Shown in pieces: positions 1-42,925 of a stretch of DNA of 42,925 nt. The notes beneath the pieces are model-generated. The model was not told the origin of the DNA. It saw only the letters and a list, made by a program, of their open reading frames with translations, and searched no databases. Each line of letters opens with the position of its first letter. Position 1 is the first letter of the stretch. The position numbers were made by a program, and so were the translations under genes. The stretch is from a virus, in the IMG/VR virus record IMGVR_UViG_3300036799_000151, positions 1 to 42,925 of that record. One strand, written 5' to 3'.

Positions 1-62
1 AGTTCGGACTGGCTTAGGCCCGTGGTCTCGAGACGTTCTTGGATGCGGCTGCCGACGCTCAT
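1..62 (-). CDS. Partial second copy of the XRE repressor 5' end
   Basis: Minus-strand coding sequence starting with ATG at 62 and running off the left edge. It is identical to the first 62 bases of the repressor gene whose full copy is at 42445-42825. It exists only because the circular genome is shown with overlapping ends, and should not be counted as a separate gene. Confidence 0.85.
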   Translation of the reverse strand, partial: MSVGSRIQERLETTGLSQSE

Positions 63-149
63 CAGGCAGCCCAGCCTAAAAGCGAACTTATAGACCGCCA
101 TGCAAGAGTCCTGCTTGACCATCCCAAAGAACTCTGATAGCCGAGTCGT
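63..149. promoter_or_regulatory. Divergent immunity control region (repressor / early operon)
   Basis: An 87-base noncoding stretch between the repressor start (62, minus) and the first early gene (150, plus), repeated at 42826-42913. Reading right there is TTGACC at 115-120, a plausible -35 hexamer, but no clear -10 at standard spacing. Reading left there is TATAAG (complement of 87-92), a plausible -10. CAAG and CTTG half-sites (102-116) around a seven-base centre could be an operator. Only the divergent arrangement is firm; the individual boxes are read by eye. Confidence 0.5.
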
Positions 150-617
150 ATGGACGCGAATCAGACCATCGAGCTGCCGCCCGGCCTGACCAGGGAAGGC
201 CGCGACATGATCGAGTCGGCGATCGTTGCCGCCAAGGCAGTCTCCCCGGCGCCGCCTGAGCCCCTTCCGACCACGCTCAAGGACGTCCGAAAGGAGACCG
301 CCTTCATCGTCGCCCACTGCCCGCAGGATACGCTCGGGCTCGACGAGCTGCTCGGCGCCCCTGGCTTCGCCGAGGACAGCGAGGACTATTTCCTCTTCGC
401 CGACGAGCTCCGCGGCCCTCCCCGCACGGCCATCCCGCTCAGCCTCCTTCGCGATCCCCGCGACGTCGCGTTCGCCCGCGCGCGCGCCGCCTTGACCGGC
501 AATCTCCCGCAGCTCCTCCATCTCCTGACTGCGCGCCAGCGTGGCTTGCTGATGGCGCATTTGCGCGAGGTCACCGCCGATCGCCTGCGCTGGGCGAGGC
601 CGTCGATCCATGGCTGA
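150..617 (+). CDS. Hypothetical protein, first gene of the early operon
   Basis: 155 residues, family not recognised. It begins with ATG 14 bases after a possible TGATAG element and overlaps the next gene by eight bases. The sequence is mostly helical and rich in Ala, Leu and Arg, with a Pro-rich stretch near residues 33-40 and an Arg/Leu-rich C-terminal third. It has no signal peptide or membrane segment. As the first gene transcribed away from the repressor it is likely expressed immediately on induction. The first four codons also appear at the right end of the window. Confidence 0.7.
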   Translation: MDANQTIELPPGLTREGRDMIESAIVAAKAVSPAPPEPLPTTLKDVRKETAFIVAHCPQDTLGLDELLGAPGFAEDSEDYFLFADELRGPPRTAIPLSLLRDPRDVAFARARAALTGNLPQLLHLLTARQRGLLMAHLREVTADRLRWARPSIHG

Positions 618-993
618 GCCTGCCGCCCCGACGCCCGCCGAGGCGCTACGCCATGCGGTGGATCGCATCGGCTCGCAATCCGCCATGTCGCGCCTGCTCG
701 GCGTCACCCAGCCAGCGGTCTCCGGCTGGCTGAAGGAGAGCAAGCATCTGCCCGCCGAGCATGTGCTCAAGGTCGAGGAGGCGACCGGGATCAGCCGCCA
801 TGCGCTTCGCCCCGATCTCTACCCCGATCCAAACCATCCCGCGCCCCAGCCCGATCTCCCTGTCCGAGCCCCCGCTGGGCGCACCGACGAGCCTGACCGC
901 CTTGCCGCCCCCGGCTCGTCAATAGCGGGTCGGGCGCCGGTTCCCGATCGGAATCGGCGCCCGGTTTCCCAATTGGGCCCTGCGGTCAGGTGA
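610..993 (+). CDS. YdaS/Cro-like helix-turn-helix protein
   Basis: 127 residues. The N-terminal 70 residues match the YdaS/Cro-like HTH family seen next to lambdoid repressors: 'GSQSAMSRLLGV' followed by 'TQPAVSGWLKE' forms the HTH at about 21-43, then a conserved 'LPAEHVLKVEEATGIS' helix. Residues after 75 are Pro/Arg-rich and probably disordered. It lies second downstream of the control region, divergent from the XRE repressor, which is the usual place for a Cro-type switch protein binding the same operators. Its stop overlaps the next GTG start. Confidence 0.8.
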   Translation: MAEPAAPTPAEALRHAVDRIGSQSAMSRLLGVTQPAVSGWLKESKHLPAEHVLKVEEATGISRHALRPDLYPDPNHPAPQPDLPVRAPAGRTDEPDRLAAPGSSIAGRAPVPDRNRRPVSQLGPAVR

Positions 994-1334
994 GCGGCGA
1001 GGGCGTCCTGTCGAGCCGGCGCAGCGATCCGGCCTTCCAGGGCCCCGCCTCGCGCTTCGGCCAGGCCGTCCTCCTCCGCGACCTCACGCTCGCCGCCCGG
1101 GCCGTCGTCGACGCCTTCCGCGCTCAATATGAGGCCGGCGCGTTCGGGCGCCAGGAGCACGCTTCACTCTACCAGCTCAAGACCTTGCTCGACAATTCCC
1201 CCGGTCTTCCGGGCGCCGTGGTTGCGGACGCCAGGGAGTCGGCCGGGGAACGGCCGCCGGGACCCTCTCTCCGCGACGCGGGCCAACGCGCCGCGGACCC
1301 GGCGGCCGATTCCTCACCGGAGGCGCGGCCATGA
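990..1334 (+). CDS. Hypothetical protein
   Basis: 114 residues, not recognised. The chosen start is GTG at 990, overlapping the previous stop as GTGA. Residues 20-70 look helical ('AVLLRDLTLAARAVVDAFRA'). The last 35 residues are Pro/Gly/Arg-rich and probably unstructured. It has no signal peptide. Support is its position in the overlapping gene chain. Confidence 0.55.
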   Translation: MSGEGVLSSRRSDPAFQGPASRFGQAVLLRDLTLAARAVVDAFRAQYEAGAFGRQEHASLYQLKTLLDNSPGLPGAVVADARESAGERPPGPSLRDAGQRAADPAADSSPEARP

Positions 1335-1432
1335 CCCCCGCCGCCGCCTCGGCGATCGGCTGGCTGCTGGTTGTGATGGTCGCCTTCCTCGTCGGCATGG
1401 GCTGGGGCGCATCGATGCGACGCCGGCCATGA
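1331..1432 (+). CDS. 33-residue single-pass membrane microprotein
   Basis: ATG at 1331 overlaps the upstream stop (ATGA) and is preceded by GGAGG. The peptide is one hydrophobic helix, roughly residues 9-26 ('IGWLLVVMVAFLVGMGWG'), with a short basic tail (MRRRP). This predicts a membrane peptide with an N-out/C-in orientation. The strong ribosome site and the overlaps on both sides support a real gene. Function is unknown. Confidence 0.6.
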   Translation: MTPAAASAIGWLLVVMVAFLVGMGWGASMRRRP

Positions 1433-1509
1433 GCCATCAGCACTCAGGCGGCGCCGCCGTCCTCATCCTCGCTATCCTCTGGTTTTACTTCCTGAGGCGC
1501 CGGCCATGA
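1429..1509 (+). CDS. 26-residue membrane microprotein
   Basis: ATG at 1429 overlaps the stop of the preceding microprotein and its own stop overlaps the next start at 1506. The peptide has a polar N-terminus (MSHQHSGG), a hydrophobic core of about 14 residues ('AAVLILAILWFYFL') and the same basic ending (RRRP) as its neighbour. No strong Shine-Dalgarno precedes it, so it would be translated by coupling. The tandem similarity in layout suggests a functional pair. Confidence 0.5.
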   Translation: MSHQHSGGAAVLILAILWFYFLRRRP

Positions 1510-2000
1510 CCAAGCGCCGCGATGCCCTCACCTTCGAGCGCGGCCTGCTCCGCGTCGCCGATCTGATCGGCTGGGTCGAGGTCGCGCGGATCACCGGCAA
1601 GTCCGAAAGCGCGGTGCGCAATTGGTCAGATCCGGACACGTCGGCCGGGATCACCCTCGCCGCCGCGCTCGCGCTCGACGTCGCCTTCCACGCCGCCGGC
1701 GGCGAGGGCGCGCCCCTGCTCCAGGTCTACCAGCACCGCCACGGCATCGATTGCGCCGAGGCGGTCGCCGATCGCGCCGCGCTCGCCGCCGGCATGGCCG
1801 ACGTCGCCCGCAAGGACGGCGAGGCGATCCAGGCCGGGATCTTGGCCGCCCTGCCGGGCTCCAGCGACGCCCAGCTCGCCGCCGCCGAGCTCCGCCTCGA
1901 GGAATCGATCGCGGCCGAGGAAGCCGTGCTCACCAAGGTCCACGCCCTCCGCCACCGCGCCCCGGAGGTGGCGCCGCCCGAGCGCGTTGGCGCGAGCTGA
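1506..2000 (+). CDS. HTH-containing regulatory protein, possibly CII-like
   Basis: 164 residues. The N-terminal 60 residues contain a plausible DNA-binding helix pair ('VEVARITGKSESAVRNWSDP', about 24-43), followed by a helical region typical of phage regulatory proteins that sit a few genes downstream of Cro. The C-terminal half is an Ala/Glu-rich helix that may mediate oligomerisation. A CII-like activator role is inferred from position and HTH only. ATG at 1506 overlaps the upstream stop. Confidence 0.55.
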   Translation: MTKRRDALTFERGLLRVADLIGWVEVARITGKSESAVRNWSDPDTSAGITLAAALALDVAFHAAGGEGAPLLQVYQHRHGIDCAEAVADRAALAAGMADVARKDGEAIQAGILAALPGSSDAQLAAAELRLEESIAAEEAVLTKVHALRHRAPEVAPPERVGAS

Positions 2001-2102
2001 GCTTCCCCTTACCGATTCCCGTCCTTCCGACCCGTCCCGAAGCCTCCGCCAGCCGCGACCCCCATCCGCGGCGCGGCCTTTCTGTTGCCTGGAGAAAGCG
2101 CC

Positions 2103-2618
2103 ATGTCCGAGATCCACGCCGCCCCGCCCGACCTCGGCAGCGCGCCCGAGGCGCTGACCCCGGGCAGTTACCTGAAGCTCCGCCGCGAGGCGGCCGCCCT
2201 CACCATCCAGCACGTCGTCCTCGCGCTGGTCCCGGCGACCCGCCGCAGCGCCGCCGAGGACCGCGCCGATCTGCGCAACCGGATCATGCTGCTCGAGGAG
2301 GACGCCCTCCATCGCCCCGCCTGCCCAAGCCTGGTCGACAAGCTGGGCACCGTCTTCTCCTTCGTGCCGGGCATCTATTGGCTACTCCTGGCCCACCACG
2401 ACGATCCCGGCGGCTGGATCGGCCGACCGCCGCGCATCTGCCGCGGCTGCGGCTGCAGCCAGCACGACGCCTGCATCGAGCCGGTCCGCGATCGCGGCGA
2501 GGCCGAGCGCGCCTGCGCCTGGTCCGCCCGCGATTCCGGGCTCTGCACCGCCTGCGAGCAGCTCGGCATCCTCCGCGCCGCGCCGTCGGCGAGCAAGGAG
2601 CGGGCGCATGCGGCATGA
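2103..2618 (+). CDS. Cysteine-cluster (zinc-finger-like) phage protein
   Basis: 171 residues. ATG at 2103 is preferred over one 18 bases upstream because GGAGAAAG lies at 2091-2098. Residues 20-100 resemble an HTH-like helical domain ('GSYLKLRREAAALTIQHV'). The C-terminal third carries seven cysteines (C113, C116, C118, C124, C138, C148, C151). They form the C-x2-CGC ... C ... CxW ... LCxxC pattern found in many phage and alphaproteobacterial small proteins and probably bind zinc. Regulation or DNA binding is inferred. Confidence 0.65.
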   Translation: MSEIHAAPPDLGSAPEALTPGSYLKLRREAAALTIQHVVLALVPATRRSAAEDRADLRNRIMLLEEDALHRPACPSLVDKLGTVFSFVPGIYWLLLAHHDDPGGWIGRPPRICRGCGCSQHDACIEPVRDRGEAERACAWSARDSGLCTACEQLGILRAAPSASKERAHAA

Positions 2619-2793
2619 TTTCGGCTTCATGCGCGAAGGCGCCCGCCGCCTGCAGCGCCGCCACGCCGCCCGCGCCCGCCTCGCGCGGATCCGCGCCGGC
2701 ATCCTCTCGCGCCGCCTGACGATCGCCGCGATCGCGCTGGTGACGGTCGCGATTCCCGGCCGCGCGCTCGTCGCCCTGGTGCTGCCGTCATGA
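2608..2793 (+). CDS. Small basic membrane protein
   Basis: 61 residues: a strongly basic N-terminal half ('RRLQRRHAARARLARIRAG') followed by one hydrophobic helix (about 37-59). It would sit in the inner membrane with the basic end in the cytoplasm. It overlaps the upstream gene by 11 bases and the next one by four. Function unknown. Confidence 0.5.
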   Translation: MRHDFGFMREGARRLQRRHAARARLARIRAGILSRRLTIAAIALVTVAIPGRALVALVLPS

Positions 2794-3005
2794 GCGCCGC
2801 GGCCGATCGCGAATTCGAGATGGCGCTGGCGAAGGTCGGGGACGTCGCGCGGTCGTTCGTGCGCAGTGTCGAGAGCGGCTCGGGGCCTAACGTACTGGTG
2901 CCTCGACCCTTCTTCGACGTGCTTAGCAAGGCCGTTGCCGAGCTGAATCGCGCGCTTGAGCAGCCGCCGGTCGACGTCGCGCAACCAGAAGTCACGGAGC
3001 CATGA
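2790..3005 (+). CDS. Hypothetical small protein
   Basis: 71 residues, helical, mildly acidic, with no membrane segment. The central sequence 'RPFFDVLSKAVAELNRALEQ' looks like an amphipathic helix. Starts and stops overlap the neighbours by four bases each. Not recognised. Its base composition is slightly less GC-rich than the flanking genes. Confidence 0.55.
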   Translation: MSAAADREFEMALAKVGDVARSFVRSVESGSGPNVLVPRPFFDVLSKAVAELNRALEQPPVDVAQPEVTEP

Positions 3006-3154
3006 CCGATGCTCCAAAATGCCCGCGCTGCGCCGGCTTCGCCTTCGAGCCCGATCATCACCCGCTCAAGGCCTGCACCGCCTGCGGCGGCACCGGCCGC
3101 CCGCCGCGCCAACCCGCCGAACAGAGCAAGGAAGGGGAGCTCCTCAATGGCTGA
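3002..3154 (+). CDS. 50-residue zinc-ribbon microprotein
   Basis: ATG at 3002 overlaps the previous stop. Two CxxC knuckles (C7/C10 and C25/C28, the second as CTACGG) define a minimal zinc ribbon; the last 20 residues are polar. The gene overlaps the following GapR gene by eight bases and contains its ribosome-binding site, so the two are probably co-translated. DNA or RNA binding is inferred from the fold only. Confidence 0.6.
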
Positions 3155-3389
3155 AGGATCGATCGCCGCCGACGAGCTGCGCCTCCTGATCGAGCGCATC
3201 GAGCGCCTCGAGGAGGAAAAGAAGGCGATCGCCGACGACGTCCGCGACGTCTACGCCGAGGCCAAGTCCCGCGGCTACGACGCGAAAACGATCCGCGCCA
3301 TCGTCCGCCTCCGCAAAATGGAGACCCACGACCGGCAAGAGGCCGAGGCGCTCCTCGAGACGTACAAAGCCGCGCTGGGGCTGGCGTGA
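3147..3389 (+). CDS. gapR: GapR-family (DUF2312) nucleoid protein
   Basis: 80 residues, matching the full length of the GapR/DUF2312 core: '[18 protein letters not shown]' then '[12 protein letters not shown]', '[11 protein letters not shown]' and '[14 protein letters not shown]'. In Caulobacter, GapR is a nucleoid-associated protein that recognises overtwisted DNA ahead of the replication fork and aids replication. ATG at 3147 is chosen because AAGGAAGGGGAG lies just upstream and the family begins here. A phage copy may manage supercoiling on replicating phage DNA or interfere with host GapR; both roles are inferred. Its stop overlaps the next ATG (TGATG). Confidence 0.92.
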
Positions 3390-3673
3390 TGGGCGAGCGC
3401 TACCCCGACCGCATTCCGCTGCCACTCGCCCAGGTTCTCGGCATGCCGCCGCAGTTGCTGCACCCGTGGTGGATGGCGCTCCGCGAGGTCGGTGTCGAGG
3501 TTCCGGGCCGCTACGAGGGCGAAATCGGGTCCGCGCTCCACTTCCTGATCCCGTTCGCGATCTCCCACCCCGAAGATTGGCGCGGCGCGGCGATCGCCGA
3601 GCTGCAGCGGCTCAAGGCTGGTGGCGAATATGTCCCGGCCGAGATCACGATCGCACCGCGGGTGGCGCCATGA
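3389..3673 (+). CDS. Hypothetical protein
   Basis: 94 residues from ATG 3389, with no recognised domain. It contains 'PPQLLHPWWMALREVG' and a region predicted as alpha/beta, with no signal or membrane helix. It is translationally coupled to GapR through TGATG and to the next gene through ATGA. Confidence 0.55.
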   Translation: MGERYPDRIPLPLAQVLGMPPQLLHPWWMALREVGVEVPGRYEGEIGSALHFLIPFAISHPEDWRGAAIAELQRLKAGGEYVPAEITIAPRVAP

Positions 3674-3873
3674 CCGCGCGGGGCCTCACCTTGCTCGAGC
3701 GCTCGCTCGTCGACCGCCTCCGGCCCTTCGCGGACTTCCACGTCCCGGGCGCGCCCGACGCGCACGTCATCACCCAGGGCAGCGCCATGGCGAAGCGCCA
3801 GCTCACCATGGGCGACTGCCGCGACGCCGCCGAGCTGCTCGCTTCGATCGACAGCGGATCGAGGGTCGCATGA
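3670..3873 (+). CDS. Hypothetical small protein
   Basis: 67 residues. ATG at 3670 overlaps the preceding stop and its own stop overlaps the next ATG. The sequence includes 'LLERSLVDRLRPFADFHV' and 'MGDCRDAAELLASI', both likely helices. Not recognised; accepted on coupling and lack of a better frame. Confidence 0.55.
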   Translation: MTARGLTLLERSLVDRLRPFADFHVPGAPDAHVITQGSAMAKRQLTMGDCRDAAELLASIDSGSRVA

Positions 3874-4322
3874 GGATCCTCCCGCACCCGAGCGCCACCA
3901 GGCGCTTCGCGCCGCCGGCGGATTGGTCCGCCGACGCGCACGGCGAATGCGGCACGCTGGAGATCGCCGAAGTCGCCGGCGAGGGCGGCCTCCCGTACAT
4001 GGAAAGCCTCTGGCAGCCCGAAGCCGAGGACCTCGCCAAGCTCAATGCCGGCGCCGCGATCGCGCTCGGCGTCCAGGGCCAGGTTCACCCCGTCGTCTAT
4101 CTGGGCGTCACCGAGCCGCCGCAGCACGACGTCGGCGACCCGCGCAGGCCGATCGACAGCACGGTCGCCGAAGCGCTGGCGGCCGCCGTGATGGCGCTGC
4201 GCTCCTACCAATACGACAATTCGGCGACCGACCTGGCGAAGGACGTCGCCGACGCCGGCGTCGCCGCGCTCGATCGAGCCGGCTTCGTCCTTGAGGGCCT
4301 GGCTCTCCGGAGGAAAGGCTGA
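3870..4322 (+). CDS. Hypothetical phage protein
   Basis: 150 residues. The central part ('GLPYMESLWQPEAEDLAKLN' then 'AGAAIALGVQGQVHPVVYLG') resembles a compact alpha/beta protein that I believe recurs in sphingomonad prophage early regions, but I cannot assign it to a named family. It has no cysteine cluster or membrane helix. Its stop overlaps the next start as TGATG. Confidence 0.6.
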   Translation: MRILPHPSATRRFAPPADWSADAHGECGTLEIAEVAGEGGLPYMESLWQPEAEDLAKLNAGAAIALGVQGQVHPVVYLGVTEPPQHDVGDPRRPIDSTVAEALAAAVMALRSYQYDNSATDLAKDVADAGVAALDRAGFVLEGLALRRKG

Positions 4323-4768
4323 TGGCGGCCTTCACCGTGATCTGGGCCAAGAGCTGGCAGGGACGTCCGATCCGCCAGCCGGCCGAGTGTCGGCACGGCG
4401 GGGAGGATGCGCTGACGATCAATCAGCGCCTCGAGCCGCGCTCGCGCGGCAGGGGCAGCCAGATCGCGGTCGATGGCTCGGTCTGCATGGCGTGCGGGGC
4501 CGATTCGACCGGCAACTTCACCCTCGCCGAGGGTTTGCGGCTCTGTATGGACCAGCACGGCTGGAACCGCGAGGCGGGCCTGCGCCTCCACGATCTCGCA
4601 GCCTTCCACAAGGCCGAGCTGATGGGGGCGCCGGCAATCCCGATTTGGTGCTTCCACGCCTTCGGCTGGACCGGCAAGCAGATCGTCGACGCGCTCAATG
4701 CCGAGCGGCTGCTCCCGACGCGGATGAGCGACTCTGTCGAGCAGCTGGCGGCGGAGCTGCGGCCATGA
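4322..4768 (+). CDS. Hypothetical protein
   Basis: 148 residues, not recognised. It contains a CxxC pair near residues 55-58 ('VCMACGAD') and an earlier Cys/His pair ('ECRHGG'), a possible metal site. The second half is helical ('GWNREAGLRLHDLAAFHKAE'). Tightly coupled at both ends (TGATG upstream, ATGA downstream). Confidence 0.55.
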   Translation: MAAFTVIWAKSWQGRPIRQPAECRHGGEDALTINQRLEPRSRGRGSQIAVDGSVCMACGADSTGNFTLAEGLRLCMDQHGWNREAGLRLHDLAAFHKAELMGAPAIPIWCFHAFGWTGKQIVDALNAERLLPTRMSDSVEQLAAELRP

Positions 4769-5109
4769 CCACGCACGGCCTCCACGGGGCAGCCGTCGAG
4801 CGCGTCTACGACGAGCTCCAGGCTGGCAAGCACCTCGTGCCCGGGCACCTTTGGGACGGCATCGTCCGCCACGTCATCGAGGGCGGGAAGACGGGCCGGT
4901 TCCTGCAGGCCCTGTTCGACAACGATCTGCGCGGCGCCGTTTGCCGCGCCGACGACGTCTCGCTGCCCGCGCTCCGCGAGCTGGCGCTCTTCATGCACAA
5001 TTTCACCCCGTCGCGCTGCTGGGGTTCCCCCGCCGAAGCGAACCGCTGGCGCGAAGCCGGCGGCATCCGCGGCGGCGCGCACCTCAAGCCGGAGCTCGCC
5101 GCGCCATGA
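4765..5109 (+). CDS. Hypothetical protein
   Basis: 114 residues from ATG 4765. Helical, with 'GGKTGRFLQALFDNDLRGAV' near the middle. No motif recognised. Overlaps both neighbours by four bases, so it is part of the same translation-coupled chain. Confidence 0.55.
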   Translation: MTTHGLHGAAVERVYDELQAGKHLVPGHLWDGIVRHVIEGGKTGRFLQALFDNDLRGAVCRADDVSLPALRELALFMHNFTPSRCWGSPAEANRWREAGGIRGGAHLKPELAAP

Positions 5110-5492
5110 TCGAGGACGGCCTCCGCATCGCGATCTGGAATGCGGTGAAGGCCGAGGGCGGCTCCGACGCGCTCGCCTATCGGATCATCGGGGCGAGCAC
5201 GGCCGCCTTCATGAAGTCGCGGCCGATCGCCGCGCTCGGCGTCATCCTGCAGGCGGACCTCGAGGCGCCCCGCTTCGGCCTTCGCTACGGCCTGGCCGAC
5301 TGCATCGACAATGACGGCAGCCCCTATCAATCGGCCTCGCTCGCCGCCGCGCTGCAGCTGCTTCGCTACGACTTCCCACCGAAAGCCGGGGCGCCGGCCG
5401 CAGCTGACGCCCCAACCCCTGCGCCCACGCCTTTGCCTGAAGGCGCGGCGCCATCCGACACCAGTCAGGCTGACATCGGAGAACCCACATGA
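5106..5492 (+). CDS. Hypothetical protein with Pro/Ala-rich tail
   Basis: 128 residues. Residues 1-90 look folded ('DGLRIAIWNAVKAEGG', 'AFMKSRPIAALGVILQADLE'). The last 35 residues are Pro/Ala-rich ('APAAADAPTPAPTPLPEG') and probably a flexible linker. It lies immediately upstream of the ParB gene and overlaps it by four bases. Confidence 0.55.
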   Translation: MIEDGLRIAIWNAVKAEGGSDALAYRIIGASTAAFMKSRPIAALGVILQADLEAPRFGLRYGLADCIDNDGSPYQSASLAAALQLLRYDFPPKAGAPAAADAPTPAPTPLPEGAAPSDTSQADIGEPT

Positions 5493-7252
5493 ACGCCCAA
5501 GCCACCCGAAACAAGCAGGCCGCCCCGCCCGATCCGGGCATCACCATGGCGATCCCGCTGAACAAGCTCGTCCTCTCCGAGCTCAACGCCCGCAAGACCT
5601 ATCCCGACGAGGATGTGATCGGCCTCTCCGACAACATCCACGAGCGCGGGCTGCACCAGAACCTCGTCGTCTCGAAGTCGCCGACGCTGCGCGGGATCCA
5701 CGAGGTCGACGCCGGCGGCCGCCGCTTCCTCGCGCTGAAGCGCAACGTGAAGCTGGGCCGCCTGCCGGGCGATTGGCCGGTCCCGGTCAAGATCGTGCCG
5801 CGCGAGGAGGCGGCCGAGGCGAGCCTGGACGAGAACATCCAGAAGATCGCGCTCAACCCGGCCGACGAATTCACCGCCTATGCGCGGATCATCGCCGGCT
5901 ACGAGGCCGACGGCATGGCCGATCCGGCCGAGCGCATCGCCCAATGCGCCCGCCGCCGCGGCGTCACCGTCCGCCACGTCGAGCAGCGCCTCCGCCTCGC
6001 CGCCCTCGCCCCCGAGATCCTCGACGCGCTCCGCGCCGGCACCATCTCGCTGGACGCCGCCAAGGCCTATGCCGGGCATCCGGATCATGAGCAGCAGCTC
6101 AACGTCTTCGCGGCCGAGGAGAAGAAGCCCGAGGGCTGGCGCCACGGCATCCCCGCGATCCGCGACGCGATCAAGCGCCGCACCTATCCGGTCGACCACA
6201 AGGCGGTGCTCTACATCGGGCTCGACGCCTATCTCGTCGCCGGCGGCCGCGTTGGCACCGATCTCTTCATGGGCGGCGAGGAGCGCGAGGAGATCCTCGA
6301 TCCCTCGATCGTCGATCGCCTGGTCGAGGCGAAGGCCGCGCGGGAAGCGCGCGCGCTCGCCGCCCAGGACGGCTGGGCCGGCGGCGCCGTCAAGCCCTGG
6401 CAGGTCCGCGGCGATTCCTTCGCCGAGCCCGCCGGCAGGCCCAGGGGCACGCAACAAGTCTTCGTCGGCAAGCTCGAGGCGGCCGAGAAGCCGTCGGCGA
6501 CGCTCTGGTACGAGCTGAAGCCGGACGGCTCCGGCCTGCAGGCAATGGACTTCGCCTTCGCCCCGGTGGAGACGGTGGACGAGACCCGGGCCCGCGCCGC
6601 CGCCGGCAGCGTCGACACCGAGACGCTCCACCGCGAACGAGTGCGCAAGCTGCAGGTCGAGCTGACCGCAGCCCGCCTCGCCATGCCGCCGATCGCCGGC
6701 ACCCCGCTCGAAGGTCGCACCCACTGGCCGAAGCGGGTCAACGGCATCGACGCGCTCCACGTCGACGAGGAATCGGGCGACTTCGTCATCGCCCTCCTCG
6801 TGCGCATACCCGCCGCCGACGTCCTCGCGAAGCGCGACGCCGCCGAATGGGAGATCGCCGACCGCGAGTCCCGCGCCGCGGCCGCCGACGCCGCGGCGAC
6901 GAAGGTGGCGCCCGGGCCCGACGACGAGCCGATCGAAGAGCCGGTCGCGAAACTGGCGGAGATGATCGAAGCGCGCATTTCCGCCCGCCCGGGGCTGAGG
7001 GGCATCGACGGCATCGCAGCCGCCCAACGTTTCGCGCGCGAGCTGATCGCCGAGCTCGAGCGCGACCATGGCGCCCGGTACCGCGAGAGCTATGGAACCC
7101 GCCACCTCCAGCTCGCCGGCATCAAGGTGAGCTGCACCGCTGGCAAGTTCGCCCTGCTCGACTCCTGGGTCGCGAAAGCCCGCAAGCTCGCCGCCGAAGC
7201 GCCGCCGGCAAAGGCCGAGGCCGAGGCGAAGGTCGCGGAGTCGGTGTCGTGA
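5489..7252 (+). CDS. Large ParB/RepB/Spo0J-family DNA-binding protein
   Basis: 587 residues. The ParB N-terminal domain spans about 20-135, including the Arg-rich nucleotide-binding box 'AGGRRFLAL' (75-83) and the 'ENIQKIALNPADEFTAY' box (115-131). A KorB/Spo0J-like HTH follows at about 147-175. The remaining ~390 residues have no family I recognise and make it far longer than a typical ParB (~300). There is no adjacent ParA, so a classical partition operon is not evident. It may act as a CTP-type clamp or DNA-binding regulator in phage replication (inferred). Its stop overlaps the next GTG start. Confidence 0.85.
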   Translation: MNAQATRNKQAAPPDPGITMAIPLNKLVLSELNARKTYPDEDVIGLSDNIHERGLHQNLVVSKSPTLRGIHEVDAGGRRFLALKRNVKLGRLPGDWPVPVKIVPREEAAEASLDENIQKIALNPADEFTAYARIIAGYEADGMADPAERIAQCARRRGVTVRHVEQRLRLAALAPEILDALRAGTISLDAAKAYAGHPDHEQQLNVFAAEEKKPEGWRHGIPAIRDAIKRRTYPVDHKAVLYIGLDAYLVAGGRVGTDLFMGGEEREEILDPSIVDRLVEAKAAREARALAAQDGWAGGAVKPWQVRGDSFAEPAGRPRGTQQVFVGKLEAAEKPSATLWYELKPDGSGLQAMDFAFAPVETVDETRARAAAGSVDTETLHRERVRKLQVELTAARLAMPPIAGTPLEGRTHWPKRVNGIDALHVDEESGDFVIALLVRIPAADVLAKRDAAEWEIADRESRAAAADAAATKVAPGPDDEPIEEPVAKLAEMIEARISARPGLRGIDGIAAAQRFARELIAELERDHGARYRESYGTRHLQLAGIKVSCTAGKFALLDSWVAKARKLAAEAPPAKAEAEAKVAESVS

Positions 7253-7428
7253 TCGCCGCGCTCCAGAATCGGGGGGGGGGGGTGACCCGCCTGCCCCTCC
7301 TTCGCGCCGATCGGCGCGGCACGCCGGCGGTGGCGATGTGCGGCCGCTGCGCGCGCTCGGCCTGCGATCCCGTCGTCGGCTGCTGCTCCGATTCCCTGTG
7401 CCCCTTCGCCTGGAGGAACGTCGCATGA
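7249..7428 (+). CDS. 59-residue cysteine-rich protein with a G12 tract
   Basis: GTG at 7249 overlaps the ParB stop (GTGA). Six cysteines (C31, C34, C39, C45, C46, C51) fall in the last 30 residues, consistent with a zinc- or metal-binding micro-domain. Codons 8-12 are built on an uninterrupted run of 12 G (7271-7282), so a one-base slip would abolish the cysteine region. The stop overlaps the following ATG, and the next gene's ribosome site (GGAGG) lies inside this gene. Confidence 0.5.
   Translation: MIAALQNRGGGVTRLPLLRADRRGTPAVAMCGRCARSACDPVVGCCSDSLCPFAWRNVA
7271..7282. repeat. Homopolymer G12
   Basis: Twelve consecutive G within codons 8-12 of the small Cys-rich gene. This is the longest mononucleotide run I noticed and a plausible slippage site in replication, transcription or sequencing. 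Confidence 0.9.
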
Positions 7429-8285
7429 GCCGGCCCGCCACCTCCCGCCTCAAGGTAAACCCGCCGGTCGGCGAGCTGCCCGTCCTGCAATATTGCTCGC
7501 CGGAGCAGCTGCAGATCGACCCCGTCTATCAGCGCGGCCTGGACTCGGGCCCAAGCCAGTCCTTGATTCGGCGCATCGCGCAATTCTGGGACTGGGGGCT
7601 CTGCCAGCCGCTCTACGTAGCGCGGCGCTCCGACGGCGGCCTGTACGTGGTCGACGGCCAGCACCGGCTCGCCGCGGCGCGTCTTCGCGGCGACATCTGG
7701 CAGCTGCCCTGCGTCGTCGCAGCCTTCGCCGGCGCGGCGGAGGAAGCCGCCCATTTCGTCGCGCTCAACCAGCAGCGCCGCCCGCTCAACAAGCTGCAGA
7801 TCTTCAAAGCCGCGCTTGCCGCCGGCGACGAGGAGGCGCGCCAGGTCATGGCGGCGATCGAAGGCGCCGGCCTGAAGCTCGCCTCATCGACCAACCTTGT
7901 GAGCTGTGGCGCGGGCTCGGTCTCGAACGTCGGCGGTCTCACTGCCTGCCTCAAGTCCCATGGGAGGCAGGCCCTCGGGGCGTCGCTCGCGGTGCTCGCG
8001 ACATCCTATCCAAACCAGGTCTTGCGCTACAGCGGCACCCTGTTCCCGGGCATCGCGGAGATCGTCGCGGCCGAGCTGAGCGAGGATCACGACTTCGCCG
8101 CCGGCGAGCGCTTCATCCTGCTCTGCGAGATGGTCGGCGGCGCCGCGCAGGAGGAATGGGTGAGGGACATCCAGGCGGCGAACGTGGGCACCGGCGAGCA
8201 AGGCGGTCGCCGCGCGGCGGCGATCGACGTCTTCGCCGCGGCCTGGGCCGAGTGCGCTTCCGAAGCGCTGGAGGAGGCGGCATGA
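7425..8285 (+). CDS. ParB-fold DGQHR-type protein
   Basis: 286 residues from ATG 7425, with GGAGGAA seven bases upstream. The motif 'YVVDGQHRLAAARL' (74-87) is the signature of the ParB/sulfiredoxin-fold DGQHR group, preceded by 'IDPVYQR' and 'GLCQPLYVARR' as in that fold. Residues 95-125 ('AAEEAAHFVALNQQRRPLNK') also fit this family. There is no clear HTH, so it may be a nuclease- or NTPase-like effector rather than a partition protein. Second ParB-fold gene in 2 kb; the two share no obvious extended identity. Overlaps the next gene by four bases. Confidence 0.75.
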   Translation: MSRPATSRLKVNPPVGELPVLQYCSPEQLQIDPVYQRGLDSGPSQSLIRRIAQFWDWGLCQPLYVARRSDGGLYVVDGQHRLAAARLRGDIWQLPCVVAAFAGAAEEAAHFVALNQQRRPLNKLQIFKAALAAGDEEARQVMAAIEGAGLKLASSTNLVSCGAGSVSNVGGLTACLKSHGRQALGASLAVLATSYPNQVLRYSGTLFPGIAEIVAAELSEDHDFAAGERFILLCEMVGGAAQEEWVRDIQAANVGTGEQGGRRAAAIDVFAAAWAECASEALEEAA

Positions 8286-9025
8286 GAGCGTCGCCGTCGA
8301 AGCACTCCACCAGCCTGCGGAGACTGTCGACGCCCTCGTCCGGGCGTGCGGTGAGCATCTCCGCGCTGCACCCCGCCTATCGCAGCGGCCGCTCGATCTT
8401 CACCTCGCGCGTCTTCGATCCGGACGAGGTCCAGCGGGTTCTGAAGACCGGCCACCAAAGCCGGAAGATCGGCAAGGCCGTGATGAAGGGCCCGCGCCGC
8501 GGCTGGCCGATCTTCACCCTGACGCTCGAGGAGCGCGCGACCTGCCCGCGGACCTGCCGGGCCTGGGGCATCTGCTACGGGAACAACATGCATGCCGCCG
8601 AGCGCATCGTCGCCGGCGAAGCGCTCGAAGCCGCCTTGTGGCAGGAGCTCGCGGACCTCGACGCGGAATATCCGCGCGGCTTCCTGGTCCGCCTGCACGT
8701 CCTCGGCGACTTCTACTCGGCCGCCTACGTGAAGCTCTGGCGCGAGGCCCTGGCCGCCTTCCCGGCGCTTCACGTCTTCGGCTTCACCGCGCACGATCCG
8801 GCCGACGCCGGCATGGGCGAAGCGCTGTTCGACCTAGCAACGCGGCAATGGGAGCGGTTCGCCCTTCGCTTCTCCGGCCTTGGGGGGGGGCGCTTCGCCT
8901 CACGCATAGGCGACGGCGATTCCGAGGCCGTCCCCTGCCCCGCCCAGACCGGCGCCAGCGAGTGCTGCGCGACCTGCATGCTCTGCGTCCATTCGCAGCG
9001 CTCGATTCTGTTTAGGAGGCATTGA
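8282..9025 (+). CDS. Gp88-like cysteine-motif protein
   Basis: 247 residues. The conserved block 'ERATCPRTCRAWGICYGNNM' (C88, C92, C98) and a later cluster near the C-terminus ('CPAQTGASECCATCMLCVHS') resemble the actinophage Gp88 family, whose function is not established to my knowledge. The cysteines suggest a metal or Fe-S site. A G9 run (8882-8890) encodes 'GLGGGRF' around residue 200. It sits between the ParB-fold gene and the DnaA-like gene and its stop overlaps the next start (TGATG), suggesting a role in replication or DNA metabolism (inferred). Confidence 0.6.
   Translation: MRASPSKHSTSLRRLSTPSSGRAVSISALHPAYRSGRSIFTSRVFDPDEVQRVLKTGHQSRKIGKAVMKGPRRGWPIFTLTLEERATCPRTCRAWGICYGNNMHAAERIVAGEALEAALWQELADLDAEYPRGFLVRLHVLGDFYSAAYVKLWREALAAFPALHVFGFTAHDPADAGMGEALFDLATRQWERFALRFSGLGGGRFASRIGDGDSEAVPCPAQTGASECCATCMLCVHSQRSILFRRH
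8882..8890. repeat. Homopolymer G9
   Basis: Nine consecutive G inside the Gp88-like gene; a single-base slip would truncate or alter the C-terminal cysteine cluster. It is the second long G run in a 1.6-kb stretch. Confidence 0.85.
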
Positions 9026-10038
9026 TGGTTCGGAGCCTCGACTTCGCCAGCTTCATGGTCGGCAAGGCCAACGAGCTGGCGGCCACTGCCGGCCGCACCT
9101 TCGCGACGGCTGCGGCGCCGGCCTTCAACCCACTCTACCTCTGCGGAGGCTGCGGCATCGGCAAGACGCACCTAATGCGCGCGATCGAGGCGGAACATGC
9201 GCGGGCTTGGCCGTCCGGGCGCAGGCTCTGGGCGCCGGCGGACTGGCTCCTTGCGGAGCATGCGGCGGCCCGTCGCGCCGGCGAGGCGATCGATCTCCGT
9301 CGCCTGCTCAGCGAGGCCGAGCTCCTCCTGGTCGACGACCTGCATCTGCTCGCACAGCAGCCGGAAGCGCAGGAGCTGGTCGAGCATGCGATTGGGGCCG
9401 GTCTCGCGCTCGGCGGTCGCGTCGCCATCGCTGCCGACCGGCCGCCCCATGATCTTGAGGGGTTCGGGCCGCGCCTTGTGTCGCTGGCCGGCGCCGGCCT
9501 CGTCGCAGACCTCAACGCCCCGGATCTCGAGCTGCGCATGGCGATCCTACAAGATCTCGCCGGAGCCGCGCCGTGCCCCGTTTTGCCAGCCGACGTGCTG
9601 TGGTTGCTCGCCAGTCGATTCCCGCCGAACATCCGGATCCTGCGGGGCGCCTTCACCAGGCTGGTCACCTATGCATTCGCCGCGCGGCGTCCGATCGACG
9701 AGGGGTTCGTCGAGGAGGTGCTCGGCGGACTGCTCCGCGCGAACCGGCCCCTCCTCTCGATCGCGGAGATCCAGGCCGAAGTCTCCCGCTATTACCGCAT
9801 CCGGCCCGAGGAAATGGTGTCGGCCCGCCGATCCCGCGAAGTCGCCCGCCCGCGACAGGTGGCCATGTATCTCTCGAAGCGCCTCACACCGCGCTCGCTG
9901 CCCGAGATTGGCCGGCGGTTCGGCGGGCGCGACCACACCACAGTCATCCACGCCTGCCGGCAGATCGAAAGGCTGTGCTCGGCCGACGCCGAGCTCGGCC
10001 GCGACGTCCGCAGCCTGGAGAGGACACTCGGCGCATGA
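9025..10038 (+). CDS. DnaA-like replication initiator (no domain I, no Arg-finger motif)
   Basis: 337 residues. The AAA+ core has Walker A 'GGCGIGKTH' (41-49) and Walker B '[10 protein letters not shown]' (101-110). The sensor-II-like region is '[17 protein letters not shown]' (201-217). The C-terminal domain IV is intact, with the DnaA signature '[11 protein letters not shown]' (300-310) and a preceding basic helix. The N-terminal DnaB/DiaA-interaction domain of host DnaA is absent. The SRF arginine-finger box (normally 'RLRSRFEWGL') reads '[10 protein letters not shown]' (150-159). It therefore probably binds ATP and DnaA-box-like DNA, but may not oligomerise like host DnaA. AGGAGG at 9014-9019 supports ATG 9025. 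Likely the phage initiator or a competitor of host DnaA (inferred). Confidence 0.88.
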
Positions 10039-10241
10039 GCGACCTGTCCCTCCTCGCCTGGCGCATGGCGGCGATCGGCGCTGGTCTGGCGAGCCTGACT
10101 TTCTTCGCGATCGCCCTGATTCAGGCGGCGCGCATCGTCCGACTGCGCCGCGCGCTCGCCGAGGCCGAGGACAAGGTCGACGCGCTCGAAGCCGCCCTCG
10201 GCGCGAACGCCACCTTCCTGAAGGTCCACCATCATGGTTGA
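10035..10241 (+). CDS. Small membrane-anchored coiled-coil protein
   Basis: 68 residues from ATG 10035. One transmembrane helix (about 10-34, '[20 protein letters not shown]') is followed by a heptad-like helix ('[20 protein letters not shown]'). The C-terminus is likely cytoplasmic. Position directly after the DnaA-like gene hints at membrane tethering of a replication complex, but this is speculation. It overlaps the next start by eight bases. Confidence 0.55.
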
Positions 10242-10647
10242 GCCGGCGCCCCGCATTCCCGAGGGCGCTTCCGGCAGGGAGGTCGCGGCGATCGTCCGGA
10301 CCGCGGCGGCGGAGGCGGGCGTCCCGCTGGTGGCCTTCCTCGCGCCGGTCAGCAAGCACGCGCAGACCTGGATCTACCAGCTCGGCATCGCCCGCCTGCC
10401 CAAGCCGCATACCATCGCCCGGGTCGAGGCGCTGCTCCGCGGCGACCCGGTCCCGCCGCCGCCGATCAACAATTTCCAGAAGAGCGGCGACCCACGGCCG
10501 CCGTTCCACGTCGCCCACCGCGGCCCGCCGGCGGCCAGCATTCCGCCGCGGATCGCGCCCCGCGACCCCTGCCCCCGCTGCGGCGTCCGCGCCGATTATG
10601 GCTGCCGGCACAGCCGCGCCCCGCTCGGCATGGGGGCCTTCGCATGA
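10234..10647 (+). CDS. Putative DNA-binding protein with C-terminal zinc knuckle
   Basis: 137 residues. Residues 15-70 resemble a lambda-repressor-like helical domain ('[20 protein letters not shown]', then '[16 protein letters not shown]'). A Pro-rich linker (72-110) leads to CPRCG...CRH (C113, C116, C124, H126), a likely zinc site. A regulator role is inferred. It overlaps both neighbours. Confidence 0.55.
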
Positions 10648-11564
10648 GCGACGCCGCCTATCTCGACGAGCATCGCGGCTATATCGGCACAAGCGGCAGC
10701 GGTAAGAGCACGACGGCGCGCGTCGACGTCGAGAAGCTGCTCCACGAGAAGCGCCACACCGCGATCGTCGACATCACCGGCATCTGGTACGGCCTGCGCT
10801 CCGATCGCGCCGGCACCGGTCCCGGCTTCGACATCCCGATCTTCGGCGGCCGCCGCGGCGACGTTGCGATCGCCGCCGGCGACGGCCGCGCGATCGGCAA
10901 GCTCGTGGGCGACGGCATCTCGGCGATCGTCGACCTTTCCGCGCTGCGCGACGGCGCCGGCCAGCGCGCCTTCATGGCCGACTTCATCGCCGCGATTCGC
11001 GAGAAGCCGGCCGGCCACTTCCAGCTCGTCTGCGATGAGGCGGACGAATATGTGCCGGAGAAGGGCAACCTTCGCGACGGCGCCCACGCCCAGGTCGCCG
11101 AGGACATGATCTGGATCGCGAAGCGCGGCCGCACCGACGGCTACGTCCTCTCACTGATCACCCAGCGCCTGGCCGACGTCGCCAACGCCGCCTTCAGCCA
11201 GGTCAAGACGATCTTCGCCCACCAGCTGATTTCGCCGTCCGACACCGGCGCCTTCGGCAAATATGTGAAGGCGCACGGCACCAAGGCCGAGTTCGACCTG
11301 ATCATGAAGGGCCTGCCCGGCCTGCAGGTCTACCTCAACCCGGAAGACGCCGCCGAGCTCGGGCACCCCCAGTCGCTGGGCGGACTGCCGGTGCGAACGC
11401 GTGGAGGAGGGATCGCGGATCTATTGCCGACACGGCATCTGCCGCTCCGTCCGAGCCGACCGGCCGAGCGATGCGACCGTCCGGCCTTACCAGCGCCCGC
11501 GCCCGCCGCCCGGCGGCGCCTGGCGCCCTCTCCGATCCGATCCAACGACGGGAAACAAGCATGA
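10644..11564 (+). CDS. HerA/FtsK-like (DUF87-type) P-loop ATPase
   Basis: 306 residues. Walker A 'GTSGSGKST' (15-23) and Walker B 'HFQLVCDEADEY' (125-136, D131/E132) are followed by 'AKRGRTDGYVLSLITQRLAD', typical of the HerA/TrwB/FtsK lineage of DNA-translocating hexameric ATPases. HerA normally works with NurA nuclease or in SIR2-HerA and related defence systems; no NurA or SIR2 partner is visible nearby. The last ~60 residues are Pro/Arg-rich and low-complexity. An alternative frame over the same stretch also looks protein-like, so a C-terminal frameshift cannot be excluded. Confidence 0.7.
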   Translation: MSDAAYLDEHRGYIGTSGSGKSTTARVDVEKLLHEKRHTAIVDITGIWYGLRSDRAGTGPGFDIPIFGGRRGDVAIAAGDGRAIGKLVGDGISAIVDLSALRDGAGQRAFMADFIAAIREKPAGHFQLVCDEADEYVPEKGNLRDGAHAQVAEDMIWIAKRGRTDGYVLSLITQRLADVANAAFSQVKTIFAHQLISPSDTGAFGKYVKAHGTKAEFDLIMKGLPGLQVYLNPEDAAELGHPQSLGGLPVRTRGGGIADLLPTRHLPLRPSRPAERCDRPALPAPAPAARRRLAPSPIRSNDGKQA

Positions 11565-11755
11565 GTGACCGCTTCCTCCGCCGCCGTGAAGTCGAGCAGC
11601 TGACCGGCTACGGCAAGAGCAGCATCTACGCGAAGATGGCCGCCGGCGAATTCCCGCGGCCGCGGCGCGTCGACGGCCGCGCGGCCGTCCGCTGGGAAGA
11701 GCGCGAAATCCTCGCCTGGAAGGCGAAGCAGCCCCGCGCCGAAAGCCGCGCCTGA
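11561..11755 (+). CDS. alpA: AlpA-family excisionase/regulator
   Basis: 64 residues matching the AlpA/MerR-like excisionase fold: 'RFLRRREVEQLTGYGKSSIY' (HTH), 'MAAGEFPRPRRVDGRAAVRW' and 'EEREILAWKAKQ'. AlpA proteins regulate integrase/excision genes in P4-like elements and prophages. It sits 270 bases upstream of the first P4-type integrase and is a good candidate regulator or excision factor for it. ATG at 11561 overlaps the ATPase gene's last codons. Confidence 0.85.
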   Translation: MSDRFLRRREVEQLTGYGKSSIYAKMAAGEFPRPRRVDGRAAVRWEEREILAWKAKQPRAESRA

Positions 11756-12023
11756 CGGCGCCGCGGGGCCATCCACGGGGGCACCGCCCCAATCACCTCA
11801 ACCTCAAAGCACAACAGAATCAGGGAGCTTAGCATGATCGGTTCGACAGGGTCCCGGGGAGCCACCTTCCATTCCGAAACGTTCCAAAGCAGTCCAGAAA
11901 ACCCTTGTCTTTCGAGGGGAGCGGGCCGATCGTTAGTCCTGGACGGTCGGAATCGTTCCAAGCCGTTCCAGGCCTTTACGGGGGCACTTTGGGGACAGCG
12001 CTTCGCCGCGATGGGGGCACCGG
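11756..12023 (+). promoter_or_regulatory. Noncoding region with repeated motifs upstream of integrase 1
   Basis: 268 bases without a convincing gene, less GC-rich than its surroundings. GGGGGCAC occurs three times (11777, 11980, 12013), the last just before the integrase GTG. CGTTCCA occurs three times (11880, 11954, 11964). Such clustered short repeats beside an integrase are typical of attachment-site arms or AlpA/Int binding sites, but no core site can be identified from this sequence alone. A small frame opening at 11834 is not supported as a gene. Confidence 0.4.
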
Positions 12024-13313
12024 GTGCTGACCGAGCCGCAGTGCCGATCGGCGCGGCCGCGGGAGAAGGCGTACAAGCTCGCCGACTCGAAGGGCCTCTA
12101 CCTCTTCGTCTCAGGGACCGGCTACCGCTCCTGGCGCTGGAAGTATCGCTTCGCCGGCAAGGAGAAGCGCCTGGTCTTCGGCCCCTATCCGGAGGTCGGC
12201 CTGAAGCAGGCGCGCGATCTCCGGGACGACGGGCGGCAGCTGCTGCGCCAGGGCATCGACCCGGGCGCGCGCCGGCGCGAAGCGGCGACGGCCGCGGCGA
12301 TCGCCGGCGAGACGGTGGAGAAGGTCGGCCGGCGCTGGCACGCGGCCCAGGCGGCGCTCTGGAAGTCGAAACATGCGGCGGATGTGCTGCACAGCCTGGC
12401 CGAATGGGTTTTCCCGGCGCGCTCGGCGGCGTGGCTTTGGGAGGGGAGGTTCGGCGAGTTGCCGATCGCCGCGGTGCGCCCGCGCCATGTCCGGGCGGTG
12501 CTGAAGGCGATCGAGGACCGCGGCGCGATCGAGACGGCGCATCGGGTGCGCGGGCGGCTTTCGGCCGTCTTCGCAATGGCGATCGCGGAGGAGCTGGCGG
12601 AGAGCGACCCGGCCGGCGCGGTGGCGAAGGCGCTACAGCCGGTCCGCAAGGGCCGCATGCCGGCGCTCGAAACGCTGCACCAGGCCCGCGCCTTCCTGCG
12701 CGACATCGAGGCCATGCCGGCGCATCCGGTCACGAAGCTCGCCTCGCGGCTGCTGGCGCTGACCGTGGTCAGGCCAGGGGTGATCCGGTTCACGCCCAGG
12801 GAGGCCGAATTCACCGGCCTGGGCGGCAAGGCGCCGCTCTGGACGGTGCCGGCGGCGCGCATGAAGCTCGAGCTCGCGGAAAGCGAGGATCCGGCGTTCG
12901 ATTTCCTGGTGCCGCTGTCGGCGCAGGCGGCCGACGTCGTCCGGGTGGCGCAGCGCCTCGCCGGCGGCTCGCTTTGGCTCTTTCCGCAGGTCCGCTTTCC
13001 GCGCCGGCCGATCAGCGAGAACGCGCTGAGCTACGCCTACAAGCGGCTTACCGAATGGCGCGGCCGGCATGTCCCCCACGGCTGGCGGTCGACCTTCTCG
13101 ACGATCATGAACGAGCTCGCGGCCGTCCGCGATCGCCCGGGCGATCGCCAGGTGATCGATCTCATGCTCGCGCATGCGCAGGCCGGCGTGGAGCCGATCT
13201 ACAACCGCGCCGCCTACATGCCGCGCCGGCGCGAGATCGCGCAGGAATGGGCGGACATGCTGCTCGAGGGGTTCCCGCCAGCGGAGGCGTTGCTCGAGGG
13301 GCCGCGGCGCTAA
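12024..13313 (+). CDS. int: P4-type tyrosine integrase 1
   Basis: 429 residues, GTG start at 12024. The N-terminal DUF4102 domain ('AYKLADSKGLYLFV', then 'WRWKYRFAGKEKRLVFGPYP') is followed by a SAM-like core-binding domain and the catalytic domain. Visible active-site residues are R250 ('LTVVRPG'), H352 and R355 ('VPHGWRSTF'), H384 ('LAH') and Y393 ('IYNR'). All are present, so it should be active. It shares the 'RHVPHGWR' block and overall design with the second integrase 1 kb away on the opposite strand but is clearly divergent. It follows AlpA and precedes a replication-type gene. Confidence 0.92.
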   Translation: MLTEPQCRSARPREKAYKLADSKGLYLFVSGTGYRSWRWKYRFAGKEKRLVFGPYPEVGLKQARDLRDDGRQLLRQGIDPGARRREAATAAAIAGETVEKVGRRWHAAQAALWKSKHAADVLHSLAEWVFPARSAAWLWEGRFGELPIAAVRPRHVRAVLKAIEDRGAIETAHRVRGRLSAVFAMAIAEELAESDPAGAVAKALQPVRKGRMPALETLHQARAFLRDIEAMPAHPVTKLASRLLALTVVRPGVIRFTPREAEFTGLGGKAPLWTVPAARMKLELAESEDPAFDFLVPLSAQAADVVRVAQRLAGGSLWLFPQVRFPRRPISENALSYAYKRLTEWRGRHVPHGWRSTFSTIMNELAAVRDRPGDRQVIDLMLAHAQAGVEPIYNRAAYMPRRREIAQEWADMLLEGFPPAEALLEGPRR

Positions 13314-13432
13314 TCCAGGTTAGCGCCGCGAGCTATTGCTGGAGGTGCCGCGCCCTGCAGCACGGCTCGGACTACTGCCTGAATTGCGGGGCGCTCCAGA
13401 ACCAGACGCCCGGAACGGGGGTGCGGCCATGA
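13247..13432 (+). CDS. Small zinc-ribbon protein (start uncertain)
   Basis: About 61 residues if ATG 13247 is used. The folded part is the last ~35 residues with C31xxC34 and C44xxC47 ('YCWRCRALQHG', 'SDYCLNCGAL'), a zinc ribbon. The first ~22 residues overlap the integrase 3' end and look like read-through, so translation may really begin near 13315 on a non-canonical start. Its stop overlaps the next ATG (ATGA), which supports translation of this frame. Confidence 0.5.
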   Translation: MGGHAARGVPASGGVARGAAALIQVSAASYCWRCRALQHGSDYCLNCGALQNQTPGTGVRP

Positions 13433-14220
13433 GCGCGCACGATCTCGCGCTTCCCGGCTTCGCCCGAGCCGCAGCGCGGCGGGTCCGACAGCTCCCGCTG
13501 CCGTTCGAGCAGGTTCGCAGCGGCATTCCGATCTGGTCGCGCAGCTATCGCCTTGGCGAGCGCGAGCACCTCATCTGGCGGCCCCTTGGGCAGGATGAGC
13601 GGGAGGTGCGCCGGTTCAAGGGCGCGCTCCTGGCCGCCGCCAAGAAGTTCGACAACGACACCAAGCTGAAGAGCGGCCGGCGCGTCGGCCTCCTCGGCCT
13701 CACTGGCATCCGCGTTCTCGAAACGATGCTGGATCTCACCAACCGGATCTCGGGGCGCCTCGATCCGGCCACGGCGCGGATCGCGGAAGAGGCGTGCGTC
13801 TCGGTGCGCACGGTCTTCCGGGCGCTCAAGGCGCTGAAGGAGCACGGCTTCATCGACTGGATCAGGCGGACGATGCGCACCGGCCTCGAAGGCGCGGGGC
13901 CGCAGGATTGTCAGATCAGCAGCGCCTATTGGTTTCCGCTGAAGAAGCGCGCCGCCGGCCTCTATCGCCTGATCCGCGGCGCGCCGCCGCCTGCCGCGCT
14001 CGATCGCGACGAGGTCCAGGCCGCCGCGGTCGCCGCGCGTTCGGCCGGACTCAGCAGCATGGAGCACGGCCGTGCGCCGCCCCCAACCCTGGAGACCCTC
14101 CTGCCACCGGACACGGCAGCAGCCATGCGCCGGCGGGCCGAGGAGCGGTCGCGTGCCTCCTTTGCCAGAGGCGCGACTGACTCGGGGGCAGTGAATCCGG
14201 GGGCGCAGGGGAAAATATAA
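13429..14220 (+). CDS. Winged-helix replication-type protein
   Basis: 263 residues. Residues 95-150 hold a clear winged helix-turn-helix ('DPATARIAEEACVSVRTVFR', then 'ALKALKEHGFIDWIRR'), followed by 'QISSAYWFPL'. This layout is familiar from plasmid RepA-type and phage replication-O-type initiators, though the exact family is not certain. The C-terminal 70 residues are polar and low-complexity. It lies after the integrase and zinc ribbon and ends the plus-strand block, converging on integrase 2. Confidence 0.6.
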   Translation: MSAHDLALPGFARAAARRVRQLPLPFEQVRSGIPIWSRSYRLGEREHLIWRPLGQDEREVRRFKGALLAAAKKFDNDTKLKSGRRVGLLGLTGIRVLETMLDLTNRISGRLDPATARIAEEACVSVRTVFRALKALKEHGFIDWIRRTMRTGLEGAGPQDCQISSAYWFPLKKRAAGLYRLIRGAPPPAALDRDEVQAAAVAARSAGLSSMEHGRAPPPTLETLLPPDTAAAMRRRAEERSRASFARGATDSGAVNPGAQGKI

Positions 14221-14337
14221 GCGGACGCGCTACGCGCGGCGCCGTTTATGGGGTCGGAACCCCTCTCCTACCCCGAATATTACGGTCAAAAACCTAACGA
14301 ACGGCACCTCAGCAGGCGCCGGCTGCGCCGGCTTGGG

Positions 14338-14353
14338 CTCTCCGGAGGGAGAG
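14338..14353. terminator. Hairpin between convergent genes
   Basis: CTCTCC-GGAG-GGAGAG forms a perfect six-base-pair stem between the convergent replication-type gene (ends 14220) and integrase 2 (ends 14407). No T-run follows on either strand, so it is a weak terminator candidate. A second small hairpin, GGGGT-CGGA-ACCCC, is at 14250-14263. Confidence 0.35.
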
Positions 14354-14406
14354 CGGCAAGAACCGTGCCGCCCTTCCTCGGCCGCCGGAAGCCTGCGCGC
14401 CGATCG

Positions 14407-15657
14407 TCAAGGGTGCATTTTCTCGCGGTTTTCTTCCGCGAAGGCCGGCGGCGCCGGCAACGCCTTCAGGCGCGGCTCGAGGAGATCGGCCCAGCGCTGC
14501 ATGAGGCCGCGCATGCGCGCATCGTGCCGGGCCCGGTTGTAGGCGGCCTCGACCCTGCTTTTCCCCGCTTTGTGGCCGAGCGCCTGGTCGATCAGCTGCC
14601 GATCGTCGGGATAATGCTCGTTCATGATCGTGGAGAAGCTGGCGCGCCAGCCGTGCGGGACGTGCCGGCCGGCATAGCCGGCGCGCCGGTAGAGCTCGCC
14701 GATCGCGCCCTCGCCGATCGGGAAGCCGGTCCGGCCCGGGAAGAGCCAGCCATTGGCGCCCGAAAGCGGCCAGAGCAGTCTCAGGACGTCGACGGCCTGG
14801 CGCGACAGCGGCACGACATGCCCGGCCGCGGGATCTCCCTTTCTCACCTTGGTGAGCTTCATCCGCGCCGGTGGAATGCGCCAGATCGGCGCAGGCCCGT
14901 CCAGCTCCTCGAGCTCGTGCCAGCCAGCGCCGCGGAGCGCGGCCATGCGCACCGCGGTCAGTGCCAGGAAGCGCGAGGCGAGCTTGACGATCGGCGCGCC
15001 GGGCGCCGCGGCGGCCGCCGCGAGCAGCACGCGCGCGGCGCCGATATCGGTCAGCGCCGGCTGCGGCCTGGTCAGCGGACGCGGGCCCATGCGATCGGCG
15101 ACCATCGCCGCCGGGTCCGCTTCGCAAAGCTCGTCGTGGATGCCGAGGCGGAAGATGCCGGAGATCCGCTCGCGCAGCCGCCGCGCCGTCTCGAGACAGC
15201 CGCGGCGCTCGACCGCGCGGAGCAGATCGAGCACGTCGCGCGACTTGATCGCCGCCGGCGCCTTGGCGCCGATCGCCGGGAAGACGTCGCGCTCGAGGCT
15301 GTCGAGGACGTCGGCCGCGTGCACCGGCGACCAGTGCGCGAGCTGCTCCGCATGCCAGCGCCGGCCGAGCTGCTCGAAGCTCTCGCCAGCCGAGCTCGCC
15401 GGCGACGTCGATATCGACGGATCTATATTCCGGCGCAGCTGCTCGCGCGCGCGATCGCGCAGGGCCCGCGCCTCGCCGAGCTGCAGCTCGGGCCAGGCGC
15501 CGAAGGTGAGCAGCTTCTCCTTCCGGCCGAAGCGATATTTCATCCGGAAGCAGCGCGAGCCGTTCGGCCGGACGAGGAGATAGAGCCCGCCGGCGTCGGC
15601 CAGCTTATAGGGGCGCGCGGCCGCGGCCGCGGCCTTCACGGTCGCGTTGGTCAGCAT
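14407..15657 (-). CDS. int: P4-type tyrosine integrase 2
   Basis: 416 residues. DUF4102 N-terminus ('PYKLADAGGLYLLVRPNG', 'MKYRFGRKEKLLTFGAWP'), SAM-like middle, and catalytic domain with R237 ('LTAVRMAALR'), H335 and R338 ('VPHGWRASF'), H362 ('ALGH') and Y373 ('AAYNR'). All active-site residues are visible. It points away from the tRNA-Arg gene 0.8 kb to its right, the usual type of target for P4-type integrases, so this is the better candidate for site-specific integration at tRNA-Arg. The start at 15657 fits the family. The next plus-strand gene begins only a few bases away, leaving little room for separate promoters. Confidence 0.92.
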   Translation of the reverse strand: MLTNATVKAAAAAARPYKLADAGGLYLLVRPNGSRCFRMKYRFGRKEKLLTFGAWPELQLGEARALRDRAREQLRRNIDPSISTSPASSAGESFEQLGRRWHAEQLAHWSPVHAADVLDSLERDVFPAIGAKAPAAIKSRDVLDLLRAVERRGCLETARRLRERISGIFRLGIHDELCEADPAAMVADRMGPRPLTRPQPALTDIGAARVLLAAAAAAPGAPIVKLASRFLALTAVRMAALRGAGWHELEELDGPAPIWRIPPARMKLTKVRKGDPAAGHVVPLSRQAVDVLRLLWPLSGANGWLFPGRTGFPIGEGAIGELYRRAGYAGRHVPHGWRASFSTIMNEHYPDDRQLIDQALGHKAGKSRVEAAYNRARHDARMRGLMQRWADLLEPRLKALPAPPAFAEENREKMHP

Positions 15658-15658
15658 T

Positions 15659-15853
15659 ATGGTTCTCGCGATGACGAAGAAAGTGCACGATCTCGGGTGG
15701 CTGAAGCGCGTCGATCAACCTGACGGCACTTCGGCCCTCGTCGACGCCTTCGGCAAAACAGTCGCGACCGTTCAGACGGAGCGCCTCGCCGGGCATTCCA
15801 CGGATCTCGGGCTTTGTCGGTACCGCTACACGGTCGAGGAGGCTGAGGAATGA
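15659..15853 (+). CDS. Hypothetical small protein
   Basis: 64 residues if ATG 15659 is used, or 60 from ATG 15671 ('MTKKVHDLGWLKRV'). Neither start has a clear ribosome site. The protein is probably a small beta-rich fold ('SALVDAFGKTVATVQTERL', 'LCRYRYTVEE'). It starts within bases of the divergent integrase start, so its promoter would have to lie inside the integrase 5' end. Its stop overlaps the next ATG. Confidence 0.5.
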   Translation: MVLAMTKKVHDLGWLKRVDQPDGTSALVDAFGKTVATVQTERLAGHSTDLGLCRYRYTVEEAEE

Positions 15854-16188
15854 GCGTCGTCACCGGCGTCATGCTGATCGTCGGCGCCTTGGACTGGGCC
15901 GATTCTCCGCTTCGCGAGGTTCACGATTGGGTCGGAGACAGGCGGCCTGGCGAGCAGCTACTCGACGTCTCAAACCACGCCGGGGGCAGAAAACATCCGG
16001 AGTTCGAAGCTTGGGCGGCCGGCTTCAACTATTTCGGAGAGGAGGAAGAGTTCGTCTCGTTCGTCCTGTCGCGCCAGTGGATCGCGCCGGAGAACCTCGT
16101 CCTGATCATCAGCCCACAGACAGGCGAAACGAAGGTCCACCGGCCTGGGCCGCCCTGGGCGATGAGAGATCCGCCGATCGTCGGCTGA
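15850..16188 (+). CDS. Hypothetical protein
   Basis: 112 residues, not recognised. It starts with a hydrophobic strand ('MSVVTGVMLIVGALDWADSP') and contains 'FNYFGEEEEFVSFVLS' and 'WIAPENLVLIISPQTGE', suggesting an alpha/beta fold. Coupled by ATGA to the previous gene. Lower GC than the structural genes; possibly a cargo (moron) gene beside the integration site. Confidence 0.55.
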   Translation: MSVVTGVMLIVGALDWADSPLREVHDWVGDRRPGEQLLDVSNHAGGRKHPEFEAWAAGFNYFGEEEEFVSFVLSRQWIAPENLVLIISPQTGETKVHRPGPPWAMRDPPIVG

Positions 16189-16201
16189 ATCTGTATCGCC
16201 A

Positions 16202-16228
16202 TGGTGCAAATTGGTGCAACATGGTGCG
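16202..16228. repeat. Helically phased TGGTGC repeats
   Basis: TGGTGCA occurs at 16202 and 16212, and TGGTGC again at 16222, exactly ten bases apart, so all three lie on one face of the helix. They sit in the noncoding stretch between the integrase-side genes and tRNA-Arg, where integrase arm-type or excision-factor sites would be expected. Confidence 0.55.
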
Positions 16229-16230
16229 CG

Positions 16231-16259
16231 ATCGCGGCGGAGACGTCCTCCGCCGCGAT
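16231..16259. repeat. 29-base inverted repeat
   Basis: Perfect 12-base arms (ATCGCGGCGGAG / CTCCGCCGCGAT) around ACGTC. It begins two bases after the phased repeats. It could be a terminator-like hairpin for the upstream plus genes, or a protein-binding dyad. There is no T-run downstream. Confidence 0.6.
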
Positions 16260-16355
16260 GGTTGCGCAAAATGGCGGAAAAGTGCGCTAAATTGCACATG
16301 CCGCGGCGGCCGATACCCCGAACCGTACCCCCACTTGAGGCACGCGAAATTCTAT

Positions 16356-16388
16356 GCGAAACCTTCTGCCGCACGGCGGAGGTTTCGC
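16356..16388. repeat. Inverted repeat GCGAAACCT...AGGTTTCGC
   Basis: Nine-base perfect arms with further pairing inside the loop (CCGC-ACG-GCGG). It is the third structured element in the 250-base noncoding stretch before the tRNA. Together with the neighbouring repeats it marks a complex site rather than random intergenic DNA. Confidence 0.55.
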
Positions 16389-16406
16389 ACGTTCCCTGGT
16401 GGGATG

Positions 16407-16432
16407 GAGGGTCGGCCGAAAGGTCGGCCCTC
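16407..16432 (+). terminator. GAAA-tetraloop hairpin before tRNA-Arg
   Basis: GAGGGTCGGCC-GAAA-GGTCGGCCCTC folds into an 11-pair stem with two G-U pairs, followed by CTTGCT... in place of a full T-run. It would end plus-strand transcripts ten bases before the tRNA gene. Confidence 0.5.
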
Positions 16433-16441
16433 TTGCTATGA

Positions 16442-16518
16442 GCGCCCGTAGCTCAGCCGGATAGAGCGCGAGGTTCCGAACCTCGAGGCCGCAGGTTCGA
16501 GTCCTGCCGGGCGCACCA
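16442..16518 (+). tRNA. tRNA-Arg(CCG), CCA encoded
   Basis: A 77-base cloverleaf. Acceptor GCGCCCG pairs with CGGGCGC, discriminator A then CCA. The D-stem is GCTC/GAGC. The anticodon stem CGAGG/CCTCG carries loop TTCCGAA, giving anticodon CCG (reads CGG). The T-stem GCAGG/CCTGC has loop TTCGAGT. All stems pair fully, so the gene looks functional. It could supply an Arg tRNA for a GC-rich genome, or carry the attachment site for integrase 2 at its 3' half, or both. Confidence 0.95.
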
Positions 16519-16524
16519 GGTTGA

Positions 16525-16833
16525 TCAGGCTCCCGGCCCGGACATCGGCCGCTCGAGCGCGCTGGCCCGGTAGATGGCGCGCAGCGCGCCGTCGGCGTTG
16601 GAGGAGCGCATCAGGTCGACGATCGTCGGATTGACGCCCTTGTCGCCGCCGCCGGTGACGACCTTCCAGAATTCGTCGAACGGGGCGCGGTCCTCCGCCT
16701 CGTTGCCGAGCCAGGCCAAGGCGAAGCGCAGCGCCGCGGTCGGCGCCACCGGCCCGTCCCGGCAGGCGAGATAGGCCTCCTCGAGCGCCTGGAGCGCTTT
16801 GTCCCTGAGCTGCTCGGACGAGAATCGCGCCAT
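16525..16833 (-). CDS. Hypothetical protein
   Basis: 102 residues, all helical, with no membrane segment. Segments such as 'LRDKALQALEEAYLACRDGP' and 'FDEFWKVVTGGGDKGVNPT' look conserved in style but are not assigned to a family I can name. It ends six bases from the tRNA and starts divergently from the gene at 16918, leaving an 84-base gap that may hold two promoters. Confidence 0.6.
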   Translation of the reverse strand: MARFSSEQLRDKALQALEEAYLACRDGPVAPTAALRFALAWLGNEAEDRAPFDEFWKVVTGGGDKGVNPTIVDLMRSSNADGALRAIYRASALERPMSGPGA

Positions 16834-16917
16834 GCGCGGAAAATGGAACGAAGCGCGAACGGGCGCAAGCTGCGGACCCGGCGCGCGCCGGCGGCGTTGT
16901 CCGGCGTGGAGGCGCGC

Positions 16918-17271
16918 ATGGCGACGGACGATCAGGCCCAGGGCGATTGCTGGCGATTCACCTATGGCGACGGGTGCCTGTGGCTGGAATGGGATTGCGA
17001 GGATGGCGTCCAGCGGACCCTGAAGCTCGGCGATATCGGCGACGTCCTGGGCCGCGCCGGCGCCGCGATCGCCGCGCGTCCGGACCTGCTGGGCGTCATC
17101 GGCCGCCTCTATGACCGCGAGATCAATTGCGGGCTGCAGACGATCTGGGATGTCGGCGTGAGGGTGTGGATCGGCGGCGAGCTCGGCGAGCAGAGGCCGA
17201 GCGAGACCTTCGCCGCGGACCAGGTCGGCGAGATCCCGGGCTGGCTCGAGCGCGAGGCGGCCAAAGCATGA
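16918..17271 (+). CDS. Hypothetical protein
   Basis: 117 residues. ATG 16918 is preferred over an in-frame ATG 75 bases upstream because GGAGG lies at 16908-16912. Beta-rich start ('CWRFTYGDGCLWLEWDCEDG') followed by helices. No recognised domain. It overlaps the next gene by four bases; both run opposite to the lysis genes. Confidence 0.55.
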   Translation: MATDDQAQGDCWRFTYGDGCLWLEWDCEDGVQRTLKLGDIGDVLGRAGAAIAARPDLLGVIGRLYDREINCGLQTIWDVGVRVWIGGELGEQRPSETFAADQVGEIPGWLEREAAKA

Positions 17272-17513
17272 GCGTCACCCCGGGCAAGGTCCAGGCCGCG
17301 CTGCGCGCGGAATCGCGCAAGCTCGATCGCCGCTATCGCGGCGTCCATGTCTTCGAGCCGATCCACGAGACGCCGGCAACCGCCGGCTGCAACTGGTCGG
17401 CCGGCTTCCATTGCCGCGGCAGCGATGCGCCGCTGGACGAGCTCAGGGACGCGCTGGAGCGCGTCCAGGCAAAGCTGCCGATCGTCGCCTTCAGCCGCGC
17501 TCAGCTCCGGTAG
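17268..17513 (+). CDS. Hypothetical small protein
   Basis: 81 residues, not recognised. Contains 'VHVFEPIHETPATAGCNWSA' and 'HCRGSDAPLDELRDALERVQ'. Coupled to the upstream gene by ATGA and overlapping the 3' end of the convergent endolysin gene by 13 bases. Confidence 0.5.
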   Translation: MSVTPGKVQAALRAESRKLDRRYRGVHVFEPIHETPATAGCNWSAGFHCRGSDAPLDELRDALERVQAKLPIVAFSRAQLR

Positions 17514-17938
17514 AGCGCGGCCTCCGCGGCGCGGCGCTTGACCAGGCCGGGCAGGACCCGGCCGCCGCCATGGGTCCAGCGGCCGAACTCGGCCGCGGCG
17601 CCGGCGAAGTCGCCGTCGCGATGCTTGCGCAGCAGCGTCGATTCCTCGAACGCGCCGAGGCCGAGGTTGAAGGCGAAGGAGACCATCGCGTCGAACTGGT
17701 GCTGGCTGGTGGCCGCCGAGCCGAGCAGCCGGGCGACGCCGGCGCCGAACCGAGAGACGTCCGCCTGCAGGCGCTGCTCGGCCTGGCTGAGGTTCCAGCG
17801 CAGGCCGAGCTGGATGCCGGGCCCGGTCGCGCCATAGCCGATCGTCCAGACGCCCGCCGGGCATCGATAGGCGGTCAGCACGCAGCCTTCGTAGCAGCGG
17901 ATCAGATCCGTGCAGGCCGCCGAGGGAGCGAGGCCCAT
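17501..17938 (-). CDS. Endolysin, GH24 lysozyme
   Basis: 145 residues, full length for a lambdoid/P22-type lysozyme that cleaves the glycan backbone of peptidoglycan. The catalytic block is 'CYEGCVLTAYRCPAGVWTIGYG': E17, eight residues, C26, five residues, T32. Cys replaces the usual Asp; some lysozymes of the R21 group also carry Cys here. It has no signal peptide or N-terminal anchor, so export would need the holin. It is the last gene of the minus-strand lysis cassette. Confidence 0.92.
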   Translation of the reverse strand: MGLAPSAACTDLIRCYEGCVLTAYRCPAGVWTIGYGATGPGIQLGLRWNLSQAEQRLQADVSRFGAGVARLLGSAATSQHQFDAMVSFAFNLGLGAFEESTLLRKHRDGDFAGAAAEFGRWTHGGGRVLPGLVKRRAAEAALYRS

Positions 17939-17945
17939 ACCCGCC

Positions 17946-18269
17946 TCAGGTCGCCGAGCTGACGACGGGGCCGTCGTGGGTCATTTCGCTGGGCGGCAGG
18001 AGGACCGCGCAGCTCGAATCGATCAGCAGCCGGCCCGCCTGGATCAGCGGCACCAGCGCCGCGACCTTGTTCTCGGCGACGTGCGTCGCGATCAACGCCT
18101 GGGCGATCACGTCCGCCGCGGCGCCGGCGCGGGCGGCCTCGGCGCAGAGCCTTGCGGCCTGGCTCGACGCGGGCACGTCGCTCGGCGACTGGACGGGGCC
18201 GCCCAGGCACGACCCATTATTGGCGAGCAGCAGGCAAAGCGCGGCCGCGCCGCAAAGCAGCTTCTTCAT
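17946..18269 (-). CDS. Secreted small protein of the lysis cassette
   Basis: 107 residues. A signal peptide ('MKKLLCGAAALCLLLANNGS', probable cleavage near residue 20-25) precedes a helical Ala-rich domain with four cysteines in total. The start at 18269 is favoured because AAGGAG is seven bases upstream; the ATG at 18275 is too close to it. A periplasmic role near the endolysin, such as a spanin-like or chaperone function, is inferred from position only. Confidence 0.6.
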   Translation of the reverse strand: MKKLLCGAAALCLLLANNGSCLGGPVQSPSDVPASSQAARLCAEAARAGAAADVIAQALIATHVAENKVAALVPLIQAGRLLIDSSCAVLLPPSEMTHDGPVVSSAT

Positions 18270-18298
18270 CGTCATTCTCCTTGGTTGGAATTCAGCGG

Positions 18299-18322
18299 CC
18301 CTTCGACGAGCTCAGGGCAGGC
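18299..18322. repeat. REP-like palindromic repeat, copy 1
   Basis: The 24-base motif starts CCCTTCGAC and ends CAGGGCAGGC. It is the reverse-complement partner of 23340-23363, with 19 of 24 positions identical. I recognise this as an element dispersed in Sphingomonadaceae genomes (often translated as STSSGQA). Here it lies between the 38-residue membrane gene and the secreted-protein gene. Confidence 0.65.
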
Positions 18323-18329
18323 CGGAACC

Positions 18330-18446
18330 CTATCGGTTCCGGTGGCGGCCGAGCTCGCAATGCCAATGCCGGGCCCGGGCCCAGGCGATGGCCGTGGCGA
18401 TCGCGCTCGAGCCGGTGAGCAGCGCCAGGATCAGATGCTCAGACAT
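18330..18446 (-). CDS. 38-residue membrane microprotein in lysis cassette
   Basis: ATG at 18446 overlaps the end of the holin gene. Hydrophobic segment of about 20 residues ('HLILALLTGSSAIATAIAWA') followed by a basic, His-rich tail. It could be a second holin-like or antiholin peptide. Too short for family assignment. The REP-like repeat begins eight bases after its stop. Confidence 0.5.
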   Translation of the reverse strand: MSEHLILALLTGSSAIATAIAWARARHWHCELGRHRNR

Positions 18447-18765
18447 TGTCCAGCTTCCTCGTGACGATGCGCTGCACGGCGTCGAGCCAGAAGCCGAAGC
18501 CGAGCGCGCCGCAGACCATCGCCCCGCCGACGGTCAGCGGGACGCTGAGCGACCAGTTGAGCGCGGCCGAGCCCCAGCCGATGCCGAGCGCCGGCACGGT
18601 CGCGGCCTCCCCGGCGAGGGTCCACAGCCAGCGCCGGCGCCAGGCGCGCAGCGCCTCGGCATCGGCCGGCGGCGGGTCGCTCTTCACCTGGTAGCCGAAG
18701 CGGCCCAGGATCGCGGCCAGCGCGGCCGCGCAGGCGATCAGGAAGGTCGGGAGAAGATCGCGCAT
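18439..18765 (-). CDS. Putative holin (three transmembrane helices)
   Basis: 108 residues with hydrophobic segments at about 6-22, 50-70 and 75-95, a charged linker (27-48, 'SDPPPADAEALRAWRRRW') and a basic C-terminus. Topology and size fit a class I-like phage holin that permeabilises the inner membrane for the endolysin. It is transcribed upstream of the two small lysis-region genes and the endolysin. Family not assigned by sequence, so the call rests on topology and context. Confidence 0.65.
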   Translation of the reverse strand: MRDLLPTFLIACAAALAAILGRFGYQVKSDPPPADAEALRAWRRRWLWTLAGEAATVPALGIGWGSAALNWSLSVPLTVGGAMVCGALGFGFWLDAVQRIVTRKLDNV

Positions 18766-18835
18766 TGATGACCTTTGCGGCGTTCGCCGGAATTCGCGTT
18801 GATGGGCGAGCGCCCGGCCGGCCAGGCGGCCTGGA

Positions 18836-20458
18836 TCACGGCAGCGCCTTCTCGACCGTGATGTTGACCGCGCCGGAGGCGAGGTCGATCGTGCCCGAGG
18901 TCCCGTTCACGAATAGAATGGAAATCACGCCTGCCGACGAAACCCAGGCGGACAGCTCGATGCCCTGCAGATCGAAGGAATAGGCGCATTGGACGGTGTC
19001 GCCGAGTGCAACGCCGGTCATCGAGACGGTGGTGGTGGCGCGGGCGCCGGCGGCAAGGCTCGGCGGATCGTAACCCAGGATGCGCTTCAGCCTGAGCGAG
19101 GTGTACTGCCATTCGCCCCAGACATCGCCCACGCCGGGCTTTGCGCACCGCACCGCGTGAATCGGATAATCCACCCCATATTGGCGCAGCTCCTGCTGCG
19201 GGTTGTTCGAATAGGGTGGTTTGTCGGTGTAGACGTAGCCGTCGAAGGGCCAGCCATCGGAGGCGTTCGCGAGGAAGCAGGACCGGCCGGTGCGATAGGC
19301 GGACGGGACCACCGAAGCAGCTCGGGGCCGGGCCGTGTACCAGAGCCGGTCGCCGATGATGCCCGGGGGCACGAGCATATCGAGCAGCTGCTCGGCGAGG
19401 ATGGCGGTGGCGGGCGGCTGCGTGTGCAGGCCGAGGACGTCGAGCATCGTCCCCTCGCTGTCGGTGCCCGCATAGCGATCGACGTTGCTGTCGGGATAGA
19501 GCGCCATCTTGTCGAGCACGGCGCAGCGATATTTGCGCGCCACCTTCAGCACGCGGTTGCGCGCCTCCATGTTCCAAACCTGGTCCTGCTTGCGCCCGTT
19601 CGCTTCGACGGTGTTCCCCGCGATCGGCGTGCCCGTGAACATCACGATCGAGCAGCTGCCTACCGGATAGACCGACCTGAGGCTTGCGATCGCTGCATCC
19701 AGATCGGCCTCGAAGTCGTCGATCGTCAAGCCCTCGGCGGGATCGTTGGTGGCGGCGTATTCGAAGAGGATGCAGTCGTGGCCCGCGCCCTTGACGTCAT
19801 CGATGTTCTTGCCGGACGGGTTCAGGCCGTTGAGGAAATCACGGACCGTGGAGCCGCCGGCGCCGTACTGGGTGAACGTGAGCTCCGGCAGGTCCTCCAA
19901 TACCCCCTGCAGATAGAGCCCGACGCCGCCGGCCTCGTTGCTGTCGCCGACGCCGGCGATGGAGACCGCTTCCGCGGAATAGAGCTTACGATGGAATTGA
20001 TAGAGATATTCGAGGCCGTAGTGCGGGAAGGTCCGCGGGAGATTCTGGACCATCTCATTGTCGGCGTCGGCGTCCTCGTAACGGATGGGCGCCGTGCCGA
20101 CGAAGGTCGCGCCGTGGTCGTCGATCGGACCGGAGCTGCCCAGGTCGACTTCCTTGTCGGCCGGGATGACACCGCCCGGGCCGGCCGCAGCGGCGAGCGC
20201 TTCCAATGCCGCCGCGTCGAGACCTGCGGCCGTCCGCAGGAGAACGCCGTCGACGAGGTCCACGCCATCGGACGCGGCCAGGTCCGTTCTCAGATCGGGG
20301 TCGTTGCCGGTGCCGGATGCCCACTGGAGGTCTCCGCCGACGCCGGCCACCAGGAACTTGCCGGCGTTGCCGGCGGTGGAAGGAATCGGAAGGCCGTTGT
20401 CGCCGCCGAGCGTGACGGTGATCGTCTCGCCGCCGACTTCGATGATCGCGTCGCTCAC
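18836..20458 (-). CDS. Tail fibre/spike with SGNH (GDSL) esterase domain
   Basis: 540 residues from GTG 20458, which overlaps the upstream stop. The N-terminal 130 residues are tail-fibre-like ('LRTDLAASDGVDLVDG'). An SGNH hydrolase follows: block I 'GVGDSNEAG' with nucleophile S173, block II Gly in 'YGAGGSTVRDF', block III 'AATND' (N238), and a D340/H345 pair ('LDVLGLH'). The last ~120 residues are a beta-rich C-terminal domain. It probably deacylates host surface polysaccharide during adsorption. Long antisense frames opposite it are shadows. Confidence 0.8.
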   Translation of the reverse strand: MSDAIIEVGGETITVTLGGDNGLPIPSTAGNAGKFLVAGVGGDLQWASGTGNDPDLRTDLAASDGVDLVDGVLLRTAAGLDAAALEALAAAAGPGGVIPADKEVDLGSSGPIDDHGATFVGTAPIRYEDADADNEMVQNLPRTFPHYGLEYLYQFHRKLYSAEAVSIAGVGDSNEAGGVGLYLQGVLEDLPELTFTQYGAGGSTVRDFLNGLNPSGKNIDDVKGAGHDCILFEYAATNDPAEGLTIDDFEADLDAAIASLRSVYPVGSCSIVMFTGTPIAGNTVEANGRKQDQVWNMEARNRVLKVARKYRCAVLDKMALYPDSNVDRYAGTDSEGTMLDVLGLHTQPPATAILAEQLLDMLVPPGIIGDRLWYTARPRAASVVPSAYRTGRSCFLANASDGWPFDGYVYTDKPPYSNNPQQELRQYGVDYPIHAVRCAKPGVGDVWGEWQYTSLRLKRILGYDPPSLAAGARATTTVSMTGVALGDTVQCAYSFDLQGIELSAWVSSAGVISILFVNGTSGTIDLASGAVNITVEKALP

Positions 20459-20847
20459 TGGGTCACTCCCGCGCGGACCGTGAAGGTGCCGAAGAGGTAC
20501 TTTTGCTTCACGCCGCCCGAGGGGGTGATGTGCATGTCCCACCAGAGCGCGAGGTCGGCGCCGGCCGGGGCGCCGAGCGGCATCGCCTCCATCGTCGCCT
20601 CGTTGATCCGCACGTAGACGACGCTGGTCAGCACGCCGTCGACGGTGCCGGCGCTGAGCAGCCGGAGCCCCTCGGTGTTGGCCGTGGCCACCGTGGCGAG
20701 ATCGGCGCGCACGGTGCCGCCATCCTTGCGGTCGCGAACCTGCGCCTTCATCACCGCGCCGGTCAGGTCGATGCCCCTGAAGGTCAGCGTCGCGACGAAC
20801 GGCGTCTGTCGGTCACCCGCCAGCGGCAGGTTGCCGGGTCTGTTCAT
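20455..20847 (-). CDS. Tail-associated hypothetical protein
   Basis: 130 residues, beta-rich ('FVATLTFRGIDLTGAVMKAQ', 'YLFGTFTVRAGVTQ'), no signal peptide. It lies between the tail tip genes and the SGNH fibre, overlapping the latter by four bases. Probably a baseplate or fibre-attachment component; no motif assigned. Confidence 0.65.
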   Translation of the reverse strand: MNRPGNLPLAGDRQTPFVATLTFRGIDLTGAVMKAQVRDRKDGGTVRADLATVATANTEGLRLLSAGTVDGVLTSVVYVRINEATMEAMPLGAPAGADLALWWDMHITPSGGVKQKYLFGTFTVRAGVTQ

Positions 20848-20865
20848 GCACTTCTCCGGGAAGGG

Positions 20866-21480
20866 TCAGAGGTCTTCGACGAATTCGAGATCGTATTGGG
20901 CGAGGCCGCCGACCTCGGTCAGGTTGCCGCCGGCATCGTCCGAGGTGAGGCGGAACCAGCCGGCGCCGGTGCCGAGCGTCGCGGCATCCGTCGCGATGTC
21001 CGCGGCGAGCGGCGGCGTGAAGGTGACGCTGGCATGGCCGCTGCCGTCGGCATCGGCGCCGATCGTGATGATGTGTGGCCGCCCGTCGCCGCCCAGATAG
21101 TCGCCGGGATAGAGCCGGTCGCCGGGAGAGAGGCCGGTGACCGTCATCGAGGTCGCCGCGGCCGACGCCGCGCTGTTGCCGAGCAGCGAGGGCACGCTCG
21201 GCCCGCGCAGCGCGGTCCGCCGGAAATCGTAGATCGCCACCCGGTTGGCGCCGCCGGCGAGCTGGGCGACGATGGCGTCGAGCCTGGGCCCGTAAGCGCC
21301 TTGGGCCTCGATCCCGTCATAGCCGCCGCGGAACACCATTTTGCAGATCCAGCGCGGCGCGGAGAGGCCGTAGATCTTGGTCTGTCGCGTGAACGGGCTT
21401 TCGCTCCGCACGACGTGCGGCTGCAGGTAGAAGAGCTGCTGGTACGGGACCAGGTCGTCGGGCCAGGTGAAATCGGTCAT
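20866..21480 (-). CDS. Tail protein, hypothetical
   Basis: 204 residues from ATG 21480. Contains 'TDFTWPDDLVPYQQLFYLQP' and an Ig-like stretch ('SMTVTGLSPGDRLYPGDYLG'), consistent with a tail tip accessory or fibre-connector protein. Lies ten bases downstream of the tail tip gene in transcription order. Not assigned to a family. Confidence 0.65.
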   Translation of the reverse strand: MTDFTWPDDLVPYQQLFYLQPHVVRSESPFTRQTKIYGLSAPRWICKMVFRGGYDGIEAQGAYGPRLDAIVAQLAGGANRVAIYDFRRTALRGPSVPSLLGNSAASAAATSMTVTGLSPGDRLYPGDYLGGDGRPHIITIGADADGSGHASVTFTPPLAADIATDAATLGTGAGWFRLTSDDAGGNLTEVGGLAQYDLEFVEDL

Positions 21481-21490
21481 GGCGCGGACC

Positions 21491-23332
21491 TCACGGCTCG
21501 ACATTCTGCCAGGTGTCGCCGCTCCAGCCCGGCGGCGAGGCGCCGCCGGCGCTGTTGCCGGCGCCGGCGACGATCGAGCCGACATAGTGCCGGCCCGGAT
21601 TGGTGGGCGCGGTGGCGGCGTCCTGGGGATCGGTGGTGGTCTGGTAGCTCACCCCGCCGCCCGTCCGCTCCGGATCGTCGTAGAAGACGTGGTAGAAGGT
21701 GCCGGTGGTGAGGCTGGTGATCGTCGAGCCGGTCACGCTCACCGGCGCTTTGTCGGTATAGGTCCGCGTATGGGTCTCGACGGCGATCGTCGTGTCGGTC
21801 GCCTGCAGCAGCCCGTCCGGCGGATCGGCGTCGGTGGTGAACGAGGTGCTGATCAGGCCGATCAGGTCGCTGGTGGTCGTCACCGGTTCGCCCTGGGAGA
21901 TCGCCGGCACGCTCGCCGCCGCGATCGGCGCGGGATCGTCGTAGATCTCGGGATTTTCCTCGCGCAGGTTGAGCACGACGCCGAAATCGGCCGAAAGCGA
22001 CCAGTTGGTGACCACCCAGGCGTAGTTCGAAAGCCCGTACCGGGCCGTGGCGAGCCCGACTGTGTCGAGCGCGGAGACCTTCAGCCCCATGATGTTCATG
22101 GGCCAGACGACCGCCTTCTCGCAGCCGGCGCGCTTCAGCATGATGCTGGCAATCCGCTCGGCCCGGTATTTCGAAGTGACGAAGGCGAGATCCAGATTGG
22201 CCTGGCGGATATCGTCGCCGGCCAGGCTCTGGGTGCCGAACGGCATCCCCTGATAGCCGTCCGTCGGCGACACATAGGTGCCCTGGATCTCGTTCGCGGC
22301 CTTGTCCGAGGTCAGGAACGGCGTGACCTGGATCGGGCCGGCAAGGTCGCCCTCCTCGAGCGTTTCGGAGATCTCGACCCAATGCCCGGGCCGCATGAGG
22401 TGCACGCCCTCGACGAAGGCGTAGGAACCGGCGCAATTGGCGACGAAGGTGTCGCGGACCTCGCTCGGCGCCGCGCCCGTCGTGATCCAGGCATCGACCG
22501 CGTAGCGGGCCTCACCCTCGACGAGCTCGTCGCAGACATTGGCCTGGGCGCTGATCCAGATCGGGTCCGGGATCTCGTCCTCATAGGCGCCGAACCCGCC
22601 CTCTTCCCGCGAGAGCGCCATCCAGTGGTAGAAAGCGAGGACCGCATTGTTGCTATACCCGGTCGAGCCGTCGCGCGGATCGAAGATCAAGTCGTGCCCG
22701 TCGACCACCGCGGTGATGTTGGGCATGCCGGCCTGCACGGCCGCGTCGGTCATCTTGAACTTCGCGTAGATCGCCGCGATGCCGTTGCCCTTGTGGGCGC
22801 TGGTCCAGCGGCCGTCGCTTTCCGCGACGAAGGTCGCGTTCGCGGTCTCGCTCTCCTCGCCGAGCTGCAGCCAGAGCCAGGCGGCGCCGGCATAGGCGCC
22901 GCTGGTGACCGCGCCGCCGCCGTCGACCGTCACCACCTCGTCGTTGAGCATCCAATCCGGATTGCCTTGGATATGGTGGCCCGCGATCGCGATCGCGAAA
23001 TAGCGGAAATGGTCGCTGCCCACCTTGCGGGCATGGAAAAAGGCAAGCAGGCCGCCGATCCGCCGGCGGCCGTATAGGATGAAGCTATTGGCGATGCTCT
23101 GGCGGAAGACGGTCGGCGTCGCCGCGCCGGCCGCGCTCGGCCGCGCCGCGGACGGCGCCATCAGCGCATTGAGCGCCACCGAGGCTGCGATCGCCAGGGT
23201 CGTCGCGATCACCGCGGTCGCGATCGCCGAGCTGATCGCCAGCGCGCTGGCGATCGCCGCCGCGATCTGCGGCGCGAAGGCGATCACCGCGACCGCCACG
23301 ACGATCGCCACGATCTTCAGAACCTTGCCCAT
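21491..23332 (-). CDS. Tail tip / host-specificity (J-like) protein
   Basis: 613 residues. The start is ATG 23332; an alternative further upstream would read through the REP-like repeat. Residues 5-58 are a long hydrophobic Ala/Val/Ile segment ('VLKIVAIVVAVAVIAFAPQI'), as in siphophage tail tip proteins of this size. The body contains hub-like regions and fibronectin-like C-terminal repeats ('HYVGSIVAGAGNSAGG'). It likely contacts the receptor and triggers DNA release. Its ribosome site region is partly occupied by the inserted repeat eight bases upstream. Confidence 0.75.
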   Translation of the reverse strand: MGKVLKIVAIVVAVAVIAFAPQIAAAIASALAISSAIATAVIATTLAIAASVALNALMAPSAARPSAAGAATPTVFRQSIANSFILYGRRRIGGLLAFFHARKVGSDHFRYFAIAIAGHHIQGNPDWMLNDEVVTVDGGGAVTSGAYAGAAWLWLQLGEESETANATFVAESDGRWTSAHKGNGIAAIYAKFKMTDAAVQAGMPNITAVVDGHDLIFDPRDGSTGYSNNAVLAFYHWMALSREEGGFGAYEDEIPDPIWISAQANVCDELVEGEARYAVDAWITTGAAPSEVRDTFVANCAGSYAFVEGVHLMRPGHWVEISETLEEGDLAGPIQVTPFLTSDKAANEIQGTYVSPTDGYQGMPFGTQSLAGDDIRQANLDLAFVTSKYRAERIASIMLKRAGCEKAVVWPMNIMGLKVSALDTVGLATARYGLSNYAWVVTNWSLSADFGVVLNLREENPEIYDDPAPIAAASVPAISQGEPVTTTSDLIGLISTSFTTDADPPDGLLQATDTTIAVETHTRTYTDKAPVSVTGSTITSLTTGTFYHVFYDDPERTGGGVSYQTTTDPQDAATAPTNPGRHYVGSIVAGAGNSAGGASPPGWSGDTWQNVEP

Positions 23333-23708
23333 CAGGCACGCCTGTCCCGAGCCGGTCGAGGGGCCAGGCCAGGTCGACCTCGCGCATGCGCACCGTCGCG
23401 CCCATGCAATCGGCAAGCTCTCCGCGGCATATTCCGAGCGCTCCCCGCACCATGACGACGTCGCCGCGGCGCGCCTGCTTCCGGTCGATCGGCGGCCCGA
23501 GGGTCCGGCTCACCAGCTCGCCGAGCGAGCGGACCCCGGCGCGCCGGTAAAGCGCCGCCGCCTCGCGCCAGGAGCGCGGGGGGCCGATTCCGCCGAGCTC
23601 GGCCCAGACGTCACGGCCGGTCGCCTCGCGGATGCGATCGGCTACGGGCTCGGCGCAGTGAACCGACCGCCAGTCTGGATCAGCGCAGCGGGTTGAACTG
23701 CCCGGCAC
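23085..23708 (-). CDS. DUF6950-like tail protein with abnormal extended C-terminus
   Basis: 207 residues from GTG 23708 (GGGGAGGGGG upstream). Residues 10-120 resemble the DUF6950 family usually found next to the tail tip gene ('DWRSVHCAEPVADRIREATG', then 'ARRGDVVMVRGALGICRG'). After 'MREVDLAWPL' the frame enters a REP-like repeat (23340-23363), loses its expected stop and continues about 85 residues through the start of the tail tip gene in another frame ('DRGDRRGGRGDRL...'). The tail is almost certainly not native, so the functional protein may be impaired. Confidence 0.65.
   Translation of the reverse strand: MPGSSTRCADPDWRSVHCAEPVADRIREATGRDVWAELGGIGPPRSWREAAALYRRAGVRSLGELVSRTLGPPIDRKQARRGDVVMVRGALGICRGELADCMGATVRMREVDLAWPLDRLGTGVPDGQGSEDRGDRRGGRGDRLRAADRGGDRQRAGDQLGDRDRGDRDDPGDRSLGGAQCADGAVRGAAERGRRGDADRLPPEHRQ
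23340..23363. repeat. REP-like palindromic repeat, copy 2
   Basis: The element starts GCCTGTCCCGAG and ends GTCGAGGGG; 19 of 24 positions are identical to the inverted copy at 18299-18322. It sits exactly at the junction of the DUF6950-like gene and the tail tip gene, in coding sequence of the former. Confidence 0.65.
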
Positions 23709-24342
23709 CGCCGCCGCCCCCTCCCCCGCCGCCGCCGCCAACGCCCCCGGAGACGGCCGATTGCTCGGCCTGGGCCCAGATGATCGGAATCTCGGCCATC
23801 TGGCTGACATATTGGAAGAAGAGGTCGCCCGGATATTTGCGCTGCTGATATTCGTCGGTGAACCGCTTGATGGATGGGCGGCGCTGGTCGATCGCGCGGC
23901 TTTCGCCGGTGATCTCGACCGAGAGCGACGTGCCCCCATCGGTGATCTTGTAATCGTCGAGGCGGCCGCGCCAGATCAGCTTGGTCGCCAGGACCGAATG
24001 CCAGTTGTCGCCCAGCTCGAGCACGCCGACATAGACTTCGAACAGGCAGCCGCGCACGGCCTGGTCGGCGATGTCGTCGCGGAATTCGGACGGGATCTCG
24101 AAAAGGCTGACCTTGATTCCGGTCGCCGAGCCGTCGGTCGACTCGCCGATCGCGTCGATCGCGCCGACGCCGCCGGCGCCGGTCCAGTCGCGCGAGATGC
24201 CCGAGCTGTCGCCGAAAGTGAGCGTGCCCTGCCCGGTCCAGGCATAGACCGGATCGGGCAATTCGATCCGGACCGCGAGGAACGGCCTGACCACGGGCTC
24301 CGCGATCGCGTCGCCCAGCTCGGGCGGGAGGTCCCGGCTCAT
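23680..24342 (-). CDS. Tail hub-region protein with polyglycine C-terminus
   Basis: 220 residues. The N-terminal 190 residues are beta-rich ('VRPFLAVRIELPDPVYAWTG', 'VYVGVLELGDNWHSVLATKL', 'YPGDLFFQYVSQMAEIPIIW') and occupy the position of distal tail/hub proteins. The C-terminus is a run of about 12 Gly interrupted once, then 'AGQFNPLR'. The GC-rich run that encodes it (around 23708-23745) also serves as the ribosome site of the next gene, which starts inside it. Overlaps TMP by four bases. Confidence 0.7.
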   Translation of the reverse strand: MSRDLPPELGDAIAEPVVRPFLAVRIELPDPVYAWTGQGTLTFGDSSGISRDWTGAGGVGAIDAIGESTDGSATGIKVSLFEIPSEFRDDIADQAVRGCLFEVYVGVLELGDNWHSVLATKLIWRGRLDDYKITDGGTSLSVEITGESRAIDQRRPSIKRFTDEYQQRKYPGDLFFQYVSQMAEIPIIWAQAEQSAVSGGVGGGGGGGGGGGAGQFNPLR

Positions 24343-26774
24343 CCGGCCCGCCGACGCGCCTGCTGGATCGCGCCGATCGTGTCGAACTTCACCGCCTGCA
24401 GGCCCTGCACGAACTCCTGCTGGGTGATCGCGACCCCATCGAACTGGATATGCTGGTGGATCGTGATGTCGCCGCGGCCGCCGACGAGCTCATGGTTGGG
24501 GATGATGGCGCCAGAGCGCGAAGGGGTGAACCATTCAGGGCCGTTCTCGCCGACGACATAGCCTTGGCCGCTAGTGACCGGGCCGCCCATCGCCCGACGT
24601 TGCGGGACCACCGAACCGATGATCGAGGCGATCGCGCCGCCGATGCCGCCGCCCTTGGAGCCGCTCCCTATGCGACTGAACAGATTCTCGATCAGCGCGT
24701 CGCCGATCGCGTAGAGGACGTTGAGCGCGATGTCCTTCAGCGAGCCGAACCCGCGCATCATCTGCTTGAGCCCGTTCTCGATCGTGTCGTTGATCGTCCG
24801 GCCGAGCTCGTTGCCGGCGCGATTCAGCCGCGAGAAGGCGTCGACGCCCTGGTCGCCGAGCTCGCCGAAAGCCTCGGTGGCCGCGCCGATCTGCCCGGCA
24901 TTGATCGGCACGACATTGTCCAGCGCGCCGTTCTGCAGGAAAAGCCGCCGGCGCGCCTCGGCCTGCGCCGCCGGGCTGAGCCCTGCCCCGCCGATCGAGG
25001 TAAGATCGGCCTCGAGCTGGATGCGGCGGCGATTCTCCGGGAAGAGCCGATCGAGCAGTCCACTGAGCGCGCGGAAATGCTCGCCCGCAGCCGCGGCGGC
25101 ATCGGCTGCCGGCCGGACCATCTCTGCGTCCAGCCGGCGCATGTGCTGGCCGATCTCGTCGACCATGTCAGGGATCCAGCTATGGCCGACGACCCGGTCA
25201 TACAGCCATGCGAATGCGCCTTCGATCGCGTGGATGGGCGCCATGAACAAGACGACCAGATCGTTGAACTTGTCGACCAGCCACGTCTTGGCCCCCTCGT
25301 AGAGCCGCCGCAGCGAGGCGAGCGCGCCGGGCACTACGCCATCGATGACCCGGCCCAGCGTATGCCAGACCCCGATCACAAGGGCCTTGGTGGCCTCCCA
25401 TGCGCCCGACCAGTCGCCCCGAAGGAGAGCGACGACCAGGTTGAGCGCATTGGCGATCAGCTCGACGAAGCCGGCGAAGAATGCGATATAGCCGCGCAAC
25501 ATCGCGACCGCTCCCGGGCCGAAGACGTCGATCAGGATTCCCGCCAGCTGGACGAGGCCTTGGCCGACTTGGGCCACGGCCTGGCCGAACGGCCCGTTCC
25601 AGAGCGCGGACAGCGCGTTGGAGACCGCCGTGATCGCATCCCGGACGGCAGGGCCGAGCGCGGTGTTTAGTGCCTCGCCGACCTGCTGGAGCAGAGGCGA
25701 GATGCGCTGCCAGTTCAGGTAAATGAGCGCGGCCGCGCCGGCGAGGATGGCGATCTCCGGAAGCAGACCGGCAAGCGCCACGCCGAGCCCTCCGCCCGCC
25801 GCGCCGGCCACGCCCCAGGCCGTCGCCAGTCCGGTGACCACCGGCGCGAGCTCGGCGATGAGGGGCAGCAGCCGGCCGAACATGCCGACGAGGGGCCCGA
25901 CGACGAGCAGGATGGGCCCAAAGGCGGCGGCGATCGCCGCGGCGCCGACCGCGATCTCCTGGGTGCGCGGCGACAGTTGGTTGAATTTATCCAGGAGGGT
26001 GGTGAGGCCGCGCGTCAGCGGCGGCAACACGCGGAGAGCGATGGCGCCGACGACTTCCTGGAACTCGTGCCAGGACTGGCGCATCTCGGCATCAGGCCGC
26101 GCCGCCCGCGCTGCCGCGGCGGCGCCGCCGAACTCCCGCTCGAGCTCCCGCAAGATGACGTTCTGGGCGCCGGCCGCGTTGCCCGTGGCGACGAAGCCGC
26201 GGATCATGGTCTCCTGATCCGCGGAGAACGCGACGCCCACGCGACGCAGGGCGGTGAGCCCGCGGATCGGATCGTTCAGCGCGCGGCCGATCATGATCGT
26301 CGCCGGCTGCAGATCCTCGCGCAGGCGCGTCGCCATGTTGACGGCGGCGAGCTGGGCGCGGTCGAAATTATCGCCGGTCACCTGCCCGAACGTCAGCATG
26401 TTCGCGGTGACGTTGCGGAGGATGTCGTCGGTGTGGAAAAGCGAGATGCGCTCGAGGGCGTGAGCCGCCTCCTCGAGCTGCTCCTTCGTCCTGCCGGCGA
26501 CCGGCCCCATCGAGTGCAGCGCCGCCTCGACCTGGCCGAGCGCGTCGCGGGTCTCGATCGCGACGGGGATCGCCTCGTGCAGCAGCTCGGCGAACGGCGC
26601 GGTGATGGCCGCGCTCATCCCGATGCCGATATGGGTGATGCGCTCGCCGAGCTCGTGGAACTGGCGCTGCGTTCGCGCCAGCAGCCGCTGGGCATGGGTG
26701 GCGCCGCGCTCGAACGCGGACGTGTCCATGCTCAGCAGGATCGCGAGGTTGCCGATCAGGCTGGATCCGGCCAT
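24339..26774 (-). CDS. Tail tape measure protein
   Basis: 811 residues from ATG 26774, which overlaps the chaperone stop (TGATG). N-terminal helical region with 'AQRLLARTQRQFHELGERIT', several hydrophobic segments in the middle (about 275-350 and 410-460), and a C-terminal block 'GYVVGENGPEWFTPSRSGAI' typical of tape measure proteins. It sets tail length and helps DNA injection. Position after the frameshifted chaperone pair and before hub genes is diagnostic. Confidence 0.93.
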   Translation of the reverse strand: MAGSSLIGNLAILLSMDTSAFERGATHAQRLLARTQRQFHELGERITHIGIGMSAAITAPFAELLHEAIPVAIETRDALGQVEAALHSMGPVAGRTKEQLEEAAHALERISLFHTDDILRNVTANMLTFGQVTGDNFDRAQLAAVNMATRLREDLQPATIMIGRALNDPIRGLTALRRVGVAFSADQETMIRGFVATGNAAGAQNVILRELEREFGGAAAAARAARPDAEMRQSWHEFQEVVGAIALRVLPPLTRGLTTLLDKFNQLSPRTQEIAVGAAAIAAAFGPILLVVGPLVGMFGRLLPLIAELAPVVTGLATAWGVAGAAGGGLGVALAGLLPEIAILAGAAALIYLNWQRISPLLQQVGEALNTALGPAVRDAITAVSNALSALWNGPFGQAVAQVGQGLVQLAGILIDVFGPGAVAMLRGYIAFFAGFVELIANALNLVVALLRGDWSGAWEATKALVIGVWHTLGRVIDGVVPGALASLRRLYEGAKTWLVDKFNDLVVLFMAPIHAIEGAFAWLYDRVVGHSWIPDMVDEIGQHMRRLDAEMVRPAADAAAAAGEHFRALSGLLDRLFPENRRRIQLEADLTSIGGAGLSPAAQAEARRRLFLQNGALDNVVPINAGQIGAATEAFGELGDQGVDAFSRLNRAGNELGRTINDTIENGLKQMMRGFGSLKDIALNVLYAIGDALIENLFSRIGSGSKGGGIGGAIASIIGSVVPQRRAMGGPVTSGQGYVVGENGPEWFTPSRSGAIIPNHELVGGRGDITIHQHIQFDGVAITQQEFVQGLQAVKFDTIGAIQQARRRAG

Positions 26775-27480
26775 CAATTAGCCTTTCTGATCGACATCGG
26801 CGTCCCGCTCGCTTTCATCGCGCGCAGGATGGCGAGCATTTGCGCCGGCGACTGGGCGCGGGGCCGCAGCTCGGCGAGATAGTCAGCGAGCGGCTTCAGC
26901 CGTTCGGCCCGCGCCAACCGCGCCGATTGCCAGGCGCCGAACATCGCGAGCTCGAAATCGCGCCGCTCCCGCCGTTCGCAGCCGTCGAGGATCGCGCGAT
27001 AGGTCGCCGGGGTCTGGTCCCAGAAGGTCTCGGCCGGCTGTCGCGCCTCGACCCAGACGGCGAGCAGGCCTAGCCAGTCTTCCTTGCGCGGGACGGAGGG
27101 TTTGCGGCCGACTTGCCGTCACCCTCCTTCACCAGCGCCGCGGCGACGGCCTCGCCCAGCAGCGCCCCGACCCGCTCGAAGCCCAGCTCGTCGACCAACT
27201 CCTCGATCGCGCCCTCGGTCAGGTCCGGATGATGCTTCAGCAGCGCGCACTCGAAGAGCTTGCCGATGCCCGTCAGGCTGACGCCCGCGCCGGCCGCCGC
27301 GAGCTTGGCCGGGTCGCCGGCGTCTTCCGGCGAGAGCCCGGGCATGGCCTGCTGCAGCGCTTGGAAGAAGGGCAGGTCGTAATGGGCCTCGACGGCCTTC
27401 ATGGCCCGAAAGCCGAAGACGGCGGTATATTTGACGCCGCCCGCCTCGAACGTGACGAGGCCTTGGGGATCGCTCGCCAT
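26774..27480 (-). CDS. Tail assembly chaperone fusion made by -1 frameshift (GT-like)
   Basis: A 235-residue product: 128 residues from the frame starting at 27480, then a -1 slip at 27097-27103 into a frame of 107 residues ending at 26774. The second frame ('EDWLGLLAVWVEARQPAETF', 'ERRERRDFELAMFGAWQSAR', ending 'MSIRKAN') has no usable start codon after its upstream stop, so it can only be expressed by the slip. This is the lambda G/GT arrangement: the fusion binds tape measure and tail tube proteins during assembly. It directly precedes the tape measure gene. Confidence 0.85.
27070..27480 (-). CDS. Tail assembly chaperone, unshifted form (G-like)
   Basis: 136 residues. Helical, with 'KYTAVFGFRAMKAVEAHYDL' and 'EGAIEELVDELGFERVGALL'. 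It lies between tail tube and tape measure, where siphophages place the abundant chaperone. Translation normally stops at TAG (27070-27072), eight codons after the slippery site; a minority of ribosomes would shift to make the longer fusion. Confidence 0.85.
   Translation of the reverse strand: MASDPQGLVTFEAGGVKYTAVFGFRAMKAVEAHYDLPFFQALQQAMPGLSPEDAGDPAKLAAAGAGVSLTGIGKLFECALLKHHPDLTEGAIEELVDELGFERVGALLGEAVAAALVKEGDGKSAANPPSRARKTG
27097..27103 (-). promoter_or_regulatory. Programmed -1 frameshift site AAACCCT
   Basis: Reading the minus strand in the upstream frame, the codons are GCA AAC CCT, giving A-AAC-CCT. This is the canonical X-XXY-YYZ heptamer (X=A, Y=C, Z=T). A simultaneous slip to AAA CCC enters the only frame encoding the downstream chaperone half. 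The stop codon follows eight codons later. Confidence 0.85.
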
Positions 27481-27482
27481 GA

Positions 27483-27908
27483 TCAGCCGCCCGCTTCGCT
27501 GGAGTCGCCGGTGAAGCGGACGGTGAGCGTGGCGGTCATCCGATCGTCGATCGGGATCTTGCGCTCATAGCCCTTGACCAGGCAGGCGCCCGTCACCTCC
27601 CAGGTGGCGTCGCCGTCGGGCACGACGATCTTGTAATTGCGCACGTTCCCGTCCGCGAGGGCCGCGCGGATGATGACGTCCGTCGCCGACCCGGGGAGAT
27701 AGTTCATCTCGAACGTGCCGTCCCCGTCCTCGATCAGGCCGGCGACATATTCGCGCCGGCGGTTGGGCGATTCGAAGTGCGTCGCCTCCACGTCCGTGAC
27801 CTTGGGACTGGGGAGCGTGACGCCGGTGATCTCGCCGAGCTTGGTGAGAGCCCCGTTCGCGTCGTCGAGCCAGAATTGGGCGCCATACCCGATAGTAACG
27901 TCTGCCAT
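27483..27908 (-). CDS. Major tail tube protein
   Basis: 141 residues, size and pattern of siphophage tail tube proteins: 'GEITGVTLPSPKVTDVEATH', 'REYVAGLIEDGDGTFEMNYL', ending in beta strands ('RMTATLTVRFTGDS'). It polymerises around the tape measure to form the tail. Lies between tail terminator and chaperones. Confidence 0.88.
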   Translation of the reverse strand: MADVTIGYGAQFWLDDANGALTKLGEITGVTLPSPKVTDVEATHFESPNRRREYVAGLIEDGDGTFEMNYLPGSATDVIIRAALADGNVRNYKIVVPDGDATWEVTGACLVKGYERKIPIDDRMTATLTVRFTGDSSEAGG

Positions 27909-27921
27909 TTGAATGCCTCCT

Positions 27922-28317
27922 TCAGGCGGCTGAGCGGTTGATGATCAAGTCCACGCTGGTTCGGTGGATGAAGTTGGTGGCGGTCTGCTCGCCGAGGTCG
28001 CGCTTTGCGTCGATGAAGGTCCGCGCGAAGCGCCAGCCATTGGCCGTCCAGGGCCCGGCGATCGCATCGATCATTGCCTCCGCCAGGGCATTGGCCACGG
28101 TGTAGCTTTCGGCCCAGCAATCAGCTTGGACGCGCGCCGGGATCAGCGACTGGAACCCGCCCATCGTCTGTGGCCGGCTGTCGGAGACCAGGGTCAACGT
28201 GACCGCCGGGAAGCCGTCTTCCTGGGGGCGCTCGACCCAGGACACGCGGTCCTCGGCGATATCCGTGACGGCCTGGGTCGCGAGCGCTCGCGCGAGGAGC
28301 GCTTCCTGCCATTGCAC
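27922..28317 (-). CDS. Tail completion/terminator protein (DUF3168)
   Basis: 131 residues beginning 'MQWQEALLARALATQAVTDI', with 'VSWVERPQEDGFPAVTLTLV' and 'ARVQADCWAESYTVANALAE', the recognisable pattern of DUF3168. Members cap the tail tube and join it to the head. It is located between the gp10-like protein and the tail tube. Confidence 0.88.
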   Translation of the reverse strand: MQWQEALLARALATQAVTDIAEDRVSWVERPQEDGFPAVTLTLVSDSRPQTMGGFQSLIPARVQADCWAESYTVANALAEAMIDAIAGPWTANGWRFARTFIDAKRDLGEQTATNFIHRTSVDLIINRSAA

Positions 28318-28318
28318 G

Positions 28319-28804
28319 TCAGCCTCCAGATCTCGCGGAGCGGGCAGCGAGGCGCGCGGCCGCGCGCTGGATCTCGTCCCAGAGGTTGGTCTTCACATAT
28401 TCGAGGGCGCCCTCGGCCTTCGCGTCCCAAGTGGGCCGCATGAAGGGATGAGCGACGTTGTGGATCGATCCGAATTCCTCGAGCGCGGCGTAGGGAAGGA
28501 CGCCGACGCCGCCGGCCGGGCCGACCGCCATCACGATCCCATGGGAGCGGGCGCTCTCGAACACGCCCGGCGAAAGGAACCGCGGGCCGCCGTGATACCA
28601 TTCGGCGCGCCGCGTCCCGCGCTCCGAAACGGAGACGCTGAACGCAAGCCGTCCCGAGCGGTCGGGCGCACCGGCGGATGCCTGGGCGGCCATCGGCTCG
28701 AGCGCGCCCCGGGCGATGCGCCGGAGCACGTTCTTGGCCGTGGCCCGCGGCAACTCGCCCAGTGCGCGATCGCACTCGCGAAAGCCGCGCAGATCAACAC
28801 CCAA
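28319..28804 (-). CDS. HK97 gp10-family neck/tail completion protein
   Basis: 161 residues; the apparent start is TTG at 28804 ('MGVDLRGFRECDRALGELPR'). Family signature: helical N-terminus, 'PDRSGRLAFSVSVSERG', 'YAALEEFGS' and 'HPFMRPTWDAK'. Sits between head closure and terminator genes as expected. Confidence 0.85.
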   Translation of the reverse strand: MGVDLRGFRECDRALGELPRATAKNVLRRIARGALEPMAAQASAGAPDRSGRLAFSVSVSERGTRRAEWYHGGPRFLSPGVFESARSHGIVMAVGPAGGVGVLPYAALEEFGSIHNVAHPFMRPTWDAKAEGALEYVKTNLWDEIQRAAARLAARSARSGG

Positions 28805-28813
28805 CGATCGCGC

Positions 28814-29224
28814 CTAGAGCGCGACGCCGCTCGCCTGGATCTCGACGGCGACGACCGCGGCCGAGGTCGCGATGCCCAGCACGCAGGAATATTCCCCGGA
28901 GCCCACGTCGGCGACCGGGCAGATCCCGCCCGGCGTGTCCGACTGGTAATAAGCGACACCGGCCGTGACGGTGGCGCCGATCGTGATCGGGCCGCCCTTC
29001 AGGATGGCGAGGGGCTGGCCGTTGGCGGCGCCGTTCAGCGCGATCCCGCGCGGCGTGCGCGCCGCGGCGGTCGCCGAATTGCTGTCCGCGAGCAGATATT
29101 TGCCGGTGGCGGCGTCGCGATAGACGGTCTGTCCCGCGGTGATCGTGGCGCCGGCGGTGCCGTGCTCGATGTCGGCGCCGCTGCCGGCGATGACGGAGGC
29201 GGCGGTGATGGTCAGGTCGGCCAT
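28814..29224 (-). CDS. Structural / head decoration-like protein
   Basis: 136 residues rich in Ala, Gly, Thr and Val ('ADIEHGTAGATITAGQTVYR', 'GQPLAILKGGPITIGATVTA', 'YYQSDTPGGICPVADVGSGE'). This resembles the small beta-rich proteins often found near connectors and likened to trimeric decoration proteins. No enzyme motif. A capsid-surface role is inferred. Confidence 0.6.
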   Translation of the reverse strand: MADLTITAASVIAGSGADIEHGTAGATITAGQTVYRDAATGKYLLADSNSATAAARTPRGIALNGAANGQPLAILKGGPITIGATVTAGVAYYQSDTPGGICPVADVGSGEYSCVLGIATSAAVVAVEIQASGVAL

Positions 29225-29236
29225 GAAAGGTTGCTC

Positions 29237-29587
29237 CTAGGCTTTGCGGGTGGCGGTGATGTCGATCGCGTCGCGCCCGAAGGGCACGGCGCTGGAAATG
29301 TCCCAGATGGGCGAGGCCGCGGTCGGCGCGGCGAAGGGCTCGAAGCGGAGGCGATCCTTGGCGGTGACGCCGCCCGCGAGCCCGCCGCGGCGGATCCGGA
29401 AGGTCGCCGGCGCCGAGGCCGATTCCTGCGCGGCCTCGCGCCGCTCCATGCCGGTGCCATAGCTGACCTGGGCGCGGACCTCGGCGATCGTCTCCCAGTC
29501 GCCGGTCTTGCCGCCATAGCCGTCCCGGCCGGCGGCCTGGCGCTCGATGCGGATGCGCTCGGTGAGCGCGCCGGCGGCGAGGCTCAC
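29237..29587 (-). CDS. Head closure (head-tail joining) protein
   Basis: 116 residues from GTG 29587, overlapping the connector stop (GTGA). Starts 'LAAGALTERIRIERQAAGRD' and contains 'GDWETIAEVRAQVSYGTG' and 'FRIRRGG', typical of the SPP1 gp16/HK97 head closure family. It plugs the portal after DNA packaging. A longer in-frame extension upstream is a shadow over the connector gene. Confidence 0.85.
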   Translation of the reverse strand: MSLAAGALTERIRIERQAAGRDGYGGKTGDWETIAEVRAQVSYGTGMERREAAQESASAPATFRIRRGGLAGGVTAKDRLRFEPFAAPTAASPIWDISSAVPFGRDAIDITATRKA

Positions 29588-30222
29588 AGGCCGACCGCGC
29601 GATAGGGCATCAGCAGCGCGTCGACGGCCATCGGCACCTCGATCGCGGTCCCGCGCCCGCTGCTGACGTCCACGCCCTCGCGATTGGCGTACCAATGGCC
29701 GACGAGCAGCTTGGCGGCGTGGAGGATCGGCAGCGGCACGGCGGCCGCGGTGGCGCCATAGCCGCAGGTCCAGGTGACGGTCAGCGCGTCCGGACGGCAA
29801 TCGACCACCGGCCAGGTCTCGCCGTCGACGAGCTGGACGAATGGGCCCAAGGCGTCGGAGAGCGCGCGCCAGCGCGTCGACGAGAAGGCGCTCGAGACGC
29901 CGCCCGACCAATAAGCGATCGACACGGTATCGCCGAGCGGGCCGAGCGGCAGCCTCAGGCGATCCGGCCCGCGGGCGACCGCCCAGGGCCCGGACTGCCC
30001 GCAATCGGGCAACCCGTCGAAGGCCTGCGACCAGGTCTGAGTAATCAGCGCCCGGCCGAGCACGCCGGCATAGCCATCCAGATAGGCCGTGGCGGTGGCG
30101 ACCAGGCTGTCGATCAGCGTGTCGTCGTCGGTGAAGTCGACGCGCAGGTGCGCCTTCGCCTCGGCCGTGGTTAGGAGCGCCGCCGCGGGCGCCACCGTCC
30201 GGACCGGCTTCAGCGCCCGCAT
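29584..30222 (-). CDS. Head-tail connector protein (gp6-like)
   Basis: 212 residues with the family N-terminus 'LLTTAEAKAHLRVDFTDDDT' and 'LIDSLVATATAYLDGYAGVL', then a beta-rich middle and 'KLLVGHWYANREGV' near the C-terminus. This is the gp6-like/phiE125 gp8-type connector that binds beneath the portal. Confidence 0.9.
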   Translation of the reverse strand: MRALKPVRTVAPAAALLTTAEAKAHLRVDFTDDDTLIDSLVATATAYLDGYAGVLGRALITQTWSQAFDGLPDCGQSGPWAVARGPDRLRLPLGPLGDTVSIAYWSGGVSSAFSSTRWRALSDALGPFVQLVDGETWPVVDCRPDALTVTWTCGYGATAAAVPLPILHAAKLLVGHWYANREGVDVSSGRGTAIEVPMAVDALLMPYRAVGL

Positions 30223-30231
30223 CGCGGCCTC

Positions 30232-30606
30232 CTAGAGAATCGTGAAGTAGAAGGTGCCGCTCTTCGTATCGCCGCCCGACGCCAGCACGATCTTGATCCG
30301 GCCGCTCACCGCGATCAGGTCGAGCACGGCGGCGCCGGCGGCGGCGTAGAGCGCCGCGGCGCCAGCCGTCGAGTGAGTGGCCTGGCGCGGGGCGCGGGTC
30401 GTCGAGGCGTTGACGTCGTTCTCCGCCCAGAGCGTCTCGCCCGTATCCTCCGACGTGATCGTGAAATCGACGCCGTCGGTGTAGCTGGCGGCGCCGGGCT
30501 TCACGTAGCGGACCTGGCTGAGCAGGCCGTTGACCTGGTCGGTATAGGCCGTGGCGCTGCCGTCGGCCGCGGTGGTCACCGTGACCGAATGGACTTCGAC
30601 GTGCAT
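30232..30606 (-). CDS. Structural protein, hypothetical
   Basis: 124 residues, beta-rich and Ala/Thr-rich ('GLLSQVRYVKPGAASYTDGV', 'SGRIKIVLASGGDTKSGTFY'). Located between the connector and the head fibre-like gene. Its composition matches small capsid or neck decoration proteins, but it is not assigned. Confidence 0.55.
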   Translation of the reverse strand: MHVEVHSVTVTTAADGSATAYTDQVNGLLSQVRYVKPGAASYTDGVDFTITSEDTGETLWAENDVNASTTRAPRQATHSTAGAAALYAAAGAAVLDLIAVSGRIKIVLASGGDTKSGTFYFTIL

Positions 30607-30630
30607 GGCCCGCCCTCCTTCTGTCGCCGA

Positions 30631-31092
30631 TCAGCTGCGGACGATGGTCATGACGAGGTGGATGCGCGGGCTGCCGCCGGCGCCGCCGCCCGTCACCGTG
30701 AAGTTGACGGCCTGGCCGGCGGTGACGACGTTGGCCGCGCTCGGGGCCGAGCTGTCGAGATCGCCGGCGGCCGAGGCCGCGGTGGCGATCGTGACCACGC
30801 CGCCGGTGACGCCGGTGGCGCCGATCGCCGGGGTGATCGTGATGTCGGCGGTGGAAACGGCCCCGTCGGTGACGGTGTTGATCGCGCTGATCGTCCCGGC
30901 ATAGGGGCAGATCACGTAATAGACCGCCTCGGCCGAGCCGTCGGCGATGTCGAGCGAGACGAAATAGGTGTTGAGCTCGGCGGCGGTGGCGACGCTGCCG
31001 TGCAGCTTGTTGAGCTCGGCCGCCGAGGCGGTGACCTCGACGTCGTCGATGGTGAGGGCGCGGTCGCCCTGGCGGAATGCAGCAGCGCCCAT
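30631..31092 (-). CDS. Head fibre/decoration-like protein
   Basis: 153 residues. The N-terminal part has tandem 'ASAAELNKLHG' / 'ATAAELN' units, a motif common in phage head fibres and tail fibres; the rest is a beta domain ('TITPAIGATGVTGGVVTI', 'SPRIHLVMTIVRS'). Probably decorates the capsid. Confidence 0.6.
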   Translation of the reverse strand: MGAAAFRQGDRALTIDDVEVTASAAELNKLHGSVATAAELNTYFVSLDIADGSAEAVYYVICPYAGTISAINTVTDGAVSTADITITPAIGATGVTGGVVTIATAASAAGDLDSSAPSAANVVTAGQAVNFTVTGGGAGGSPRIHLVMTIVRS

Positions 31093-31179
31093 GGCGGCCT
31101 CCTGGAAGTGAAAAGGGGAAAGCCCGGGGCGGCCGCGGCCGCCCCGGGTTCAGCAGCCTGACCCGGCGAAGGGCGCGGC

Positions 31180-31599
31180 TTAGGCCGGCGGGTTCGGCGT
31201 GGCCTGGCGGGACGGATTGCCGAGCACCCAGAGGCCGCCGAGGAACATGTTGCCGGTGTTGTTGGCCGGCGTCACGGTCGCGCGGACGTAGCGCTGGTTG
31301 CCGGTATAGCCGATCTTGCGGGCCTCGCCGTCGTCGGCGAACGTGTAGCTCGCCAGCGCCTCGGTACCGTTGAGATAGGCGTCGTCGACCGCGGCGTAGG
31401 TCGAATCGTCGGCCGAGTCCTCGATCAGCACGGTGAAGGTCGCGTCGGCGTCGGCGTCGGTGCCGGTGATGAAGGCCAGCATGACCGAGCCGAAGCCGCG
31501 GCGATCGCAGGTCGAGGAGACCTGCGCGGTGTCGTTGGTGACCGCCGCCTTGGGGGCGAAGGCCGGCTGCAGGTGCAGCCCGTTGGTGATGTCGCGCAT
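31180..31599 (-). CDS. Capsid-associated beta protein
   Basis: 139 residues, starts 'MRDITNGLHLQPAFAPKAAV'; the body is a beta sandwich-like sequence ('ATFTVLIEDSADDSTYAAVD', 'YVRATVTPANNTGN'). It lies directly after the capsid gene, where decoration or stabilisation proteins often lie. Function inferred. Confidence 0.6.
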   Translation of the reverse strand: MRDITNGLHLQPAFAPKAAVTNDTAQVSSTCDRRGFGSVMLAFITGTDADADATFTVLIEDSADDSTYAAVDDAYLNGTEALASYTFADDGEARKIGYTGNQRYVRATVTPANNTGNMFLGGLWVLGNPSRQATPNPPA

Positions 31600-31684
31600 C
31601 GTTTCAAATCCTTTGCGAATGCGGGGAAAAAGGAGACGGCGGGGCTCGCGCCCGCCGTCGGTCGATCGTGGATGCCGGCCGCCG

Positions 31685-33109
31685 TCAGGAGGCGGCGAGC
31701 TTCATCAGCTTGATCGCCTCGAAGTTGATCACCCCGCCGCCGACGCGCTTGGTCGTGTAGAATTTGATGTACGGCTTGGAGGTGAAGGGGTCGCGCAGCA
31801 CGCGGACGCCCTGGCGATCGACGATCTGATAGCTCTGCATGAAGTCGCCGAAGGCCAGCGACAACGAGTTCGCGCCGATCGCCGGCATGTCTTCGGCGCG
31901 GGTGACGGGATGGCCGAGGATCGATTCCGGCTGGCCGAGGACCAAGCTGGGCAGCCACATGTAATTGCCCATGCCGTCCTTGAACTTCCGGATCGCGGTG
32001 ATCACCGTGCGGCGGGTGACGAAGCGCGCGTTCGGCAGATATTCCGCCTTCAGCGTTCCCATCAGGTCGTGGAACTTGTCGACCGGGTTGGCGGACGCGA
32101 AGCCGCCAGCCGCGCCGCTGGCGACATAGCCGAGCTGACCCCAGGTCACGCCCGAGCCGCTGTCGGCCGCGGCCGTGTAGCCCGCCGCGAAGCCGAGGAT
32201 CCGCGCGGCCGCGCCGGTGACGAACTCGCTGTTCTCGAAGCGGCCGAGCTTGGAGCCGACCTTCTCGGCCAGCCAGGCCTCGACGTCGACGACGGCATCG
32301 TCGAGCAGCGATTGAGTCGCCTTCGGCTCGGTGTCGATGATGTGGACGGGGATGCGCCATTTGCCGAGCTGCGGCGTGGTGCTGTCGGAGCCCTGGGTGT
32401 GCTCGCCGGCATAGCCGGCCCCGGCCTCGCCGAGATCCTCCATGCCTTCGAGCGCATCGGTGGAGATCGGCTGGGCCGCAGCGATCTGGCGGATGGGCGA
32501 GGTCTCGTAGACCTTCTTCACCATGCGGCCCGAGACGTCAGGGGTGACGAGATAGCCGCCATCGGGATCGGAGCCGACCGAGAGGGTCTTCACCTCGTCC
32601 GGGGTCAGCAGGCGATCGTTCTTCCGCAGGAAGACGCCGAAGGCCTGCTTGTATTCATCATAGCCCTTGTCGTCGATCGGCGTGAACGCGCGCTTCTTCT
32701 CCGCGGCGTCGGCGGCGAGCAGGATGTTGAAGGTCTTCACCTCCAGCTCGTGCTTGGCGCCGTCGCCGTCGCCCTTGATGCCGAGGCGCTGCAGGCGCAG
32801 CTCGAGATCCTCGCGCTCCTTGCGCTCGGCGGCCATCGACGCCTCGAGGGCGTTCTTGCCCTCCTGCGCGGCATTGAGGGCGGTGTCGATCTTGCCGAGC
32901 CGCTCGGTGAGCACCGGATCGACGGCGCCGCGGCTCTTCAGCTCGGCGACCTCCTCGTCGTGCGACTTGCGGAAGGCCTCGAAGGCGGCTGCGATCTTGC
33001 CGATCGCCTCGGCCGGATCGGACGGCAGCGTGCCGAGGCCGTCCTTCTGCTCGAAATCGGGAACGCCGGCGAGGGCGGACGACTGGCGCGGCAAAGCGTC
33101 GGTCTTCAT
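31685..33109 (-). CDS. HK97-type major capsid protein
   Basis: 474 residues from ATG 33109 (AGGAGA six bases upstream). Residues 30-110 form a charged coiled-coil delta domain ('EAFRKSHDEEVAELKSRGAV', 'MAAERKEREDLELRLQRLG') that would act as scaffold and be removed by the protease. The HK97 fold follows ('DGGYLVTPDVSGRMVKKVYE', 'QGVRVLRDPFTSKPYIKFYT'). Preceded by portal and protease in the standard order. Confidence 0.95.
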   Translation of the reverse strand: MKTDALPRQSSALAGVPDFEQKDGLGTLPSDPAEAIGKIAAAFEAFRKSHDEEVAELKSRGAVDPVLTERLGKIDTALNAAQEGKNALEASMAAERKEREDLELRLQRLGIKGDGDGAKHELEVKTFNILLAADAAEKKRAFTPIDDKGYDEYKQAFGVFLRKNDRLLTPDEVKTLSVGSDPDGGYLVTPDVSGRMVKKVYETSPIRQIAAAQPISTDALEGMEDLGEAGAGYAGEHTQGSDSTTPQLGKWRIPVHIIDTEPKATQSLLDDAVVDVEAWLAEKVGSKLGRFENSEFVTGAAARILGFAAGYTAAADSGSGVTWGQLGYVASGAAGGFASANPVDKFHDLMGTLKAEYLPNARFVTRRTVITAIRKFKDGMGNYMWLPSLVLGQPESILGHPVTRAEDMPAIGANSLSLAFGDFMQSYQIVDRQGVRVLRDPFTSKPYIKFYTTKRVGGGVINFEAIKLMKLAAS

Positions 33110-33146
33110 GACTATTCTCCTGGTTGGAATTTCGTGGGGATGGGGA

Positions 33147-33860
33147 TCAGGCGAGCGCGCGCAGCGCGCGGGTAACGGCGTCTTCGAGACGCTGGCCGTC
33201 GCAATCGTCACCCTCGCGGTGACCGATCGCAGCGAAGCCCTTGGCGAGGATCGCCTTGGCCTCGTTCGAGGAGAAGCCCGCCTCACGCAGGGCCTTCTCC
33301 GCATCTCTGACCGAAAGCCCGTGCCCGGATTTGACCGAGCCGACGCGGGCCTTCGGGTTCATCGGGAAGGTGACGAGCGACACCTCCATCAGCTCCACTT
33401 CCAGGAGCGTGCGGCGGGGTTCCTCCGCGCGCGTGCCGACGGTGAACTTGCGGGCGCGATAGCCGATCGACAGGCCGTTCAATGCCGCCCGCGGCGCCAT
33501 CTTCAGCAGGCGATAGGCTTCCTCGCCGCGCGGCGTGTCGGCCAGCTTGCCGGTGACCAGCAGGCCCTTCTCGTCCTCGGCAAGCTCGGTCCAGATGCCG
33601 ATCGGGGTGAGATCGTCGACCGACATGCCCCAGCCGCCATGCTGCATGAGCAAGGCCGGCCAGGAGCCGGACTTCTTCGCGTCGGCGATGGTCTTCTTAA
33701 AGGCGCCGGGCACGATGACGTCGCCGCCCAGGTCGACATTGTTGAAGATCGCGCCGTAGCCGGTGAAGGTCCTTGCCTCGGCCCCGTCGTCGGCCGCGAA
33801 CTTGATCTCGCACAGGCCGAAGTCGGCGCGGAGAAGCGCGCCGCCGTTCTTATGCTGCAT
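33147..33860 (-). CDS. HK97 family prohead protease (S78)
   Basis: 237 residues. Herpes-protease-like fold with 'TFTGYGAIFNNVDLGGDVIV', catalytic His74 in 'LLMQHG', Ser131 in 'LNGLSIGY' and the conserved 'EVELMEVSLVTFPMNP'. It digests capsid delta domains during maturation. Overlaps the portal gene by 11 bases. The C-terminal ~60 residues are extra helical sequence. Confidence 0.95.
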   Translation of the reverse strand: MQHKNGGALLRADFGLCEIKFAADDGAEARTFTGYGAIFNNVDLGGDVIVPGAFKKTIADAKKSGSWPALLMQHGGWGMSVDDLTPIGIWTELAEDEKGLLVTGKLADTPRGEEAYRLLKMAPRAALNGLSIGYRARKFTVGTRAEEPRRTLLEVELMEVSLVTFPMNPKARVGSVKSGHGLSVRDAEKALREAGFSSNEAKAILAKGFAAIGHREGDDCDGQRLEDAVTRALRALA

Positions 33861-35100
33861 TTGGGTCTGCCTCCTGGGCGGGCGGGGTGGCCGCGGGCTT
33901 CATCGCGCCGTCGCTGAGCTCGTCGGCCTTGCCGCCGCGCGGATCGAGCTCTTCGAGCGCGCGGATCTCGTCCTGGCTCATCCAGGCCGGCGTGCCGCCG
34001 GCGCCGAGCGCCTTGGCGTAGAAGTCGCCGCGATCCTTGGCGGCGCCGCGCATCAGCGCGTTCGGATTGAGCCGCGTGTAATAGCCGGCGCGCCGGTCCT
34101 GCTCGCTGAGCAGGTTGACGTCGGCCGACATGCACCAGCGCTCGTACCAGGGCAGCAGGCAATGGACGACGTGGGCGAGGAACATCTGCTCCGCGCTCGC
34201 ATAGGTCGACGCCTTGTCGGCCTGGCCGACCATGATCGGCATCACCCGGAACTCGCGGCAGATTTCCTCGACCTGGTGCTTGCGCGATTCCAGCGTCTGC
34301 GCCTCGACGCCGGTCATCTGGGACGTCTGGAATTTGGCGTCCTGGTCGAGCAGCATCGTATCGCCGGCCTTGTCGCCGCCGGGCTTGAAGCGGGCCATCC
34401 AGGCGGCGAGCTGCTCGAACTTCTCGGGCCCCATCTTCTCCTTGACGGAGTAGAGGCCGCTCACGCGGGCGCCGTTGCGGTGCGTCTCGGCCTGCTGGCT
34501 TTCGATCGCCATGGCGAGGCCGATCGCCTCCCGGGCGAGCTTCACCGCCTCGAGCCCCATCCAACTGTTCCAGCTGGGCCCGCGCAGGTGCCAGATATCG
34601 GCCGGGTCGTGCTCGACGCGCTCGCCCGAGGGACGCTGCTCGAAATAGCGAAGGCGGCCGACCGGCTCGCGCTGGACGGTCATCGTGCCCGGGACGATCG
34701 GCTCGAGCGTGCGGATCTCGCGCGCCATCCCCACCCTGCCCTTCCAGGCGAAGGCGTTGCCGGTGAGCAGGACGTGGAAGGCGAGCGTCTCGCGGAATTC
34801 GAAGCTGGTCTGCCAGCCGTTCGGCCGGCGGTAGAGCACGTCGTAAAGCGGGTGATCGGCCGCGGCCGAGCCGCCGCCGATGCCGAGGTGGATCTTCCAC
34901 GGCACCTGGGCGATGCCCTCGGCGATCACCTTGCAGCAGGCGAGCACGGTCGAGACCTGCAGCGCCGTCGACCAGTTGACCGTCGCGCCGCTCGCCGACT
35001 GGTGGCCGCCGCGGAGCAAAGCGTCGAGCTCGCGGCTCGACATCTTGAGCTCGGCCGGCCCGGCGAAGGCACCGGCCAGGCCGCCGAATAGACCTCCCAT
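33850..35100 (-). CDS. HK97-type portal protein
   Basis: 416 residues. Recognisable portal features: 'VLACCKVIAEGIAQVPWKIH', 'HPLYDVLYRRPNGWQTSFEF', 'FRVMPIMVGQADKASTYASA' and 'LNPNALMRGAAKDRGDFYAK'. It forms the dodecameric DNA gate at one capsid vertex. ATG at 35100 overlaps the stop of the small membrane gene. Confidence 0.95.
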   Translation of the reverse strand: MGGLFGGLAGAFAGPAELKMSSRELDALLRGGHQSASGATVNWSTALQVSTVLACCKVIAEGIAQVPWKIHLGIGGGSAAADHPLYDVLYRRPNGWQTSFEFRETLAFHVLLTGNAFAWKGRVGMAREIRTLEPIVPGTMTVQREPVGRLRYFEQRPSGERVEHDPADIWHLRGPSWNSWMGLEAVKLAREAIGLAMAIESQQAETHRNGARVSGLYSVKEKMGPEKFEQLAAWMARFKPGGDKAGDTMLLDQDAKFQTSQMTGVEAQTLESRKHQVEEICREFRVMPIMVGQADKASTYASAEQMFLAHVVHCLLPWYERWCMSADVNLLSEQDRRAGYYTRLNPNALMRGAAKDRGDFYAKALGAGGTPAWMSQDEIRALEELDPRGGKADELSDGAMKPAATPPAQEADPNAA

Positions 35101-35267
35101 CAGCCGGCTTTGCGGCCGGTGCCGAGGGCGTGCAGGAGCGCGCCGCCGACCAGGATCGCGCCGCCGGCGATGAAGCCGGCCGGCGGCCAGGCCAACCAGG
35201 CGCCGTAGGAGACGGCGCCGGCGCCGGCGACGCCGGCGAGATCGCGGAGGAGCTCGGCAGGCTTCAT
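35100..35267 (-). CDS. 55-residue membrane protein between TerL and portal
   Basis: ATG at 35267 overlaps the terminase stop, and its stop overlaps the portal start (TGATGG). Two Gly/Ala-rich hydrophobic stretches ('GVAGAGAVSYGAWLAWPPAG', 'FIAGGAILVGGALLHALG') predict a small integral membrane protein. Role in packaging not known. Confidence 0.6.
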   Translation of the reverse strand: MKPAELLRDLAGVAGAGAVSYGAWLAWPPAGFIAGGAILVGGALLHALGTGRKAG

Positions 35268-36982
35268 GCTGTCGCCTCCTCCCAGAAGGATTTTTCCTTG
35301 GTCTCGCCCGCCATCGACATCCCCACCGCCATGATCAGCGCCACCGGGTTGTCGATCTTCAGGTGGACCTGGCCGTCCGGCTTGTTGGGGAATTCATTCT
35401 GCTTGCGGTCGGTCTTCGAGACGACGTTTGAGACCTGCCATTCCATTACCGGGCAGCCGTTCCACCGGATCAGCCGGGCCCGGCTCGCCGCGTCGAGCTG
35501 CTTCATCGGCTCGCTGAGCAGCAGCGTGGTCTGCGCATATTGCGTCACCGGCACGCCCGCCGCCTGCAGGCGCGTGACCAGATAGGTGGCCTGGTGCGGA
35601 TCGTAGGCGACCATCTCGACCTGGAAGCGCTTCGTGGCCTCGACGATCGCCGCCTCGATCTCCGCATAATCGGTGATGTTGCCCGCCGTGACGTCGAGCA
35701 GGCCCTCGCTGTCCCAGCCCTGATAGGTCTCGACCTCGGCGACGCGGTCCGCCGGCAGGAAGTAGCGGCCGACGCGGATCCACGGATCCTCGGCGGTCGG
35801 CTCGGCGCCGAGCGGCTCGAACAGATATTCGACCGCGGCGATGTCCAGCTTCGAGGCGAGATCGAGGCCGATCTTGCACCGCCGGCCCCGCAGCTGCGGG
35901 AGATCGAGGCAGTCGACCGCCCGCGCCGGCATCGCCGGATCGATGCAGCGGCGCCAGGCCTCGATGTCGAAATAGGCGGCGCGCGCCGAGACCCAGAGAT
36001 TGAGATGCTTGGTCTTGAAGATGCCGGCCTTGCGCGGCGTCTGGATCGCGTCCCGCTGGCGGGAGCGGAGGAAGTCCGGATTGACCGACACGCCCCAATT
36101 GGGGTTGGCCTTGATCAGCGCGGCTTCCGACTTCCAGTCGTCGCGCGCGTCGATCGTATATTCGATGTAGAAGAGGTCGTCATTCTCGCGGACGCCCTCG
36201 AGCACCTTCCGGTGATCCTGGATGTCGGCGTAGCAAGGGCCCGCCAGGTTGTCGCCGGCGGTGGTGACGATGACCTGCAACGGCTGCTCGCGGGCCGCCA
36301 TGCCGGTCTCCATCGTGTTGACCTGGTCGCGATCGGCGTGCTCGTGATATTCGTCGTGCAGCGCGCAGCTTGGCGAAGCGCCGTCGCCGGGCTTGCCGAT
36401 CACCGGCTCGAAGCGGCTCCCGTCCGCCTCGATCAGCAGGGTGTTGGCGCCGGCATCGATGCCGAAGCGGTGCTTCAGCGCCGGCGTGCGGGTGACCATC
36501 AGCCGGGCGGGGCGGAAGATCTCCCAGGCCTGCTTCTGGTTGGTGGCGCCGCTATAGACCTCCGCGCCGAACTCGCCGTCGAAGCAGAACATGTAGAGGC
36601 CGATCGCGGCGGCCAGCGGCGACTTGCCGTTCTTCCTCGGGATGACGAGAAAGACGATCCGGAAGCGCCTGTAGCCGTTCGCTTTCTTGATCCAGCCGAA
36701 GATGCAGCAGACGATGAACGCCTGCCAATCCTCGAGCCGGAGCAGGCTCTTGTGGGTCGCCCATTTGCCCTTCGTGTGGGGCAGCAGCTCGATGAACCGG
36801 CAGGCGCGCGCGGCCTTGGCGGCGTCGAACCGGAACGGATAATCCTTGCGCTTCGACGCGCGCAGATCCTTGAGGTGGCGCTTGCAGGTCAGCCTCACCC
36901 ATTTGCAGGCGGGGATCTCCTTCGCGACGACGGCCCGCGCATATTCGGCCGCGATCGCGGCATAATCGCGGGGCTCCGCCAC
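35264..36982 (-). CDS. terL: Terminase large subunit
   Basis: 572 residues. The ATPase domain carries a P-loop variant 'PRKNGKS' (115-121), Walker B 'CALHDEYHEH' (D210/E211) and coupling motif 'QVIVTTAGD'. The C-terminal RNase H-like nuclease shows 'KIGLDLASKLD' (D374) and 'MVAYDPHQATYLV'. It belongs to the Terminase_1 (HK97-type) group that cuts concatemers and drives packaging. Follows TerS and HNH as usual. Confidence 0.95.
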   Translation of the reverse strand: MAEPRDYAAIAAEYARAVVAKEIPACKWVRLTCKRHLKDLRASKRKDYPFRFDAAKAARACRFIELLPHTKGKWATHKSLLRLEDWQAFIVCCIFGWIKKANGYRRFRIVFLVIPRKNGKSPLAAAIGLYMFCFDGEFGAEVYSGATNQKQAWEIFRPARLMVTRTPALKHRFGIDAGANTLLIEADGSRFEPVIGKPGDGASPSCALHDEYHEHADRDQVNTMETGMAAREQPLQVIVTTAGDNLAGPCYADIQDHRKVLEGVRENDDLFYIEYTIDARDDWKSEAALIKANPNWGVSVNPDFLRSRQRDAIQTPRKAGIFKTKHLNLWVSARAAYFDIEAWRRCIDPAMPARAVDCLDLPQLRGRRCKIGLDLASKLDIAAVEYLFEPLGAEPTAEDPWIRVGRYFLPADRVAEVETYQGWDSEGLLDVTAGNITDYAEIEAAIVEATKRFQVEMVAYDPHQATYLVTRLQAAGVPVTQYAQTTLLLSEPMKQLDAASRARLIRWNGCPVMEWQVSNVVSKTDRKQNEFPNKPDGQVHLKIDNPVALIMAVGMSMAGETKEKSFWEEATA

Positions 36983-36988
36983 ATCGGC

Positions 36989-37360
36989 CTAGGCCGCCGG
37001 GGCCGCGGCGCGCGCGGCGAAGTACGGCAGCACATAGAAGTGGCCGGGCATGCCGATCTTCATGGTCTTGGCGTTGACCAGGTCGATGAAGCGGGTCTGC
37101 TGCTCCGGCGAAAGATGCTGAAAGTAGAACTTGCCGGCGCCGCGAACCGTGTGGCCGATCAGGGCGACGTAGATCTTGTAGCTCTTGTCGGTGGGCCCGA
37201 TCTCGGCGCCCTTCTCGATTTGCTCGAACAAGAGCTCGGGGTCGATCGAGCCGCAATAGGAGCAGGTCCGGTCCTCGCGCCAATGAGCCTCGCCGTTGAA
37301 CGGCGCGCGGAACGGACTGTCGGGGCCGGAGCCGCGCGGGCAGAAGAAGGTCTCAGCCAT
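36989..37360 (-). CDS. Hypothetical protein upstream of TerL
   Basis: 123 residues. An early 'RTCSYCGSIDPELLFEQIEK' stretch carries a CxxC; 'QHLSPEQQTRFIDLVNAKTM' follows, ending in 'MPGHFYVLPYF'. It looks like a small soluble phage protein that recurs beside terminase genes, but I cannot name it. Six bases separate it from the terminase start. Confidence 0.65.
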   Translation of the reverse strand: MAETFFCPRGSGPDSPFRAPFNGEAHWREDRTCSYCGSIDPELLFEQIEKGAEIGPTDKSYKIYVALIGHTVRGAGKFYFQHLSPEQQTRFIDLVNAKTMKIGMPGHFYVLPYFAARAAAPAA

Positions 37361-37363
37361 CTG

Positions 37364-37492
37364 TCACTCCCACGGCGCGATCTCGAGGCGCAGCGCGCGG
37401 CCAAGATCCGGATCGTTGTCGACGAGCCAGCGGATGCTGCCGGCGAGGCCGCCCAGGAACGCGGCCTTCACGATGAACAGGAGCATCGCCAT
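37364..37492 (-). CDS. 42-residue membrane microprotein
   Basis: ATG at 37492. Begins 'MAMLLFIVKAAFLGGLAGSI', one hydrophobic helix, followed by an acidic/basic tail ('RWLVDNDPDLGRALRLEI'). It fits neatly in the gap between TerS and the next gene, nine bases after TerS. Function unknown. Confidence 0.5.
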   Translation of the reverse strand: MAMLLFIVKAAFLGGLAGSIRWLVDNDPDLGRALRLEIAPWE

Positions 37493-37501
37493 GGCGCGCC
37501 T

Positions 37502-38041
37502 CTAGAAATCGAACGGGTTGGCGTCGGCCGCTTTGCCGCCGCCGAGCTTGAGCGCGGTGACCGGGCTCAGCATCAGCTCGCCGAGCAGCGACTGGGTGTG
37601 GCGCATCGCCTCGGAGCGCATCGCGGCCGCGGGATGGGCCCGCTTCATCACCGTGACGATCTGCTCCTTGCCGAGCTTGCGGATCGATCGCGATTCGACG
37701 GTGTCGCCATCGAGGGCGAGCACGGCCGACAGCCGCTCGACCTCCGCCAGTCGGCGGGCGAGCAGCGTGACGACGAGCTCGTAATGCGGGCTCGCGCGCT
37801 TCTGCTCCTCGAGCACGCGCGCGATCGCGCCGAAGAAGCGCAGCTCCTCGTCGCTGAGATCGGCCGGCGCGACCATCGTGCCGGCCGGCACGCCGTCGGG
37901 CAGACCTTCGCCAGGCGCCAGCACCTGGCCGTCGATCCCGTCCCGCTTGGGCCCCGCGCGGAACATCGTCCCGCGCTCGAGCCGCAGCGCCGGCGGCTTA
38001 GGCTTCCGCCCCGCCCCCGGCCGGGAGCCTCCGGAGGCCAC
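37502..38041 (-). CDS. terS: Terminase small subunit (P27-like)
   Basis: 179 residues starting 'MASGGSRPGAGRKPKPPALR', the typical N-terminus of P27-family small terminases, then a helical oligomerisation region ('ELRFFGAIARVLEEQKRASP', 'LVVTLLARRLAEVERLSAVL'). It recognises phage DNA and loads TerL. Lies two genes upstream of TerL and downstream of HNH. Confidence 0.85.
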   Translation of the reverse strand: MASGGSRPGAGRKPKPPALRLERGTMFRAGPKRDGIDGQVLAPGEGLPDGVPAGTMVAPADLSDEELRFFGAIARVLEEQKRASPHYELVVTLLARRLAEVERLSAVLALDGDTVESRSIRKLGKEQIVTVMKRAHPAAAMRSEAMRHTQSLLGELMLSPVTALKLGGGKAADANPFDF

Positions 38042-38047
38042 GCGGCG

Positions 38048-38281
38048 TCAGGCCGCGCGACGATGCCGGCGGCGAACGCGCTTCGAGACGTGACGCATGT
38101 TGGGCCGCTTGCGCGGCTTCGCCTGCAGGCCGCGCCCGCGAGGCGGGGAGGAAGGTTCGACGCGGCGCACGCGGAGCCGGCCGTCCCGGTCATCACTGGG
38201 AGTCGCGACCCGGGAGCACGCGATGGCCGGGCCGCAAGCCGCGAGCACCATCATGGCCGCGGCCACCCTCATCATCCTCAT
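38048..38281 (-). CDS. Small lipoprotein with arginine-rich tail
   Basis: 77 residues from ATG 38281 (AAAGGGG upstream). Signal sequence 'MRMMRVAAAMMVLAAC' ends in a perfect lipobox LAAC (C16). The C-terminus is strongly basic ('SKRVRRRHRRAA'). It would be anchored to a membrane with a cationic tail in the periplasm. It lies between TerS and HNH, an odd place for a lipoprotein, so it may be a cargo gene. Confidence 0.5.
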   Translation of the reverse strand: MRMMRVAAAMMVLAACGPAIACSRVATPSDDRDGRLRVRRVEPSSPPRGRGLQAKPRKRPNMRHVSKRVRRRHRRAA

Positions 38282-38360
38282 GAACAAAACCCCTTTGAAT
38301 TCGACTTTGCGTTTTTTTCTCCTGCACGCCGGTGTCCGCTCGAGGCGGCGGAGAGATTGA

Positions 38361-38379
38361 CCCACCCCCCGGGGGTGGG
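38361..38379. terminator. Palindromic hairpin between HNH and lipoprotein genes
   Basis: CCCACCCCC next to GGGGGTGGG is a near-perfect palindrome just after the HNH stop (38388, minus). There is no T-run, so terminator activity is doubtful; it may be a processing or pausing signal. An oligo-T/A patch (T7) lies 50 bases away at about 38312-38318. Confidence 0.35.
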
Positions 38380-38387
38380 CGGCGATG

Positions 38388-38708
38388 TCAGGAGGGTTGG
38401 GGGCCGCGGCCGCGGGCGCGCTCGGCGGCGCTCTTGGTGCGGTGGCACGGCTTGCAGATGCCCTGCTTGTTGGCCCGGGCGTCCCAGAGCGGGTCGGGCA
38501 GGTTCGGGTCCATGTGGTCGACCTGCTCGCTCGGCGTGACGCGGCCGGCGGCGAGGCATGGCCTGCAGAGCGGCTCCTCGGCGAGGATCCGCGCTCGGTC
38601 ACGGCAACCAGCACGGCCACGCAATCGGCGATGGGCGTTCTTCCCTGGCGCCTGCCAGGCCTGGCGAGGTGCGGCAGGCCTGCCGAACCTCGGCGGTTGG
38701 GTGGGCAC
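38388..38708 (-). CDS. HNH endonuclease
   Basis: 106 residues from GTG 38708. Zinc-knuckle HNH pattern: C48xxC51, then 'SEQVDHMDP' (D64, H65), N80 in 'DARANKQG', and C85xxCH89 in 'CKPCHRTKS'. HNH proteins beside terminase genes assist DNA cleavage during packaging in HK97-like phages. It overlaps nothing; the next upstream gene ends five bases away. Confidence 0.9.
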   Translation of the reverse strand: MPTQPPRFGRPAAPRQAWQAPGKNAHRRLRGRAGCRDRARILAEEPLCRPCLAAGRVTPSEQVDHMDPNLPDPLWDARANKQGICKPCHRTKSAAERARGRGPQPS

Positions 38709-38712
38709 GACG

Positions 38713-38931
38713 TCAGTCGACGTCGACGCCGAGCTCGATCAGTCGGTGGTCGATCTCGTCGATGCGGCTGGTCAGTACCAGGCGCAGCGCGGGCATCAGC
38801 TGCTCCATGAGCGCGGGCGCTTGCGGGCGCCCATCGATGGCCAGCACATAGCGGCCCTCGTCGCGTTGGCCGATCAGGCGCATGCGCTCGAGCACCAGCT
38901 GCTCGACCTGGGGGAAATGCTCCAGCTTCAT
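38713..38931 (-). CDS. Hypothetical small helical protein
   Basis: 72 residues, starts 'MKLEHFPQVEQLVLERMRLI'; helical with an acidic C-terminus ('DEIDHRLIELGVDVD'). ATG at 38931 overlaps the Gam stop. Not recognised, but consistently coupled to the Gam-like gene. Confidence 0.6.
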   Translation of the reverse strand: MKLEHFPQVEQLVLERMRLIGQRDEGRYVLAIDGRPQAPALMEQLMPALRLVLTSRIDEIDHRLIELGVDVD

Positions 38932-39443
38932 CCGATCGTGCCGCCCTGCTGGGCCCGCTCCAGGATGAACATCTCGCCCTGCTGCAGGCGGAAGCCGAGC
39001 GCGGCGAGCGACTTCGCCGCCTTGTCGCCGGCCGCGATCAGCATCTTCAGGGCCGGCTTGTCGAGCTCGAACTTGATCCGCGTGGTGCGGTTGCGCAGCG
39101 GGGTCCCGCGCAGCGCCATAGCGGCGAGGAGATCGGTGTCGTAATCGTGGGCCAGGCTCTTGCTCGACAGCCTGGTGCCGATGATGCAGCCGCCGAGCTC
39201 GATCGACTTGCGGTCCTTCGCGAGCGCGGGCCCGGCCTTCGCCCACCAGGGCTCGGCTTTCTCCGCGATCGCGGCCTGCTCCTCGAGGAGGGGCACGACC
39301 TTGGTATCGATCGCCGCGTTCGTGCGCGCCATCATGCGCGCCCGGCGGCCCTCGAGCGCCGCGACCTGGCCGCCGAGCTCGGCGAAGCGCTCGAGCATGG
39401 CGGCGGCCTGGGCCGTGGTCTTCGGCGCGCGGACGGCCGTCAT
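38928..39443 (-). CDS. Gam-like host-nuclease inhibitor
   Basis: 171 residues from ATG 39443. Coiled-coil N-terminal half ('AAMLERFAELGGQVAALEGR') followed by the Mu-Gam-family core 'PWWAKAGPALAKDRKSIELG' and 'GCIIGTRLSSKSL', and a C-terminal 'LGFRLQQGEMFILERAQQGG'. Mu Gam binds DNA ends and blocks RecBCD-type exonucleases; here it would protect linear phage DNA after entry or during replication. No Mu-type transposase is present. Confidence 0.85.
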   Translation of the reverse strand: MTAVRAPKTTAQAAAMLERFAELGGQVAALEGRRARMMARTNAAIDTKVVPLLEEQAAIAEKAEPWWAKAGPALAKDRKSIELGGCIIGTRLSSKSLAHDYDTDLLAAMALRGTPLRNRTTRIKFELDKPALKMLIAAGDKAAKSLAALGFRLQQGEMFILERAQQGGTIG

Positions 39444-39655
39444 CGCGGGATCACCCGGCGCTGCCTGCGCTCGATCGAGTCGATCACGACCGCGGTGATG
39501 ACGTCGCCGTCGAGCATCGCCTGGGCGGCCCGGCCGGCGGCGAGCTCGCGCTCGACCTGCTCCAGAAAGTCCGCGGTCACGTAGATCGCGCGATCGCCGT
39601 CGCGCGCCGCCGCGATGGTGCGGCGGATCTCGCTCATGTCGAGCGGCCGGCCCAT
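39440..39655 (-). CDS. Hypothetical protein
   Basis: 71 residues. 'MSEIRRTIAAARDGDRAIYV' suggests a small alpha/beta fold; no motif assigned. An alternative start (MSEIRR, 39637) is possible. Overlaps Gam by four bases and ends near the next gene. Confidence 0.55.
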   Translation of the reverse strand: MGRPLDMSEIRRTIAAARDGDRAIYVTADFLEQVERELAAGRAAQAMLDGDVITAVVIDSIERRQRRVIPR

Positions 39656-39657
39656 GG

Positions 39658-39951
39658 TCAGTACCAGGCCTCGCCCGGCCCGACCTTGAGCGGCGGGTTG
39701 GCCGGCCGCGCCGGCGTAGGCTCGCGGAAAACGGCGCGCAGGCCGGCGGCGATCGCCTCGGCCTCGGCGACATGGCCGTCATGCTCGCGCTGGGACCTGG
39801 CGCCGATCGTCCGGGCGCGCAGCAGCGCATCGAGGCGGTCGCTGAGCCTGGTCAGCCTGGCGATGGAATCGATGGGCGCCGCCGCCCTGCTCCGGACCGG
39901 AAAGCGCGGGCGGGCGGCGGCGCCGGCCGGGAGGGCGTTGTGCGTGGACAT
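39658..39951 (-). CDS. Hypothetical protein
   Basis: 97 residues. Central helix 'SIARLTRLSDRLDALLRART', C-terminal Pro-rich stretch. It is the first gene after the terminator at 39970-39996, so it probably begins the Gam-HNH-terminase transcription unit. Confidence 0.55.
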   Translation of the reverse strand: MSTHNALPAGAAARPRFPVRSRAAAPIDSIARLTRLSDRLDALLRARTIGARSQREHDGHVAEAEAIAAGLRAVFREPTPARPANPPLKVGPGEAWY

Positions 39952-39969
39952 CGCTCACCTCCGGGCATG

Positions 39970-39996
39970 AAAAAAGCCCGCGGGTGGGCGCGGGCT
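39970..39996 (-). terminator. Rho-independent terminator on the minus strand
   Basis: On the minus strand, AGCCCGCG / CGCGGGCT form a perfect eight-base stem with a six-base loop, followed by six T. It separates the immunity/regulatory genes (40103 and above) from the late minus-strand operon that starts at 39951. It is the clearest terminator in the window. Confidence 0.85.
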
Positions 39997-40102
39997 CTTC
40001 GATCACGCTGGGCTCGGGGCGCAGCTGTGGCGGGGTCGATTTGGGCCGTTTGGTGGACGTTTTGCAGTCCGCTTTTCGTGAGGGTAACGAAAACCGGAAG
40101 TT
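39997..40102. promoter_or_regulatory. Intergenic region with TTTTCGT/ACGAAAA dyad
   Basis: 106 bases without a gene. A seven-base inverted repeat (TTTTCGT at 40073-40079, ACGAAAA at 40087-40093) overlaps a 21-base sequence (40064-40084) that recurs with one mismatch at 41033-41053. Possible operator or promoter region; the minus-strand late promoter may lie between here and 39952 but no clear -35/-10 was seen. Confidence 0.4.
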
Positions 40103-40978
40103 TCAGGCGATCCGGGCATGGGCGCGATCGAGGTCGCCCTGGTCGACCTCGCGCACCGCGTCGCGCAGCATCCGCGGCCAAAGGTCCAGGGCGCCGATCA
40201 GCAGCCGCTTCAGCCGCTTGTGCCCCATGCCGAAGCTCCTGGCGGCGATCGTGAGGGGCAGATGCTCGCCGGTGAGCATGGCCAGCACGGGCGCCGGCGC
40301 CGGCAGCGCGTGGCGCCATCGCGTATAGGCCATCTCGTGCCGCACCTGGCTCAGCCGCTCGTAGAAGCCGCCATCGCCCATCCGCGTCACGTCGACGCGC
40401 GTCTCGAGGCTGGCGGTCTTGATCGTGACGCCCGCGGCGATCCGCTCCGCAACCAGGTTGATCTCCTCGGCCGCGGCGAGCTGCTCGGCGTCGATCGCGC
40501 CGGTTTCGTAGAGCCGGGCCAGCGCGCCGTCGTTCCGGCGCGCGGCGTGCTGGTGGGTTTCCGGCGTCCCGTCGTTCTTGTGCTTCCAGCGCGCGACCAG
40601 GTCGGCGCGCTCCTTCCGGAGCCGGCGCTCGGATGCGGCCGCGGCGGGATGCCGGCGAGCCCAGGCCTCTTTGCCGGCCTCGGCCCGCGCGTCGAGCCGG
40701 CGCTGGGCCTGGCTGCGGCGATCGCGCTTCGGGCGCTTGGGATTGAGCGACACGACTTTCGCCGGGACCGCTCTGGCCGCGCGCACCGCGGCCAGGCGGC
40801 GGGCGGCGCTTTCGCGGAGCGGCGCGCTCAGCCGCTCGGCCCGTTTCGCATTCTCGCTGGCATCGCGCTTCGCCTTGGCCCGCCTGAACTCGGCCCGCGC
40901 CGCGCGGGCGGCCTTGGAATACCAGCCCGCGGGCTTCTTCGGGCGCTCGAGGCCGCCCGCGCCGATCACTTGCACCAT
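40103..40978 (-). CDS. Basic DNA-binding-like phage protein
   Basis: 291 residues. The first 140 residues are extremely Arg/Lys/Ala-rich ('ARAEFRRAKAKRDASENAKR'), probably disordered and nucleic-acid binding. Residues 150-285 form a helical domain ('AIDAEQLAAAEEINLVAERI', 'RLSQVRHEMAYTRWRHAL') with a likely HTH near the end ('LTIAARSFGMGHKRLKRLLI'). Named family not certain. It is cotranscribed with the LexA-like gene, 16 bases downstream. Confidence 0.65.
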   Translation of the reverse strand: MVQVIGAGGLERPKKPAGWYSKAARAARAEFRRAKAKRDASENAKRAERLSAPLRESAARRLAAVRAARAVPAKVVSLNPKRPKRDRRSQAQRRLDARAEAGKEAWARRHPAAAASERRLRKERADLVARWKHKNDGTPETHQHAARRNDGALARLYETGAIDAEQLAAAEEINLVAERIAAGVTIKTASLETRVDVTRMGDGGFYERLSQVRHEMAYTRWRHALPAPAPVLAMLTGEHLPLTIAARSFGMGHKRLKRLLIGALDLWPRMLRDAVREVDQGDLDRAHARIA

Positions 40979-40994
40979 TGAGACCCCACCCGGT

Positions 40995-41393
40995 TCACTC
41001 GTCGGGTTTATGGTCCAGGAAGAGCAGGTCCGGCAGTCCGTTTTTCGTGAGGGGCGGCGTTGCGGTCAGCGCGCCCGCCTTGATCGTCCAGCCGCGCTGG
41101 GCGAGCAGGAGCAGCACGTCGGCCTCGCTGATCTGCTCGCCGCGGTCGATCAGCACGATCCCGCGCTTCTTGCCCTTCACGACCTTGATCTGCAGCTCGC
41201 GGGAGAGCTGGCCGACCAGCTCGTGGGCATATTTCACGCCGATGCCGAGCTCGGCCGCCAGCTCGCTCAGCGTCGGCGATTCACCCCATTGCGCAAAGTA
41301 GCGCTTGATGAAGTCCAGCGCCTGCAGCTTGCGGCTTCGCATCGTCGGCGTAAGGCGGGCCCGCTCCCCCATGTCCTTGGATATAGCGAACAT
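40995..41393 (-). CDS. LexA-N-like winged-helix regulator without peptidase
   Basis: 132 residues. Residues 14-82 match the LexA DNA-binding domain pattern: 'RSRKLQALDFIKRYFAQWGE', 'SPTLSELAAELGIGVKYAHE', and wing 'VVKGKKRGIVLI'. The remaining 50 residues are unrelated to the S24 peptidase domain, so RecA-stimulated self-cleavage is not possible. ATG 41393 or 41372 may be used. An exact GTTC-N7-GTTC LexA box lies 11 bases upstream of 41393. It may bind host-type LexA boxes and autoregulate (inferred). Confidence 0.75.
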   Translation of the reverse strand: MFAISKDMGERARLTPTMRSRKLQALDFIKRYFAQWGESPTLSELAAELGIGVKYAHELVGQLSRELQIKVVKGKKRGIVLIDRGEQISEADVLLLLAQRGWTIKAGALTATPPLTKNGLPDLLFLDHKPDE

Positions 41394-41403
41394 TGCGTGA
41401 ATG

Positions 41404-41418
41404 GAACATGATGGGAAC
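41404..41418 (-). promoter_or_regulatory. SOS (LexA) box GTTC-N7-GTTC
   Basis: On the minus strand the sequence reads GTTC-CCATCAT-GTTC, the exact alphaproteobacterial LexA operator spacing. A third GTTC half-site follows at 41388-41391, overlapping the start codon of the LexA-like gene. Location upstream of that gene indicates SOS or self control. Confidence 0.75.
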
Positions 41419-41482
41419 TCTGCTAACTTGGATCAGGGAAGCCGGCGCGATTAGTCGCGGGGTAGCCGCCAGGCGCTCATCG

Positions 41483-41839
41483 TCAGATGCAGGCATTAAC
41501 CGATCGCGAGATCCGGCGGCCCCAGGCGTTAAGGCCGTGGACGGTGACTTCGCGTTGGCTGCCCTGATCAACGACGTCGACGACCCAAAGCACTGTCGTG
41601 CCTACACTCGACGTCACGCCCTGGGTGTAGGTCTCGCCATGCTCGGCTGGCGTGACCATAACGGGCCAGGGGTCACGCTCAAACGGCCGCAGGAAACAGG
41701 CCCGGAACTCAGCGACGGATTTCGGGGAGTGAGCAACCAGGTTGGCCGGGTCTTCGCGACGGGCCGCGACAGTCGAGCAGCCGGCAAGGACGATGGCGAC
41801 TACTATGGGCGTCAGCGCGTTTCTTATCTCAATGCTCAC
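41483..41839 (-). CDS. Lipoprotein in immunity region
   Basis: 118 residues from GTG 41839 (AAGGAGG six bases upstream). Signal peptide 'MSIEIRNALTPIVVAIVLAG' then C21 with lipobox LAGC, so it is lipidated. The mature part contains 'SVAEFRACFLRPFERDPWPV' and a beta-rich region ('VGTTVLWVVDVVDQGSQ'). Expression next to the repressor during lysogeny would fit a superinfection-exclusion or lysogenic-conversion role (inferred). The longer plus-strand frame opposite is a shadow. Positions 41419-41482 downstream hold no gene. Confidence 0.7.
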   Translation of the reverse strand: MSIEIRNALTPIVVAIVLAGCSTVAARREDPANLVAHSPKSVAEFRACFLRPFERDPWPVMVTPAEHGETYTQGVTSSVGTTVLWVVDVVDQGSQREVTVHGLNAWGRRISRSVNACI

Positions 41840-42452
41840 CGGCCCCTCCTTGTTGGCGTCGGAGATAGTCCTTCGCCATAGCCTGTAGGCCATCCTTGCC
41901 GAACCGGTTCAACTCGCGATAGGTCTTGATCAGATCGCCTTCGTCGGCATCGAGCACCGCCAGCACGATGCCAAGCTCGGCGAGCAGCTTCTTCGCCGCA
42001 CTCTTCCTTTTGCTAGGATGGCCGTAATAATCCCGCACGAACGCGCGGACCGGCCGGCGCACCTCCTCGCCCAGCCGATCGAGGTGGGCGACGAGACGCG
42101 CCTCGTCCCGAAACAGCAACGGGCGCGAGCCCGCGAAGGGATGGCTGGCATAATACCAGTTGCGGTCGTTCAAATATTCGATCCGCCGCACGTTGGTCTC
42201 GTCGCCGTCGAGCGCCGCCATTTCGAAAGCATATTGTGCCAGCCGCAGCCAGCGCGGCAGTTGCCGCGCGCCCTCGTCCTCGAATGCCGTCACCTCCTGC
42301 GCCACCGGCGGGGCGAGCGGCCAATGGAAGTCGCTCGCCATCTGCATCATCCGGATCACCAGCTCGTCGGCCGCCCATCCCCGTGCCTCGCGCTCCTTCT
42401 TCAGCCAGGCGCGCGAGCTGGCGACCAGCGCCTTCTCGCTCGGCTCAGCCAT
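41829..42452 (-). CDS. Repressor-associated hypothetical protein
   Basis: 207 residues from ATG 42452, overlapping the repressor's last eight bases. The N-terminus ('SSRAWLKKEREARGWAADEL' then 'VAQEVTAFEDEGARQLPRWL') resembles a degenerate XRE HTH. The C-terminal part is a conserved-looking helical domain ('REELNRFGKDGLQAMAKDYL' in style). It is co-transcribed with the repressor, so likely expressed in the lysogen. Confidence 0.65.
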   Translation of the reverse strand: MAEPSEKALVASSRAWLKKEREARGWAADELVIRMMQMASDFHWPLAPPVAQEVTAFEDEGARQLPRWLRLAQYAFEMAALDGDETNVRRIEYLNDRNWYYASHPFAGSRPLLFRDEARLVAHLDRLGEEVRRPVRAFVRDYYGHPSKRKSAAKKLLAELGIVLAVLDADEGDLIKTYRELNRFGKDGLQAMAKDYLRRQQGGAGEH

Positions 42453-42825
42453 CGGCCTCGCCTGGGCGATAGCTCGGCCGCGTATCATGGAGGGTCCTCG
42501 CCCCGCGCATGCGTTCGGCGACGCGCAGCAGCGCCGATCGGTCCGCGGGGTCGAGCTCGCGGAAGTCGGTGATCAGCCTGGCCTCGTCGGGGCTGAGCTC
42601 CGGCGCCGGCGGCGCGTCCGCGTCCGGATCGTCGGTCTCGCCGGTCAGGTAGGCGGGCGTGGTGCCCAGCTCGCGGGCGATTCGGTGGAGGTGCGTGGAC
42701 GAGCGTGAGCTGCCCCTGATCAGGGCGTTGATGGCAGGCTGAGTTAGGTGCACGCGGCGAGCCAGTTCGGACTGGCTTAGGCCCGTGGTCTCGAGACGTT
42801 CTTGGATGCGGCTGCCGACGCTCAT
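42445..42825 (-). CDS. XRE-family prophage repressor (CI-like, no peptidase)
   Basis: 126 residues from ATG 42825; an earlier in-frame ATG at 42861 would add an unlikely N-terminus. HTH at about 16-40 ('GLSQSELARRVHLTQPAINA', then 'LIRGSSRSSTHLHRIARELG'). The C-terminal 60 residues are acidic then helical and lack an S24 peptidase. It is divergent from the YdaS/Cro-like early operon across the control region, so it is the likely lysogeny repressor. Induction cannot occur by self-cleavage. Confidence 0.85.
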   Translation of the reverse strand: MSVGSRIQERLETTGLSQSELARRVHLTQPAINALIRGSSRSSTHLHRIARELGTTPAYLTGETDDPDADAPPAPELSPDEARLITDFRELDPADRSALLRVAERMRGARTLHDTRPSYRPGEADG

Positions 42826-42925
42826 CAGGCAGCCCAGCCTAAAAGCGAACTTATAGACCGCCATGCAAGAGTCCTGCTTGACCATCCCATAAGAACTCTG
42901 ATAGCCGAGTCGTATGGACGCGAAT
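42764..42925. repeat. Terminal direct repeat, right copy (circular closure)
   Basis: Matches positions 1-161 with one extra T at 42890. It contains the repressor 5' end, the control region (42826-42913) and the first four codons of the early gene at 42914. It should be merged with the left copy when the genome is circularised. Confidence 0.9.

Follow-up and report, generated by a model that had tools for sequence, protein, structure and literature searches.

A peptidase-less LexA-type regulator of Sphingomonadaceae phages and its predicted promoter repeat, seen at a locus with an exact SOS box

Introduction

The viral DNA analysed here (IMG/VR record IMGVR_UViG_3300036799_000151), called the window in its full length of 42,925 nucleotides, comes from a virus of bacteria that live in soil and water and carries a gene for a LexA-type winged-helix protein behind an exact copy of the alphaproteobacterial SOS box, GTTC-N7-GTTC. 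This arrangement raises the question of which protein reads the site: the LexA repressor of the host, RNA polymerase or the phage product itself. The reading favoured here, at a probability of roughly one half, is that the product, a peptidase-less, LexA-fold phage regulator, binds a conserved repeat in its own promoter and is autoregulated. The genes concerned and the terminator that follows them are:

42445-42885 (-): HTH_3 (Cro/CI-like) repressor by Pfam, without a peptidase domain
40995-41372 (-): LexA-type winged-helix regulator without a peptidase, 125 aa when counted from the start that is conserved; its open reading frame begins at 41393
40103-40978 (-): conserved partner gene immediately downstream of the winged-helix gene, 291 aa, helical, with weak similarity to sigma region 4 in its C-terminal part (202-276)
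39967-39996 (-): perfect intrinsic terminator AGCCCGCG-CCCACC-CGCGGGCT-TTTTT after the partner gene

The winged-helix protein

The open frame at 40995-41393 (-) encodes 132 aa and has a strong coding signal. Because the winged-helix alignment of the relatives begins at window position 41372 (MGE/MGA), the start at 41393 is probably too far upstream, and the ATG at 41372 is most likely the true one. The Pfam model LexA_DNA_bind scores 17 bits on the protein, below its cut-off of 23.7. In searches against solved structures, phmmer finds the E. coli LexA DNA-binding domain (1lea, E 3.7e-5) and a profile search places E. coli LexA DNA-binding domains first (E 4e-7). The AlphaFold model has a mean pLDDT of 57.6, with 64-78 in the winged-helix blocks. 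LexA is its top Foldseek match (E 1.6e-4) and also its best match by VIA, where superposition on the LexA-DNA complex 3jsp gives Z 11.8 and an rmsd of 2.1 over 68 residues; a structure prediction compared with LexA, as proposed in a preliminary description of this DNA, thus points to the fold that had been named there. Rrf2/IscR-type winged helices have a similar fold (1ylf, Z 10.3), and the Pfam Rrf2 model reaches 26.7-26.9 bits; membership in this family was rejected since the score lies below the cut-off of 30, and the phage protein differs further in having no cysteine and in scoring higher against LexA structures (Z 11.8).

Pfam yields no S24 peptidase match in the winged-helix protein, which extends only about 50 residues beyond the winged helix, nor in the HTH_3 repressor at 42445-42885. 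Two statements of the preliminary description are therefore borne out: that the LexA-type winged helix is without an S24 peptidase (by sequence, profile, model and Pfam), and that the main repressor is likewise without one.

Relatives, gene order and the partner gene

The comparison covered six viral contigs, seven genomes of Sphingobium, Sphingomonas and other Sphingomonadales, and 76 viral loci that were found via the neighbouring partner gene and come partly from the same contigs as the other sets. A single-protein search of named phages with the winged helix gave no match, and a first genome scan with two winged-helix sequences returned nothing; an alignment of the partner then found prophages. 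Relatives are present in the genomes of Sphingobium wenxiniae and S. lactosutens. The same partner gene directly follows the winged-helix gene in all seven bacterial prophages first found, and in 45 of the 90 loci scanned (duplicates included). Comparison of whole contigs places, on one strand, the repressor, a variable slot, the winged-helix gene, the partner, small genes, HNH, terminase and structural genes, with the early genes on the opposite strand; this layout is that of a temperate phage. Two integrase-like genes of the window, at 12024-13313 (+) and 14407-15657 (-), lie on opposite strands and both have homologues in the related phages G003 and G004. In one locus (L002, approximately 2020-2930), genes for a RelE/HigB-like toxin and an HTH antitoxin are located between two copies of the winged-helix leader, the upstream copy of which retains a truncated 5' end of the winged-helix gene; the arrangement suggests that an insertion has duplicated the leader.

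The model of the partner is helical, with a mean pLDDT of 85.6 from 63 sequences. No strong structure match was found for it: Foldseek against the PDB gives E above 0.5 and VIA reaches Z 6.8 at best. In most rows of this weak VIA list (Z <=6.8) the C-terminal part aligns with sigma region 4. Against Pfam, neither DUF6456 nor any other family is matched by sequence; against BFVD, weak matches to DUF6456 phage proteins are obtained (E 0.19 and 0.65). The partner family is well conserved, yet it matches no curated family. It is also wider than the winged-helix family, in that about half of the loci have no winged-helix match beside the partner, and more distant partner homologues occur in other gene contexts.

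Because the terminator at 39967-39996 follows the partner gene, the winged-helix and partner genes seem to form a separate unit. This terminator was missed by a simple scan, and only 14 of the 45 loci, counted with duplicates, show a terminator after the partner. The proposed two-gene unit, with the winged-helix gene as its first and the sigma-4-like partner as its second member, stands between the repressor and the packaging genes in a family of temperate Sphingomonadaceae phages.

The box in front of the winged-helix gene

Three elements are recognized in the promoter region of the window:

41404-41418 (-): exact SOS-type box GTTCCCATCATGTTC (GTTC-N7-GTTC), occupying the family's conserved repeat, [A/T/G]TTC-N7-GTTC; by pattern scan and family motif
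41388-41402 (-): second repeat copy ATTCACGCAATGTTC, adjoining the box; family motif, 12.7 bits
41373-41390 (-): -10-like element GCTATATCC directly before the start, in the slot where subgroup-1 relatives have TTACAGT or CTACAGT

The exact box reported in the preliminary description is present at 41404-41418 (-); its distance from the gene, given there as 11 bases, is 31 bases when counted from the likely start at 41372. Exact copies of GTTC-N7-GTTC occur twice in the window against 0.69 expected by chance, and 12 of 100 shuffles contain at least two, so that the box count is not unusual. When the window alone is scanned with the family motif, the box scores 16.1 bits, a slight excess over the shuffled maxima (15.3), and the 12.7 bits of ATTCACGCAATGTTC fall inside the range of these maxima. 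The significance of the box motif is therefore drawn from the family alignment, not from the window scan alone.

For this alignment, Gibbs sampling was applied to 36 distinct upstream regions, taken from phages and prophages of the Sphingomonadaceae type. A single motif was obtained, [A/T/G]TTC-YCSC-TAT-GTTC, with 728 bits compared to 337-369 bits in shuffled sequences. Like the alphaproteobacterial SOS box, the repeat has an 11-base period, and its first base is normally A or T. Among held-out prophages, the motif was found in seven of the nine scored (19.5-26.8 bits). In six of seven phage records the repeat at the winged-helix promoter is the top-scoring site; the exception is G004, for which automatic motif placement picked another site. 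The top motif copy in G001 belongs to the leader of a truncated duplicate. Within the family the window's repeat is an outlier, reading CATGTTC and having a second copy beside it.

Host LexA as a reader of the repeat

One explanation of this pattern is that host LexA represses the promoter: the window would contain a working SOS box, the degenerate repeats of the relatives would be weaker LexA sites and the unit would be induced by DNA damage. The window's box is exact and differs from a sphingomonad lexA box (GTTCCCTACATGTTC, L152) at just two N7 positions, so that binding by host LexA is possible as judged by sequence. Furthermore, 20 of the 36 upstream regions are one mismatch away from the exact box, the ending TATGTTC is also frequent in host SOS-type boxes, the phage repressor has no peptidase, and in the Bacillus phage GIL01, LexA acts at a box of low conservation with the help of a phage co-factor (PMC4551915). 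The exact box itself, however, is confined to the window among the 36 regions (15 have two or more mismatches) and absent from the seven held-out prophages with the motif, while 30 of 33 sphingomonad lexA promoters used as a control carry it (1/36 versus 30/33, Fisher p 5e-15 with sequences taken as independent). The first base of the repeat is G in only six of the 36 regions, and the base frequencies of the motif by themselves predict 1.6-2.0 exact matches in 36. The pair of protein and exact box, for which the preliminary description had suggested a search in other phages, is among these 36 upstream regions and seven prophages seen in the window only. Of its proposal that SOS is sensed through host LexA, what stands is that the box could bind LexA by its sequence; as a family trait the exact box is not kept. 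Host LexA control of this promoter may therefore occur in the window, and as the explanation for the repeat it is regarded as rather doubtful.

Promoter layouts

A second explanation requires no regulator: TATGTT would be a -10 element, the upstream TTC a spacer preference, and the repeat would be bound by RNA polymerase only. In the larger subgroup, a -35-like TNGC is indeed separated by a 17-base spacer from TATGTT or TATATT, and the right half-site thus also serves as -10 in one subgroup; part of its conservation is accordingly promoter conservation. The two subgroups differ, however, in layout. The -35-like TNGC is found in 14 of 26 members of the larger subgroup and in none of the ten of the window's subgroup, whereas a downstream -10-like element matching a strict pattern is found in 0/26 and 5/10, respectively, with two more such elements (CTACAGT) recognized by eye in the window's subgroup. 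Single layouts for all members, first a leaderless promoter made of TTACAGT or GCTATATC and then one with TATGTT as -10, were dropped, as the subgroups seem to differ, and no one transcription start is assigned to the family. Since the repeat is shared while the promoter layouts are not, a binding site fits better than a plain -10. In addition, the spacer TTC carries 0.9-1.7 bits per base, and subgroup 1 has no such -35 in the corresponding slot. The promoter-only explanation is considered unlikely.

Recognition helix and co-variation with the repeat

The recognition helix reads GVKYAHEL in the window, [S/N]xxR[A/V] in the family and SKSG[V/I]HRL in host LexA, according to an alignment of sphingomonad LexA proteins. 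It varies within the family and differs from the host sequence at most positions; the window protein is itself an outlier, in which a nearly invariant arginine of this helix is replaced by tyrosine. Among 26 non-redundant members, distances between repeats track those between the recognition helices (partial r 0.24, p 0.003-0.006), a modest co-variation, for which the poorly aligned tail shows a weaker signal too and 36 windows were tested. No such correlation was found for helix 1 or the wing in the same members. This result moderately favours the phage protein over host LexA as the predicted binder of the repeat, and it likewise speaks against a site for RNA polymerase only.

The same helix bears on the idea that the product is a LexA mimic which, insensitive to RecA, would occupy the LexA boxes of the host and dampen the SOS response. 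A LexA fold, the missing cleavable domain and an exact SOS box before the gene would suit such a role. The recognition helix, however, departs from SKSG[V/I]HRL both in the window and in the family, and the family repeat usually has no G at the first position, which host boxes keep. This part of the preliminary description is thus not supported by the comparison, and mimicry is considered very improbable.

With these points taken together, the regulator would most likely bind [A/T/G]TTC-N7-GTTC in its own promoter and control its own unit. The exact SOS box in this promoter is probably an isolated variant of the control site that belongs to the protein itself, namely the family repeat with G in its first position, rather than a site kept for host LexA.

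A second exact SOS box and other damage-inducible candidates

The second exact box of the window lies elsewhere:

16846-16860 (-): second exact SOS box GTTCGCGCTTCGTTC, by pattern scan
16525-16833 (-): small gene, 102 aa, without a family match, behind the second box, which is 12 bases before its start

The family of this small gene has five members, that of the window among them; exact boxes precede three, and the box of a fourth has a single mismatch. The homologues in G004 and G064 have exact boxes and are located just upstream of the winged-helix gene. Because homologues of the downstream gene often carry SOS boxes, 16846-16860 is a likelier true LexA site than 41404-41418. The small gene would then be a candidate for damage induction, possibly an antirepressor, and damage control of such a small gene would make sense in a phage with a peptidase-less repressor.

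In 29 related records, 37 exact boxes are present compared to 13 of the reversed pattern, an approximately three-fold difference, and many of the exact boxes lie 17-32 bases upstream of the start of a small accessory gene. The box at 16846-16860 belongs to this class. Several unrelated small genes (L173-L202) stand behind exact SOS boxes, frequently within the variable slot that precedes the winged-helix gene, and some contain paired cysteines (e.g. L175, L179, L180 and L192). Pfam and PHROG searches with nine SOS-box small genes gave no informative match. A tRNA-Arg (CCG) gene at window 16442-16518 (+) lies beside the 102-aa gene, approximately 0.8 kb from the tyrosine-integrase-like gene at 14407-15657; this tRNA locus is a possible attachment site.

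Relation to known systems and meaning

The temperate Bacillus tectivirus GIL01 encodes gp6, a truncated LexA homologue that consists of the DNA-binding domain only and activates a late promoter by way of a palindromic site, GaCACAnnTGTGaC, and its genome also has LexA-repressed phage promoters (PMC6182141). Given this precedent, the view that the arrangement had not been described was too strong. The present protein resembles gp6 as a LexA DNA-binding domain without a peptidase encoded by a temperate phage, a likeness in kind. The conserved element upstream of the present gene is a direct repeat ([A/T/G]TTC-N7-GTTC), where gp6 reads a palindrome; phage type, host phylum and neighbouring gene also differ. 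With alphaproteobacterial LexA and its GTTC-N7-GTTC box, the phage protein and repeat share the winged-helix fold and the 11-base direct-repeat geometry of the site, whereas the peptidase is missing, the recognition helix is another one and the site is normally without the first G. In alphaproteobacterial gene transfer agents, GafYZ/GafA form a self-controlling two-gene or multi-domain unit, which drives the phage-like structural genes (PMC11150451, PMC9638019). The unit described here is similar in being a two-gene regulator, with self-control as a predicted feature, and in the weak structural matches of the partner to sigma region 4 and DUF6456 phage proteins; unlike in GafYZ/GafA, the partner has no sequence match to DUF6456 and the winged helix is of the LexA type.

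The position of the unit upstream of the packaging genes is no more than suggestive of a late-gene role like that of GIL01 gp6 or GafYZ (PMC6182141, PMC11150451); the regulator would probably also control the step to late expression. A more elaborate scheme can be imagined, in which the LexA-fold protein and its sigma-4-like partner load at the repeat promoter and let RNA polymerase pass the terminator into the packaging genes, as a late-gene switch of a new kind (compare Q and GafZ) that is now linked to host LexA by the exact SOS box in the window. This scheme is speculative and quite improbable as a whole.

The locus illustrates that one conserved site may, by ordinary variation, come to match a well-known regulatory site of another kind exactly. 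The literature searched contains no description of this LexA-fold regulator family of Sphingomonadaceae phages, for which a cognate repeat is predicted and the partner is conserved; the protein and its predicted site lend themselves to a joint test. Should binding to the repeat be real, the phage would, as in the case of GIL01 gp6, have reused the DNA-reading domain of LexA as a regulator of its own.
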